From: Lachnospiraceae bacterium
GTDB taxonomy: Bacteria; Bacillota; Clostridia; Lachnospirales; Lachnospiraceae
DNA: 64,000 nt
Reading direction: 5' to 3'
Assembly: GCA_015057425.1 (NCBI GenBank)
Contig: SVEL01000006.1
Coordinates: 62,001-126,000 of the forward strand
The notes under the pieces are model-generated. The model made no database searches. It saw only the letters and a list, made by a program, of their open reading frames with translations, and was not told where the DNA came from. Both the position numbers and the translations under genes were made by a program. This document shows positions 1 to 64,000 of the stretch, piece by piece. Every line of letters begins with the position of its first letter. Positions within the stretch are counted from its first letter, which is position 1.

Positions 1-444
1 ATGTATATGTATGTACGTAAGCTTGATGATACGAGGGTTATAGATTCGACATCCGGATGGTTTGCACAGTCAGAAAATGATTTTGACAGCAGACATATAT
101 ATTTTAAAGAGAAGAAGCCAACTGTCAAAGGAAAGCCGTTGCTGGTATCAGAATGCGGTGGTTATAAGATGTCGGTAGAGGGACATTTGTACAGCGAAAA
201 GTCCTACGGATACGGTAAGTGTGAGTCATCGGAAGAACTTACCGGTCGTATAGGTAAGATGTATGAACAAATGATTATTCCAGGTATAGAAGAAGGCATA
301 TGCGGATGTATTTATACGCAGCTTAGCGATGTCGAAGATGAGATAAATGGTTTATATACTTACGACAGAGAAGTATGTAAAGTACAGGAAGAAAAGATGC
401 TCAATATAAGAGTTGAAATAGACAAAATAGTAGAAAAAATTTAA
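1..444 (+). CDS. C-terminal part of a glycoside hydrolase family 2-like protein (5' end outside window)
   Basis: ORF open at left edge; motifs [14 protein letters not shown] and [28 protein letters not shown] resemble the C-terminal part of GH2 TIM barrels. Confidence 0.7.
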
Positions 445-460
445 ATGCAGAGGTGGAAAA

Positions 461-2212
461 ATGGGTAAACAGAAAAAAACAGTGAAAATCAGAAACGTTA
501 AGACAAGAAGAATGAGCATTCAGTTAAAGATATCTTTACCTGTTGCTATTCTTATGATTATTGTGTGTGCAGGCATAGGTGTTCTTTCATACATTCAGGC
601 AGAGACCGGCATGGTTGCTGCAGGTGTTGAACAGGCAGATATGGCGGCAAGTATTGTACTTGAAGCTATAGACGGAAACCTTGTAAAGGAAATCAAGGAA
701 GGTACAGATGATTCTGAAGCATACAAAACAACGCTTGAAGCACTTAGAGCAAAAAGAGAAGTATGTAATATAGCTTATGTTTATACTTTATATGCAGATA
801 ATGGTACGGTATACTATGGTGTTGATGCTGATGAATCAGAAGACCAATGTGTTGCAGGTGAAGAGTTTGAAGTATCATATGATGAACTGGAAGGCGTATT
901 TAACGGCGAAGAATATGTGCAGGATTATATAGATAAGACAGAAGACGGTGAACTCGTTTCTGTGTATAAGCCTATTAAGGACGGTTCAGGTAAGGTTGTT
1001 GCTGTTTTGGGATGTGACTATGATGCTGCAAGTGTTAGCGCCAGACTTGATACTTTGTTATTGACAGTTATTGGTATTACGGTTGCAGCTATAGTGATTG
1101 GACTTGTAATTATTAATTTTATTGTTTCAAGAACATCAAGACAGCTTAGAATAGTAGATACAAAGTTATTTGACCTTGTAAACAGCGAAGGTGACCTTAC
1201 ACAGACACTTGATGTAAGAAGCGGTGATGAAATGGAATTGATTTCTGATAATGTAAATTCCTTGCTTGCATACATCCGTGAGATTATGATTCAGATAGCA
1301 GACAGTTCCAATAAGTTAAATGATTCGTCTAAGAGAGTTTCGGAAGAACTTGCGTCAGCAGATGTAGGTATTACGGATGTTTCTGCAACAATGCAGCAGA
1401 TGAGTGCAGCTATGGAAGAAACAACAGCTTCATTAAATGAAATTAACAGTTCAATTATAGAAATCTACAATTCGATTGAAAGCATTCTTAAGGAAGCTGA
1501 ATCCGGAAGAAACTTTACAGAAGATATTAAGAAGAAGGCTGACAGCACAAGAGAAGATGCTATAAGCAGTAAAGATAATGCAAAAGTTGTAGTTGAAAAG
1601 ATGATTACAAACGTTAATGAAAAGCTTGAACAGTCAAAGAATGTTGAAAAGATTACAGAGCTTACTGCTGATATTATCAATATTGCTGACCAGACAAATC
1701 TCCTTGCACTTAATGCTTCAATCGAAGCTGCAAGAGCAGGTGAATCAGGTAGAGGCTTTGCGGTAGTTGCAAGTGAGATCGGTAAGCTTGCAGAAGATTC
1801 TTCAAGTGTTGCAGCTGCAATTCAGCAGGTAAGTAAAGAAGTTGTAGAAGCAGTTGATGCGTTGGCGACAGAGGCTGAAAATATGCTTGTATTTATGAAT
1901 GAATCTGCTATGAAAGGCTTTGAAAATCTTGTTGAAACAAGTGATGATTACACTAATACGGCAGATGGTATTCATGAATTGATGCAGAAGTTCACAACAT
2001 CGAGTGAAGAACTTAAGAATGCAATGGATGTTATCAAAGAAGGTGTAAATGCTGTAAATATTGCAGTTGAAGAAAGTGCTAAGGGTGTTACAACAGTTAC
2101 TGAAACAACGGTTGACCTTGCAGACAGAGTTTCAGATGTTAAGTTGGAAGCTAATTCTAATATGATTATTGCTGATGACCTTAGCGATGAAGTGCATAAA
2201 TTTAAGTTTTAA
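461..2212 (+). CDS. methyl-accepting chemotaxis protein
   Basis: N-terminal TM, extracytoplasmic sensor, HAMP region, conserved signalling hairpin [40 protein letters not shown]. Confidence 0.95.
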
Positions 2213-2251
2213 AATGTAGTTGAAAATTTGTTTTAAAGGTATATAATCTAA

Positions 2252-2281
2252 ATGGGTGGGGTGAAATCCCACCCATTTTTA
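2252..2281 (+). terminator. Rho-independent terminator after MCP gene
   Basis: aatgggtgggg-tgaa-atcccacccatttttat stem-loop with T tract. Confidence 0.75.
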
Positions 2282-2295
2282 TCGGAGTAATATAT

Positions 2296-3690
2296 ATGAA
2301 AAACAATAGAGATACGAAACAGAAAAAATATGAAATAAATATGTGCGAAGGTCCGATTTTAAGAAAGTTGTTACTGTTTGCCATTCCACTTGTATGTTCA
2401 GGTGTGTTACAACTTTTGTTTAATGCAGCAGATATAGTTGTAGTTGGTAAATTTGCTGGAGATAAATCTCTTGCGGCAGTTGGAGCGACGTCGTCACTTA
2501 TTAATCTTTTGACTAATATATTTATAGGGCTTTCAATTGGTACCAATATTCTTGTTGCAAAAGAATATGGTGCAAAGAAGGATGATGAACTTAAGAAAAC
2601 AGTTCACACATCTATGCTGTTGAGTATTATCAGCGGTATTGTGCTTACATTGATAGGTGTTTTAGGTGCAGATAAGATTCTTAAACTTATGCACACACCG
2701 TCAGGAGTGTTGCCATTGGCGACATTATACCTTAGAATATATTTCATCGGAATGACATCAATGATGATATATAACTTTGGAAGTGCTATTTTAAGAGCTA
2801 TAGGTGATACAAAAAGGCCATTGTATTATCTCTTAGGTTCAGGTGTCGTAAATGTTATTTTAAATCTCATATTTGTAATAGTATTTGATATGAATGTAGC
2901 AGGTGTTGCACTGGCGACAGCTATTTCCCAAACCATATCAGCAGTACTTGTTGTCAGATGTATTATGAGAGAAGAGGGAGCAATAAGGTTTTATCCTAAG
3001 AAGATGCGAATATATGCAGATAAGCTTTTTATGATACTTAGGGTAGGTATTCCGGCTGGCCTTCAGGGGACGCTTTTTTCCCTATCCAACGTAGTTATAC
3101 AATCGTCTATAAACGGATTTGGAGAAATTGTTGTGGCAGGTAATTCGGCGGCATCAAGTATAGAAGGCTTTGTATATATGGCCATGAATGCCTTTTATCA
3201 GGCGGCAATTTCCTTTACCAGTCAAAATATAGGAGCTGGAAAAGTAGACAGAATTAAGCGTGTTTTCTTTGACGCGGAGATTTGTGTTTCGGTGCTTGGA
3301 CTTATTGGCGGAGGTATACTTGTATTATTTGCCAATCCACTTATTGGGTTCTATACGGAAAGTGAGAGCGTTGTAGAGGCTGGAATTGTCAGATTAAGTA
3401 TAATTGCTACAACATATGCATTTTGTGGAATGATGGATGTTGCGGTAGGAGTATTAAGAGGAATGGGCTATTCTGTTATGCCGATGATAGTTTCACTTAT
3501 AGGCGCATGCGGATTTAGGTTGTTGTGGATAATGACGGTATTTAAAATACCTGCACTTCATTTTATAGATACTATATATATATCATATCCAATATCATGG
3601 ATATTGACTTTTGCAACACATCTTGCCTGCTTCTTTATGGTATATGGAAGAGTGAAAAAACGATATATGTTAAAAGATAATTTACAGTGA
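2296..3690 (+). CDS. MATE family efflux transporter
   Basis: about 12 TM protein; MCEGPILRKLLLFAIPLVCSGVLQLLFNAADIVVVGKFAG is a typical MATE N-terminus. Confidence 0.93.
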   Translation: MKNNRDTKQKKYEINMCEGPILRKLLLFAIPLVCSGVLQLLFNAADIVVVGKFAGDKSLAAVGATSSLINLLTNIFIGLSIGTNILVAKEYGAKKDDELKKTVHTSMLLSIISGIVLTLIGVLGADKILKLMHTPSGVLPLATLYLRIYFIGMTSMMIYNFGSAILRAIGDTKRPLYYLLGSGVVNVILNLIFVIVFDMNVAGVALATAISQTISAVLVVRCIMREEGAIRFYPKKMRIYADKLFMILRVGIPAGLQGTLFSLSNVVIQSSINGFGEIVVAGNSAASSIEGFVYMAMNAFYQAAISFTSQNIGAGKVDRIKRVFFDAEICVSVLGLIGGGILVLFANPLIGFYTESESVVEAGIVRLSIIATTYAFCGMMDVAVGVLRGMGYSVMPMIVSLIGACGFRLLWIMTVFKIPALHFIDTIYISYPISWILTFATHLACFFMVYGRVKKRYMLKDNLQ

Positions 3691-3695
3691 TAATT

Positions 3696-3727
3696 AAAGG
3701 GCTTTTGCAAATATGCAAAAGCCCTTT
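3696..3727. terminator. bidirectional terminator between convergent genes
   Basis: aaagggcttttgca-aat-atgcaaaagcccttt perfect inverted repeat between the MATE and GH51-like genes. Confidence 0.8.
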
Positions 3728-3746
3728 GAATTTAGGATGATTAATA

Positions 3747-6425
3747 TTAATCTTGTGGATGGATACGAATTACGGTTACTGAATACTTTGGCACGGTATA
3801 TGTAAATTCTTCTCTTACATCCATAGTAAAGTCTTTTGGATATATGTTTTTAGGATTTGCACCTGTGTTTGAAATCACCTTATTCTTTGCTGACAACTGT
3901 GTAACATCTGCAATCGGATTCATATTATCGAAGTTACTTATATTAAGGTTTAAAATCTTTTCTACATTACTTACATTAACAAGTTTGATAATTATATCAC
4001 CTGTTTCTTCGTCAAAACTTGATGATTGGAATAAGGTGGTAGAAGGCTCGTATGTATAGTCTATCATTTTAAATTTGTTCATGTAACATTTGATATTGTT
4101 ACCTTCCACAATTATTTTAAGCTTATATGTTTCACCTGTTTTTATGTTTGTTTCAAGTACGGTATCGCTTACCTGATCGGATTTTGCACCATCCGTAACT
4201 ATCTGAAGGCAGGATACTGTATTGCCCCAACCACCTAAATTCCAGAAGATGAAATTGTTTTCATCGGTTACGGCTATAGGAATAAGGAAACCTTCATCGC
4301 CGCTGACTTTTGTTGCTTCTAAGGTATATGTATAGTTGCTCCAGGAACTGTCTCCCACAAAAGCTGTATCACCGGTTGTTTCATTTACCGTCGCAGCAGT
4401 GTTTGTCTGTTTCATTACACCGTTTTTTATCTGAAATTTTCCGGCATTAATTGAAAACTTGGACTTGCTTGATGCTTCGTCAAATGTTTCTTCATACAGA
4501 ACTTCATCGGTTTCGTTAGAAACAACTTTAAGATTATCGAAGGTTGCGCTTGTTGACCATGTTCCTATGCCTACTTTACCACTGAGTCCTATATTTCCTT
4601 TTGATGTAAGTTCAAGGTCGGCGTCTAACATTGTCGTTCCGACATTTGTTGCAAAAATCTTCTGAACATAATAATTTGTTGAACCCCACACCTGATTATT
4701 TTTAAACCAGATTAAGTCAGGTGTCCATTGAACGGAAGTGCTGTTTCCAAATAAAGGAGCATAGCATGCCATCTTTACTATATCAGCATTGGCTTCTATA
4801 CCGGTCATATATGCTGCTTCAGCTAAAGCGGCTTCCCAGTTGTTTGATTTGGCAGCGTATTCGCCAAGGAATACGGGAACACTATCGCGTTTATATTTGT
4901 CGTATCTGTGGACATTTTCAAGGAACCAGGAAGGTGTTTGATAATAATGCTCATCTACAAGACCGGCATAGTCAGCACCGTTTTTATTTACTTTGTCCCA
5001 ACCGAATCTATCGCCCGACGCAGGGCCGTTTGCAAGAATAAGTTCTATGTCACCATACATTTCAGGATTATTCTTTGCAGCATCCTCAAATGCTTTTTTG
5101 AAAAGTTCGTAATGTTCAAAATACTCTTCCTGCCACTGTTCGTTTCCGATACCTACATATTTTAAATCAAATGGTTCTTCGTGTCCCATGGCAATTCTTA
5201 CGGCACCCCAAGTTGTGTTTTTGTCGCCACGACAAAATTCTACAAGATCAAGAGCATCCTGTACGTATTGTTTAAATTCGTCACTGTTCACATCGACCAC
5301 TGTGTAATTAGGACTTTGTATAGGACAGGACATGCCTGCATTTACAATAGGAACGCCAAGACAATTAAGGTCTTCACATAATAAGAAGTATTCATAAAAA
5401 CCTACACCATATGTAACATAGTAAGGATTTGAACTTGCTTTATTTAAGTCAGCCCATATGTCAATTCCCTGTTTTCTTGCAGCTACGTCACCTATGGTAG
5501 AATTACCATTTACCACAAATTCTAAACCATTACCGATGGAGTCTTTCCAACTGTATGCTGTTTCAAGAGACTTACCTTCTATAACACATCCACCCGGGAA
5601 TCTGAGAAAGCTTGGGTTAAGAGCTTCAAGGTATTCTACAAGGTCAGCACGTAATCCGTTTTCTCTTCCGTTGTATGTATCCTTAGGAAACAAAGAAATC
5701 ATATCTACGGCTACAGAACCGTTTTCAATCATTACATAACAAGATACACCGGAATTTGATGTTGCAGTAGAAGAAAGAGTTGCTTCGTATTTCCACCAAC
5801 TGTTTTTTATAGAATCAATTGTGGCAGATGCTATTTCTGCTCCTGATTTATCCTTAATTACCACTTTAACAGAACCATTATAACCGTCGAGGGATTTAAG
5901 ATAAACTGAAAGGAGATAATCCTTTCCTTCTTCTACAGCCATACCGTCCAGATAACCGGTGTTGTATATTCCTTCATAATTATCTGAAGTGTTTGTTAAA
6001 ATAGCGTAGTGAGTGTTGTTTTCATTAAGAGCTGTACCATCTTCCGCACCATCAGCTATATCAAAGCTCAGTTTTGATTTATCAGTAACAGTGTAGCCAT
6101 GTTTAGCCCCATTGGTGGCAAGTGAACCATATTCGAAAGAACGGTTCTTAATCATTTCAGCGTAGAGACCACCATCTACTGCATGATTGATATCTTCCAA
6201 AAATAATCCATAAAGAATTTCACTGATATCATAGGAATCGTCCAGGTCACTGATGCTGCCGTTTATGGACAGGTTATATACATCAGGAGTTTTTTCGATG
6301 GTTTCTACAGGTTTTTTTGTGGTTGTTTGTTCTTCCTGTTTTGTCTTGTTGCAAGCTGCTAAGACTGCAACTGTGGAAGAAAGAACAAGTGTAACAGCCA
6401 ACAGTTTAGTTAGTTGTTTTTTCAT
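3747..6425 (-). CDS. GH51-like alpha-L-arabinofuranosidase lipoprotein with carbohydrate-binding-like regions
   Basis: lipobox LAACNK; SLFPKDTYNGRENGLRADLVEYLEALNPSFLRFPGGCVIEG and YVGIGNEQWQEEYFEHYELF, as in alpha-L-arabinofuranosidases. Confidence 0.88.
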   Translation of the reverse strand: MKKQLTKLLAVTLVLSSTVAVLAACNKTKQEEQTTTKKPVETIEKTPDVYNLSINGSISDLDDSYDISEILYGLFLEDINHAVDGGLYAEMIKNRSFEYGSLATNGAKHGYTVTDKSKLSFDIADGAEDGTALNENNTHYAILTNTSDNYEGIYNTGYLDGMAVEEGKDYLLSVYLKSLDGYNGSVKVVIKDKSGAEIASATIDSIKNSWWKYEATLSSTATSNSGVSCYVMIENGSVAVDMISLFPKDTYNGRENGLRADLVEYLEALNPSFLRFPGGCVIEGKSLETAYSWKDSIGNGLEFVVNGNSTIGDVAARKQGIDIWADLNKASSNPYYVTYGVGFYEYFLLCEDLNCLGVPIVNAGMSCPIQSPNYTVVDVNSDEFKQYVQDALDLVEFCRGDKNTTWGAVRIAMGHEEPFDLKYVGIGNEQWQEEYFEHYELFKKAFEDAAKNNPEMYGDIELILANGPASGDRFGWDKVNKNGADYAGLVDEHYYQTPSWFLENVHRYDKYKRDSVPVFLGEYAAKSNNWEAALAEAAYMTGIEANADIVKMACYAPLFGNSTSVQWTPDLIWFKNNQVWGSTNYYVQKIFATNVGTTMLDADLELTSKGNIGLSGKVGIGTWSTSATFDNLKVVSNETDEVLYEETFDEASSKSKFSINAGKFQIKNGVMKQTNTAATVNETTGDTAFVGDSSWSNYTYTLEATKVSGDEGFLIPIAVTDENNFIFWNLGGWGNTVSCLQIVTDGAKSDQVSDTVLETNIKTGETYKLKIIVEGNNIKCYMNKFKMIDYTYEPSTTLFQSSSFDEETGDIIIKLVNVSNVEKILNLNISNFDNMNPIADVTQLSAKNKVISNTGANPKNIYPKDFTMDVREEFTYTVPKYSVTVIRIHPQD

Positions 6426-8239
6426 TATTTTCCTTCCTTTCTTTTTATTGTCAGTTTAAGGTTATTGCTTCTTGCCTTTACCCTTATTCTGTATACATGC
6501 TCTTTGTATGACTTTGAAAGTCTTTTGTCAGTTATAGGGATTTCTTCTATATAACAGTCTTCATAATCTTCTATGACAATTTGAGCTGCATCACCTATAT
6601 ATAGTTTATTGTCAACCCATTGTGGCTTATAATAGGTCATAAAGTTTTCTGTGACACTATGTTCTGCATTATCTCCAAAAATAAACGTATCTTCTAAAGT
6701 AACTGCATCTGTATCTGTTAGGGAAACTTTTCTAAAAAGATTTTTTAAGCCTCCCTTTTTGTCATAAGCATCTGCTATGTCCATAGATATGGAATTAGAA
6801 GTATTTTCAAGTATTTTTGCTTTGTACTCAGGACCGGGCAATTCCATACAACCATTTACTTCAGGTAAGTTGTGATATGATGACTGCATTGTCCATATGG
6901 AATATCTGTCTCCTGAAAATGTTTTTGCAGTATAGCTTTCTACACCCAAATCAATTAATACCGGCAAATCTTTCATATATAAAGTAATACTTCCTGTATC
7001 ATTGTGGTTGTGACTGTCATTGTTATGACCACCTTTTACTGCCAGGCATATATCATCTTTTTTATATATCGCAAGCCCTGTACTTTCATACCATATCTTT
7101 TTAATACAGTTCTTTTTCTTTGCATCTGTATCTATATTTGTTTCTGTATCTGTATTTTTTATATCTGTATTCTTTTTTTCTGTACAAACAGTTTTTTGGT
7201 AGTATTCTCTTATTTCGTTTTCTTTTATTAAGGATATATATCTATATAGTAAATTTATCTCTTCGCTGAGAATATAATCAGAATTATTACAATAGTCTTC
7301 TGCTGCAAAATTCATCAGCTCTGTACTTCCGGTCATTTTTCCAAATAAAAATTCTCTTATGGAGCAAGGTCCCGGATTAGGAGCACAGTCAGCGTAATTT
7401 ATATAGTACGGTCCGCTTACATGAACGTTCATAATATATTCAGAAATATTCTTAAGTTTACATATATTGTCGAAAAAGAACTTTAAATCCTGGTTTTGTG
7501 ACTTTAATAATTCTAAAGATAACCATAAACACAATCCTGCATGTCTATAATACAATGCGCCTTCATCGCAGCAACCGTCTTGACCATAATCATTGAAAAA
7601 ATAAGTAAGACTTTTATATGCTTTTGACAGAATGATGGTTAACATATCTTCCGGTATATCGAGACATATTGCAGCGATAAGGACATTCTGAGTACACCAT
7701 GGTGTCCAATTACATGTTTTGTCTGTACCATTTCCCATCCACCAAACAAAAGAATTGTGGTATGGAATAAGAATTCGTTCCATAACCTCATAGTTTATAC
7801 GTGTAAGAATAATAGGGGAAATCTGCTCAAGGCGTTCCTTTAAAAGAAAATATGCCATTGCCAGTAAAGCTCCGGTTTCACAAGAAAAAAGATCCAGTAC
7901 GGGGCGTGTAACATCGGCATAAGGCTGTCCGCCGAGACCATCACTGTAGGAATTGTGTGGCGGAAGCTGCCAGCCGCTTTCTTCACATAATAAAAACAAG
8001 CCGTCTATAATGCGCTCCGTATAATTGCCTTTATTATCAACTAATTCGGCAAGAATAAAAGTATTTAACATATGACGTCTTTTGAAGTAAATGTCTTCAA
8101 AAGCAACACGATTTCCGTCTTTGTGAAAACGTGAATAGTCAGATGCCAAAATGACAGGATACGGAACTGACATTAAATTATCGGCTTGTGTAATTAACAG
8201 ATTTTTTGTTTGTTCAGATATATTTTCGGAATTAAACAT
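6425..8239 (-). CDS. heparinase II/III-like family protein
   Basis: KGGHNNDSHNHNDTGSITLYMKDLPVLIDLGVESYT matches the heparinase II/III C-terminal signature; no clear signal peptide. Confidence 0.8.
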   Translation of the reverse strand: MFNSENISEQTKNLLITQADNLMSVPYPVILASDYSRFHKDGNRVAFEDIYFKRRHMLNTFILAELVDNKGNYTERIIDGLFLLCEESGWQLPPHNSYSDGLGGQPYADVTRPVLDLFSCETGALLAMAYFLLKERLEQISPIILTRINYEVMERILIPYHNSFVWWMGNGTDKTCNWTPWCTQNVLIAAICLDIPEDMLTIILSKAYKSLTYFFNDYGQDGCCDEGALYYRHAGLCLWLSLELLKSQNQDLKFFFDNICKLKNISEYIMNVHVSGPYYINYADCAPNPGPCSIREFLFGKMTGSTELMNFAAEDYCNNSDYILSEEINLLYRYISLIKENEIREYYQKTVCTEKKNTDIKNTDTETNIDTDAKKKNCIKKIWYESTGLAIYKKDDICLAVKGGHNNDSHNHNDTGSITLYMKDLPVLIDLGVESYTAKTFSGDRYSIWTMQSSYHNLPEVNGCMELPGPEYKAKILENTSNSISMDIADAYDKKGGLKNLFRKVSLTDTDAVTLEDTFIFGDNAEHSVTENFMTYYKPQWVDNKLYIGDAAQIVIEDYEDCYIEEIPITDKRLSKSYKEHVYRIRVKARSNNLKLTIKRKEGK

Positions 8240-8252
8240 ATGTACCTCCGAA

Positions 8253-8909
8253 TTATTTTATTTCTTCGGCTTTTAAAAACTTCCAAACTTTAACATTTAC
8301 AGGAGTGATAATTGAATCACAGTATTCACATTGCATAGTTCCGAGAGAGGTGATTGGTGCACCGCAGTTAGGACATGTTGTTGAATATGAACTTCCGTCA
8401 CCTGCAATTTCACTATCCTGTATGTATACCATATGAGTGTTATAACGGGTTTGGTTTTTAAGACCGTTTTCCATATATTCTACAGCAGATTGGAAGATAA
8501 CGGTGCAGCTTCCCTTATCCTTGGCATAACGATACATTTCCGTGCGGTGTACCGTAAATGTGTCATAAGTTAAGCTTAAGTGTTTCTTCAGTTCATTTAC
8601 TGCATTGTTTTTAAATTCATACCAGTTAAGCTCAGGAAAATCCTTTTGCAAAATAGGTAAATATACTGATGTCATCGCTGAAACTGACTTAGGCGTTTCA
8701 CGGATTTCGGCATCATTTTCATTTATTATTTCAGATATGTCGCCTACGGTGTTCAATGTTGAAGTAATGGCTGAAGATGCTCTTTTGGCAGCTTTGACAG
8801 ACCTGATAATCATTGTTGTAAAAACAACGAAAATCATAATAGGAACAATTGCAAACATTGCAAAAGAAATAAAAAATTCAAATATCCAGAAAAAATTATA
8901 AAACGGCAT
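8253..8909 (-). CDS. membrane-anchored zinc-ribbon protein with TIM44-like region
   Basis: N-terminal TM; C-terminal CPNCGAP...CEYCDS zinc ribbon; middle region resembles Tim44-like domains. Confidence 0.6.
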   Translation of the reverse strand: MPFYNFFWIFEFFISFAMFAIVPIMIFVVFTTMIIRSVKAAKRASSAITSTLNTVGDISEIINENDAEIRETPKSVSAMTSVYLPILQKDFPELNWYEFKNNAVNELKKHLSLTYDTFTVHRTEMYRYAKDKGSCTVIFQSAVEYMENGLKNQTRYNTHMVYIQDSEIAGDGSSYSTTCPNCGAPITSLGTMQCEYCDSIITPVNVKVWKFLKAEEIK

Positions 8910-9040
8910 GACATAGTCCCACTTTCTACTTGAATAATCAAGAACTAATCTGATATAATATCACATTAAGAAAAGTATATCAGTTTTTGATAAAAATCAC
9001 AAGTAAATATATTATAAACATACAACAGAGAGGAATAATT

Positions 9041-10240
9041 ATGTATCCTATAGTAGAGTTGAAAAAAGGTGAAGGAAGATTATTAAAATCAGGCGGAATG
9101 TGGGTATTTGACAATGAGATAGCAGGTATTCACGGTGATTTTGAAAATGGCGGACTTGTAGAAGTGAAAGATGCGGGCGGCTATAGTATGGGTGTTGGTT
9201 TTATTAACACCAATTCTAAGATTACTGTACGACTTATGACAAGAAATGCGTCACAGATTATTGATGATGAATTTCTTAAAATGAGACTTACGGATGCGTG
9301 GAATTACAGAAAAAGCGTGGTGGATACAAGCAGCTGCAGAGTAGTATTTGGTGAGGCTGATTTCCTGCCGGGTATAGTTATAGATAAATTTTCCGATGTA
9401 TTGGTTGTTGAGTCACTTGCTCTTGGCATAGATAAGTTTAAAGTAAGATTGGTAGAACTTTTAAAGGAAATACTTGAGGAAGACGGAATACATATTAAAG
9501 GTGTATATGAAAGAAGTGATGCCAAGGTCAGATTAAATGAAGGTATGGAGCGAATTAAAGGATTTATCGGTGAAGAATTCGATACTAATGTTCCTATCGT
9601 AGAAAACGGCGTAAAATATATGGTTGATGTAAAGGACGGACAGAAAACAGGATTCTTCCTTGATCAGAAGTATAACAGACTGGCAATTCAGAAACTTTGT
9701 AAGGATAAGAGAGTATTGGACTGCTTTACACATACGGGTTCATTTGCATTAAATGCAGGTATTGCGGGTGCAATGGAAGTTATAGGTGTAGATGCATCAG
9801 AGCTTGGCGTTAAGCAGGCAGAACTGAATGCTAAGTTAAACGGACTTGAGAATAATGTAAAGTTTATATGCAGGGATGTATTTGAACTTCTTCCTGAATT
9901 GGAAGAAAAGGGAGAAAAGTTTGATGTGATTATCCTTGACCCGCCGGCGTTTACAAAATCAAGAAGTTCGGTAAAAAATGCTGCTAAAGGCTATAAAGAG
10001 ATTAATTTAAGAGCGATGAAACTTATAAAGGATGGAGGTTTTCTTGCAACTTGCTCATGCTCACATTTTATGACATATGAATTATTTACGGAAACTATTA
10101 ATAATGCTGCGAAAAATGTTCATAAACGTTTGAGACAGGTTGAATACAGAACTCAGGCAGCAGACCATCCGATTCTTTGGGCAGCAGACGAATCTTATTA
10201 TCTTAAGTTTTATATTTTCCAGGTTTGTGATGAAAAATAA
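9041..10240 (+). CDS. class I SAM-dependent rRNA methyltransferase (RlmI/RlmK-like)
   Basis: N-terminal PUA-like region, DGQKTGFFLDQKYNR, VLDCFTHTGSFALNAG, VIILDPPAFTKSRSS; start placed at the ATG after an agagg RBS. Confidence 0.92.
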   Translation: MYPIVELKKGEGRLLKSGGMWVFDNEIAGIHGDFENGGLVEVKDAGGYSMGVGFINTNSKITVRLMTRNASQIIDDEFLKMRLTDAWNYRKSVVDTSSCRVVFGEADFLPGIVIDKFSDVLVVESLALGIDKFKVRLVELLKEILEEDGIHIKGVYERSDAKVRLNEGMERIKGFIGEEFDTNVPIVENGVKYMVDVKDGQKTGFFLDQKYNRLAIQKLCKDKRVLDCFTHTGSFALNAGIAGAMEVIGVDASELGVKQAELNAKLNGLENNVKFICRDVFELLPELEEKGEKFDVIILDPPAFTKSRSSVKNAAKGYKEINLRAMKLIKDGGFLATCSCSHFMTYELFTETINNAAKNVHKRLRQVEYRTQAADHPILWAADESYYLKFYIFQVCDEK

Positions 10241-10241
10241 G

Positions 10242-10270
10242 AAGGGTGCACTTTGGAAGTGCACCCTTTT
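10242..10270. terminator. bidirectional terminator
   Basis: aagggtgcactt-tgg-aagtgcaccctttt between convergent genes. Confidence 0.8.
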
Positions 10271-10297
10271 TGAATCATAATATGTTTACTAAAGCTT

Positions 10298-12298
10298 TTA
10301 CTTCTTTCTTGAAGAAGCGTCAAATCCTGTAAAATCTTCCGCGGTAACATATTTTTCGTGTAATGATGCAATATCTGAAAATGAAAGTACATGATTATAA
10401 AATGTAAGCTCACAAATACTTCCGTGATAACCAACCTGATATACGTCTCCGCCTACAGTAAGCAGATTTAACGGATACAGGGAAGGAATATCAAGCATAG
10501 TGGCAACAAGAATACCATTTATGTAAAGGCTTGTCTTTTCTATGATTGAGTTATATGTAATAACCACATGTGTCCAAAGGTTTTCCCATATATTAACAGC
10601 ATTGGTATCGTAGAAAGCTTCAGCCTGTCTGGCATCTCTCACACGGTAAGAACAATGACCTTCCCATGCAAGCGGACAAAATGAAAAGAAACCGTTTTCG
10701 TATTCACCAAACAGAGCAGATGCCCAGGTTGTATTTTTTTCAGGTTTTAACCACATAGATACTGAATAGCTGTCACTGTGTAATAGCTTAGTAGGCAGGT
10801 TAAGATAATTGCTGAATACGCTGCCGCTTTCAAAATGAAGAGCTTTAATGGAATCGGAAATACCCGGCTCAAAGCGATAGTTGTTACCGATAAAGTTACC
10901 TTCATATTCGCCGTCATCAGAAACAAAAGAGTCATTAAAGCTGAATTTGATACAGTTTTGATCATCTTTATAGTTTGCTGCCGAATAGTTTTCAAACTCA
11001 AGTTCAGGTAATGGCTTGGAATAATAAAATCCCTGTGCGATTTCACAACCGCAACTTGTTAAAAGTCTGATTTGGTCTTCTGTCTCAACACCTTCGGTTA
11101 CAACATCTAATTTAAGGTCTTTACACATAGCGATAATATTCTTTATAACTTTCTTACCGCGCACGTCATCAGCAGACATTTTAAGGAATTCTTTGTCAAT
11201 TTTGATAATATTAACAGGAATATCCTTTAACATATTAAGCGCTGAATAACCTGAACCAAAATCATCTATTGAAACAGAGAAACCATACTCATGAAGTTTG
11301 TTAACCACATTGATAAGCTCTGTATTGTCACGTAAAAATACATTTTCCGTAATTTCTATTTCAAGTTCCTTTGGATTAATGTCATATTTGCCGGCAATTT
11401 CTGCAAGAGTATCGCAAAAATCCTTTTTATAAAGGTGGAGTCTTGACATATTGACGGAAATAGGCAGGGAAGCATAAAGACAATTGTCATCATGCCACTG
11501 TTTCTTAAGTCGGCAAACCTCTTCAAAAACGTACATATCAAGCTTGATAATAAAACCATTTTTCTCGAAAAGAGGAATGTATTTAAACGGAGCACGCAAA
11601 CCATCTACCGGATGAATCCATCTTGATAAAGCCTCTGCACCTATAAGGTTAGAAGTAATCATATTTACCTTAGGCTGGAGATATATCTGGAATTCTCTGT
11701 TTGCCAGTGCACCTTCCATCTCAGACTCTATATTTTTACTGATTTCCATGGATTTTTCCATAACGGTATAAACTACGTAGCGGTTTTTGCCATCAGACTT
11801 TGCCTGATACATAGCAGCATCGCATTTATAAAGAACATCGTCCAAAGAGATGTTGACTGTCTGGTTTAAAACAATACCTATACTGAGGGAAATCAGTGAT
11901 AAGATATCCTTTCTAAAGTCAGATTCGCTAAATGTCTTAAGTAAGCCTGCAGCCATATCCTCAACTTCCTGCTCGGAATAATCACCATTGATAAGTACTA
12001 CGAACTCGTCACCACCGATACGTGTTACAAGTGAATCACCGAGATAAGAACGGATAAGCATACCGACGTATTTGATAACGGCATCCCCCATACTGTGTCC
12101 GTACAGGTCATTGACACGCTTAAAGAAATCAACATCTATATACATAAAATGCAATTTGATATTTCTGTCAAGTTTGTTGTAATAAGAATTGAGCCAACGT
12201 CTGTTGTACAGGCCTGTAAGAGCATCTGTATCAGCGAGGCGAAGAGCCTGTTTGGCATCAATAAGATTTCTATTATTAATTATATAGCGTTTTCCCAT
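10298..12298 (-). CDS. GGDEF-EAL cyclic-di-GMP protein with C-terminal LamG/concanavalin A-like domain
   Basis: DTDALTGLYNRRW, RIGGDEFVVL, GAEALSRW, SIDDFGSGYSALNML; C-terminus KALHFESGSVFSNYLNLP...YSVSMWLKP...WTHVVITY...LYINGILV is LamG_3-like. Confidence 0.9.
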   Translation of the reverse strand: MGKRYIINNRNLIDAKQALRLADTDALTGLYNRRWLNSYYNKLDRNIKLHFMYIDVDFFKRVNDLYGHSMGDAVIKYVGMLIRSYLGDSLVTRIGGDEFVVLINGDYSEQEVEDMAAGLLKTFSESDFRKDILSLISLSIGIVLNQTVNISLDDVLYKCDAAMYQAKSDGKNRYVVYTVMEKSMEISKNIESEMEGALANREFQIYLQPKVNMITSNLIGAEALSRWIHPVDGLRAPFKYIPLFEKNGFIIKLDMYVFEEVCRLKKQWHDDNCLYASLPISVNMSRLHLYKKDFCDTLAEIAGKYDINPKELEIEITENVFLRDNTELINVVNKLHEYGFSVSIDDFGSGYSALNMLKDIPVNIIKIDKEFLKMSADDVRGKKVIKNIIAMCKDLKLDVVTEGVETEDQIRLLTSCGCEIAQGFYYSKPLPELEFENYSAANYKDDQNCIKFSFNDSFVSDDGEYEGNFIGNNYRFEPGISDSIKALHFESGSVFSNYLNLPTKLLHSDSYSVSMWLKPEKNTTWASALFGEYENGFFSFCPLAWEGHCSYRVRDARQAEAFYDTNAVNIWENLWTHVVITYNSIIEKTSLYINGILVATMLDIPSLYPLNLLTVGGDVYQVGYHGSICELTFYNHVLSFSDIASLHEKYVTAEDFTGFDASSRKK

Positions 12299-12495
12299 AT
12301 AAGGATCCTCCTATAAAACTTATGTATACCCGATAAGGTATAAAAAACACACCGATAATTATATCTATGATACTATAATTTGTTTACATAAGTCAAGAAA
12401 AATCGGTATAATTTGACATATAACTGTAATAAGTTGACAAAATAAATAGAGAATTATAGAATTACTGAAGAAAAAAACTGAAAAGAGTGATAAAA

Positions 12496-13410
12496 ATGTA
12501 CAAAGAATATGAAAAATGTATGTTGTGTCCGAGAGAATGTAAAGTAAACAGAAATATAGGTGAAATAGGCATATGCGGAATGACGGGAAATGTGTATGCC
12601 GCGAGAGCATCACTTCATAAATGGGAAGAACCGTGCCTGTCCGGAAGTGATGAAAGCAGAGGCGCCGGAACAGTATTTTTTACCGGTTGCAATATGGGAT
12701 GTGTGTATTGTCAAAACTTTGTAATTTCAAATTGTGAGACAAAGGGTAAGGAAGTTACCGTAAACAGACTCACAGATATCTTTTTTGAACTGGAGCAAAA
12801 AGGAGCGTACAATATAGACCTTGTAACACCAACGCATTTTATGCCAACCATAAAAGCGGCCATTGAAAAGGCGAAGAACAGGGGGATATCTGTTCCGTTT
12901 GTTTACAACACAGGCGGATATGAAAAGACAGAGTGTATAAAAGAACTGGATGGGCTTATTGATATATATCTTCCTGACTTTAAATATTTTGATAATGATA
13001 TTTCAGGAAAATATTCGGGAGTGCAGGATTATTTTCAATGCGCTTCGGAAGCCCTTGATGAAATGGTAAGGCAGTGCAGAGTACCGGAGTTTGATGAAAG
13101 CGGTGAAATTATGAAAAAAGGTGTTATCGTACGGCACCTTGTGCTTCCGGGGAATGTTGGTGATTCTAAAAATGTTGTGAAATATATATATGAAACATAC
13201 GGTGACAGTGTATTTATAAGTATTATGAATCAATATACGCCTGTAAGAAAAATTCCTGATTATCCGCAGCTGAACCGTAAGCTGACAAAAGAAGAGTATG
13301 ACAGCGTTGTTGATTATGCCATAGAAATAGGCGTTGAAAACGGTTTTGTTCAGGAAGGCGATACGGCTGAAGAAAGTTTTATTCCGTTGTTTGAGTGCGA
13401 AGGGATTTAA
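12496..13410 (+). CDS. radical SAM protein (PflA-like activating enzyme family)
   Basis: CMLCPRECKVNR and GTVFFTGCNMGCVYCQNF cysteine motif. Confidence 0.88.
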   Translation: MYKEYEKCMLCPRECKVNRNIGEIGICGMTGNVYAARASLHKWEEPCLSGSDESRGAGTVFFTGCNMGCVYCQNFVISNCETKGKEVTVNRLTDIFFELEQKGAYNIDLVTPTHFMPTIKAAIEKAKNRGISVPFVYNTGGYEKTECIKELDGLIDIYLPDFKYFDNDISGKYSGVQDYFQCASEALDEMVRQCRVPEFDESGEIMKKGVIVRHLVLPGNVGDSKNVVKYIYETYGDSVFISIMNQYTPVRKIPDYPQLNRKLTKEEYDSVVDYAIEIGVENGFVQEGDTAEESFIPLFECEGI

Positions 13411-13515
13411 AAATGTAATTAAAGAAGAATTATTTGAAAAGTGCTTGACTTTAACATATATATTGGTATATAAAAATAAAATAATGAAAGACATTAACTA
13501 ATTGGAGGAATACTG

Positions 13516-14835
13516 ATGAAAAAAGTAGTTAAGTTTGGCGGTAGTTCACTTGCCAGCGCAGAGCAGTTTAAAAAAGTCGGTGATATTATCCGCGCGGAAG
13601 AATCAAGAAGATATGTGGTTCCAAGTGCACCGGGAAAGAGATTTTCAGATGATATTAAAGTAACAGATATGCTTTATGACTGCTATGCTACAGCTGAAGC
13701 AGGAAAGAAGATAGATGATAAAATCAATAAAATCAAAGAAAGATACAATGAAATCATCAATGGCTTAAATCTTAAGCTTTCATTGGATGATGAGTTTAAG
13801 ACAGTTGCTGAAAACTTTATGGCAAAAGCAGGAAAGGATTATGCTGCTTCAAGAGGTGAATACCTTAATGGTATCATTATGGCAAATTATCTTGGTTATG
13901 AGTTCATAGATGCTGCTGAAGTTATTTTCTTTAACGAAGATGGTATCTTTGATGCAGATAAGACAGATGCAATTCTTTCAGAAAGACTTAAGACTGTTGA
14001 AAGAGCTGTAATTCCGGGATTCTATGGTGCGCTTCCTGATGGTAAGATTAAGACGTTTTCAAGAGGCGGCTCAGATATTACAGGTTCAATCGTTGCAAAG
14101 GCTATAAAGGCTAACCTTTACGAGAACTGGACAGACGTTTCAGGTGTTCTTGTAGCTGACCCAAGAATAGTAAAAGATCCACAGGTTATAAATACAATTA
14201 CATATAGAGAACTTAGAGAGCTTTCATATATGGGATTCTCAGTACTTCACGAAGATGCTATATTCCCTGTTAGAAAAGAAGGTATTCCAATCAATATTAA
14301 GAATACTAATAAGCCTGAAGATGAAGGTACTATGATTGTTGAAAGCACATGCCGTCAGTCAAAGTTTACAATCACAGGTGTTGCAGGTAAGAAGGGCTTC
14401 GTTGCCATCAATATTGAAAAAGAAATGATGAACTCAGAAATCGGTTTCGGCAGAAAAGTACTTGAAGCTTTTGAAAAACACGGAATTTCATTTGAACATA
14501 TTCCTTCAGGTATAGATACAATGACAGTTTTCGTTCATCAGCCTGAATTTGAAGGAAAAGAACAGCTTGTATTATCTGATATTCACAGACTTTCAAGTCC
14601 TGATACAATCGAAATAGAAACAGACCTTGCACTTCTTGCAGTAGTAGGTCGTGGTATGAAGGCTGTAAAGGGTACAGCTGCCAGAATATTTGCAGCTTTA
14701 GCGCATGCAAATATCAACATCAAGATGATTGACCAGGGCTCAAGTGAGCTTAACATAATCATTGGTGTAAGCAACAATGACTTTGAAGATGCTATTAAAG
14801 CAATTTATAACATATTTGTAGAAACACAGGTATAA
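13516..14835 (+). CDS. lysC: aspartate kinase
   Basis: KKVVKFGGSSLASAEQFKKV N-terminus, FSRGGSDITGSIVAKAI, C-terminal ACT repeats. Confidence 0.93.
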   Translation: MKKVVKFGGSSLASAEQFKKVGDIIRAEESRRYVVPSAPGKRFSDDIKVTDMLYDCYATAEAGKKIDDKINKIKERYNEIINGLNLKLSLDDEFKTVAENFMAKAGKDYAASRGEYLNGIIMANYLGYEFIDAAEVIFFNEDGIFDADKTDAILSERLKTVERAVIPGFYGALPDGKIKTFSRGGSDITGSIVAKAIKANLYENWTDVSGVLVADPRIVKDPQVINTITYRELRELSYMGFSVLHEDAIFPVRKEGIPINIKNTNKPEDEGTMIVESTCRQSKFTITGVAGKKGFVAINIEKEMMNSEIGFGRKVLEAFEKHGISFEHIPSGIDTMTVFVHQPEFEGKEQLVLSDIHRLSSPDTIEIETDLALLAVVGRGMKAVKGTAARIFAALAHANINIKMIDQGSSELNIIIGVSNNDFEDAIKAIYNIFVETQV

Positions 14836-14842
14836 ATAACAA

Positions 14843-14867
14843 AGCGGGCTGCTATATGAAGCCCGCT
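14843..14867. terminator. terminator shared by lysC and the convergent araC-like gene
   Basis: agcgggct-gctatatga-agcccgct stem followed by T-rich sequence. Confidence 0.65.
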
Positions 14868-15750
14868 ATTTCTTTTTGTATTGAGTTGGGGAGCAGTTCA
14901 TCTGTTCTTTGAATACTCTTGCATAGTAGCTCGAACTGCCAAAGCCTGTGCTTTCGGCAATTTCCGTAATTGAAAGTCTGTTCTCCATTAGGAGTGGCAG
15001 GCTTTTTTCAATTCTTAAATACATTAAATAGTCAAATAATGACTGATTCATCTGCTTTTTAAAGAAACGACAGCATTCCTCTCTGCACAGTCCGATAGAA
15101 TCAGAAATATCGTCAAGAGTTATTTTCTCATGATAATGTTCTTCCATATAAGAAAGAATTTGACGGAGACGTTCTATGTCCTTGCCGCCTGACCTAAGGG
15201 TGTGGTTTTGGATATCCGACTTTGTGTTATTATAAAGAGATAACCATATGTCGGATAGCAGCTGTTGAATACGAAATTCATACGTGTCCTGGCCGTTGAA
15301 ATACAGGTTCTCAATATTTTTCATATTTTCAAGTATTGTCTGTTGCCATGATGCGGAACTTTTGAAGACAACCGAACCAAGAGATATATTTTCTGTAATT
15401 GGAAGAACATAATCGTTATAAATTACACTTCCTTTGAACCCATATATAATCTTAGGATTAAAAGTAATGGAAGTATAAAGACAGTTTTTACCGTCTATCA
15501 TATGCCCGGTGTGGAGCGCATTGGAATTGCAAAACAATCCGTCACCGGCTTTTAATTCATAGACACGGTCATTGACCTGATAACTAATCTGACCGTCAGT
15601 AATGAGAGTTAACTCAATTTCCGGATGCCAATGCCACATAAAAGAGCCACGTTCATAATCTGCAAGCACTTCTTTACTTACTAACACCGGAAAGTTAAAA
15701 CTGCCATGTTCTTTTAATTCTTTTTGCTGTTTATTAGCTGATATCTGCAT
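14866..15750 (-). CDS. AraC family transcriptional regulator with cupin N-terminal domain
   Basis: cupin-like FMWHWHPEIELTLITDGQISYQVNDRVYELKAGDGLFCNSNALH; C-terminal HTH ITEIAESTGFGSSSYYARVFKEQMNCSPTQYKK. Confidence 0.9.
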   Translation of the reverse strand: MQISANKQQKELKEHGSFNFPVLVSKEVLADYERGSFMWHWHPEIELTLITDGQISYQVNDRVYELKAGDGLFCNSNALHTGHMIDGKNCLYTSITFNPKIIYGFKGSVIYNDYVLPITENISLGSVVFKSSASWQQTILENMKNIENLYFNGQDTYEFRIQQLLSDIWLSLYNNTKSDIQNHTLRSGGKDIERLRQILSYMEEHYHEKITLDDISDSIGLCREECCRFFKKQMNQSLFDYLMYLRIEKSLPLLMENRLSITEIAESTGFGSSSYYARVFKEQMNCSPTQYKKK

Positions 15751-15905
15751 AAAATCTCCGTTTAAAATAAAAATCTCAATATAGTTCAAAAAATAGCCAA
15801 TATATTTATTGCATAACATCTATTTCTCATTATAATGAAATTATAGACATAAAACAAGAGCAAAAATATTTTTGATTTATAATGTGTTGAAAGGATGGTA
15901 AGAAA

Positions 15906-17075
15906 ATGATTCAGACAGAAATGAAAAAGTGTTTTGAAGAAAAGTTTGGTGCCGAAGGCGATATAAGAACTTACTTTGCACCGGGCCGTGTAAACCTTAT
16001 CGGTGAACACACAGATTATAACGGAGGACACGTTTTTCCATGTGCATTGACTATCGGTACATATATGATAGCAAGAAAGAGAGATGACAGAAAGTTAAGA
16101 TTCTATTCTATGAATTTTGAAAATTTAGGTGTCATAGAATCTTCACTTGATGATTTCCGTCCGGCAGAAGAAAAGATTTGGCCGGCATATCCAAAGGGAA
16201 TGATGTGGACATTTGAAAAGAAAGGATACGCAGTTCCTTTTGGCTTTGATATTCTTTTATACGGCAATATTCCAAACGGTTCAGGTTTGTCATCATCTGC
16301 ATCTGTTGAAACGGTGACAGGTGTTATGCTTAGAGATATGTATGGATACAATGAACTTACAAATATAGATATTGCTCTTTACGGACAGTATTCGGAAAAT
16401 AATTACAATGGTGTAAATTGTGGTATAATGGATCAGTTTGCAATTTCAATGGGAAAGAAAGATAATGCAATTTTCCTTGATACAAGTAATCTTGAGTATG
16501 TTTATGTTCCATGTGAACTTAAAGATTGCAAGATTGTACTTTCTTCTTCTAACAAGAAGAGAGGTCTTGGCGATTCAAAGTACAATCAGCGTAGAGCAGA
16601 GTGTGAACAGGCACTTGCAGATATTCAGAAGGTTAAAGATGTTAAAAGTCTCGGCGCACTTACAAGTGCTGAATTTGAAGATATTAAGGACGCTGTAACA
16701 GATGACATCTGCAGAAAACGTGCAAAGCACGCAGTATATGAAAACGAAAGAACAGTTCTTGCGGTAGAACTTTTAAAGGCAGGAAAGTTAGAAGAGTTCG
16801 GTAAGCTGTTAAATCAGTCACACGTATCACTTAGAGATGATTATGAAGTGACGGGAATAGAACTTGATACATTAGTGGAAGCTGCATGGGAATGTGAAGG
16901 TGTTATCGGTTCACGTATGACAGGCGCAGGTTTTGGCGGTTGTACAATCAGTATCGTAAAAGAAGAAAATGTACAGGCATTTATCGAAAATGTCGGTAAG
17001 AAATATGAAGATAAGATTGGTTATGCGGCTGACTTCTATGTAGTGGATGTAGGCGATGGCCCTGCAAGACTGTAA
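15906..17075 (+). CDS. galK: galactokinase
   Basis: APGRVNLIGEHTDYNGGHVFPCAL and IPNGSGLSSSASVE GHMP kinase motifs; GAGFGGCTISIV. Confidence 0.96.
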   Translation: MIQTEMKKCFEEKFGAEGDIRTYFAPGRVNLIGEHTDYNGGHVFPCALTIGTYMIARKRDDRKLRFYSMNFENLGVIESSLDDFRPAEEKIWPAYPKGMMWTFEKKGYAVPFGFDILLYGNIPNGSGLSSSASVETVTGVMLRDMYGYNELTNIDIALYGQYSENNYNGVNCGIMDQFAISMGKKDNAIFLDTSNLEYVYVPCELKDCKIVLSSSNKKRGLGDSKYNQRRAECEQALADIQKVKDVKSLGALTSAEFEDIKDAVTDDICRKRAKHAVYENERTVLAVELLKAGKLEEFGKLLNQSHVSLRDDYEVTGIELDTLVEAAWECEGVIGSRMTGAGFGGCTISIVKEENVQAFIENVGKKYEDKIGYAADFYVVDVGDGPARL

Positions 17076-17090
17076 AATGGAGATAAATTA

Positions 17091-17516
17091 ATGGATAATC
17101 AGTACAGCGAAAATAATGAAAATATAACAGAAGAGATAACTGATAATGTGCAGGTATCTGAGGCAGAAGATGCTTATGCAAAAGCGACAAGGATTCTTAA
17201 AAACCAGAGAAGCAAACAGTATTCTACGCTTGCATTGGTGTTTGCACTTATGGCATATCCGTGTTCCTGTGCCTGTACAATACTTGGAATAGGCTTAGCA
17301 GCGGTTGCAATAGTATTTGCGCTTATGTCGAAAAATTCTGATGGAAAGAGAAACATATTTGCCATAGTAGCTGTTATAATTGCCATAGTAGCCATAATAA
17401 CAGGTATATCAGCTACGGCAGTATATGTTACTACAGTATTGTTTGATGAATCTTTTATGGAAGAATACAATGCCATGTTAGAAGAAATGAAGAACAGTAT
17501 GCAGCAGGCACAGTAG
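17091..17516 (+). CDS. small membrane protein, DUF4190-like
   Basis: two hydrophobic helices, ALVFALMAYPCSCACTILGIGLAAVAIVFALMSK. Confidence 0.6.
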   Translation: MDNQYSENNENITEEITDNVQVSEAEDAYAKATRILKNQRSKQYSTLALVFALMAYPCSCACTILGIGLAAVAIVFALMSKNSDGKRNIFAIVAVIIAIVAIITGISATAVYVTTVLFDESFMEEYNAMLEEMKNSMQQAQ

Positions 17517-17562
17517 AGTAAACAGATATAACGAATATTGGTTTTAAAAAAGGGGAAAATAT

Positions 17563-18225
17563 ATGAAGTGCTTTGTTTTTGGAGCAGGTGAATTCTACGG
17601 AATGCCTTATGCTCCTGATGAAAAAGATTATATAATTGCTGCTGATGGCGGATACGAATATGTTAAGCAATGTAATCTGACAGCAGATTATGTCATCGGT
17701 GACTTTGATTCCTTAGGCTTTGTGCCGGAACATGACAATGTAGAAGTGCATCCTGTTATGAAGGATGATACGGATATGTTTATGGCAGTTAAGAAAGGTA
17801 TGGAACTGGGGTACAAAGAATTTGTCATATATGGCGGACTTGGCGGACGGACAGATCATTCCATCAGTAATATTCAGACCGCAGCATATCTGGCAAAGGA
17901 AGGTTGCGTATGTTATCTCATAGGCAGTGATATGGTTATTACCGTAATATCAGGCAGTATATCATTTGAAAAAGGATATGAAGGTAAGCTTTCAGTATTC
18001 GCACACGGAGACAATGCCTATGGTGTAAATATAAACGGACTTTTATACGAGGTGTCTGATTATATTATGGAAAATACAAAACCAATAGGTGTAAGTAATG
18101 AATTTACAGGTAAGGAAGCAAGCGTTTCAGTAGAAAAAGGGATGCTTCAAATAATGTGGGAAATCAATACACATATGAAACTTCCTTGCATAACAAATGT
18201 AAAAGTAACTAAAGAGATTAAATAG
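17563..18225 (+). CDS. thiN: thiamine diphosphokinase
   Basis: DYIIAADGGYEYVKQCNLTADYVIGDFDSLG and DDTDMFMAVKKGMELGYKEFVIYGGLGGRTDHSISNIQ. Confidence 0.93.
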   Translation: MKCFVFGAGEFYGMPYAPDEKDYIIAADGGYEYVKQCNLTADYVIGDFDSLGFVPEHDNVEVHPVMKDDTDMFMAVKKGMELGYKEFVIYGGLGGRTDHSISNIQTAAYLAKEGCVCYLIGSDMVITVISGSISFEKGYEGKLSVFAHGDNAYGVNINGLLYEVSDYIMENTKPIGVSNEFTGKEASVSVEKGMLQIMWEINTHMKLPCITNVKVTKEIK

Positions 18226-18253
18226 AAAGGGTGCGTCCCGGAATGGAGGAAAT

Positions 18254-19243
18254 ATGTCAATATTAGTATTAGGCGGAGCCGGATATATCGGTTCACATAC
18301 GGTTTACGAGTTAATTGATGAAGGTATGGAGGTTGTTATAGCAGATAACCTTGAGACAGGATATGCGGCAGCAGTTCATCCTAAGGCAAAGTTTTATCAG
18401 GGAGATATAAGAAACAGAGAATTTATTGATTCTGTATTTGATAATGAAAAGATAGAAGCAGTTATACATTTTGCGGCAAATTCACTTGTTGGAGAGAGTA
18501 TGACAAATCCACTTAAATATTATGACAACAATATGTGTGGAACAAAAGTGCTTCTTGAATCAATGGTAGCTCACGGAATAGATAAGATAGTATTTTCATC
18601 TACAGCAGCTACATATGGTGAGCCGGAATCTATTCCAATCTTAGAAACAGACAATACAAAGCCAACTAACACATACGGTGAAACAAAGCTTTCTATGGAA
18701 AAGATGTTCTACTGGGTAAGCAGGGCTCATGGATTAAGATACGTATCCCTTAGATATTTCAATGCCTGTGGTGCCCATGTAAGCGGTCAGATAGGTGAAG
18801 CACACAATCCTGAAACACACCTTATTCCGCTTATTTTAAAAGTTCCGAACGGACAGAGAGAAAATATCACTATTTTCGGTGATGACTATGATACAAAAGA
18901 TGGCACATGCGTAAGAGATTACATCCACGTAACAGACCTTGCTCAGGCACATATTCTTGCAGTTAAGTATCTTATGAATGGCGGCGCAAGCGATATATTC
19001 AATCTTGGTAACGGCGTTGGATTTACAGTTAAAGAAGTTATCGAAACAGCAAGAAAAGTGACAGGACATCCGATACCTGCCGTAACAGTGGAAAGAAGAG
19101 CAGGAGACCCTGCAAAGCTTATCGCTTCAAGTGAAAAAGCTGTAAAAGTTCTTGGATGGAAACCACAGTTTGCTGACCTTGAAAAGATTATAGAGTCAGC
19201 TTGGAAGTGGCACAGCACACATCCAAACGGATATAATAAATAA
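18254..19243 (+). CDS. galE: UDP-glucose 4-epimerase
   Basis: ILVLGGAGYIGSHTVYEL, YxxxK motif TYGETKLSMEK, RYFNACGAHVSGQIGEAHNPETHLIPL. Confidence 0.96.
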   Translation: MSILVLGGAGYIGSHTVYELIDEGMEVVIADNLETGYAAAVHPKAKFYQGDIRNREFIDSVFDNEKIEAVIHFAANSLVGESMTNPLKYYDNNMCGTKVLLESMVAHGIDKIVFSSTAATYGEPESIPILETDNTKPTNTYGETKLSMEKMFYWVSRAHGLRYVSLRYFNACGAHVSGQIGEAHNPETHLIPLILKVPNGQRENITIFGDDYDTKDGTCVRDYIHVTDLAQAHILAVKYLMNGGASDIFNLGNGVGFTVKEVIETARKVTGHPIPAVTVERRAGDPAKLIASSEKAVKVLGWKPQFADLEKIIESAWKWHSTHPNGYNK

Positions 19244-19267
19244 AAATAATATAGCAAAATAAAGCAT

Positions 19268-19308
19268 TACAAGCCATGGGTAGTAAGACCTGTGGCTTGT
19301 TTTTTTTA
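19268..19308 (+). terminator. Rho-independent terminator after galE
   Basis: acaagccat...tggcttgttttttttaat stem-loop plus T tract. Confidence 0.7.
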
Positions 19309-19377
19309 ATATACTGATATATAATATTATCGGATTAAAGCGATACTTTTAAAAAGTATTATATTAGGAGAAGACTG

Positions 19378-20094
19378 ATGTTGAATATAGGCGTATGTGA
19401 TGACAATGAAATATTTGTCGAGAGATTTAAAAATATATTGGAAAAGTATTTTGATGATAAAGAAACGGAAGCTTGCATACATACATATATTAACGGCGAT
19501 GAGCTTTTGGGGTCAAAGCAAAAGTTTGATTTGATTTTTCTTGATATAGAAATGCCGGGGAAAGATGGAATGGAAGTAGCAGAGACAATATATATGAAGA
19601 TAAAAAAACATGAACAAAGTGAAACCAAAATAGTATTTCTTACAAGTCATGAAGAAGCTATGAGATATGCATTCAGAGTCAAAGCTTTTAGATTTTTAAC
19701 TAAAGACAGTTATGAGCAGGAGGTATATGAATGTTTGGATTCCTTCTGCGAGGAATATCGTTTAGACAGAGTGTTTATGATTTATGTATCGGGCAAAGAA
19801 AAAAAGATTAAACAGAGCGATATTATCTATGTTGCAAGTATACATAATGGGGTAGAAATATGGACTGTATATGATATTTTTAAGCAAAAGCAAAGTCTGA
19901 AAATGTGGGAAGAACAGTTAGATAACCAGCTTTTTGTCAAAGTTGATAAAAAAGCCGTGGCGAATATTACACATATAAGTTACATAGATAATCAGATTGT
20001 TTTTATGTCGGGTGAAAAATTAGATTATTCGAGAAGAAATAAAAAGGAATTAATGAAACGGTTTGAGAATTATGTTTATGAGAAAGCAAGGTGA
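19378..20094 (+). CDS. LytTR family response regulator (AgrA-like)
   Basis: receiver domain DLIFLDIEMPGKDGMEVAE plus C-terminal LytTR-like domain. Confidence 0.9.
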   Translation: MLNIGVCDDNEIFVERFKNILEKYFDDKETEACIHTYINGDELLGSKQKFDLIFLDIEMPGKDGMEVAETIYMKIKKHEQSETKIVFLTSHEEAMRYAFRVKAFRFLTKDSYEQEVYECLDSFCEEYRLDRVFMIYVSGKEKKIKQSDIIYVASIHNGVEIWTVYDIFKQKQSLKMWEEQLDNQLFVKVDKKAVANITHISYIDNQIVFMSGEKLDYSRRNKKELMKRFENYVYEKAR

Positions 20095-20101
20095 TTGATG
20101 T

Positions 20102-21358
20102 ATGGAATGGTGGCACAATTTTTTGTGGAATGTTATCTATATACCACAGATAGTTCTTATACTTAACGTTATGTTTGGTATGGAAATAATAAAAAAGAAA
20201 AATAGATGGATATTGTTTGGCTTGTTAGAATTTTTTTTGGCCATTATATGTAAAATGACAGGAAACTATTCACTTATTGTAAATGTAGTATTAATAACTG
20301 CAATATTATTTTCTTTATTATGTATGAAAGGGAAATTTAAAATTGTAAAAACATTTATTGTTTTTCTTGTGTTAATGGCAATGTTACATCATATAAGTAA
20401 AGTTATATGTTTGGTTGATAAAAGGTTAGAAATCGTTTCCGTAATCATTGGTATGTTTCTCGTAGTAATACTAATGTATGCTTATAAGAAATTTGAACTC
20501 AAAAGCTTAAGTTCCAAAAGTAATAAAATTATAAAATTAGTATCAGGAGGCATGCTTATTACGGGAGTATTTGCATCGGTGTTCCCTATTACAGATAGTG
20601 AAAATCTTCATAACATTAAAATTTTGTCAATGACTATTATAGCATTTGTGTTATTTATGGTATCTAGTTTTTTGATAGTGTTGTTTTCGGTTCAAAATAA
20701 TAATTATAGAATTAATGAAATTGTGTCAAAGGAAAAAGAAATATTGCTTACAAATTATTTTAATGATGTAAAAAAACATAATTATGAAATGCGTAGATTT
20801 AAACATGATTATAAAAATCATATTGGAAGTATTAAGTATCTTTTGAATGAAAAAAGGTTTGATGAAGCAGAAGAATATGTTAATAAGCTGTGCGAAAACG
20901 AGTGGATAAATGAAAAGATTATAGATGTTGGACATGACTTTGTAAACGCCATATTAAGCGATTATCATAAAAAAGCAACCGAAAAAGAAATTGAGATAAA
21001 TGTTTCAGGTGTTATACCGCTACATATACAGGTAGATAATGTTGATTGGAGTACGATATTGACAAATAGTATAGGAAATGCTCTTGAAGCAACAGAGAAA
21101 CTTGAAGGAAAGAATAAAAAGATAGATATTAGCTTTAGATCACTTGATAATAAGCTTTTTATACAAATGTTTAACAATACCTGTGAAAAAGTAATAATTA
21201 CAGATGGAAAAATAAAAACGACAAAAAATAACAAGGAGAATCATGGATTTGGAATAGATAATATAAGAGCAACTGTAAGAAAATATTATGGAAACTTAGA
21301 ATACGAATTTTTTGAAGAGGAACAACTTTTAAAAACAAAAATTTTGATATGTAAATAA
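20102..21358 (+). CDS. GHKL-domain sensor histidine kinase (AgrC-like)
   Basis: 6-7 TM helices; RRFKHDYKNHIGSIKYLL phosphoacceptor region; HGFGIDNIRATVRKYYGN ATP-binding motif. Confidence 0.9.
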   Translation: MEWWHNFLWNVIYIPQIVLILNVMFGMEIIKKKNRWILFGLLEFFLAIICKMTGNYSLIVNVVLITAILFSLLCMKGKFKIVKTFIVFLVLMAMLHHISKVICLVDKRLEIVSVIIGMFLVVILMYAYKKFELKSLSSKSNKIIKLVSGGMLITGVFASVFPITDSENLHNIKILSMTIIAFVLFMVSSFLIVLFSVQNNNYRINEIVSKEKEILLTNYFNDVKKHNYEMRRFKHDYKNHIGSIKYLLNEKRFDEAEEYVNKLCENEWINEKIIDVGHDFVNAILSDYHKKATEKEIEINVSGVIPLHIQVDNVDWSTILTNSIGNALEATEKLEGKNKKIDISFRSLDNKLFIQMFNNTCEKVIITDGKIKTTKNNKENHGFGIDNIRATVRKYYGNLEYEFFEEEQLLKTKILICK

Positions 21359-21362
21359 AAAA

Positions 21363-21400
21363 ATGACCGTTCGCAACCCTAAAATGACCGTTCGCAACCC
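21363..21400. repeat. two direct copies of atgaccgttcgcaaccc; possible IS (IS21-type) end
   Basis: aatgaccgttcgcaaccctaaaatgaccgttcgcaaccc. Confidence 0.55.
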
Positions 21401-21471
21401 ACTGTATTGATTTAGTACACTAAATTTTCTACACTCACCCTGTTAGTAAGCTTAACAGGGAGGTGAAGAAA

Positions 21472-21657
21472 ATGTCATTTGAAGAATGGTTTGACTGGAT
21501 AATACATCGGTACCGTCAGCATCATCATCTGCTACTGCGTTTAATATAAGATATTGCGGACATTCAAAACAAAGAATAGATGAACCACTTTCGAAATTTA
21601 TAGATAAGGTTAATAGTTTGGAAATATTAGCAATAGTAAAAATATCATTTGAATAAA
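21472..21657 (+). CDS. 61-aa ORF, possibly a remnant, not in the ORF track
   Basis: ggaggtgaagaaaATG; MSFEEWFDWIIHRYRQHHHLLLRFNIRYCGHSKQRIDEPLSKFIDKVNSLEILAIVKISFE*. Confidence 0.35.
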
Positions 21658-21688
21658 AAAACTCAATGTCGGGTTTAGGAGAAAAAGT

Positions 21689-22267
21689 ATGAGAAATAAG
21701 AAAAAAATAGTAGTATATATAATGATAATAAGTATACTGTTGATTTTTACAGGGACCTTATATGTTCAAATTAATTCATCTTTACAGGTGAAAAGTGTAA
21801 ACGTGGATATTAGGGAGTACGGAATAGGTTGGACTTTTGAAGAGTTTAAGAGTTTATACGAGTATGTAAACGAAACTGAAGACAAAGATTATCAGTTGAT
21901 TAGACAGGAAAACGTGTTTCCGTCTGAAGATAAAAATGATTATTGTGGAATAACAATCTGGGCAAAAATAAAGAATAGAAGTTTTCTTGATGTTAATGTT
22001 TATAATACCTATATAGTAGATGAAGATGTCAATTCTCCGATAATAAAAGCAAGTACAGAGATTAGCGAAGATTTTGGAAACTTTGAAGAAGTAGAGGAGT
22101 TTTGTGTCATTGCATTTGACATGTATCGTGGAGATATGACGGATGAAGAAATTCTTGAGTACATAAAGACTCTTAAATTAGAAGTATATTACGGAAATAC
22201 GATTGATAGAAACAGTACTCTTAAACTCGACTTAAAGGATTATGATGTAAAATTGTCAGACAGATAG
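21689..22267 (+). CDS. hypothetical single-TM or exported protein of the ABC transporter locus
   Basis: N-terminal hydrophobic helix, 192 aa, immediately upstream of the ABC ATPase gene. Confidence 0.6.
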   Translation: MRNKKKIVVYIMIISILLIFTGTLYVQINSSLQVKSVNVDIREYGIGWTFEEFKSLYEYVNETEDKDYQLIRQENVFPSEDKNDYCGITIWAKIKNRSFLDVNVYNTYIVDEDVNSPIIKASTEISEDFGNFEEVEEFCVIAFDMYRGDMTDEEILEYIKTLKLEVYYGNTIDRNSTLKLDLKDYDVKLSDR

Positions 22268-22276
22268 AAGGAGGAT

Positions 22277-22939
22277 ATGAAATTGCTTGAAGCTAATGGG
22301 ATTTCAAAAGGATATAAGATAGGAGACAAGAAAATCAAGATATTGGAGAATTTGGATTTTGTTCTTTGTGAAGGTGAAAAAGTAGCTATTATAGGACCGT
22401 CCGGAAGTGGGAAAAGTACACTGCTTAATATTTTAAGCGGTCTTGATAAATGTGATAGTGGAAGTATTATGTTTAAAGGTAAAGACATATCAAAACTTAC
22501 CGGGCCGGCACTTGTTAAGCTTAGAAGGGGAAATTTCGGATTCATATTTCAAGAATTTTGCCTTGTAAATACCTTAAATGCTCTTGATAATATTCTTGTA
22601 TCCGTATATGCCTGTGGACAAAAGCCACAGATGGAAGAAGTATATGAGCTTTGTAAGGAACTGGGAATATATGAAAGATTGGAGCATTTTCCGCACCAGC
22701 TTTCCGGTGGTGAGAAACAGAGAGTAGCTATAGCCAGAGCCATAATATGTAAGCCGACTATCATTTTCTCTGATGAAGCAACAGGTAATCTTGATAAAAA
22801 AAATAGTAAGCTTGTGATGGAGATGCTTGCAGAGAGCTGTAAAAAACACAATATATCACTTGTATACGTAACTCATGATATGGAATTAGTAAAGTATGCC
22901 GACAGAGTGTTGGATTTGGGGAATTTGTATGAAAAGTAA
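22277..22939 (+). CDS. ABC transporter ATP-binding protein (FtsE/LolD/BceA-like)
   Basis: Walker A GPSGSGKST, signature LSGGEKQRVAIARAI, Walker B IIFSDEAT. Confidence 0.95.
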   Translation: MKLLEANGISKGYKIGDKKIKILENLDFVLCEGEKVAIIGPSGSGKSTLLNILSGLDKCDSGSIMFKGKDISKLTGPALVKLRRGNFGFIFQEFCLVNTLNALDNILVSVYACGQKPQMEEVYELCKELGIYERLEHFPHQLSGGEKQRVAIARAIICKPTIIFSDEATGNLDKKNSKLVMEMLAESCKKHNISLVYVTHDMELVKYADRVLDLGNLYEK

Positions 22940-25346
22940 AAGAAGCAGTTTAAATATATTAATTGCCAAATGCATTGGCAGACATATAATGAAAAAGAAA
23001 TCAGCATTTCTTATATTTTTAATCAGTCTTTTTATAGTAGGTTTTTTAGCAAACTTTTACTATATCAGGAAGGATATAGATATGGAAGTAGGAAAGCTGA
23101 CGTTTGGCTCATATCAATGTAGTTTTTATGATGTGACGGAAGATGTAATTGAAAAGATAAAAAAAGAAGACGGAATAGTATTTGCTATACCTTATTTCAC
23201 TGAACAAAATTGGTACAATCGTTTTTTTTATGGCAACGAAGAGTTTTTAAAAAATACAAATTATTCTTTGGAAGAAGGTCGTATGCCTGAAACGGAGGAT
23301 GAGATATTATGTGAGAGTGCATACCTGTATCAGAAAGGTATAGAATTTGATGAAGATAATTTATGTAAGATTTCTTTAGATGGGAAGGAATATACTGTGA
23401 CCGGCATATTGGGATATGCTACAAATGGTGAGATTCTAAGCTCATATGTCTCTCTATTCTTTTTAAATGATAAGTTCTACGAAGGTGAGACATATGATGT
23501 TGTGATGAAGTCAGAATATGATAACTATAAAGGGTATTTTGATAAGCTTGCTAAAAAGTATGGTATTCCTACAGAAGCAATTTCATATAATAATGAGCTT
23601 ATATCATATACCGGAATAGATGAAAATGGAAATCATATAGGATTTCATGATAATCTCCTTAGAATTTCGTACTTTGTCATTTGCTTTATTATGATTTTAG
23701 TAGTCTATGAGGTTATCAGGCTTCAAAGTGATGAGGTGAAAAATACAGGTTTTACCTTGCTTGCTCAGGGAATAAGCAGAAGCAGACTTACCTTTGTATA
23801 TATGTTTACCTGGGTGTGTTTTATGATAGCGAGTATAGGTGTTTCTCTGTTGCTTACCATTCTTATCAATTACATATATGTAGATTATATAGGTATAAGT
23901 GTAAGTGTAGATATATATAAATCAGTACCGTATATGTTTGTTGCAGCTTTTACATTTGCGATGATTATTATAGTTTTCATAACTATCAGTTTTTTCACAG
24001 GATTTAGAGGAAGAGTATCGGCAGCTATTAAAAATAAAGGTAATGTCCGTATCAAAAAGAAGTACAGTAACAGAAGTCTTTTGACAGACAGCAGATATCC
24101 CTTTTGGGTAACTGCAAAAGCCAATATAACTATGAAGAAAGGTAAGCATATATTGTTGATGGGTATTGTATGCATATCACTTGTACTTATTACCTTGTAT
24201 TCGTATATCATTAATGATGTATTTATGATACAAAAGGATATAAACTATGATTATAGGTTAAGTGTCGTATATACGGATATTACGAAGGCATTATATGGAA
24301 CTGGTGAACTTAGGGAAAAGTATGCTGATATGCAAAATTATAAGGATAAGTTTAAAGTTTTTCCTGTATTTTATACCAATGGTGGAGTAGAGTTTAAGGC
24401 GAAGGATGCGTCTGAGGAATATCTTGACTATTTACGGAATTTATCGCCGGAGTATAATGGTGTTTTAACCAATATAAATACTGCGGTTTTAAGTGAAGGT
24501 GTTATATTCATAGGTGTCGACGATGAAATTTTAAGAGATATGTATGGATATAAAGGAAACGGTTCTTTAAAGAAGGATGAATGTATTTTGGTGGAAAATA
24601 CCAAGTCGAATAATGATACAGGTTTTAGAGTAGGGTTTGAAAAGGGAGACGAATTACACAGTGAATATTTTAATTTAAAGGAAGAAGTAACTAAAGAGAT
24701 AAATCTTAAAATTGTGGATACGGTAGAGGATATTATAGACCTTGATGTTGAAATGAACTATGAGCCTGTAATATTTATCAGTATGGAGCTTTTTAATGAT
24801 ATGGAAAACATAGGTTATCCGAGTCTTATGTATATAAATAAAGTTGATATAACAGATAAGGAATTGTATGAGTATTTTAAGGGGACAAGTGATATCAAAC
24901 TGACAGATTTGGACGAAGAAAAGGAATACATAGGAAGAACAAAGCTGACATATAATTTGACGGTTTACATTATATATGTGATTTTGGCAGTGCTTTTAGC
25001 AATTAACTGTTTTATATCCATGTATGAAAAATTCCACAACGAAAAACAGCAGATTGCCATACTTGAGGCAATGGGAGTAGGAAAGCTTAAGAACTTTCTC
25101 GTAACAGCATATGGTATGATAAAGCTGATTATGGAAGCAACTGTTATCGGAACTGTTTTATCGGTATGTGTGAACTATGTACTATATCTGTATATTAGGC
25201 ATTACAACGGTTATTATATATATAGTTTCCCGGTAGAAACATTTGTACTTCCGCTTTCTATTATAGTTGTTATATTTGCAGTAGTTTGCCTGGTGGTATA
25301 TAAGATGATAGATAAGATTCAGATAGCGAGAGTGTTGTCAAGTTAA
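22929..25346 (+). CDS. FtsX-like ABC transporter permease
   Basis: large multi-TM protein overlapping the ATPase gene end; FtsX-like C-terminal segment; start at M12 of the listed ORF. Confidence 0.87.
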   Translation: MKSKRSSLNILIAKCIGRHIMKKKSAFLIFLISLFIVGFLANFYYIRKDIDMEVGKLTFGSYQCSFYDVTEDVIEKIKKEDGIVFAIPYFTEQNWYNRFFYGNEEFLKNTNYSLEEGRMPETEDEILCESAYLYQKGIEFDEDNLCKISLDGKEYTVTGILGYATNGEILSSYVSLFFLNDKFYEGETYDVVMKSEYDNYKGYFDKLAKKYGIPTEAISYNNELISYTGIDENGNHIGFHDNLLRISYFVICFIMILVVYEVIRLQSDEVKNTGFTLLAQGISRSRLTFVYMFTWVCFMIASIGVSLLLTILINYIYVDYIGISVSVDIYKSVPYMFVAAFTFAMIIIVFITISFFTGFRGRVSAAIKNKGNVRIKKKYSNRSLLTDSRYPFWVTAKANITMKKGKHILLMGIVCISLVLITLYSYIINDVFMIQKDINYDYRLSVVYTDITKALYGTGELREKYADMQNYKDKFKVFPVFYTNGGVEFKAKDASEEYLDYLRNLSPEYNGVLTNINTAVLSEGVIFIGVDDEILRDMYGYKGNGSLKKDECILVENTKSNNDTGFRVGFEKGDELHSEYFNLKEEVTKEINLKIVDTVEDIIDLDVEMNYEPVIFISMELFNDMENIGYPSLMYINKVDITDKELYEYFKGTSDIKLTDLDEEKEYIGRTKLTYNLTVYIIYVILAVLLAINCFISMYEKFHNEKQQIAILEAMGVGKLKNFLVTAYGMIKLIMEATVIGTVLSVCVNYVLYLYIRHYNGYYIYSFPVETFVLPLSIIVVIFAVVCLVVYKMIDKIQIARVLSS

Positions 25347-25414
25347 TCTTAAAGCAAATTTTTGGTTGACAAAACGCGTCAAACTGTTTATCATAATGAA
25401 ATAGTAAATATTTC

Positions 25415-25700
25415 AAATGTAATGACGAAGAGGAGTAGTAGATTACGACTTTTAGAGAGAGCGCTTCACCGGCTGAAAGGGTGCTTAAGTACGAATTTAT
25501 GAAGGTAGCTTCCGAACAGCGCTTCCAAAGCCGCAAGGCAAGTAGTTTGCGACGTTTCATCCACGTTACAGGATAAGATGAGAAATGCCTGAAGGCAGCC
25601 GTATATGACATTATGATAGATTTGTTATATGATATATGGTAAAAAAGGTGGTACCGCGTAATTACGCCCTTTGTAGAAATACAAAGGGCGATTCTTTTGT
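25415..25700 (+). promoter_or_regulatory. T-box leader for valS
   Basis: ggtggtaccgcg T-box at 25647-25658 followed by terminator cgccctttgta-gaaa-tacaaagggcg (25665-25690) and TTCTTTT; AGAGAGAGC in stem I region; candidate Val specifier GTA at 25505-25507. Confidence 0.93.
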
Positions 25701-25748
25701 AGTGGTTTTTGTTTATGCGCTAAACATTTAGTTCAGATATTGTTGTTA

Positions 25749-25890
25749 TACCACTTTCAGCACGCTTGCGCTGCTCTCCGCACGCAACGGTACATAAGAT
25801 GCTTGCCTATGGTCAAACTGACAACAAGTTGTCATTTGACACATATTCAACCACCTAAGTACCGGCGGCTCCAAAGCACTTCAAGTGGTA
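25749..25890. repeat. long imperfect palindromic (MITE/REP-like) element between the T-box terminator and valS
   Basis: outer arms taccactt/aagtggta, inner arms ggtac/gtacc and gtcaaactgacaac-aa-gttgtcatttgac. Confidence 0.65.
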
Positions 25891-25987
25891 CAAAACAATA
25901 TCTTCACAAAATGGTGTTTTCTGTATATAAACAAAAACCAATACAAAAGAAAAGCTTATAGACTAAAAATGAAAGGAAAGATAAATC

Positions 25988-28627
25988 ATGAAAAAAGAAC
26001 TGGAAAAGAATTACAATCCCGGTGAAATTGAAGAGAAACTTTACAGTAACTGGATGAGAAAGAAGTATTTCCATGCGGAAGTAGACAGAAGTAAGAAGCC
26101 ATTTACTATTGTTATGCCTCCTCCAAATATTACAGGACAGCTCCATATGGGACATGCCCTTGATAATACTATTCAGGATATACTTATCAGATTTAAGAGA
26201 ATGCAGGGCTATAGTGCATTATGGCAGCCGGGAACTGACCACGCTTCCATAGCTACAGAAGCTAAGATTGTAGAAGCTATGAGAAAAGAGGGTATTTCTA
26301 AAGAAGACCTTGGAAGAGAAGGCTTCTTAAAGAGAGCTTGGGAGTGGAAGGCTGAATACGGCGGAAGAATTGTAAATCAGCTTAAGAGAATCGGTTCATC
26401 AGCTGACTGGGACAGAGAAAGATTTACAATGGACGAGGGCTGTAACAAGGCTGTTAAGGAAGTTTTCGTAGGTCTTTATGAAAAAGGACTTATCTATAGA
26501 GGTGAAAGAATTATCAACTGGTGTCCGCACTGCCTTACATCTATATCAGATGCAGAAGTAGAATTCGAAGAACAGGCAGGACATTTCTGGCATTTAAGAT
26601 ATGCACTTTCGGACGGAAGCGGATATATCAATCTTGCTACAACAAGACCGGAAACATTACTTGGTGATACTGCAGTAGCTGTAAATCCAAATGATGACAG
26701 ATATAAAGATATGGTTGGAAAGACAGTTATCCTTCCAATCGTTCACAGAGAAATTCCTGTAGTTGCTGATGATTATGTTGAGATGGATTTCGGAACTGGT
26801 GTAGTTAAGATTACTCCTGCTCATGACCCTAACGACTTTGAAGTTGGTTTAAGACATAACCTTCCTGTAATCAATGTAATGACAGATGATGCAAAGATTA
26901 CAGAGGATTATCCAAAGTATGCAGGTATGGACAGATATGAAGCGAGAAAGGCTATCGTAGCTGACCTTGAAGCAGAGGGAGCTCTTGTTAAGATAGAGGA
27001 TTACTCACACAATGTTGGTACTTGCTACAGATGTTCTACTACAGTAGAACCAAGAGTTTCAAAACAGTGGTTCGTAAGCATGAAACCGCTTGCAAAGCCT
27101 GCTATTGATGCAGTTAAAAATGATGATACAAAGTTTGTACCTGAACATTTTGAAAAGACATATTTCCATTGGCTTGAAAACATTAGAGACTGGTGTATTT
27201 CACGTCAGTTATGGTGGGGACATCAGATACCTGCGTTTTACTGTGATGAATGTGGTGAAATGATAGTTTCAAAGGAAGACAAGGTATGCTGTCCGAAATG
27301 TAACAAAGAGATGAGACAGGACCCTGATACACTTGATACATGGTTCTCATCAGCGTTATGGCCATTTTCAACACTTGGCTGGCCTGAAAAGACAGAAGAA
27401 ATGGAATATTTCTATCCTACAAATGTACTTGTAACAGGCTACGATATTATTCCTTTCTGGGTTATGAGAATGATGTTCTCAGGCTTGGAGCAGACAGGAC
27501 AGGTTCCGTTCGATACAGTTCTTATCCATGGTCTTGTAAGAGACTCACAAGGTAGAAAGATGAGCAAATCTCTCGGAAACGGTATCGACCCGCTTGAAAT
27601 TATAGACAAATACGGTGCAGATGCACTTAGATTTACTCTTATCACAGGTAATGCGCCGGGTAATGATATGAGATTCTATTATGAAAGAGTAGAAGCAAGC
27701 AGAAACTTTGCAAACAAGGTATGGAATGCGTCAAGATTTATTATGATGAATCTTCCGGAAGAGGGAATAGAAGAAGTATCTGCAGAAATGCTTACAGATG
27801 CAGATAAATGGATTATTTCTAAAGCAAATACTCTTGTAAAAGAAGTTACTGAAAACCTTGAAAAATACGAAATCGGTATTGCAGCTGATAAGCTTTATAA
27901 CTTTATCTGGGAAGAATTCTGTGACTGGTACATCGAGATGGTTAAGCCACGTCTTTACAATGATGAAGATACTACTAAGGCAGCAGCCCTTTCAACTCTT
28001 CAGAGCGTACTTATTACAGCACTTAAACTTTTACATCCGTATATGCCGTTTGTAACAGAAGAAATCTTTACAACGCTTCAGGATAAAGAAGAATCAATTA
28101 TGGTTTCAGACTGGCCGGTATACGAAGAGGCAAAGAATTTTGCTGAAGAAGAAAATAGTGTAGAAGTTATAAAGGAAGCTGTAAGAGCAATCAGAAACAT
28201 CCGTGCTGAGATGAACGTAGCGCCAAGTAAGAAAGCAAAGGTTATCGTTGTTTCAGAAGATGCAAAAGTACAGGACATTTTTGAAGATGGTAAAGTATTC
28301 TTTGCTACACTTGGTTATGCAAGTGAAGTACTTGTTCAGGGTGACAAGGCAGGAGTAGACGATGATGCAGTATCAGTTATGGTTCCAAATGCAGTTATCT
28401 ATATGCCGTTTGCCGAACTTGTTGATATCGAAAAGGAAATCGAAAGACTTAACAAAGAAAAGGAAAGACTTACAAAGGAAATCGCCAGAGTAACAAGTAT
28501 GCTTAGTAATCCTAACTTCGTAAATAAAGCACCTGAAGCTAAAATCAATGAAGAAAAGGAAAAACAGGAAAAATACCTTAAACTTATGGAACAGGTTGAA
28601 GAAAGACTTGCACATTTTTCTAAATAA
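25988..28627 (+). CDS. valS: valyl-tRNA synthetase
   Basis: [21 protein letters not shown] (HIGH) and [11 protein letters not shown] (KMSKS); C-terminal coiled coil. Confidence 0.98.
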
Positions 28628-28657
28628 TTAAATAAAGTATTGTTTTTCTGTTAATTT

Positions 28658-28705
28658 ATGCCGAAATATGATATTATAAAGGTAGTATCATGTTTCGGCA
28701 TTTTT
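28658..28705 (+). terminator. terminator after valS
   Basis: atgccgaaatatgata...gtatcatgtttcggcatttttattt. Confidence 0.7.
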
Positions 28706-28729
28706 ATTTAGTGAACAGGTAGGTACGCT

Positions 28730-30139
28730 ATGGGTATTGAAGAGTTGGAAAAATATGTTGAGGTTTTTATAGCTCCGGATAAGATGAGTGCGGATCTTTT
28801 TATGAGTGAAGATTTGCAGGAGGTAGGCATTACACTTGATATGCTTAAGGATTTCATAGAAAGTCGCGGAGTTGTTTTTGGTGTGGATGAAAACGTGCTT
28901 TCAGATGCAGTAAATAATCACAAGTGCTATCAGATGATTACATTTGCTAATGGAACTGAAGTTGTAGAAGGCAGAGACGGTTACTTTGATTATATGTTTG
29001 ATATAGAGAACAGTAAAAGAGCCGGAAAGCCAAAGATAGCAGAAGACGGAAGCGTAAACTACAAAGAACTTAATATTGTTGAATGTGTAAATGCAGGACA
29101 GGTTTTGGCGAAATACCATCCAAAGGTGGACGGTGTTAATGGAACAACAGTGACAGGAGATATTATAAAGGCATCACTGAAGAAGGATATGCCGCCACTT
29201 AGAGGAAAAGGCTTTTCACGAAGTGAGGATGGCTTAACCTATACAGCAGATATAGACGGACGACCTGCCATGAAATATGGTATGCTTGAAATAAGCAATG
29301 TATTTGAAGTTTCCGGTAATGTGGATTTAAGTACAGGTAACGTTTATTTCAATGGAGACTTGATTGTAACAGGCAATATTACTTCAGGTATGGTTGTAAA
29401 AACTACGGGAACCATAACTGTTAACGGTATGATAGAGGCGGCTGATGTAATTGCCGGAGGTTCAATCCTTGTAAAAGGAGGAATTTTGGGCGGTTCTAAG
29501 GCCAATATACAATCAGACGGCGATGTTATTGCTTTATTTATAGAAAATGCAAATGTAAGAGCGGGACTTAATGTTTTGACTGACTGTATAGTAAATGGCG
29601 AAGTGTATGCATATCAGGATGTTGTGGTTACAAAGAAATCGACAAAAAGCGGAAAAGCAGGAAGTATAATAGGTGGAACGGTAACTGCAAACCGCCTTAT
29701 AAAAGCAGACAATATAGGTGCTCTTACGGGTATGAAAACAGAGCTGGGAGTAGGTATTCCGTATAAGGTTCATAGGGAGTATATGGGCTTTAAGATGGAG
29801 CTTGAGAATGCACAGGCTGAACTTAGTAAAATAGAAAACGCCATTGCTATGGTTGAAAAGCGTCAGGGTGTGAACATAGAATTACGGACAAAGCTTATTA
29901 AAGCCAAGATAGATAAGGCATCATATGTATATAAATACAGAGAGATTTGTGAAAAGGCCGAGCGCAATATCAATATGGGCAAAGGAGCTTATATCGTAGC
30001 TACAGGTACGATACATGCAGGAGTAATACTTAAAATTGATGAGGCTACAACTGTTATTGATGACGAATACAATAGTATAGTATTTAAACGTAAAGAAGAT
30101 AAAATTGTAAGCTTTAAATATACACCTCCAACTGAGTGA
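28730..30139 (+). CDS. FapA family (DUF342) protein
   Basis: beta-helical DUF342 repeats; VDGVNGTTVTGDII, GNVDLSTGNVYFNGDLIVTGNITSGMVVKTTGTITVNGMIEAADVIAGGSI. Confidence 0.87.
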   Translation: MGIEELEKYVEVFIAPDKMSADLFMSEDLQEVGITLDMLKDFIESRGVVFGVDENVLSDAVNNHKCYQMITFANGTEVVEGRDGYFDYMFDIENSKRAGKPKIAEDGSVNYKELNIVECVNAGQVLAKYHPKVDGVNGTTVTGDIIKASLKKDMPPLRGKGFSRSEDGLTYTADIDGRPAMKYGMLEISNVFEVSGNVDLSTGNVYFNGDLIVTGNITSGMVVKTTGTITVNGMIEAADVIAGGSILVKGGILGGSKANIQSDGDVIALFIENANVRAGLNVLTDCIVNGEVYAYQDVVVTKKSTKSGKAGSIIGGTVTANRLIKADNIGALTGMKTELGVGIPYKVHREYMGFKMELENAQAELSKIENAIAMVEKRQGVNIELRTKLIKAKIDKASYVYKYREICEKAERNINMGKGAYIVATGTIHAGVILKIDEATTVIDDEYNSIVFKRKEDKIVSFKYTPPTE

Positions 30140-30178
30140 TAAATTTATTAAAATCAATTAATATAAAGTGGAAATAGT

Positions 30179-31513
30179 ATGAATAAAGAATATGAAAAAG
30201 TGGAAAAACAGATATTAGACATACCGAAGTTCTCGAAGAAGACATCGAAAGAGAATCTGAAAAATATATATGATTCTCTTCAGCTTAATTCGCCGGGCAT
30301 TATACATGTGGCAGGAACTAACGGTAAAGGCTCTGTGTGCGCCTTTATTACATCTATACTTACGGGATGTGGTAAGAAAGTAGGAACATTTACTTCGCCG
30401 CATCTTGTTTCTATGACTGAACGTATAAAAATTAACAATAACAACATAGATGAAGACAGCTTTGTTGAGGCATATGAGGCTGTTTCCGAAGCTGTAAGAG
30501 AAAATATGGATAAAGGCGGAGAATATCCGTCATTTTTTGAGATGCTCTTTCTTATGGCTATGCATATATTTGATAAGGAAAAAGTGGAATATATTGTACT
30601 TGAAACAGGTTTGGGAGGAAGACTTGATGCTACCAATATGTTTGACGAGCCATTAGTTTCGGTTATCACGTCTATAAGTCTTGACCATATGGAGATACTT
30701 GGAGATACTATAGAAGCTATAACGGCTGAAAAGGCGGGGATTATTAAGACGGGTGTACCGGTTGTGTTTTATGGCGAAAATAACGCTGTGAAGGACGTGA
30801 TTGAAAGAAGGGCTTTACAGCAGAATGTAAAGTCATATTGTGTCAGAAAATCAGATATAATATCGGTAAAAAAATGCAAGAATAATATTGCATTTTCCCT
30901 AAATAATAGTTATTATGATTATGGTGGTTTGGAAGTTTCGTTTATAGCAGATTATCAGGTTATAAATGCAACACTTGCCATAAGAACCATAGAAGTTATC
31001 AATGAGATATATTCTGCAGGAATAACTGTCCCGGATATCAGGACAGGCATTAAAAATGCAAAGTGGGAAGCCAGAATGGAACAGGTAATTTCCGGTGTGT
31101 TTATAGATGGTGCTCACAATGATGACGGTATAGATGAGTTTGTAAAAGTTGTAGCTGACTATGAATGTGAAGGAAAAAAGATTATTGTTTTTTCGGCTGT
31201 TCAAGAAAAAGAATACCGGAAAATGATAAGAAGAATTGCTACAGAAACGGGAATAACCGAGTTTGTTATACCAACAATTGACAACCCGAGAGCATTGAAA
31301 TACACGGAAATTTGTGATATTTTTAGTGAGTATGTTCAGACGGAGCATATATATGGATTTGACCATGTAAAAGATGCTTTGAAAAAGGCATTTGAGCTTA
31401 AAGAGAAAGAAGATGTGCTTTTTATAGCCGGCTCACTGTATCTTGCAGGAGAGGTAAAGAAAGTACTTCCACATATTAACACAAGTATAAGAACGGAGGA
31501 AAACGATGATTAA
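30179..31513 (+). CDS. folC: bifunctional folylpolyglutamate/dihydrofolate synthase
   Basis: GIIHVAGTNGKGSVCAFITSIL, TGLGGRLDATN, DGAHNDDGIDEF. Confidence 0.94.
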   Translation: MNKEYEKVEKQILDIPKFSKKTSKENLKNIYDSLQLNSPGIIHVAGTNGKGSVCAFITSILTGCGKKVGTFTSPHLVSMTERIKINNNNIDEDSFVEAYEAVSEAVRENMDKGGEYPSFFEMLFLMAMHIFDKEKVEYIVLETGLGGRLDATNMFDEPLVSVITSISLDHMEILGDTIEAITAEKAGIIKTGVPVVFYGENNAVKDVIERRALQQNVKSYCVRKSDIISVKKCKNNIAFSLNNSYYDYGGLEVSFIADYQVINATLAIRTIEVINEIYSAGITVPDIRTGIKNAKWEARMEQVISGVFIDGAHNDDGIDEFVKVVADYECEGKKIIVFSAVQEKEYRKMIRRIATETGITEFVIPTIDNPRALKYTEICDIFSEYVQTEHIYGFDHVKDALKKAFELKEKEDVLFIAGSLYLAGEVKKVLPHINTSIRTEENDD

Positions 31514-31646
31514 TTTTGATGACGAGATAAAGAAATTCCATCCAAGCCTTGAAGTTGATGAGGCAGAAGACGCTATTTACAACAATAACGTAACGGATAT
31601 GACAGATATTATGCTTGAATTATTAAAGGACAAAGAAGCAAAGTAA
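31506..31646 (+). CDS. 46-aa conserved-looking acidic small protein, not in the ORF track
   Basis: overlaps the folC stop; MINFDDEIKKFHPSLEVDEAEDAIYNNNVTDMTDIMLELLKDKEAK*; preceded by acggaggaaacg RBS. Confidence 0.65.
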   Translation: MINFDDEIKKFHPSLEVDEAEDAIYNNNVTDMTDIMLELLKDKEAK

Positions 31647-31674
31647 TCAGTAAACTTTGAATGGAGAATTTTCA

Positions 31675-33063
31675 ATGAGATGTTATAAATGTAACAGCGT
31701 TTTGTCGGATACAGATTTTTGTAACGGTTGCGGCGCTGATGTAACTACATATAAGAAAATAGTTAAAATGTCTAATACCTATTACAATGTCGGATTAGAG
31801 AAGGCAAAGATAAGAGATCTTTCAGGTGCGGCTGATTTGCTTAAACGAAGCGTTAGGTTAGACAAGAATAATATAGATGCAAGAAATCTTCTCGGACTTG
31901 TATATTTTGAAATGGGTGAATGTGTTGAAGCCATGAGTGAATGGGTTATCAGTAAGAACATTAAGCCTGAGAAAAATATGGCGGACAAGTATCTTTCCGA
32001 TATTCAGTCTAATCCGGGCAGGCTTGACCTGATTAATCAGACAGCTAAGAAGTTTAACACAGCACTTGCTTACGCTAATGACGGAAGTGATGATCTTGCC
32101 ATAGTACAGTTAAAGAGAATCCTTAATATGACTCCGAATTTTGTAAAGGCAGCACATCTTTTGGCAGTGCTTTATATGAAGAATGACGAGTATGAAAAGG
32201 CAAGAAAAGTTCTTATTAAGATTGAGAAAATAGATAAGAGAAATACACTTACTGCAAAGTATCTTGATGAGATAGACAGAAAACTTGTTAAAGACAGCGG
32301 AAAATCCATTACAAGACTTAAAAGAAAAGATGAAGAGGAACGTCCTGCATTAAGCGGAGATGACGTTATCATCCCACAGACCGGATACAGGGAAGGTAAT
32401 TCCGTGGCTGTCAATATTCTTAATGTTTTAGTTGGTATAATTCTTGGTGCCGCACTTGTGTTTTTCCTTATTACACCGGCGAGAGTTAAGGTTGTAAGGG
32501 AAGAGTATAACGATAAGTTAAATGAATATGCGGCGCAAGGTGAAAGTAATAACCTTAGTATCAACACCTTGCAGAATACAATCAAGTCTTTGGAAGAAGA
32601 AGTTGCTGCGCTTAAGACAACCATTTCAAATCAGGATGAGGCTCTTGGTCAGGTTGCAAAGTATGACGAGCTTATTATGGCTGCGGCAAAGTATATAGCT
32701 GATGACAAGGTGGGATGTGCAGATTTGCTTGTTACAATGGATGTAAGCGGAATTACATCAGAACAGTTTATAAGTCTGTATAATGGCTTAAAGAACAGTT
32801 CATATACATTTGCAGCAGATGAGTATTACTATGACGGTGCAGAATATTTTGATAATAATAAATATGATGAAGCAGTAGCTGCTCTTGTAAAGGCATTTAC
32901 ATTTAATTCAACAGACCCAAAGATAACATATGAGCTTGCAAAGTCCTACAGAGGGCAAAATGGTAATAAATTAAATGATGATGCAAGAAAGTACTTCCAG
33001 TTGACGATTTCACTTGATCCGGACGGAGTATACGGTGAGTACGCAAAGTCATTTATAGGATAA
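31675..33063 (+). CDS. zinc-ribbon and TPR-repeat membrane protein
   Basis: CYKCNSVLSDTDFCNGCGADV; TPR-like helices; single TM and coiled coil. Confidence 0.8.
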   Translation: MRCYKCNSVLSDTDFCNGCGADVTTYKKIVKMSNTYYNVGLEKAKIRDLSGAADLLKRSVRLDKNNIDARNLLGLVYFEMGECVEAMSEWVISKNIKPEKNMADKYLSDIQSNPGRLDLINQTAKKFNTALAYANDGSDDLAIVQLKRILNMTPNFVKAAHLLAVLYMKNDEYEKARKVLIKIEKIDKRNTLTAKYLDEIDRKLVKDSGKSITRLKRKDEEERPALSGDDVIIPQTGYREGNSVAVNILNVLVGIILGAALVFFLITPARVKVVREEYNDKLNEYAAQGESNNLSINTLQNTIKSLEEEVAALKTTISNQDEALGQVAKYDELIMAAAKYIADDKVGCADLLVTMDVSGITSEQFISLYNGLKNSSYTFAADEYYYDGAEYFDNNKYDEAVAALVKAFTFNSTDPKITYELAKSYRGQNGNKLNDDARKYFQLTISLDPDGVYGEYAKSFIG

Positions 33064-33090
33064 CAGATACAAAAGAAAATATATAAAAAT

Positions 33091-33131
33091 ACAAAGGAAG
33101 ATAGCAATTAGTTTTGCTATCTTCCTTTGTG
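33091..33131 (+). terminator. Rho-independent terminator
   Basis: acaaaggaagatagcaa-ttagt-tttgctatcttcctttgt. Confidence 0.8.
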
Positions 33132-33171
33132 CGTTTATAGGCGCACTGTAAGTGCAGAAAGGAGGAAACTT

Positions 33172-33513
33172 ATGGATATAAGTTTTGATGTAATTGGTAA
33201 GAATATGATAATTACCATGGAAAAAGAACTTGATCATCACAATGCGGAAATTGTTCGTAATGCGGCTGATAAGTACATATATACCAATAAGATAACCAAC
33301 ATAATATTTGATTTTAAAAAAACTATATTTATGGACAGTTCCGGAATAGGTGTTATTCTTGGCCGCTATAAAATGGTAAGTACTTTGGGAGGAAAAATAT
33401 CAGTTGTAAATGTAAGGCCTGAAGTGGAAAGAATACTTCTGTTATCAGGACTTTACAAGCTGATTAAGAAATATGAAAGTTTAGAGGAGGCATTAGAAAA
33501 TGAAAACGTATAA
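33172..33513 (+). CDS. spoIIAA: anti-sigma F factor antagonist
   Basis: STAS domain [17 protein letters not shown]; first gene of the spoIIA operon; start at ATG after ggagg. Confidence 0.93.
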
Positions 33514-33934
33514 AAATAGTATGCACCTGACTTTTGAGGCATTATCGGTAAATGAAAGCTTTGCAAGAGTGGCTGTAGCGGCATTTGCTACACAACTGGA
33601 CCCAACCCTTGAAGAAATTGCTGATATTAAGACTGCAGTATCTGAAGCAGTAACCAATTCGGTTATTCACGGATATGAAGAAAAAGGCGGAAAAATCTAT
33701 ATTGATTGCAGCTTTGAAGATAAAACACTTGATATATCCATAAAGGATGAAGGTAAAGGTATTGAAAATATAGATAGGGCAAGAGAACCGATGTTTACTA
33801 CAAGACCTGAATGTGAACGGTCCGGAATGGGATTTACATTTATGGAGTTATTTATGGACGGTTTGGAAGTGTTGTCAGAGAAAGACAATGGGACAACCGT
33901 GAAGATGAGAAAAATAATCGGAAAGGCTGAATAA
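33500..33934 (+). CDS. spoIIAB: anti-sigma F factor
   Basis: HATPase: [42 protein letters not shown]. Confidence 0.95.
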
Positions 33935-34668
33935 TGGAAGATACTATTGCTCTTATTAATCGTGCGCACAACGGGGATAAAGAAGCAAGAGATACACTGG
34001 TATCTGAAAATCTGGGGCTGGTGTGGAGCGTAATCCGAAGATTTTCGGGACGTGGACATGATCTGGATGACCTGTTTCAGATAGGCTGTATCGGTCTTAT
34101 AAAAGCAATAGATAAATTTGATGTATCATATGATGTACAATTTTCTACCTATGCAGTTCCGTCCATATCAGGCGAAATTAAGAGGTTCTTAAGGGATGAT
34201 GGAATTATAAAAGTCAGTCGTTCTCTAAAAGAAATATCATTTAAAGCATTACAGGTTCGTGAAAGCTTTGCATATGACCAGGGGAGAGAACCGACACTGG
34301 AAGAGATTGCATCTGAAATAGGAGTTACAAATGAAGAACTTATTATGGCAATGGAATCCGGAGCGGAGGTTGAGTCTATATATAAAACAATTTACCAGAG
34401 TGACGGAAATGCAATATATCTGATAGATAAAATCGAAGAAGAACGTGATATGAATGAAGAAATAATCAACAAAATGGTATTGGAAAATGTCATATCGGAG
34501 CTTGATGAAACTGAGAGAGAAATAATAACTATGAGATACTATAAAAATAAGACGCAGACAGAAATTGCCGGAATACTTGGAATATCCCAGGTTCAGGTGT
34601 CGCGCCTTGAAAAAAGAATACTTCTTTCTATGAGAAGGAAGATTGACGGGAAGAATACTGATTCTTGA
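33934..34668 (+). CDS. sigF: RNA polymerase sporulation sigma factor F
   Basis: DLDDLFQIGCIGLIKAIDKFDVSYDVQFSTYAVPSISGEIKRFLRDDG; sigma-4 HTH. Confidence 0.95.
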   Translation: MEDTIALINRAHNGDKEARDTLVSENLGLVWSVIRRFSGRGHDLDDLFQIGCIGLIKAIDKFDVSYDVQFSTYAVPSISGEIKRFLRDDGIIKVSRSLKEISFKALQVRESFAYDQGREPTLEEIASEIGVTNEELIMAMESGAEVESIYKTIYQSDGNAIYLIDKIEEERDMNEEIINKMVLENVISELDETEREIITMRYYKNKTQTEIAGILGISQVQVSRLEKRILLSMRRKIDGKNTDS

Positions 34669-35227
34669 CTATTAATGAATTGATTGTTGCATAATACTTC
34701 CATAATGTAACCGGAATAAGCATAATATTGGTAAATGCAATCTGGAAAATCTGGAAGCCGGACATGTTATAGGACAAAATAAAGGTAAATATAGTTATAA
34801 ATACAAAAATTAAAGTTACAAAAAGCTCACGAATATTAAGAACCGGAATGATAGCAATGTACATAGTTGCTATTATGTACACATACAGGCTTCCTGTTCT
34901 TACAAAGAGTATATGGGAAATACATATCAGTATAAAAGTTGAGAGTATAAAGTATCCGCGGTACAGCGGGGTAAACATACCTGTATAGCTCATTCCGTCA
35001 GCGAAATAAAGAACTCCCATATATACAAGAGAAATTACAAACAGATAAACAACATATTTACACAAGCTGTCATTAAAAAAGGCACTTCCGAATAAAAAAT
35101 AACATATTGCAAATAATAATGGTGTACCAATGGCAAAAAACAGTGACACGTAGAAAGCTCTCTTAGCATTTATGACAGGGAGCTTTTTGTATATATTTTT
35201 TTTGCTCAAAACTTTGAAGATTGCCAT
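34628..35227 (-). CDS. multi-TM membrane protein of unknown function
   Basis: strongly hydrophobic, about 6 TM; likely start MAIFKVLSKKN; 3' end overlaps sigF by 41 nt. Confidence 0.65.
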   Translation of the reverse strand: MAIFKVLSKKNIYKKLPVINAKRAFYVSLFFAIGTPLLFAICYFLFGSAFFNDSLCKYVVYLFVISLVYMGVLYFADGMSYTGMFTPLYRGYFILSTFILICISHILFVRTGSLYVYIIATMYIAIIPVLNIRELFVTLIFVFITIFTFILSYNMSGFQIFQIAFTNIMLIPVTLWKYYATINSLIVKNQYSSRQSSFS

Positions 35228-35502
35228 TAGAATACTCCTACAATATATAGATTTTTTATCAAAAAATCCGAACCACAATATCTTGTTAAATTATACCATA
35301 TATTTGTAAAAAAATCTACAATATATGCGAAAAAAGCGCGAAAAATCGCACTTTTTTGAAAAAATGAAACCACAAGATATTGTTATACACAATAAAATGT
35401 GGTTAACATAACCAAGATGTGAAAATCGTTCCGATTTACTTGCAATATTGTGTATAAAGAAGTATTATTAATGGTATTAAAATGTGGAAATCAGGAGAGA
35501 AA

Positions 35503-36438
35503 ATGCTGACAAATTTTATGACGGTGGCAGAACAGGTTGCCATTTTGTTTATTCTCATATGTATAGGTGCCCTGGCAGGGAAGACTAAACTTATCAGGAA
35601 GGAAGCAATTCCGAGCCTGAATAACTTTGTTCTTTTCGTTGTTACAACTTCTGTGATAATAAAGTCTTTTTGCAGAGAATTTGATACGGACAGGTTAAAG
35701 GGTCTTATAATTGCCGTGTGCCTTGCAATTTTTGCACATATCATTAATATATTTATAGCAACAATTGTTATAAAAGACAAGGAAAAATCCAAACAAAATG
35801 TATTACGCTTTGCAACGGTATTTTCCAATTGCGGATTTATGGCAATTCCTCTTCAAAGTGCTATTCTTGGTGATGACGGAGTTTTTTATGGAGCCGTATA
35901 TGTGGCAGTTTTTAATATAGCATGCTGGACTTATGGTCTGATAACCATGTCAGGCGGAAAGAAGAATCTTTCCATACGAAAGATATTTATTAATCCGGGA
36001 GTTGTCGGAGTGACGATAGGTATGATAATCTTCGTATTCTCCATAAATTTGCCTGACATAATATATATGCCTTTATCATATGTTGCGGCACTTAATACAC
36101 CACTGCCGATGATTATAATAGGCTTTATGTTATACGAAATTATATCAGCAGGTAAAACTGAAATCAAAGAAATGCTTATGGAAAAAAAGGTGTATATTGC
36201 CATATTCATAAGATTGATAGTTATGCCGCTTATAATGTTCGGCCTGATGCTTATGCTTAAGGTTGACAGACTTATACTTTTAAGTAATATAATCTGTGTG
36301 TCAGCACCGGTTGCAGCGACAACATCTATGTTTGCTGAAAAATTTGGCGGTGATAAAAAGTTATCTGTTGCATCAGTTGGGATTTCAACTATAATATCAC
36401 TTATAACAATGCCGGTTATAGTAAGCCTTGCAATGTAA
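35503..36438 (+). CDS. AEC family transporter
   Basis: about 10 TM; GALAGKTKLIRKEAIPSLNNFVLFVVTTSVIIKSF and FGGDKKLSVASVGISTIISLITMPVIV. Confidence 0.88.
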   Translation: MLTNFMTVAEQVAILFILICIGALAGKTKLIRKEAIPSLNNFVLFVVTTSVIIKSFCREFDTDRLKGLIIAVCLAIFAHIINIFIATIVIKDKEKSKQNVLRFATVFSNCGFMAIPLQSAILGDDGVFYGAVYVAVFNIACWTYGLITMSGGKKNLSIRKIFINPGVVGVTIGMIIFVFSINLPDIIYMPLSYVAALNTPLPMIIIGFMLYEIISAGKTEIKEMLMEKKVYIAIFIRLIVMPLIMFGLMLMLKVDRLILLSNIICVSAPVAATTSMFAEKFGGDKKLSVASVGISTIISLITMPVIVSLAM

Positions 36439-36450
36439 TGTAAAGAAAGG

Positions 36451-38670
36451 ATGAGACAAAGGATGGGTTGGTTAAGCAGTAAAGAACGTAAAAGAGCAAA
36501 AAATATACGAAGAAGAATTCAAAATATTATAAATATATTGTCAAATATAATAGGTTTTGAAGACAGATGCAGGTCATCAGTCAGAAACCAATACGATAAA
36601 ATGAGAGAAAATGAGGCGTTAAATGCCCTTAAAAATATGTCGGTTGATGAGATTAATTATAATAAGGCGGGCATAAGGGTAAGTGCCCTTAAAAATGCCG
36701 GAATTGACAATCTGTGGCAACTTTTCAATATGAGAAGGAGTGATATAACTGCCATAAATGGTATAGGTGAATCATCTGTAGACAAGATAATGAATAATCT
36801 CCAAAATCTGTTTGCCAACGCCAAACAGAATGCAAAAGTCAGACTTTCGGCACAAAACCGTACAAAGGCTTCAGACAGTGCCATAATGAATCTGTTTTAT
36901 CTTACAAAGGCAGGAGATATAACCGATGTAGCTAAAAATCTTTATGATGCAAATGTATCTTCATTAAATGAGAAGTTAAAGTCAGCAAAGAAAATGAGTA
37001 ATCCGCTTACATGGTTATTCTCATCAGAAAAAGCCAAGAAAAAGATGATGCAGGATGTTAATGACCTTGAAGCTATATTAAATTCTGATTTGTCCGAGCA
37101 GGTTAACGGACTATTTGAAAAGAGCGAGAGTCTTAAAAAGTCATCGGTTGATGATTGCCTTAGCGACTTTGATAATAATGCGTCATCTTATTACGCGAAG
37201 CTTGATAATGTTATGGGGGTATCCGATGAAGAAAATATTGCAGGTATCAGAAAAATATCTGCAGATCAGGCAGCTTACGGCAATATTATTGAGTCGGATG
37301 TAGATGTAGAAGAACTTATTGAAGAAATAAACCGGGTAGAGCTGGACTTATCGCTTTTAAATGTAACTCTCAGAAGATATCAGGAATTTGGAACAAAGTA
37401 CATAGTAAAACAGAAAAGAACTCTTCTTGGCGACGAGATGGGTCTTGGAAAGACCATGCAGGCAATAGCGGCTATGACACATTTACAAGCTGTCGGCAAG
37501 ACACATTTTATGGTTATTTGTCCTTTAAGTGTCCTTGAAAATTGGAAGAGAGAAGTATCTACACACAGCAAGTTAAATGTAATAGGCATATATGGAGATG
37601 AAGAAGCGAGAGCAGTTGCATTTAATACATGGCTCAATGACGGCGGTGTTGCCATTACTACATACGAGACGGTACAGAGACTTGTAATCACTGATACATT
37701 ATCCCTTGATATGGTTACTGTCGATGAAGCACACTACATAAAAAATCCTGAGGCGGCAAGGACCAAGGCCATAGTAGACATACTTGATAATACTGAAAGT
37801 GTTTTATATATGACGGGTACGCCTATTGAAAATAAGATAGACGAAATGAAATATCTCATCAGATGCTTGCAGCCTGACATATATGAACTTATAAAGGATA
37901 TAAATGATATAGAGGATGCGCTTAACTTTAGAGAAGTTATAATGCCTGTATATTTAAGAAGAACAAGAGACGACGTACTTAAGGAATTACCGGAACTTAT
38001 AGAAAAAGAAGAATGGTGCGAAATGTCTGCTAAAGAGCTTCTCTGGTACAAAGATGAGCTTTCAAAAGAAGATTGTAATTTTATGAAGCTCAGACAGATA
38101 TCGTGGAATATGGCAGATGTGTCAGATTCTACAAAAGCCACAAGATTAATGGAAATATGTGAAGAGGCAGCAGCAGACGGAAGAAGAATAATAGTATTTT
38201 CATTTTTTCTTGGTGTTCTTGAAACAGTGCAAAATATGCTTGGTGACAGATGTGTAGGTCTTATAAACGGCTCCGTTCCGCCGGCAGAAAGACAGGGGCT
38301 GGTAGATAAGCTAAAAGAAGCTCCGGCAGGAAGTGTCCTTGTAAGCCAGATAATATCAGGCGGTGTAGGACTTAATATACAGTGCGCCAGCGTAGTCATA
38401 TTCTGCGAGCCACAGGTTAAGCCGTCAATGGAAATGCAGGCACTGTCAAGAGCCTACAGAATGGGCCAGACAAGGGATGTTTTAGTGCACAGACTCTTAA
38501 TGGCAGACAGTGTGGATGAAAGAATGCTTGAAACATTGAAACAAAAAACACAGGTATTTAATGAGTTTGCCGATGAATCAATCGTAGGCCAGCGAGACAT
38601 AGAAATCAACGATAACGCGATGAAGACTATCGTTGAAGAAGAAAAGAAGCGACTCGGTGTAAGTGAGTAG
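36451..38670 (+). CDS. SNF2-family DNA/RNA helicase with N-terminal helix-hairpin-helix region
   Basis: LRRYQEFGTKYIVKQKRTLLGDEMGLGKTMQAIAAM, DEAHYIKN, MTGTPIEN, SQIISGGVGLNIQCASVVIFCEPQ; HhH ITAINGIGESSVDKIMNNL. Confidence 0.93.
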   Translation: MRQRMGWLSSKERKRAKNIRRRIQNIINILSNIIGFEDRCRSSVRNQYDKMRENEALNALKNMSVDEINYNKAGIRVSALKNAGIDNLWQLFNMRRSDITAINGIGESSVDKIMNNLQNLFANAKQNAKVRLSAQNRTKASDSAIMNLFYLTKAGDITDVAKNLYDANVSSLNEKLKSAKKMSNPLTWLFSSEKAKKKMMQDVNDLEAILNSDLSEQVNGLFEKSESLKKSSVDDCLSDFDNNASSYYAKLDNVMGVSDEENIAGIRKISADQAAYGNIIESDVDVEELIEEINRVELDLSLLNVTLRRYQEFGTKYIVKQKRTLLGDEMGLGKTMQAIAAMTHLQAVGKTHFMVICPLSVLENWKREVSTHSKLNVIGIYGDEEARAVAFNTWLNDGGVAITTYETVQRLVITDTLSLDMVTVDEAHYIKNPEAARTKAIVDILDNTESVLYMTGTPIENKIDEMKYLIRCLQPDIYELIKDINDIEDALNFREVIMPVYLRRTRDDVLKELPELIEKEEWCEMSAKELLWYKDELSKEDCNFMKLRQISWNMADVSDSTKATRLMEICEEAAADGRRIIVFSFFLGVLETVQNMLGDRCVGLINGSVPPAERQGLVDKLKEAPAGSVLVSQIISGGVGLNIQCASVVIFCEPQVKPSMEMQALSRAYRMGQTRDVLVHRLLMADSVDERMLETLKQKTQVFNEFADESIVGQRDIEINDNAMKTIVEEEKKRLGVSE

Positions 38671-38696
38671 TGTACAGAATGGAAGTACCTTATGCC

Positions 38697-38735
38697 AAAG
38701 AAACGCTGTAAACATTATGCTTACAGCGTTTCTTT
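38697..38735. terminator. bidirectional terminator
   Basis: aaagaaacgctgtaa-acattatgc-ttacagcgtttcttt between convergent genes. Confidence 0.8.
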
Positions 38736-38781
38736 ACTTAGATTTTCACATAGATTTTGCAATACAAATCTTTATATACTT

Positions 38782-40959
38782 TTACAACTTCTTAATTACA
38801 GTCTCAAATGGTTTTAAATCAAAGGATAATTTACCATTAGCCGTATTTACTTCTGTCTGTGCATCAGATTCAGTATTGTTGATTACGACTAATGTCTTTG
38901 ATTCTTCAAAATATGCACATTCCGTATAAGGATTTGATGAACGGTAAAGGGCAGGATTTTCATATCGGCCTGCATATGTCAAAAGTTCATAGAGAAGTGC
39001 AGTGTTCTCAAGTGAATATCTGTAACCTGACATATATACGCAACGTCCTTTTTCAAATGTGTTGAGAGCAACTTCTACGGAACCGTTATCATCTTTAAGA
39101 ACTTTTACATCTTTGTTAAGAACGAAAAGACCATCATTTTTCGGCAAAGTAGCTGCTTTAACAGAGGCATCTGATATACATCCGTCGGCTGAACCGGCAG
39201 GGGTAATATCATAATTATACTTTCCGATACATTTGCGATTGCCTGTATCTTTATCTACACCTAAAAGGTGTGACAATCTGAAATACGAATCTCCTGTATT
39301 ATATGCAGTAGGTTCATTTACTCCGATGAAACCACCACCATTTGCAATATATTCAGTAAGTGTTTCAACAAGCATCGGATTTGCCCAGACGTCACCGCCA
39401 CTCCATGCACTGTCTGCATTTCCTGCATTGATGATGACTTTTACGTCTTCAGGTATACCGAAGACAGATATGTCAGCAAAACTTAAAAATGTTACATCAA
39501 AAGGAAGTCCGGAAATACTTTCTAATAAGTTTGTAAGGTCAATTTCAGGATGTTCGTGAAGATGACCGCTGCAAATCCAGCTTCTGAGGCTTCCCCAGGA
39601 TGTGAGAATACCGATTTTACCTTTGTGTGTATATGGTTTTCCGGCGCCGTGAAGTTCCTTGATTGTACGGAATTCATCAGCTATTTCTTCTATGTAATCG
39701 CAGAAATCAGGGAATGGTTCTACAAGATGTAAGTAACCGCCAAGACCGATTCTGTCTACAGGCTTTCTAAGGAGAGCTCGTCTGACATTTACCCAGAAGC
39801 GGCTTGCATCTAACTTAGGATTACCACCCGGTGCAAATGTAGGTTCACCTGTAAGTCCTGTAGGGAAAAGGTATGGGTGAAGTCTGATTTCTTTTGTTTC
39901 TATGTAAGGATTTTCGCCACAAAGTCTTGTTTCGAATCCGTTAAATACACATTTGATAAGTCCGTCAAATCCAATCTTTGCAAATTCAGGACTGTATGGT
40001 TCTACACCAATCCAGCTGTCATCATAGAACACATAAGCTTTTTTGCCATAGCTGTGAACAAGGTCTACACATTCTTTGCTGAACTCCACTACAAATCTAT
40101 GTGTAAAATCCATCCATTTTCGGTATTTGTCAGATGGAGCATTGTGTGTCTGGTTATAGAGACCGCCGTTGACAAAGTCTTCAGATGTCATTTTGTAGCC
40201 GTTTTCTTTGAAAAATGCTTCCAATGCTACCGGGCTTACTGTAAAGTCATACGAACCCCAGTCAGAGTAGAGTCCGCGTTCTTTCTCGTCAGCTCCCCAG
40301 AACCATGCGAAATTGTAGAACATAGATGTAAAACGGACAACTGTAGTGCTTGGATGAGATTTGCACCAGTCATCAAGCCATTTAAGGATGTTTTCCCTAA
40401 CCTCCGGATATCGTGGGTCTACTGCCATAAGATGTTCTTTATCGCCCCAGTCATTTGTTATGTGGTTGTACATGGAGATTTCTTCCCACAATCTTATAGC
40501 AAGGAAGTTAACTGTATATTTGTGCCATTTATCAGCTTCTACGATAGTTACTGACTTGGTATCAGGATCATATGACCAGTTGCTGATAGGAACTTCATAA
40601 CCTGTTGTACGGTCAAATACCTGCCAGTATTTATATGGATTGACATTTTCATTAATCATAAACTGTTCCGTAAAATATCTGTCCAAGAGTTTGATTTCAA
40701 CCGTATCGCCTGTGGAGGTAACAGGAAAACTCATAAGAAAGTTTTGCTGTAATTTATCCATATTTTGCTTTGCAAATTCGTTATCGGAACGGATAAGACA
40801 AATAGTTGAATAAATACCGTAATCTGAATTGAGAATATCATCTGAAAGCTTAGTTCCGTCGCTGTCGCGGATTACATCAGCGCCCCATTTCTCTGCAAGA
40901 CGCATAGTCAAAGCTTCATATCCGGCCTCCCCCGGAAGTGTAAAATCACCTTTTTTCAT
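38782..40959 (-). CDS. GH112 1,3-beta-galactosyl-N-acetylhexosamine (or related galactosyl) phosphorylase
   Basis: GDFTLPGEAGYEALTMRLAEKWGADVIRDSDGTKLS, RFTSMFYNFAWFWG, FYDDSWIGVEPYSPEFAKIGFDGLIKCVFNGFETRLC. Confidence 0.93.
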   Translation of the reverse strand: MKKGDFTLPGEAGYEALTMRLAEKWGADVIRDSDGTKLSDDILNSDYGIYSTICLIRSDNEFAKQNMDKLQQNFLMSFPVTSTGDTVEIKLLDRYFTEQFMINENVNPYKYWQVFDRTTGYEVPISNWSYDPDTKSVTIVEADKWHKYTVNFLAIRLWEEISMYNHITNDWGDKEHLMAVDPRYPEVRENILKWLDDWCKSHPSTTVVRFTSMFYNFAWFWGADEKERGLYSDWGSYDFTVSPVALEAFFKENGYKMTSEDFVNGGLYNQTHNAPSDKYRKWMDFTHRFVVEFSKECVDLVHSYGKKAYVFYDDSWIGVEPYSPEFAKIGFDGLIKCVFNGFETRLCGENPYIETKEIRLHPYLFPTGLTGEPTFAPGGNPKLDASRFWVNVRRALLRKPVDRIGLGGYLHLVEPFPDFCDYIEEIADEFRTIKELHGAGKPYTHKGKIGILTSWGSLRSWICSGHLHEHPEIDLTNLLESISGLPFDVTFLSFADISVFGIPEDVKVIINAGNADSAWSGGDVWANPMLVETLTEYIANGGGFIGVNEPTAYNTGDSYFRLSHLLGVDKDTGNRKCIGKYNYDITPAGSADGCISDASVKAATLPKNDGLFVLNKDVKVLKDDNGSVEVALNTFEKGRCVYMSGYRYSLENTALLYELLTYAGRYENPALYRSSNPYTECAYFEESKTLVVINNTESDAQTEVNTANGKLSFDLKPFETVIKKL

Positions 40960-41045
40960 ACGCGTGTTTCCTTTCCTTGATTGTTGTGTACATTGTACCA
41001 TATTCTTGTTTTTTCGTATAGATATATTTTTGACACTAAGATATT

Positions 41046-41145
41046 TTGGTGTAGAGGTATTTAGGAGGAAGTGTATATCTTGGTGTAGATACGTCTTGGT
41101 GCAAAGATAATTAGGAGAAAGAGTACATCTTGATGAAGAGGTATC
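41046..41145. repeat. degenerate ~50-bp tandem repeat
   Basis: ttggtgtagaggtatttaggaggaagtgtatatc / ttggtgcaaagataattaggagaaagagtacatc, separated by ttggtgtagatacgtc. Confidence 0.6.
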
Positions 41146-41155
41146 GCACTTATAC

Positions 41156-41432
41156 GGAAATTTTTGCTATATAAAAAAATGTGATTAGCAGCAAAAAAAG
41201 TAAGTTAGTTTATGCATTTTCTTCATGATTTTTTGACTTTTTTCGCTACATTTTTGCTATATGAAAAAAAGTGGCGAAAAGATACAAAAATTGCATATAT
41301 TTTTTTGCTGACAGTCTAATTTTTATGTATAGCAAAAATTAACCCGTTATATTGACATAATATCAATGATTATGTTAATTTGAACACTATTATTTTTGCT
41401 ACAAAAGGAATTTTTTTATATAGCAAAAATCC
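41156..41432. mobile_element. MITE-like AT-rich element A (277 bp)
   Basis: 21-bp perfect terminal inverted repeat atttttgctatataaaaaaat at both ends; internal hairpins; no coding capacity. Confidence 0.65.
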
Positions 41433-41530
41433 ATCATATTATGCACAGGTGGTATTGCTGATAACGACGATAATGCCAATTTCAAATTAATAGTTACAAA
41501 ACAGCATGATGTCTGATATAATAAAAATCA

Positions 41531-41635
41531 GATGAAACAGCCGTAAACGAGCATAGTAAAATTAAGGTGAAACAGCCGTAAACGAGCATAGTAAAATTAA
41601 TGTGAAACAGCCGTAAACGAGCATAATAAAAACGA
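41531..41635. repeat. three tandem copies of a 35-bp repeat
   Basis: tgaaacagccgtaaacgagcata(g/a)taaaa at 41533, 41568 and 41603 (period 35). Confidence 0.9.
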
Positions 41636-41688
41636 AATGATAAATGCAACTGCAGTAGAGCTTTTGCCATAATCTGAAGGGAGAAAAT

Positions 41689-42921
41689 ATGAGCAATTAC
41701 TTTGAATTCAGTGAAAGCGAAAAGAGATATCTTGAAAGTATAAATGAAGATTTTGACAGAAATCTTTCGCCTTACGCAACTAAAAATTCTGACGCAATAC
41801 GCAGGATAGAAAGCAGGAGATATGATATAATAAGACCGGCATATTCTTATGATACGGACAGTATAATTCATAATCCTTTGTACAACAGATATGCTGATAA
41901 GACACAGGTTTTTTCTTTCTACCGTAACGATGACCTGACCAGAAGGGCGCTTCATGTGCAGTTCGTTTCAAAGGTTGCCAAAACAATAGGCAGGGCATTA
42001 AGACTTAACCAGGAACTGATAGAAGCCATGGCATTGGGACATGATATGGGACATACTCCGTTTGGACATAAAGGTGAGGAGTATTTAAGTGAATGCTATG
42101 GTGAAGGTACATTGAAGAGAAAAGGTGTAAGAAGATACTTTAATCATAATGTCCACAGTGCCCGTATTTTCAGACATATATTAAAAACAAATCTTACATT
42201 GCAGACATTAAGCGGGATTATATCTCATAACGGTGAAAAAGTCTGTAAAGAATATGCTCCTTCAAAGTTAGATAATTTCGGAGACTTTGATATTCTTTTG
42301 GAAAATTGTTATACAGACAATGATTATCACAAAACACTTCGTCCGAATACATTGGAGGGATGCGTTGTCCGTGTAAGTGACATGATTGCATATGCAGGTA
42401 AGGACAGACAGGATTTGTATAAGACAGGCCTTGTTCCCGCGGATTCATTTAAGAAGGACAGACTTATAGGAACAAAAAACAGGGATATTATTTCCAATAT
42501 GGTTATCAATATTATTAAAAACAGTATTGATTCTCCGTCGTTAAATATGGACGAAGAGGTTTTTAATGATTTACGTGATCTTATAAGTGAAAATTATAGA
42601 ATTATCTATGGCGACGATAGGCTGAATGCCCCTTACGAAGAAGGCGTAAAGCCGCTTATGAAAGGGCTATATGCGAGATTGACAGACGATTTGCTGAATG
42701 AAAATAAGCAGTCGCCTGTGTACAGGCATTATCTTAATGATTACATAATGGGAAGTTCATATAAAGATGAACAGGGCAATATTACAGGTGATGTAGACGA
42801 TATAGTGTGCGATTTTATTGCAAGTATGACAGATGACTATTTTGTAGATATATGTAAAGAACTTCATATCGATGATGAAGCCATAAAAAAACTTAAATAT
42901 CACGAATATTTTGAAAAATAG
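41689..42921 (+). CDS. dgt: deoxyguanosinetriphosphate triphosphohydrolase-like HD protein
   Basis: RRALHVQFVSKVAKTIGRALRLNQELIEAMALGHDMGHTPFGHKGEEYLSE (HD motif). Confidence 0.92.
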   Translation: MSNYFEFSESEKRYLESINEDFDRNLSPYATKNSDAIRRIESRRYDIIRPAYSYDTDSIIHNPLYNRYADKTQVFSFYRNDDLTRRALHVQFVSKVAKTIGRALRLNQELIEAMALGHDMGHTPFGHKGEEYLSECYGEGTLKRKGVRRYFNHNVHSARIFRHILKTNLTLQTLSGIISHNGEKVCKEYAPSKLDNFGDFDILLENCYTDNDYHKTLRPNTLEGCVVRVSDMIAYAGKDRQDLYKTGLVPADSFKKDRLIGTKNRDIISNMVINIIKNSIDSPSLNMDEEVFNDLRDLISENYRIIYGDDRLNAPYEEGVKPLMKGLYARLTDDLLNENKQSPVYRHYLNDYIMGSSYKDEQGNITGDVDDIVCDFIASMTDDYFVDICKELHIDDEAIKKLKYHEYFEK

Positions 42922-42928
42922 AATGAAA

Positions 42929-43012
42929 AGTAAAATGAAAAAGTACAAATATCCTTAAAAAGTAAAATGAAAAAGTACAAATATCCTTAAAAAAGTAGTA
43001 TGAAAAACACAA
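42929..43012. repeat. 32-bp tandem repeat (2 exact copies plus 1 degenerate)
   Basis: agtaaaatgaaaaagtacaaatatccttaaaa at 42929 and 42961; degenerate copy agtagtatgaaaaacacaaata from 42994. Confidence 0.85.
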
Positions 43013-43112
43013 ATAAAATTTGAAATTCAGAATAATAAAACATATTTAAGAGAATAGTAAACATATAAATGCAGAATTCAATAATATAAAAACCGGTTTG
43101 GAGTTGAAAAAT

Positions 43113-44027
43113 ATGATATATACAGTTACTTTTAATCCGTCGCTCGACTATGTTGTCACGGTGGAAAATTTTGAAATGGGAAAAACCAATAGAACAAAGG
43201 ATGAGTATATGATACCGGGCGGTAAGGGCATAAATGTATCATTGATGTTAAACAATCTTGGCTATCATAATGTTGCATTGGGTTTTACCGCAGGATTTAC
43301 GGGTGATGAAATATCAAAGATTCTGAAAGAAAAAGGTTGCGACATTGATTTTATAAAAGTCGAAAAAGGATTCTCAAGAGTAAATGTTAAAGTGAAAAAT
43401 GACACAATAACAGAGATAAACGGCACAGGACCGGTTTTGGACACCGGTTATATCGGCAGACTTCTTTCGAGAATAGATCAACTGAAGGATGGAGATGTAC
43501 TCGTTCTTGCAGGAAGCATACCGGCATCAGCAGATAAAGAAATATACAGTAAAATTATGGATATGTTAAGTGACAGAAAGATAATGACTGTAGTGGATGC
43601 CACAAAGGATTTACTGTTAAATACATTAAAGTTTAAACCATTTCTTATAAAACCAAATCACCATGAATTGGGAGAAATATTTGGTATAGAAATCAATGAT
43701 AAGGAGAATGCTATAAAATATGCACACAAGCTTCATGATATGGGAGCGGAAAATGTCATTGTGTCTATGGCAGGCGAAGGTGCAGTTATGGTTGACTCTA
43801 CAGGAAAAGTATATAGCACATGTGCACCAAAAGGTGAATTTGTCAATGGTGTGGGAGCAGGAGATTCCATGGTGGCAGGTTTTATAGCAGGCTGGTTGGA
43901 AAAACAGGACTATGAACATGCATTTCTTATGGGAGTTTCAGCAGGAAGCGCTACGGCTTTTTCGGAGGGACTTGGCGAGAAAGAAGAAATAACAAAAATA
44001 TTCAGGGATTTGTATAAGGGAAAATAA
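43113..44027 (+). CDS. fruK: 1-phosphofructokinase family hexose kinase
   Basis: MIYTVTFNPSLDYVVTVENFEMGKTNRT, PGGKGINVSLMLNNLG, NGVGAGDSMVAGFIAG (PfkB family). Confidence 0.9.
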   Translation: MIYTVTFNPSLDYVVTVENFEMGKTNRTKDEYMIPGGKGINVSLMLNNLGYHNVALGFTAGFTGDEISKILKEKGCDIDFIKVEKGFSRVNVKVKNDTITEINGTGPVLDTGYIGRLLSRIDQLKDGDVLVLAGSIPASADKEIYSKIMDMLSDRKIMTVVDATKDLLLNTLKFKPFLIKPNHHELGEIFGIEINDKENAIKYAHKLHDMGAENVIVSMAGEGAVMVDSTGKVYSTCAPKGEFVNGVGAGDSMVAGFIAGWLEKQDYEHAFLMGVSAGSATAFSEGLGEKEEITKIFRDLYKGK

Positions 44028-44066
44028 AATATAAACAGACTTTTATGTGGAAAGGTATAAGGGAGT

Positions 44067-44324
44067 ATGGTAGAATTTGATTATATGATTAAGGATGAGC
44101 ATGGGATTCATGCCCGTCCGGCAGGGGAACTTGTAAAAATTGCAAAGGAATTTCAATCGGAAATTGAAATCTGTAATGGAGAAAAATGTGCTTCGGCAAA
44201 GAAAATACTTGGTATAATGGGGCTTGGAGCAACAAAAGGAAATAATATAACGGTTAAAGCCGACGGAGTAGATGAAAAGCAGGCTGCTGCAGCCATAGAA
44301 AAGTTCTTACAGACTAATTTATAG
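44067..44324 (+). CDS. ptsH: phosphocarrier protein HPr
   Basis: DEHGIHARPAGELVKIAKEF active-site His; SAKKILGIMGLGATKGN. Confidence 0.94.
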   Translation: MVEFDYMIKDEHGIHARPAGELVKIAKEFQSEIEICNGEKCASAKKILGIMGLGATKGNNITVKADGVDEKQAAAAIEKFLQTNL

Positions 44325-44359
44325 AATGGGTCACGTGCAAGGTTAAGAAAGGAATAGAA

Positions 44360-45973
44360 ATGACAAAGTATAGTGGTAAAATAGCATTTGGCGGTATAGC
44401 TATCGGTGAAATAGTAGAATTTGAAAAGCCGGACAGACCGGTAAGACGAATTCATACTGATGACACAGATGAAGAAACAGTTAGATTTAATAATGCCGTT
44501 AAGTGTGCAGAAGACGAATTAACAGCTTTATATGATAAGGCGGTTGCAGAAGTGGGAGAGACAAATGCCGCTATATTTGAAGTGCATAAAATGATGCTTG
44601 CAGATGATGATTATCTTGATGCAGTTATTAATATCATCAGGCAGCAGGAAGTTAATGCGGAATATGCCGTTGCTGTTACAAGTGATAATTTTTCGGTGGT
44701 ATTTTCATCTATGGAAGATGAGTATATGAAGGAAAGGGCAGCAGATATTAAGGATATATCCAACAGGCTTATAGGTATACTTTCAGGAAAAAGTGCCCGT
44801 CATAATAACTTTGCGAAACCGGTTATCATAGTTGCTGATGATTTGACTCCAAGTGAGACAGTTCAGTTAGATAAGGATATGGTACTTGCATTTGTTACAA
44901 GAAAAGGTTCAACAAATTCACACACGGCAATTCTTGCACGAACCATGAACATTCCTGCAATAGTTTCATCAGATATTGGCGAAGTTAAGGATGGAACAAT
45001 GTGTGTGGTAGATGGTTTTAACGGTGAGATAATCATAGAGCCTGATGATGCGATTACAGATGAATACAGAAAGAAACAGGCAGCAGAAGAGGAAAGAATG
45101 AAGGAACTTATGAAATTAAAAAGCTGTGACAGCGTGACAAAATCAGGAAAAAAAGTGAATCTTTATGCCAATATAGGCGGAGTAAATGATGTTGCCGCAG
45201 TACTGCAAAATGGTGCAGAAGGTATAGGACTTTTCAGAAGTGAATTTCTGTATTTGGAAAGTGATGATTATCCTACAGAAGAAAGTCAGTTTAATGCATA
45301 TAAGACAGTTGCAGAGATGATGGGAGGCAAGCCTGTTATCATAAGAACTTTGGATATTGGTGCAGATAAGCAGATAGGATATTTTGATATTGAACAGGAA
45401 GAAAACCCTGCACTCGGGTACAGGGCTATAAGAATATGTCTTGACAGACCAGAGATATTCGAAACTCAGCTTAGAGCATTGTACAGGGCAAGCGCATTTG
45501 GCAATGTGTCTATAATGATACCTATGATAACATCATTATGGGAGATAAAGAAAGTCAGGGAAATCGCTGAAAATGTGAAAAAGCAGTTAGAAGAAAAAGG
45601 TGTGCCTTACGGCAATCCTGAAATAGGTGTGATGATAGAAACACCGGCAGCAGTTATGATTGCGGAAGAATTAGCGGAAGAAGTAGATTTTTTCAGCATA
45701 GGAACCAATGATCTTACCCAGTATGTATTGGCTATAGACCGTCAGAATGAAAGCCTTGAAAAGTATTATGACGCTCATCATCCTGCTGTGCTTAAGATGA
45801 TTGAGATGACCGTAAAGGCAGGTCATAAAGCAGGCATATGGGTAGGCATATGCGGAGAACTCGGCGCAGACACAACACTTACCGAACAGTTTATAAATAT
45901 GGGAGTAGATGAACTTTCGGTATCACCGGGAGTTGTACTTAAGGTAAGAAAAAAAATAATGGAAACAGAGTAA
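44360..45973 (+). CDS. ptsI: phosphoenolpyruvate-protein phosphotransferase (Enzyme I)
   Basis: GSTNSHTAILARTMNIPAIV, GAEGIGLFRSEFLYLESDDYPTEESQF, SIGTNDLTQY. Confidence 0.96.
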   Translation: MTKYSGKIAFGGIAIGEIVEFEKPDRPVRRIHTDDTDEETVRFNNAVKCAEDELTALYDKAVAEVGETNAAIFEVHKMMLADDDYLDAVINIIRQQEVNAEYAVAVTSDNFSVVFSSMEDEYMKERAADIKDISNRLIGILSGKSARHNNFAKPVIIVADDLTPSETVQLDKDMVLAFVTRKGSTNSHTAILARTMNIPAIVSSDIGEVKDGTMCVVDGFNGEIIIEPDDAITDEYRKKQAAEEERMKELMKLKSCDSVTKSGKKVNLYANIGGVNDVAAVLQNGAEGIGLFRSEFLYLESDDYPTEESQFNAYKTVAEMMGGKPVIIRTLDIGADKQIGYFDIEQEENPALGYRAIRICLDRPEIFETQLRALYRASAFGNVSIMIPMITSLWEIKKVREIAENVKKQLEEKGVPYGNPEIGVMIETPAAVMIAEELAEEVDFFSIGTNDLTQYVLAIDRQNESLEKYYDAHHPAVLKMIEMTVKAGHKAGIWVGICGELGADTTLTEQFINMGVDELSVSPGVVLKVRKKIMETE

Positions 45974-46075
45974 ATATAATATTGAATGATAAAATATGTT
46001 GTGATAGTATTTACTTGTAAGAAAAAGTGAAAGTTGGATTTTAGACACAAGAATAATAGAAATGAGGTGCTGTTT

Positions 46076-48238
46076 ATGAAAAAAATTATGTCATTGTTTC
46101 TTTGCATAACTCTTTTGATAAGTACAATATCCTTTTCAGGATGCAGTTGTGTGGAGAAAATAGTTAAACCGGACTTATCCGGTAAGGAAATTGCAAAGTT
46201 GCTTCTTGCAAATTCAAGACTTGATGCCAATGATTTGAAGGTAGGATTAAAGGAAAGTCTTTTGGTAGCAACAAGCTCAATTGAAACAAATGATTACGTT
46301 ACATTGACTTCAGGAAATAATAAGGTGGTTCCGCTGTCTACGTCAACGAGCGGAAACACTGTAAGCTGGAGTGACTTCTCTGATGAGTGTAATGCATATG
46401 ATTTCTTTAATTCATACTTTGTAAATATAGAGAGTACAGCACAGAGATTTGCTACAGAGATAGACAATGTGAAAGAGAAATGCTCAAATACAGATTATTG
46501 GATTAGTGTAGGTTCAGAAAAGATATTGCTTCAGGTAGAGGCTAATCAGGAGATAATATACATTAAGGATAATGACGGATATCGTATTTGCAGAAGATAC
46601 ACCAATGAGGATGCAGATGATGTATATGAAATGTACAGCATATTTAATGATGGCTCATATAAATATCAGGAAAGAATGTTATACATAGCCGGAAAACGAT
46701 ATGAATTTTCAAATAACTTCGGCGGATATGAAGGAATATATATTGTTGCGGAGAACTCAAAGGGATATTGGAGAATGTTTGAAGTGACGGATATAGAGAA
46801 AAACCGTGCGAATCTTATGTGCCTTATCAATACGGGAAAAGTAGCATTTACGTTTGATGATATGTATGCAGATAATATGCCGGAAGGAACAGACTATTTA
46901 CTTAAGTTTAGTACTACCGATTTGACCAATGATATAGTTTTTATAAATTCAAACGCAGTTATTTTGAATTTAGGTGCATTTAATGGAATAGACCATGTTG
47001 AAACAGATTCATCAAATGTTACATTTGTGGAGGGCAAAAGCAATGCTCTTACATCCGGTATGGGTACACTGGTAACAGATTCCGGTGTAAAGATAAGTGA
47101 TGGTCAAACCTTCTTTGATGGAAAGATAGCTGTTTCTAATCTTGATGCATCTTTTACTGAAAATTTCTATGGTGAAGGAAATCATAGAACAAATGGCCAT
47201 ATGGGCCTTAGGGTAGAGGGCGATACACCACAGGAAAAGATAAGTAATGTTAAAGCCTTTTTAGATGAAGTCGGAATGAACAGCCGTTATAATATTACTG
47301 ATATTGCTACGAAAGTAAATTCTGCCAATGAAATGGCAAAATCTTTCAAAGAGCTCTATACATGGAACGGATATCATATTGATAGTTATGCCGGAATTGA
47401 AAATGCGGTTAAAGTTGAAAGAGAAACATATAGCGAATTCGATGAGATGTATGAAAAGGTTAAGAACTTAAAGTCAGTAATATCTACAAACTTTGGAAGT
47501 GCATTTGAAGGTTGGGACTTTGCAAAAATGAGTTCTATTTCATGTGGAAATGTGACATTAGACGAAGATACAATTACTGTGGAAAATATGTCTGCAGTTA
47601 TAGACGATACAAAGATATTTGACAGTAATGAAAAATATACATTATGTCTGGCTTTGGCTAAATTTAAGGATAACAATGAAGCTGACTATGATAATGCGGT
47701 TATTATGGAATGTGAAGGTGCAGATATTACTTCCTTTACAGGCGGTAGCAGCATAACACTCAATCAGTCAGCAACATTTACTCTTCCACAGTGTTCTGCA
47801 ACAGGTAAATATACTATAGTTGCATACGCAGCTACTGAAGATGGTATAAGAGTAAGTGAGATGGTACCGATTATTTTCAGCGAAGACATCGCAGAAAAGA
47901 GAACATATGACGGCTTCCGTATTGATTTCAGTCTTAACGAAAAGAAAGAGATAAGAATGGACTGTGTAATTGATATTGATGTGTACATAAAACCGGAAGA
48001 TGTTCAGACAGAGTATACATATGACGAGATGTATGAGCTTTTGTTAAAGGGAGTGTTGGACAACGGATTTATGGCAGAAGGTGCCGGGGTTGAGATATAC
48101 GACGCAGATACCAACAGCGGTCAGGCGGCACAGGAGGGGGCAACCTTAGGTGCCGGCATATACAGAATGTCTTATATCAAACAGACAGATGATGGGGAAT
48201 TGACAGGATATATTTATTTTGATATGAATGCACAGTAA
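46076..48238 (+). CDS. large predicted lipoprotein of unknown function
   Basis: signal peptide MKKIMSLFLCITLLISTISFSGCSC lipobox; no recognised domain. Confidence 0.7.
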   Translation: MKKIMSLFLCITLLISTISFSGCSCVEKIVKPDLSGKEIAKLLLANSRLDANDLKVGLKESLLVATSSIETNDYVTLTSGNNKVVPLSTSTSGNTVSWSDFSDECNAYDFFNSYFVNIESTAQRFATEIDNVKEKCSNTDYWISVGSEKILLQVEANQEIIYIKDNDGYRICRRYTNEDADDVYEMYSIFNDGSYKYQERMLYIAGKRYEFSNNFGGYEGIYIVAENSKGYWRMFEVTDIEKNRANLMCLINTGKVAFTFDDMYADNMPEGTDYLLKFSTTDLTNDIVFINSNAVILNLGAFNGIDHVETDSSNVTFVEGKSNALTSGMGTLVTDSGVKISDGQTFFDGKIAVSNLDASFTENFYGEGNHRTNGHMGLRVEGDTPQEKISNVKAFLDEVGMNSRYNITDIATKVNSANEMAKSFKELYTWNGYHIDSYAGIENAVKVERETYSEFDEMYEKVKNLKSVISTNFGSAFEGWDFAKMSSISCGNVTLDEDTITVENMSAVIDDTKIFDSNEKYTLCLALAKFKDNNEADYDNAVIMECEGADITSFTGGSSITLNQSATFTLPQCSATGKYTIVAYAATEDGIRVSEMVPIIFSEDIAEKRTYDGFRIDFSLNEKKEIRMDCVIDIDVYIKPEDVQTEYTYDEMYELLLKGVLDNGFMAEGAGVEIYDADTNSGQAAQEGATLGAGIYRMSYIKQTDDGELTGYIYFDMNAQ

Positions 48239-48293
48239 AAAATTAGTGAGGTTATAATAATATAGCGTATATAGGATTTATCTACTATACCAT

Positions 48294-48323
48294 AAGGCTC
48301 AGTCGAAAATGACGGAGCCTTTT
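48294..48323 (+). terminator. Rho-independent terminator
   Basis: aaggctcagtcgaaaatgacggagccttttta. Confidence 0.65.
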
Positions 48324-48663
48324 TACATTTCTACAAAATATTGACTTTAACAAAACTTTAACTTATGTTAAATAGATAAAGGGATATTTGATAAAACCTT
48401 GGGAAATGGTGTCAAAAATGGTGTAAAGATTTTGAATGTATACATGTGGAGTGTTGTTTCTCAGAAAGGATTATCTGTTTTTAAAAGTGCTAAGATTTTA
48501 AAATTTTTAAGGTTTAAAGTATATGCAATAAAGGCTGGGAATAAACTATAATGATTTAAAAATAAACTTGACAATATAATAATACAGATGTATATTAAGT
48601 TTAAAATATGGACAAAATAGTTTTTGCACAACCTAAAATGAATGAAAGAGAGGCGGATAAACT

Positions 48664-49431
48664 ATGAACTTATATTTTGAACTATTGAAGAAGCCAATAT
48701 TTTGTGTGGAAGATGTAAATGCATTTTATAATAATATAGAGAGTGCACGTTCTGCGATTAAGCGAATGATGAAGGAAAAGATGGTGGCTAAGATTCGAAA
48801 TAATATGTACACCTGCATTAGTGGGGAAACAGGAGCGCCTGTGGCAAATCGTTTTCAGATTGCCAGTCACATAACTCCTACTTCCTATGTGTCTCATCAT
48901 ACAGCTATGGAATATTATGGGATTACTGATCAGGTTTTTTATGATGTGTATGTTTCTTCTGAGACAGCTTTTCGTGAGTTTACATTTGATGGATATACCT
49001 ATCGATATGTGGCATCTAAGAGTTTGGAAGGAGTGGAGAAACCTGCTTTTAGTGGAGGGATTGCCATAACAAATATAGAACGTACAATTGTAGATTGCGT
49101 TAAGGATATGGATAAAATAGCCGGAATAGAAGAAGTTGTACAAAATATAGAGAGCATGGGACGGATGCAGGAAAAGAGAATATTAAAGTATCTGGAACTT
49201 TTTCAGAATCAGTTTTTGTATCAAAAGTTGGGATATTTATTATCTGAACGAAAGGAGCAGATGGGATTGTCAGATGCATTCTTTGACAACTGTAAAGAGA
49301 AGATAGGAAAGAGTAAACGCTATCTAACGCGCGACCAAGAGGGTGGACGATATGATGACGAGTGGAAACTGGTAGTGCCGGAAGGTTTACATGATATGAA
49401 GAATGGTGGGATGTTAGATGTCGACATATAA
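48664..49431 (+). CDS. abiEi: type IV toxin-antitoxin AbiEi family antitoxin
   Basis: N-terminal winged HTH region, SHITPTSYVSHHTAMEYYGITDQV, GGIAITNIERTIVDCV; overlaps the next gene by 14 nt. Confidence 0.85.
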   Translation: MNLYFELLKKPIFCVEDVNAFYNNIESARSAIKRMMKEKMVAKIRNNMYTCISGETGAPVANRFQIASHITPTSYVSHHTAMEYYGITDQVFYDVYVSSETAFREFTFDGYTYRYVASKSLEGVEKPAFSGGIAITNIERTIVDCVKDMDKIAGIEEVVQNIESMGRMQEKRILKYLELFQNQFLYQKLGYLLSERKEQMGLSDAFFDNCKEKIGKSKRYLTRDQEGGRYDDEWKLVVPEGLHDMKNGGMLDVDI

Positions 49432-50356
49432 TAAGACAGAAATAGGGCAGGTTGCACGGCAATATGGATTTGTAAGAGATACCTTTGAGAAGGTGTTGCG
49501 GTTAAAAGGGATTTTAAAATACTTAAATGAAGAAGAATACTTAAGAGAACATTTGCTTCTTAAGGGTGGGACTGCAATTAATCTGACGATTTTTGAACTA
49601 CCACGATTGTCTGTGGATATTGATATGGATTATACGCCAAATGATGCGAAAGAGGATATGCTAGTAGCAAGGGAAAAGATAACAGCTTTGATTAAGACAT
49701 ATATGGCTGGTGAGGGCTATCAACTGTCAGAGGGCTCTCGTTTTATGCATAGCCTGGATGCCTTTTACTATCAATATATCAATGCTGGTGGAAATAGGGA
49801 TATGATAAAAATAGAATTGAATTATTCTTTGCGGGCACACGTATTGGAGCCTGTATATAGACGGATTCTTCCGGAGGCATTTGATGACGGAATGATGATT
49901 CGGATGGTGGCACCCATGGAGATCTTTGCTGCAAAAGGAAATGCGCTTATAAATAGAGCAGCAGCAAGAGATTTGTACGATTGGGGAAATATGATGCAAG
50001 AAAAACTATTTGAGAAAGATAGAGATATGTTCCGGAAATGCTTTGCTTTTTATGCTACCATATCTGCAGAAACAGTTAATAGAAATTTTGATACATCCGC
50101 TATCGATTCTCTAAACTTTGATAGAATACGGAGGGATTTATTTCCGGTTCTTAATGAGAGGGATAATTTTAAATTGGGGGAAAGACAACAGCAGGCAAAA
50201 GATTATATCGATAGATTAATGCAACTTACAGAGCGAGAAGAGGAATATATGGATAGATTTATTAGTAAGGAATATATGCCGGAGTTATTATTTGATGATA
50301 AAGAGATTGTTGAACGAATACAGAGACATCCAATGGCATTGTGGAAGTGCCGGTAA
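49418..50356 (+). CDS. abiEii: AbiEii/AbiGii nucleotidyltransferase toxin
   Basis: LLKGGTAINLTIFELPRLSVDIDMDY nucleotidyltransferase motif; FAAKGNALINRAAARDLYDWGNM. Confidence 0.9.
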   Translation: MSTYNKTEIGQVARQYGFVRDTFEKVLRLKGILKYLNEEEYLREHLLLKGGTAINLTIFELPRLSVDIDMDYTPNDAKEDMLVAREKITALIKTYMAGEGYQLSEGSRFMHSLDAFYYQYINAGGNRDMIKIELNYSLRAHVLEPVYRRILPEAFDDGMMIRMVAPMEIFAAKGNALINRAAARDLYDWGNMMQEKLFEKDRDMFRKCFAFYATISAETVNRNFDTSAIDSLNFDRIRRDLFPVLNERDNFKLGERQQQAKDYIDRLMQLTEREEEYMDRFISKEYMPELLFDDKEIVERIQRHPMALWKCR

Positions 50357-50467
50357 AAATATTATTATTTGGCAGGTAATACTAAGCAAAGGGATGTGAG
50401 AGAATTATGCTACGATTAATGAATTACTGGTGCTTTTGAATTTAAAAACACATAATGCACGGATAAT

Positions 50468-50498
50468 CCATTTGTGTCACCAGTGGTGACACAAATGG
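50468..50498. repeat. 31-bp perfect palindrome
   Basis: ccatttgtgtcacca-g-tggtgacacaaatgg (15-bp arms). Confidence 0.95.
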
Positions 50499-50569
50499 AA
50501 TTTGCAAGTTGGGTGTCTCCACAATTTAAACTGTATCTGAGGCAGATGTATAAATATGGAAAATATTAA
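50477..50569 (+). pseudogene. remnant of a KilA-N-domain-like protein
   Basis: SPVVTQMEFASWVSPQFKLYLRQMYKYGKY* resembles the KilA-N segment FEFASWISVEFKLYLI; no start or upstream coding. Confidence 0.5.
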
Positions 50570-50684
50570 TGCAGTATTAATTGTGTATGGATTAAGTCAG
50601 AAATAGCGATTGATAAAGCTGAATAAGCTTGCGATGCATCAAATGTCTACTTTGGAAACGCAGACAACAACCGTATTAAAATAG

Positions 50685-50716
50685 TTCTAATTCCCCCAAA
50701 TTCGGGGGAATTAGAA
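50685..50716. repeat. strong stem-loop of unknown role
   Basis: ttctaattccccc-aaattc-gggggaattagaa, 13-bp perfect stem, no T tract. Confidence 0.8.
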
Positions 50717-50805
50717 TTATAGATATATTGATTCCCTGAATGAAGTGGATGCCGATAGAGAGTATGCTTTCCCAGGAATAAAGGGATTTAATAGCTACTT
50801 TTTTA
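50715..50805 (+). pseudogene. possible remnant of a YhcG/DUF1016 N-terminal segment
   Basis: NYRYIDSLNEVDADREYAFPGIKGFNSY; the FPGIKGF motif is typical of DUF1016 N-terminal domains. Confidence 0.35.
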
Positions 50806-50983
50806 AATCATGTTTCTTGCAAATATTATGCCATACAACGGGATTAAGTTTAAGATTTATTACTATTCTGCAACCGTTCTTGATATACTGGTAATGACTA
50901 CCTTTGCAACGGTCATAACAAAATCCATTCTTAATAAGTGTTCTTTTAGCTTCTCGGAATTTGATGTTCTGATTAATTTTCAT
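50795..50983 (-). CDS. hicA: HicA-like (YcfA) mRNA interferase toxin
   Basis: REAKRTLIKNGFCYDRCKGSHYQYIKNGCRIVINLKLNPVVWHNICKKHDL fits the short dsRBD-like HicA fold with the GSHY histidine. Confidence 0.75.
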   Translation of the reverse strand: MKINQNIKFREAKRTLIKNGFCYDRCKGSHYQYIKNGCRIVINLKLNPVVWHNICKKHDLKK

Positions 50984-51003
50984 AGCTAACCTCCTTTAAA
51001 TGC

Positions 51004-51150
51004 TTAATAACGAGATGTGAAATATTTAATACTTTCAATCAAATCTAACAATGCTTCAATTTCAGAATCGTCATCTAATGGGTTCCCGGTGTAATCATCG
51101 TATAAATTCTTTCTGACGAAAAATCTTTCGGAAAATAGTTTTTCTTGCAT
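51004..51150 (-). CDS. 48-aa acidic ORF upstream of hicA, candidate antitoxin or partner
   Basis: MQEKLFSERFFVRKNLYDDYTGNPLDDDSEIEALLDLIESIKYFTSRY*; stop is 20 nt before the hicA start, with aaaggagg RBS between. Confidence 0.5.
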   Translation of the reverse strand: MQEKLFSERFFVRKNLYDDYTGNPLDDDSEIEALLDLIESIKYFTSRY

Positions 51151-51301
51151 TTACTTGTGAAGAGCACCGCGACAGCCGTTAGGCATTCCAAGGAAAAATC
51201 CCCTACATTTAACAAAACTTTAACATTTCACAAAAAACTTATAAACAACTGCAGATTATAATACAAGCATAATAAAAAATCAAACAGTCGAGAGGAATAA
51301 A

Positions 51302-51691
51302 ATGGATAAGAATATAACTTTCAGCTATAACTATTCAGCAAAAGAAAATAAAGAACTGATGGAAATAAGAAAAAAATATCTTCCACAGAGTGAAAGTAAA
51401 ATGGAAGAGCTTAAAAGATTGGATGCCTATGTTCAAAATTCCGGAGTAGTAGAGTCTCTTTGTGCAGGTATAGGCGGGATAATGATATTTGGCATAGGAA
51501 TGTGCTTTGCTATGGAGGTAATAGGACAAGGAATATTTTTTATAATTTTCGGAATATTACTTGGCTTGATAGGAATGGCAGCTATGCTTATGGCTTATCC
51601 GATTCATCAAATGATATATAAGCATACAAAAGAAAAATATGCTGACAAAATCATTGCTCTCAGTGATACAATTATGAATAATAGCAAATAA
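51302..51691 (+). CDS. small two-TM hypothetical protein
   Basis: hydrophobic hairpin GIGGIMIFGIGMCFAMEVIGQGIFFIIFGILLGLIGMAAML. Confidence 0.6.
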   Translation: MDKNITFSYNYSAKENKELMEIRKKYLPQSESKMEELKRLDAYVQNSGVVESLCAGIGGIMIFGIGMCFAMEVIGQGIFFIIFGILLGLIGMAAMLMAYPIHQMIYKHTKEKYADKIIALSDTIMNNSK

Positions 51692-51696
51692 AACAA

Positions 51697-52356
51697 TTAT
51701 AATAATTCAAAATGATTTTTATAACTTTTTAATATGCCTTCTTTACGGAGCTTGCTGATTTCTACAGACATACCACTTCGGTCAACTTGCAGATAATCAG
51801 CAAGCTCTTGTCTGTCAAAAGGAATATCGAAACTGTTGCTGCCTTTCCTTTGCGCCTGAAGGGTTAAGTAAGCAAGAAGTTTTTCCCGTGTAGAATGTCT
51901 GGAAATTATCTCCAATTTTTGGTGAAATAATATGTTTTTATTAGCTAAATTTTTCATTAAATTGAAAATTAATTGTTGGTGAAAACTGCAGTGATTAGCG
52001 CAAGTATGCATTATATGGTGGCTGTCAATTAACATTATCTCACAAGGATCATTAGCTATAACTGAGACCGGAAGTGACTGAACACCGGCACAGGCAAAGG
52101 TTTCACCAAAAATATCAGCAGGTTCAATTTCTGACAAAATACTTCTGTTGCCGAAGTAATCTATCTGTATTATCTGCGCAGAACCGGATAACACTATGCC
52201 GATGTATTTTGCAGGTCGACCTTCTGCCATAATAGTGTATTTTTTGTCAAAGGTTTCTATCTTTGCCCCAAGACAGCTAAGCATTGTAATTAAATTATTG
52301 TCTTCTATATTTTCAAAAAGAGGGCATTTTTTTAAAATTTCAAAATATTTTTTCAT
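51697..52356 (-). CDS. Crp/Fnr family transcriptional regulator
   Basis: cNMP-binding-like domain; HTH FDIPFDRQELADYLQVDRSGMSVEISKLRKEGIL. Confidence 0.9.
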   Translation of the reverse strand: MKKYFEILKKCPLFENIEDNNLITMLSCLGAKIETFDKKYTIMAEGRPAKYIGIVLSGSAQIIQIDYFGNRSILSEIEPADIFGETFACAGVQSLPVSVIANDPCEIMLIDSHHIMHTCANHCSFHQQLIFNLMKNLANKNILFHQKLEIISRHSTREKLLAYLTLQAQRKGSNSFDIPFDRQELADYLQVDRSGMSVEISKLRKEGILKSYKNHFELL

Positions 52357-52369
52357 TTTTTCTCCTTTT

Positions 52370-52383
52370 GTTGAAAATTCAAC
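52370..52383. promoter_or_regulatory. candidate dyad operator for the divergent Crp/Fnr regulator
   Basis: gttgaa-aa-ttcaac palindrome in the divergent intergenic region just upstream of the regulator RBS. Confidence 0.4.
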
Positions 52384-52448
52384 ATACATATTATACCCAT
52401 TATACTATAATGAATTCGTAAAGGCAACGGATACTTAGAGGAGGAAAT

Positions 52449-53075
52449 GTGGTTAGAAAAATTATAAAGATAAACGAAGAAAAATGTAATGGCTGTGGAG
52501 CGTGTGCAGCTGCATGCCACGAAGGTGCTATTGAAATGATAGACGGAAAGGCAAGACTTACGAGGGAAGATTACTGCGATGGTCTCGGAGATTGTCTGCC
52601 GGCATGTCCGACAGATGCTATTACCTTTGAAGAACGCGAAGCACCGGCTTATGATGAAGAAGCTGTGCGTCAGGCGAAGCTTTCAAAGTTTAAAGAAAAG
52701 CTTCCTTGCGGAAGCAAGTTGTCACAGTGGCCGTGTCAGATTAAGCTTGTTCCTGTTAATGCACCTTATTTTGATGATGCTAATCTGCTTATTGCAGCAG
52801 ATTGTACAGCTTATGCTTATGGAAATTTCCATAATGATTTCATAAGCAATCACATTACGTTAATCGGATGTCCAAAGCTTGACGAAGGTGATTATGCTGA
52901 GAAGCTTACGCAGATTATTGCGGGAAACAATATTAAAAGTGTAAAAATCGTGCGAATGGAAGTTCCTTGTTGCGGTGGTATTGAAAATGCAGTGAAGAGA
53001 GCCCTGCAGGCAAGCGGAAAATTTATTCCATGGCAGGTTGTAACCATATCAACGGACGGAAATATTATTGAGTAG
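52449..53075 (+). CDS. 4Fe-4S binding ferredoxin-domain protein (GTG start)
   Basis: CNGCGACAAACHEGAIEMIDGKARLTREDYCDGLGDCLPACPTDAI. Confidence 0.88.
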   Translation: MVRKIIKINEEKCNGCGACAAACHEGAIEMIDGKARLTREDYCDGLGDCLPACPTDAITFEEREAPAYDEEAVRQAKLSKFKEKLPCGSKLSQWPCQIKLVPVNAPYFDDANLLIAADCTAYAYGNFHNDFISNHITLIGCPKLDEGDYAEKLTQIIAGNNIKSVKIVRMEVPCCGGIENAVKRALQASGKFIPWQVVTISTDGNIIE

Positions 53076-53085
53076 AGGTGACAAA

Positions 53086-54243
53086 ATGAGAATTACAGAT
53101 GATATCAAATACATTGGAGTTAATGATTACAAAATCGATTTATTTGAAGGACAGTACGCAGTACCGAATGGAATGTCTTACAATTCATATGCAATTATTG
53201 ATGAAAAAATTGCCATAATGGATTCGGTAGATGCAGGATTTACGGAACAGTGGCTTACCAATATTAAAGATGTTCTTAACGGAAGAACTCCGGATTATCT
53301 TATTGTGCAGCATATGGAACCGGATCATTCGGCTAATATTTTGAATTTTGCAAGAAATTATCCGGATGCAAGGATAGTTGCTACAGCTAAGGCTTTTCAA
53401 GTGATGAAGAATTTCTTTGGTACGGATTTTTCTAATAAACAGGTAGTAGTAGGCGAGGGAGATAAACTTTTATTAGGCAGCCACGAACTTACATTTGTTC
53501 TTGCTCCGATGGTACATTGGCCGGAAGTAATGGTGACATATGACAGTAAAGATAAAGTTTTATTTTCAGCAGATGGTTTTGGAAAGTTCGGTGCTATTGA
53601 TACGGATGAAGAATGGATTAATGAAGCAAGGCGTTATTATATCGGCATAGTAGGAAAGTATGGTATGCAGGTACAGAGCCTGTTAAAAAAAGCATCAGCT
53701 CTTGATATACAAAAGATTTGTCCCCTTCATGGTCCGGTTCTTGATGAAAATATAGGATATTATGTTAATTTGTATAACGTGTGGTCAACCTATGAACCGG
53801 AGGCGAAGGGTATAGTTATCGCATATACGTCGGTCTATGGAAATACAAGGAATGCTGTGATGGAACTTGCAGAAAGTCTTAGAAATAAGGGCAATCAGGA
53901 AGTGATTGTTTATGACCTTGCAAGATGTGACATGTCAGAGGCTGTTAGTGACGCATTTAGATATGATAAGCTTGTTCTTGCAACAACCACATATAACGGA
54001 AACATATTTCCATATATGCATGAGTTTATAACACATCTTAGCGAACATAATTATCAGAACAGAACCGTAGCATTTATGGAAAACGGAAGCTGGGCACCTG
54101 TTGCTGCAAAAGTTATGAAAGGCATGTTAGAAGGGTGCAAAAATCTTACTTATACAGAAACCACAGTAAAGATAGCAAGTGCAGTTAGTAGTGAAAACAG
54201 AAACGAATTAAGTATGCTTGCGGAAGAACTTTTGGGAAAGTAA
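53086..54243 (+). CDS. A-type flavoprotein / flavodiiron protein (FprA/ROO-like)
   Basis: VQHMEPDHSANI, LFSADGFGKFG and flavodoxin domain AYTSVYGNTRNAVMELAE. Confidence 0.93.
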   Translation: MRITDDIKYIGVNDYKIDLFEGQYAVPNGMSYNSYAIIDEKIAIMDSVDAGFTEQWLTNIKDVLNGRTPDYLIVQHMEPDHSANILNFARNYPDARIVATAKAFQVMKNFFGTDFSNKQVVVGEGDKLLLGSHELTFVLAPMVHWPEVMVTYDSKDKVLFSADGFGKFGAIDTDEEWINEARRYYIGIVGKYGMQVQSLLKKASALDIQKICPLHGPVLDENIGYYVNLYNVWSTYEPEAKGIVIAYTSVYGNTRNAVMELAESLRNKGNQEVIVYDLARCDMSEAVSDAFRYDKLVLATTTYNGNIFPYMHEFITHLSEHNYQNRTVAFMENGSWAPVAAKVMKGMLEGCKNLTYTETTVKIASAVSSENRNELSMLAEELLGK

Positions 54244-54292
54244 GTTTATTTGTAAGAGAAAAGAGTTAATATTTAGAATATAGCATATAAGT

Positions 54293-54325
54293 AAAGGCTG
54301 TTTGAAAATGCATCAAACAGCCTTT
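54293..54325. terminator. bidirectional terminator
   Basis: aaaggctgtttga-aaatgca-tcaaacagcctttt. Confidence 0.75.
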
Positions 54326-54356
54326 TGCATTGAAACTTTAAATTGTATTAATAATA

Positions 54357-54647
54357 TCATAACTCATAATCTATACATGCGCGTTCTGTTTTGACAGAAG
54401 CCACAAAATCTGCAAATTTCACATGAACATCAGCTGTCTGATATCCATTTAAATCATCGACTGTTTCAAAGTCAAATATAAGTGAAACGTCATAGTTGCT
54501 TGCAGGAGTATCTTTAGAATTTCTCACAGCTTCAAATCTTTTTATTTCCTTTAAAGCTTTCAGGCTTTCAGCTCGTTCTAAAAATTCTGCGATGTTGTTT
54601 TCTTTATTTTCTTCTTTAAGTTTAAACATACAAATGTGTCGTATCAT
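54357..54647 (-). CDS. Dabb family (stress-responsive alpha/beta barrel) protein
   Basis: MIRHICMFKLKEENKENNIAEFLERAESL...NYDVSLIFDFETVDDLNGYQTADVHVKFADFV. Confidence 0.85.
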   Translation of the reverse strand: MIRHICMFKLKEENKENNIAEFLERAESLKALKEIKRFEAVRNSKDTPASNYDVSLIFDFETVDDLNGYQTADVHVKFADFVASVKTERACIDYEL

Positions 54648-54681
54648 AATTTTGCCTCCTATGAATGTTTTTATATGATGA

Positions 54682-55044
54682 TTAAATAAATGCATCAAAA
54701 AGTAGTCCGATTGTAAATGAAAGAAGGTTGCACATAGCTGAAACAAGCAGGCATTTAGACAATCTTTCGTTTAAAATCAGATTATACAGCATCATTTCAA
54801 CGAAAACTACAATTAATTCAAGCAAAATGGTCGTTACTATTATTAATTCGTGGTTTTTAAATATGATGCTCATTAGGATTAACAGGATATTGACAAATGG
54901 ATTAGTTGCCACATTACATAACAGCCCGGTTTTTATCCAAAGTAATCGTTTTTTTAAGAAGAAATGCGGCACCATTTCAATGAAACATGTGGATAAAAGT
55001 GCAATTGTAAGTGTCAATATCAACCATATAACGAATGTTCCCAT
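54682..55044 (-). CDS. four-TM hypothetical membrane protein
   Basis: 120 aa hydrophobic; start overlaps the stop of the adjacent upstream gene. Confidence 0.6.
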   Translation of the reverse strand: MGTFVIWLILTLTIALLSTCFIEMVPHFFLKKRLLWIKTGLLCNVATNPFVNILLILMSIIFKNHELIIVTTILLELIVVFVEMMLYNLILNERLSKCLLVSAMCNLLSFTIGLLFDAFI

Positions 55045-55277
55045 TATTCTTCAAAATATTCTTCCTGCATATCAACAGAAGCGTCTCTGTTCTTTTTTGT
55101 TACAAGTGCGATAACAACAGCAGCAACTGCAACAGAACCGGAAAGTAACAAAAATACTACAAGCAGTATTACAATTGCCATTATACTTATGCCTAAAGAA
55201 GCTGCTTCGCCTTCGATAATTGAGGTAATTGTTTCAGGTGCATCAGGAAAAACAATATCAAAAAAATTAATTCCCAT
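55044..55277 (-). CDS. small single-TM hypothetical protein
   Basis: 77 aa, one TM, coupled to flanking genes. Confidence 0.6.
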   Translation of the reverse strand: MGINFFDIVFPDAPETITSIIEGEAASLGISIMAIVILLVVFLLLSGSVAVAAVVIALVTKKNRDASVDMQEEYFEE

Positions 55278-55280
55278 AGT

Positions 55281-56303
55281 TTAACATCCTTTCTTTAATG
55301 AAAATTTTATACAAAGTGCCGCAAGTATTGCTAATATTAAAACGATAATCTGATGTTCCCATAGTGTATCCGGTCGAATGAAAAATGCCGGAAGTGAGCC
55401 GGTAAATAAGGCAATTGTCGTAATTCCGAAAGAAAAACATGGATTTTTCGGAAGCTTTGAAACTAAAATTGCCACAGTGACCGGCATAGTCATACTGAAC
55501 AGTCCGATTCCGATTAATGATAAAATCATAAATGAATTGCCAAAGAGTAAAAATGGCAGGGATAATATGAGACTTATGAATGAAGTCTTTGTGTATCCTA
55601 TATAGTCGCAGAGGAGACCACCAACCATTTTTCCGAGCCCCATAAAACTAAAAAGGACAATGGCTTGCAGTGTGGTCTGATTCCAGTCCGTAGGAATGGC
55701 ATAGCCCATATATGAGCGGACGGCAACTGCAATAAATGCAAGTAGTATAACGATGACTGACGGAACAGATGAGGTTATGTTAAATATAACTAAATCATTT
55801 TTATCATCTGTATGATTTAGGGAAACCCATATGGTAAGTATCACTGAAATAGTTATAAATGCAAGAGGGACCAGAATGCTTATTCCGGATAATGCGGCCA
55901 ACTTACCGGCAATAACTCCGAAAGAACCACCGGAAACGTATATCCCGCAAGGACCGATTTTGCCGTTGCTTCCATGAAGAGTATGGTAAGCACCGCCGAC
56001 ATGAGCCAGTGCATTTCCTATTCCCAGTATAATAAGTGCCGGTATATCTGCAGGTACAATCAGTGCAGCAAGGACCAATATGCATCCTATGAGTCCGGAC
56101 TTCATCTTTGGAAAACAGTCATTCAACAATCCGATAAAATTTTGTGGAACAAATGCCAGTGCATCGTAGAACATAGCAAGATACCACCAAAGCGGATCGG
56201 AACTAAGTCTTGAAAATAAAAAGTAAAAGCACGCTGCATCTACCGAAAAATGCACAAATGCATATATGAAACCGCGTGTATATGCGGAAAGCTGTTTGCT
56301 CAT
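55281..56303 (-). CDS. MFS-like membrane transporter
   Basis: about 10-12 TM; GIGNALAHVGGAYHTLHGSNGKIGPCGIYVSGGSFGVIAGKL. Confidence 0.7.
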   Translation of the reverse strand: MSKQLSAYTRGFIYAFVHFSVDAACFYFLFSRLSSDPLWWYLAMFYDALAFVPQNFIGLLNDCFPKMKSGLIGCILVLAALIVPADIPALIILGIGNALAHVGGAYHTLHGSNGKIGPCGIYVSGGSFGVIAGKLAALSGISILVPLAFITISVILTIWVSLNHTDDKNDLVIFNITSSVPSVIVILLAFIAVAVRSYMGYAIPTDWNQTTLQAIVLFSFMGLGKMVGGLLCDYIGYTKTSFISLILSLPFLLFGNSFMILSLIGIGLFSMTMPVTVAILVSKLPKNPCFSFGITTIALFTGSLPAFFIRPDTLWEHQIIVLILAILAALCIKFSLKKGC

Positions 56304-56558
56304 ATGTAAATCCTCTGTATAGTTAAATTACATATGCAATTATAGCATTTTTATAATTAGAAGACAATGAGATAGTTGAAAAACTTCGATTCGCGAGAGC
56401 AGAAGAAGTTACCTTGTAAATTGAAGATACAAGGATATGGAAAAGGATATTGACGTTATGAAAAGTTCGTTTTATTATGGACTAAAGAGAATACAAGAAA
56501 ATATTTTATATTTTCTTGTTTAGAGGTGATATTAAAATTTAAAATAACGGAGGGAAAG

Positions 56559-58532
56559 ATGTCTGTAATTTATCATGTTTCAAAGTTGGGCTCTGACTTT
56601 GCGAAAGGAACAGAAAATGAGCCGTTTTTAACTATTCAGAAGGCAGCAGAGGTAGCCATTGCGGGAGATACTGTTATCGTACATGAGGGTGTGTACAGAG
56701 AGTGGGTAAAACCAAGACTCGGAGGTTTAAGTGACAATAATAGGATTACTTATATGGCAGCAGAGGGTGAACACGTAGTTATTAAAGGGTCGGAAATAAT
56801 AAAAGGCTGGGAAAATGTTGACGGAACTGTGTGGAAGGTTGATATAGACAATGATTTCTTTGGCGGATACAATCCTTATGAAACAGAGATAGAAGGTGAC
56901 TGGCTTGTGGCACCGAGAGAACATAAGGTTCATACAGGTGATGTGTATTTAAACGGCAAATCATTTTTTGAAGCTATTTCTCTTGAAAAGGTTATTGAGC
57001 CTGATAAATGGGAAAAGAGTGTATATGAAACTTGGGGTAATTGCGAGGAAAAACTTGTTAATCCGGAGAATTCCATATATCGTTGGTATGCTGAAGTAGG
57101 GCAGAAAAAGACAACAATCTACGCTAATTTTCATGGTGCTGACCCAAATGTAGAATGTGTTGAGATTAATGTCAGAAGAGCATGTTTCTTCCCAGAAAGA
57201 ACAGGTGTTAATTACATTACCGTAAAGGGCTTTGAAATGGCACAGGCAGCAACAACCTGGGCGCCACCGACAAGCTTACAGTATGGTATTATTGGGCCAC
57301 ATTGGAGTAAAGGCTGGATAATAGAAGATAACATTATTCATGATTCAAAATGTAGCGGAATCAGTATCGGTAAGGAAGGAACTACCGGTGACAATGAATT
57401 TAGAAAATGGATGAGAAAACCGGGATACCAGTATCAGATGGAAGCTGTATTTAAGGCATTGTCAATCGGATGGAGTAAGGAAACCGTCGGTTCACACATC
57501 ATTCGCAACAATATAATATATGATTGCGGACAAAATGGCGTGGTTGGTCATTTAGGAAGTGCATTTTGTGAGATATATGGCAATGAAATCTACAGAATCG
57601 GAACAAAGCATGAATATTATGGTCATGAGCTTGGTGGAATCAAACTTCATGGTGCTATTGATACATATATTCACAATAACTATATTCATCATTGTACCTT
57701 GGGAACGTGGCTTGATTGGCAGATTCAGGGTATAAGAGTAAGTTCAAATATATATTACGGAAACAATCGTGATTTCTTTGTGGAAGTAACACACGGACCA
57801 TATATGGTGGATAATAACATATTTACGGCTGAATATACCATCGATAATGCTGCACAGGGTGGTGCATTTGTCAATAATCTTGTTGGCGGATTTATCAATC
57901 ATTATCCGGTTCTTAACCGTCCTACACCATATCACTTTGCACATTCCACAATGGTAGCAGGTGTTGTTCCTACTTATGGCGGTGATGACAGATGGCTCCA
58001 AAATATTTTTGTAGGTGGTGACAAACCTGACAGACATTATGGAACAGAAGAATATGACGGTTCAACTACATCGATGGAAGAGTATACTGCAGAAGTTAAG
58101 AAAAAAGGATTTGGTTATATAGAACATTTTGAATGGACCAGACAGCCGGCTTATATTGACAGAAATGTTTATCTTGCAGGAGCACGTCCGTTTGAAAGAG
58201 AAAAGAATTATGTAACCGGTGATTTAAAACCGGAAGTTAAGGTGTGCGACGAAGAGAACGGCGTATATCTTGAAATTATTCTTCCGGAAACTATGTTTGA
58301 ATTACAGGGTAAAGTAGTTGAAAGCAAAGACTTACCTATAACACGTATAACTGAGTGCCGTTATGAAAATCGTGACGGAAGCGATTTGAAGATTGATAAG
58401 GATTTATTAGGAAATGTGATTGGAATGGCGAGTGGTTCAGATATAGGTGGTGAGACGGAAACAATAGTGATTGCAGGTCCGTTACAGAACCTTGTAGCCG
58501 GCGCAAACAGAGTTAAGATTTGGAATAGATAA
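56559..58532 (+). CDS. GH120 beta-xylosidase-like right-handed parallel beta-helix enzyme
   Basis: YHVSKLGSDFAKGTENEPFLTIQKAAEVAIAGDTVIVHEGVYREWVKPRLGGLSDNNRITY; GWIIEDNIIHDSKCSGISIGKEGTTGDN; strong resemblance to recalled GH120 XylC-type sequences. Confidence 0.87.
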   Translation: MSVIYHVSKLGSDFAKGTENEPFLTIQKAAEVAIAGDTVIVHEGVYREWVKPRLGGLSDNNRITYMAAEGEHVVIKGSEIIKGWENVDGTVWKVDIDNDFFGGYNPYETEIEGDWLVAPREHKVHTGDVYLNGKSFFEAISLEKVIEPDKWEKSVYETWGNCEEKLVNPENSIYRWYAEVGQKKTTIYANFHGADPNVECVEINVRRACFFPERTGVNYITVKGFEMAQAATTWAPPTSLQYGIIGPHWSKGWIIEDNIIHDSKCSGISIGKEGTTGDNEFRKWMRKPGYQYQMEAVFKALSIGWSKETVGSHIIRNNIIYDCGQNGVVGHLGSAFCEIYGNEIYRIGTKHEYYGHELGGIKLHGAIDTYIHNNYIHHCTLGTWLDWQIQGIRVSSNIYYGNNRDFFVEVTHGPYMVDNNIFTAEYTIDNAAQGGAFVNNLVGGFINHYPVLNRPTPYHFAHSTMVAGVVPTYGGDDRWLQNIFVGGDKPDRHYGTEEYDGSTTSMEEYTAEVKKKGFGYIEHFEWTRQPAYIDRNVYLAGARPFEREKNYVTGDLKPEVKVCDEENGVYLEIILPETMFELQGKVVESKDLPITRITECRYENRDGSDLKIDKDLLGNVIGMASGSDIGGETETIVIAGPLQNLVAGANRVKIWNR

Positions 58533-58558
58533 TCGGCAGTCGCCGTGTGACAGTAAAA

Positions 58559-58831
58559 GAGAAGTGCATCTTAGGATTTTCTCACTGCGTTCGAAATCCT
58601 AAGCCCACGGCTCTCGCCGTGTACAAGAAAAGAAAAAGGCCTGAAGATGTGAATAAATTCCCACTTCCGGTCTTTTTCTTATGTGAATTTTTTACGTGCA
58701 TCTTAGGATTTCTCGCTTTGCTCAAAATCCTAAGCCCACGGCTCTCGCCGCGGACAAAAAAAGAAAAAGACACTCCTACGAATACGCAAGCGTCCTCTCG
58801 GAGTGTCTTTCTCTTTTTTTATGCACTTCTC
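58559..58831. repeat. composite multi-hairpin element with two direct copies (period 132)
   Basis: gtgcatcttaggatt at 58564 and 58696, each followed by cttaggatt..aatcctaag, a ggctctcgcc hairpin and an aagaaaaag..ctttttctt-type hairpin; outer 11-bp inverted repeat gagaagtgcat/atgcacttctc. Confidence 0.85.
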
Positions 58832-58840
58832 GTTGCTTCG

Positions 58841-58921
58841 TGCGGATAACAGGAATCGAACCTGCACACCGAAGGTACTAGATCCTAAGTCTAGCGCGTC
58901 TGCCAGTTCCGCCATATCCGC
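58841..58921 (-). tRNA. tRNA-Leu (anticodon TAG)
   Basis: reverse complement gcggatatggcggaactggcagacgcgctagacttaggatctagtaccttcggtgtgcaggttcgattcctgttatccgca; 7-bp acceptor stem, anticodon loop cttagga, T loop ggttcgattcc. Confidence 0.95.
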
Positions 58922-59025
58922 AAGCTTATGTAGTTTATCATATTTTTTTGATTTTAGCAATTTATAAATTGAATTATTTGCGAGATGTCCCACAAAATGT
59001 CCGCACCCTTTCGTTAAAAACTGTG

Positions 59026-59297
59026 TTTTTATCTATAGAAAAAAATTCTTCTCTGAGCAAAAAAAATTTCTACATTGTGGACAAAAATGGATGAATTATG
59101 TAAACTAAATGCTGCTTTTTTATCTATACAGAAAAATTTGTCTAAAAGATACAAAAAAGTGGTGAAAATTTTTGCTCAGAGAAGTATTTTTTTGCATAGA
59201 TAAAATTTTGGAATGTAATTGACATAATTATAGAACTTATGTAAATAATGTCTCTGCTTTTTTATCTTTTTACACAATTTTTTTCTATAGATAAAAT
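59026..59297. mobile_element. MITE-like AT-rich element B (272 bp), related to element A
   Basis: 21-bp perfect terminal inverted repeat ttttatctatagaaaaaaatt; internal inverted repeat ctctgagcaaaaaaaattt / aaaatttttgctcagag. Confidence 0.65.
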
Positions 59298-59312
59298 TTG
59301 AGTGAATTGAAT

Positions 59313-59424
59313 CCAAACAACAGGCCATAAGAATAAAAAATGAAGCGAATAACCCCAAACAACAGGCCATAAGAATAAAAAATGAAGCGAATAGCCCCAA
59401 ACAACAGAACATAATAGTAAAAGG
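59313..59424. repeat. 42-bp tandem repeat, about 2.6 copies
   Basis: ccaaacaacaggccataagaataaaaaatgaagcgaataacc starting at 59313, 59355 and 59397 (last copy degenerate). Confidence 0.9.
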
Positions 59425-59519
59425 TTTATACAACAATAAACAAAGTCGCGAACATCTGACTTTTGCCAAAAAAATACTATTCTGTTTCTCAATTTTATGA
59501 TAAACTTAACAAGTGAAAG

Positions 59520-59574
59520 CTTAGAGCAACAAGCATAAGCAACAAGCTTAGAGCAACAAGCTTAAGTCAACAAG
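59520..59574. repeat. 13-14-bp tandem repeat, 4 copies
   Basis: cttagagcaacaag / cataagcaacaag / cttagagcaacaag / cttaagtcaacaag. Confidence 0.9.
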
Positions 59575-59601
59575 CTATATATTTTTGAGGTGAATACAGA
59601 T

Positions 59602-60531
59602 ATGAAGATTGTTATTTTAGATGGAAAAACTATTTCTGACGGAAGAGTGGATTTGAGCGTGTTCGAGGAATTTGGTGAACTTGTCATATATCCGCTGACT
59701 TCTCCTGACGAAGTTGTGGAAAGAATAAAAGATGCAGATATTATTTTGCTTAACAAAGTAGAACTTAATGAAAGTAATTTAAAGTATGCGGAAAGTCTCA
59801 AGTTTATAGGACTTTTTGCCACAGGATATAATAACATAGACACAGTGTATTGTGCAAAAAGAGGAATTGTAGTTGCCAATGCCGGCAGTTATTCTACAGA
59901 AGCCGTTGCACAACATACATTTGCATTGATACTTAATCATTTTAACAGTATAAGCAGGTACGAAGGATACGTGGCTGAGGGCGGTTGGATAAGAAGTGAT
60001 ACGTTTTCCGCATTTTCTTATCCTATGTATGAATTGATGGGTAAGACTATAGGGATTATCGGTGCAGGGGCTATCGGAGGTGAAGTTGCGCGTATTGCAG
60101 AAGCATTCCGTATGAATGTTATCACTTACACCAGAAAGAATACAAAAGAAGACTTGGATAACCTTCTTGCCACATCGGACATTATAACGGTACATTGTCC
60201 TCTTAACGAACAGTCAAAAGAAATGTTTAATAAAAATACTTTTGCAAAATGTAAAGACGGAGCATTTTTTGTCAATACTTCAAGAGGTGGGGTAGTGGTA
60301 GAAGAAGATTTGGCAGAAGCATTAAATACAGGAAAGCTTTCCGGAGCAGCCATAGATGTCCTTACATCAGAGCCGATGAGAGCAGACTGTAAGCTATACG
60401 GAGCAAAAAATATTACATTTACGCCTCATGTTGCGTGGGCGCCTATTGAAACCAGAAAACGCCTCATAGGCATAGTAGCTGAAAACATAAGAAGCTTCCT
60501 GAACGGAAGTCCACAAAACAAGGTTAACTAA
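59602..60531 (+). CDS. D-2-hydroxyacid dehydrogenase
   Basis: LMGKTIGIIGAGAIGGEVARIAEAFRMNVITYTR, CKDGAFFVNTSRGGVVVEEDLAEAL, ITFTPHVAWAPIETR. Confidence 0.93.
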   Translation: MKIVILDGKTISDGRVDLSVFEEFGELVIYPLTSPDEVVERIKDADIILLNKVELNESNLKYAESLKFIGLFATGYNNIDTVYCAKRGIVVANAGSYSTEAVAQHTFALILNHFNSISRYEGYVAEGGWIRSDTFSAFSYPMYELMGKTIGIIGAGAIGGEVARIAEAFRMNVITYTRKNTKEDLDNLLATSDIITVHCPLNEQSKEMFNKNTFAKCKDGAFFVNTSRGGVVVEEDLAEALNTGKLSGAAIDVLTSEPMRADCKLYGAKNITFTPHVAWAPIETRKRLIGIVAENIRSFLNGSPQNKVN

Positions 60532-60661
60532 AGTATGCCCCCTGTCAGAAGAAGTCATCTGTATAGTGAAGAATATCAATCCACCACAATTGACATTGAT
60601 AAATTATTTGTGATATACTAACTTTTATATCATAGGTGCATTGTGCCCTGATGGAGGTCAT

Positions 60662-61873
60662 ATGAAATTTACAGAGAGAGATTTTGTGCCGGTTCTTTTT
60701 GGCGGAGATATTAACAGTTACAGTGTTGCACGTGCATTTTACGAGCAGTATGGCGTGAAAAGTTATGTGTTTGGAAAGTACGCCAATGGACCGAGCTATA
60801 AAAGTAAGATTATAGAGTATACCAACGATGTCAATGTAGAAAAGGATGAGACATTTATAGGGTATGTCAACAAAATGGCTGATAAGTTTGCAGACAAGAA
60901 GATAGTACTTGTTGGCTGCGGTGACAGTTATGTTGCGCTTGCAAGCAGAAATAAAGATAAGTTTAGGGAAAATGTCATTGCTCCATATATTCCGTACGCC
61001 CTTATGGAAGAACTTCAGTTAAAGGAAAGATTCTATAGTCTGGCATGGCAGAATGGCATAGATTATCCACATACATTTGTATATAAGCCGGAAATGGGAC
61101 ACGATTTTCAGATAGAATATGAGTATCCTGTTATATTGAAGCCATCCAATGGTGTGATGTACTGGGAACATGAGTTTCCTACCCAGAAAAAAGTATATAA
61201 GATTAAATCAAGAGAAGAGCTTGACAAGGTTATAGATGATATTTACGGTGCAGGATATACAGATTCATTGATTATTCAGGATACAATTCCGGGAAATGAT
61301 GAATATATGTATGTACTTACATCATATTCCGGTAAGGATGGCAAGGTTAAGATGATGTGTCTCGGACACGTACTTTTAGAAGAACATACTCCTCACGGAA
61401 TGGGAAATCACGCAGTTATTCTTACAGAAAAAAATGAAGAACTGATGATGAAGGTTAAAGGACTTTTAGAGGACCTTAACTACGTAGGATATTCAAACTT
61501 TGACATCAAGTATGATACAAGAGACGGAAAGTTTAAGTTTTTTGAAATAAATACACGTCAGGGCAGAAGTAATTATTATGTTACAGGCTCAGGATTTAAT
61601 GTTGCTAAGTACATTGTTGAAGATTACGTATATAACAAAGAGCTTGGCTTTGAAATGTCAAAGGATTCACACCTCTGGCTTGTAGTACCGAAAAAGGTAG
61701 CCTTTAAGTATGTTAAGAATCCGGAAAACTTAAAGGGACTTAAGGAAAATTATAAAAATAAGTCAGTAGTTAATCCTGTATTTATGAAGGGAGATATTAA
61801 CCCTGAAAGATGGCTTAGAATGATGAAAAATCACCTTAGCCACTACAAAAAGTTTGAGACTTATTACAAGTAA
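60662..61873 (+). CDS. ATP-grasp carboxylate-amine ligase, D-aspartate ligase-like
   Basis: FVPVLFGGDINSYSVARAFYEQYGVKSYVFGK, YPVILKPSNGVMYW, FKFFEINTRQGRSNYYVTGSGFN; resembles Asl-type D-aspartate ligases. Confidence 0.8.
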   Translation: MKFTERDFVPVLFGGDINSYSVARAFYEQYGVKSYVFGKYANGPSYKSKIIEYTNDVNVEKDETFIGYVNKMADKFADKKIVLVGCGDSYVALASRNKDKFRENVIAPYIPYALMEELQLKERFYSLAWQNGIDYPHTFVYKPEMGHDFQIEYEYPVILKPSNGVMYWEHEFPTQKKVYKIKSREELDKVIDDIYGAGYTDSLIIQDTIPGNDEYMYVLTSYSGKDGKVKMMCLGHVLLEEHTPHGMGNHAVILTEKNEELMMKVKGLLEDLNYVGYSNFDIKYDTRDGKFKFFEINTRQGRSNYYVTGSGFNVAKYIVEDYVYNKELGFEMSKDSHLWLVVPKKVAFKYVKNPENLKGLKENYKNKSVVNPVFMKGDINPERWLRMMKNHLSHYKKFETYYK

Positions 61874-61953
61874 GATTATAAGTAAAATCACCTTGAAATT
61901 AAGCCTGGTTAGAAATGTCAGGCGATTATGGTGATTCCGAAACGGAGTTTGTT

Positions 61954-64000
61954 ATGCAGAAAATTTACTCATTAAAAGAATATTACGATATATTAAAGGA
62001 CACAGGACTTGTAGTTGAATATAATCTTAAAGAAATGGGTGCGCAGGTAAGTTATGTGACATACGATTCAAAGAAGGTGTCGGAAAATACACTTTTCATT
62101 TGTAAAGGCGTAGCATTTAAAGAGGATTACCTTATTGAAGCCGTTAGTAAGGGAGGTATCTGCTACGTATCAGAGAAAAAGTATGATAGTGTAGATACGT
62201 CGTACATTATCGTATCTGATATAAGAAAGGCAATGCCTTATCTTGCAGCCATGTTTAATAATTATGCGTGGAAAGAACTTAAGATGACAGGCATAACAGG
62301 TACAAAGGGTAAGTCAACCACAGCTTATTATGTAAAGGCTATAGTGGATGATTATCTTCTTGCAGCAGGTAAAAAGGAAAGTGCGATTATTTCATCCATA
62401 GATGTATATGACGGTGTTGAAAATAAAGAATCACATATTACTACACCGGAGGCAGTTGAGTTACAGGAGCACTTTAGAAATGCAGTTAACACAGGTATAG
62501 AGTATCTGGAAATGGAAGCATCAAGCCAGGCACTTAAATATAACAGACTTGATGAGACAAGATTTGATGTAGGAGTATTTTTAAATATTTCAGAAGACCA
62601 TATCAGTCCTATAGAACATCCTGATTTTGAGGATTACTTTGCAGCAAAGTTAAGGATTTTCGGATATTGTGACGTTGCATGTGTAAATATGGACAGCGAC
62701 TTTGCAGACAGAGTTTTAAAGTCGGCAGAGGCAGCAGGAAGTATAGTGACATTTGGAACGAAAGCAGGTTCGGATATATACGGATATGATATACGTAAGG
62801 AAGACGGAGAAATAGTATTTAACGTTAAATGCGACAGGTTTGACGAAGAATTCAGACTTGGAATGCCGGGGCTTTTCAATGTGGAAAATGCTTTGGCAGC
62901 AATTGCAGTAGCATATGTATATGAAATTCCATTGCCATATATTATGTCGGGACTTTTAAGAGCCCGTTCAAGCGGACGAATGGAACTTTACACAAGCAGA
63001 GATAAGAAAATAGTTGCAGTAGTTGATTATGCTCATAATAAGTTAAGCTTTGAGAAACTTTTTGAAACTACATTAAAAGAATATCCGGGTTACAGGATAG
63101 TTACCATATTTGGATGTCCGGGCAAGAAAGCATTGCTTAGAAGACGGGATTTGGGAACAGTTGCAGCAATGTATTCAGACAAGATTTTTCTTGTGGCAGA
63201 AGACCCTGGAGAAGAACCGGTTATAGATATATCAAGAGATATTGCACAGTATGTAGAGGCGGGAAACTGTCCATATGAAATGATAGAAGACAGAGGCGAG
63301 GCTATAGGCAAAGCCATAAGGGAAGCAGAAGATGCGACAGTTTTTCTCATTACCGGTAAAGGCAATGAAACCAGACAAAAGTATGGAAGAGAATATTTAG
63401 ATTGTCCGTCTGACGTAGATTATGTGAAGCAGTTTTTAAAGGAATATGATGATAAAAATTGCGGTTCACTGGGTGTTATAGGCGGCGTTGGTCCGGCAGC
63501 ATCTTCATTTTTCTATCAGCGTATAATTAACAGAACAGATGCACACAAAGATCAGGAACATATCGATATTGTTCTCCTTAGTCATGCCACAATTCCTGAC
63601 AGAACAGCAGCGATAGTTGCAGGAGACACAAAAGAAGTTGTTGATGTATTTGTAAATGATGTAAAGAAGCTTGAAGCCTTAGGCGTAAAAAATATTGCCA
63701 TACCGTGTAATACTTCATACGCATTTTATGAACAGATGCAGGCAGCAACCAATGTAAATATCATAAATATGGTTGCCGAAAGTGTTAAATACGCCGTAGA
63801 TAATATGAATGTTAAAAACATTGGTGTTATGGCAACAGACGGCACCATTTTATCTGAAGTATATAAGAAAGAATGCGAAAAGTTGGGTGTGGGATATGTA
63901 ATACCATCACCTGACAGACAGAAAGATGTAATGCACATCATATATGAAGAAGTAAAAAAAGGAAGACGGGGTTCAAAGAAACTGTTTGACGGAGTTGTAG
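61954..64000 (+). CDS. MurE-like Mur ligase fused to a C-terminal Asp/Glu racemase domain (3' end outside window; absent from ORF track)
   Basis: Mur ligase ITGTKGKSTTAYYVKAI, DYAHNKLSFEKLF, FLITGKGNETRQKYGREY; racemase GVIGGVGPAASSFFYQRIINRTDAHKDQEHIDIVLLSHATIPDRTAAI, IAIPCNTSYAF; open frame to window end. Confidence 0.9.
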   Translation, partial: MQKIYSLKEYYDILKDTGLVVEYNLKEMGAQVSYVTYDSKKVSENTLFICKGVAFKEDYLIEAVSKGGICYVSEKKYDSVDTSYIIVSDIRKAMPYLAAMFNNYAWKELKMTGITGTKGKSTTAYYVKAIVDDYLLAAGKKESAIISSIDVYDGVENKESHITTPEAVELQEHFRNAVNTGIEYLEMEASSQALKYNRLDETRFDVGVFLNISEDHISPIEHPDFEDYFAAKLRIFGYCDVACVNMDSDFADRVLKSAEAAGSIVTFGTKAGSDIYGYDIRKEDGEIVFNVKCDRFDEEFRLGMPGLFNVENALAAIAVAYVYEIPLPYIMSGLLRARSSGRMELYTSRDKKIVAVVDYAHNKLSFEKLFETTLKEYPGYRIVTIFGCPGKKALLRRRDLGTVAAMYSDKIFLVAEDPGEEPVIDISRDIAQYVEAGNCPYEMIEDRGEAIGKAIREAEDATVFLITGKGNETRQKYGREYLDCPSDVDYVKQFLKEYDDKNCGSLGVIGGVGPAASSFFYQRIINRTDAHKDQEHIDIVLLSHATIPDRTAAIVAGDTKEVVDVFVNDVKKLEALGVKNIAIPCNTSYAFYEQMQAATNVNIINMVAESVKYAVDNMNVKNIGVMATDGTILSEVYKKECEKLGVGYVIPSPDRQKDVMHIIYEEVKKGRRGSKKLFDGVV

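Follow-up and report, generated by a model that had tools for sequence, protein, structure and literature searches.

A putative D-aspartate cross-bridge locus with a MurE-aspartate racemase fusion frame in a Lachnospiraceae bacterium

Abstract

A locus at the right end of the 64,000-nucleotide stretch analysed here (the window; Lachnospiraceae bacterium assembly GCA_015057425.1, contig SVEL01000006.1, positions 62,001 to 126,000 of the forward strand) very probably makes the precursor of a type A4 peptidoglycan, in which the cross-bridge is L-Lys (or L-Orn)-D-Asp. Most relatives of this Lachnospiraceae-like bacterium have a DAP wall, and the locus is predicted to build one with lysine (or ornithine) and D-aspartate instead. 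Its ligase, MurE and racemase form a module that is conserved across Clostridia, usually as unfused genes, and the joining of the lysine-adding and D-aspartate-making enzymes in one frame is seen only in this genome. The D-Asp cross-bridge reading draws on the clade of the MurE, its EDPG and GKGN motifs, the homology and gene neighbours of the ligase, the conservation of the module, and 14 genomes in which its MurE is the only one found.

Results

The locus has an operon-like order, with the following features.

60590..60619, + strand: sigma-70-like promoter 5' of the ligase ATG, TTGACA-18-TATACT, its -10 preceded by TG (11/12 positions)
60662..61873, + strand: ATP-grasp carboxylate-amine ligase, predicted D-aspartate ligase of AslA/Aslfm type (fold, homology)
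61915..64000 and 158 bases past the window, + strand: MurE-aspartate racemase fusion ORF, 747 aa, likely start ATG 61954
62044..63402, + strand: MurE region with N-terminal UDP-MurNAc domain, Mur_ligase_M and Mur_ligase_C (TIGR01085 positions 3-460)
62299..62322, + strand: Mur ligase P-loop GTKGKSTT (sequence)
63199..63210, + strand: EDPG, where DAP-type MurE has DNPR and Lys-type has DDPG/DDPA/DDPN (alignment)
63355..63366, + strand: GKGN, where DAP-type MurE has GKGH(E) (alignment)
63436..63468, + strand: fusion junction, AAAGGAATATGATGATAAAAATTGCGG, with SD-like AAAGGA and ATGATG in the +1 frame and an A5 run at 63454-63458
63469..64000, + strand: aspartate racemase domain, complete on the contig, its last 53 codons including the stop lying beyond the window
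63706..63708, + strand: codon of the first catalytic Cys of the racemase (in PCNTS); that of the second (in ACTE) is 42 bases past the right edge of the window

The ATP-grasp ORF encodes 403 aa from ATG 60662 or 410 aa from TTG 60641. A Pfam search with it gave zero matches, and its AlphaFold model (mean pLDDT 89.7) has an ATP-grasp fold whose nearest PDB structures are ATP-grasp ligases, the best being the L-amino-acid ligase BL00235 and PylC. The enzyme was placed through homologues from Latilactobacillus curvatus, L. crispatus and L. fermentum, which stand in for the characterised Aslfm and AslA sequences. It is 36% identical over the full length to the L. curvatus ligase, whose gene has an aspartate racemase gene directly 5' of it, and the L. 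crispatus homologue has asnB in the same position (named records). About half of 199 Lactobacillales genomes have a full-length homologue, in most cases 33-43% identical (100 matches, some weak and partial), and a Lys-type MurE gene lies immediately 5' of the ligase gene in genomes G571, G608, G485, G502 and G630. Fold and full-length homology to a racemase-adjacent ligase agree with the earlier note's proposal of an Asl-type enzyme, and we predict a D-aspartate ligase of AslA/Aslfm type.

On the same strand, 39 bases after the end of the fusion frame, lies a gene for an asnB-like asparagine synthase of 618 aa (TIGR01536, 510 bits), which is 40% identical to the L. crispatus AsnB encoded beside the ligase, yet is also a plain TIGR01536 match; asnB is a common gene and adjoins the module in few relatives only. 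The window locus has homologues of all four genes: ligase, Lys-type MurE, racemase and asparagine synthase. Upstream, a D-2-hydroxyacid dehydrogenase gene (59590-60531, same strand) is separated from the ligase gene by the promoter-like site, which is only a consensus match of a kind no more frequent in the region than in shuffled sequence; the dehydrogenase gene is probably outside the locus.

The fusion frame is free of stops from 61915 to the window edge, and its true start is probably ATG 61954, because an SD sequence (CGGAG) is present there and relatives begin at this point. The MurE part passes TIGR01085 (296.7 bits, cut-off 257.3), and the racemase part passes TIGR00035 (156.5 bits, cut-off 93.1) although it is clipped by the window edge. 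With the fold model and the ORFs, these matches uphold the earlier note's description of an ATP-grasp ORF followed by one frame with complete Mur-ligase and racemase modules, and reading past the right edge completes both the frame and the racemase. Both catalytic cysteines of aspartate racemases are present, in keeping with the proposed D-Asp source, and the Pyrococcus enzyme (PDB 1jfl) is matched over its full length; the window racemase differs from it in being fused behind a MurE, with its own start codon out of frame. In a family alignment of the fusion with separate racemases, the racemase rows are 13-18% identical to the fusion and possibly misplaced, for which reason the alignment was set aside.

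The MurE half had been called divergent by the earlier note, with doubtful DAP specificity. The sequence AEDPGEEP does align without gaps to the DNPR region, replacing D-N-P-R by E-D-P-G, and the DAP signature is lost at both sites (EDPG, GKGN), but the protein is not merely divergent. In a tree of 90 MurE proteins, the window MurE, its Clostridia relatives, the Collinsella aerofaciens MurE and the Lactobacillales MurE (Enterococcus faecalis L-Lys ligase, L. curvatus) fall on one side and all DNPR MurE on the other (SH-aLRT 100). The window MurE shares with the E. faecalis UDP-MurNAc-L-Ala-D-Glu:L-Lys ligase (EC 6.3.2.7) its side of the tree, a [DE]DPx motif (DDPG, DDPA or DDPN in Lactobacillales) and a GKGx other than GKGHE; it differs in forming a separate subclade and in its C-terminal racemase. 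The fusion scores 326.3 bits against the L-lysine MurE equivalog NF010628 (PRK14022), short of the cut-off of 536, and is therefore placed in the wider clade only, not in that equivalog. Thermotoga maritima MurE adds Lys and has DDPR, yet groups with the DNPR proteins, which makes motif and tree indicative and not conclusive. We place the window MurE in the Lys-type clade and infer Lys or Orn as its substrate.

The comparison covered 80 named loci with a close ligase from the genome collection, and 30 family loci. In most of these the ligase adjoins MurE, usually with a racemase; most of the 80 have ligase, racemase and MurE, in that order, as separate neighbouring genes, and in others the pair ligase-MurE is accompanied by a nearby racemase or by none that was seen. 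The hosts are mostly Clostridia, also Coriobacteriia. A close ligase (at least 50% identical) is present in 23 of 397 family genomes, all 23 of which have a Lys-type MurE (at least 42% identical to the window MurE), vs 21 of the 374 others (Fisher 1.7e-25, not corrected for descent). The ligase is absent from 17 of the 44 family genomes with this MurE, which therefore also works without D-Asp. A different cluster, in G029 (L041:497-3971) and G545 (L362:3300-10516), has a distant ATP-grasp protein, a divergent Mur ligase without DNPR or GKGHE and an aspartate racemase; the G545 cluster further includes a probable VanY-like carboxypeptidase and another MurE.

The Lys-type MurE is the only MurE found in 14 module genomes, among them Suipraeoptans intestinalis, Eubacterium uniforme, E. 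ruminantium, Collinsella aerofaciens and strain AC2029 (3.86-Mb contig), and is therefore probably the wall enzyme; one of the 14, G437, has its locus on a single contig of 3.86 Mb. In the window assembly, itself 90% complete, the fusion is the only full-length MurE, and a third MurE may lie in the missing part. As to the second canonical murE that the earlier note asked about, the genome has a DAP-type MurE of 438 aa (G000:C22:70885-72132; L006:4868-6184, minus strand), between dapF and folD/priA, which keeps the P-loop, DNSR and GKGHE and lacks the N-terminal UDP-MurNAc domain. Comparable proteins without the N-domain occur in Clostridium aminobutyricum (L218) and Anaerovorax odorimutans (L215), and Anaerovorax sp. 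has a broken DAP-type MurE (L329:3284-4745). The only MurF found in the window genome (L038:9511-11079, L039:3288-4277; G000:C23) adjoins a D-Ala-D-Ala ligase and has, where its N-domain should be, apparent membrane helices, and the sole MraY match in that genome scores 95 bits, below the cut-off of 192.

Discussion

In the proposed pathway, whose order of reactions we infer, the Mur half of the fusion would add L-Lys or L-Orn as third residue of UDP-MurNAc-L-Ala-D-Glu, the racemase half would convert L-Asp to D-Asp, the ATP-grasp enzyme would link the beta-carboxyl of D-Asp to the side-chain amine of the third residue, and the downstream asnB-like enzyme may amidate D-Asp to D-Asn. In Lactococcus lactis, aslA and racD share one operon, AsnH amidates D-Asp, and the ATP-grasp enzyme, which acts on the third residue, consumes D-Asp rather than MurE doing so (PMC4155827). 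The window locus resembles this system and Aslfm of Enterococcus faecium in encoding an ATP-grasp D-Asp ligase with an aspartate racemase and an asparagine synthase homologue nearby, the known systems having a Lys-type MurE in the same genomes; it differs in having MurE inside the module and fused to the racemase, in its mostly clostridial hosts, and in a ligase just 33-43% identical to most Lactobacillales homologues. Collinsella aerofaciens, a module-only species, is the subject of one reference cited for the Eubacterium wall types A1gamma/A4alpha/A4beta (PMC11382707), which favours the D-Asp cross-bridge reading. That reading agrees with the modified cross-bridge suggested by the earlier note. 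Counted against it are the missed NF010628 cut-off, the Lys-type MurE genomes that lack the ligase, and the commonness and rare adjacency of asnB. The literature yielded no wall analysis of the source organism or a close relative, and no direct open-access source for the wall chemistry of Lachnospiraceae or Collinsella.

Other roles for the enzymes fit these data less well. That the MurE half still adds meso-DAP, while the ATP-grasp enzyme puts D-Asp elsewhere, is very unlikely: the T. maritima case shows that motif, tree and substrate are imperfectly tied and that the motif is a proxy, but the MurE half lies on the Lactobacillales Lys-type side, both of its DAP-contact motifs are altered, and it co-occurs with a homologue of D-Asp ligases acting on the L-Lys side chain. 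Motif and tree together disfavour retained DAP specificity. The idea that MurE itself uses D-Asp from the fused racemase, which would put D-Asp in the stem peptide, has the physical fusion as its sole point in favour, and we regard it as extremely improbable, since relatives carry this MurE as a separate protein, it clusters with the Lys-type enzymes, and a homologue of D-Asp ligases is encoded directly beside the fused one. A specialised peptide or side-chain modification apart from the main wall, the first of which was raised in the earlier note, has two points in its favour: a DAP-type MurE is also kept in several module genomes, so that the module could be an extra, and other genomes have the different ATP-grasp/Mur-ligase/racemase cluster. 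We still hold such a role to be highly unlikely, as it is weakened by the genomes that have the module MurE alone although MurE is essential, and the UDP-MurNAc-binding N-domain of the module MurE is intact. The earlier note would have abandoned its reading had the fusion been the only MurE with normal Lys activity; the findings come close to that, and they fit a D-Asp wall rather than speaking against it.

The frame itself may have arisen by a recent one-base event or may reflect a one-base error. If the latter, the locus would hold two separate overlapping genes with MurE and racemase unchanged in function, and the artefact suspected in the earlier note would lie in the A5 run, where one added A yields a separate racemase beginning MMIKNCGSLGVIGG. 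The SD-like AAAGGA and the ATGATG, in the +1 frame, stand exactly at the expected racemase start, and no other MurE-racemase fusion was seen in about 110 module loci or in the 44 family genomes with this MurE. The assembly, however, has one open frame without a frame break; the MurE part ends like its relatives (..EYD) and the racemase core starts a few residues later with no loss of domain, as expected of a real gene fusion; and such fusions do occur, since a second Lys-type MurE, 54% identical to the window MurE, carries a C-terminal ArgB-like acetylglutamate kinase domain in G114 (L328:2001-4550, G114:C13), where it might hint at ornithine as third residue. We consider an error rather unlikely and the fusion probably physiological. 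The coupling of D-amino acid supply and ligation that had been read into it finds no support for the fusion as such, because the ATP-grasp enzyme, and not MurE, is what uses up D-Asp in the known system (PMC4155827). The racemase should feed the neighbouring ligase, not MurE, and the fusion is therefore more plausibly a case of co-production than of channelling. Whether or not the fusion is genuine, the biochemical interpretation of the locus is unaffected.

Of the 35 module genomes, the 19 with spoIVA all have a DAP-type MurE (15 apparently full-length; without the N-domain in G425, G429 and the window genome; broken in G424), and 14 of the 16 lacking spoIVA have none. Both genomes that break this pattern are metagenome bins; in one of them, G435, the second MurE has no DNPR motif. 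The association has a Fisher p of 5e-8 with shared descent ignored; the ligase tree gives only three well-supported independent contrasts, all in the expected direction and too few for significance. G005 and G271 have neither a Lys-type MurE nor spoIVA, yet retain an ordinary-type MurE. As the simplest reading we hypothesise that the module took the place of DAP in the vegetative wall, with DAP surviving for spores, as in Lysinibacillus (Bacillus) sphaericus, which has a Lys-D-Asp vegetative wall and a meso-DAP spore cortex. The two-wall idea is known from Bacillus relatives; the open-access literature gave no direct source for the L. sphaericus precedent. The likeness is that module-bearing spore-formers are predicted to use both MurE types, and the difference is that the DAP-type MurE of the window genome lacks its N-domain. 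It is a tentative suggestion, and somewhat doubtful, that this organism has two walls, the fused MurE-racemase making a Lys/Orn-D-Asp vegetative wall and the truncated DAP-type MurE beside dapF making a meso-DAP spore wall by acting on its substrate in a new way. Were it true, the retention of DAP-type MurE with spoIVA would mark a widespread switch in wall chemistry between growth and sporulation in Clostridia, and the link between this MurE and a sporulation gene makes the idea testable in gut anaerobes.

For Coprococcus and Roseburia, a recent review lists no wall type as determined (PMC11382707). From sequence, a patchy set of gut Clostridia, including Coprococcus comes, Eubacterium ramulus, E. 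uniforme, Sellimonas, Claveliimonas and others, is predicted to be able to make Lys/Orn-D-Asp peptidoglycan and not to be limited to the DAP wall that related bacteria have. The signal for NOD1 is DAP. If the prediction is true, it would change which host receptors sense these Clostridia and which endolysins are able to cut them.
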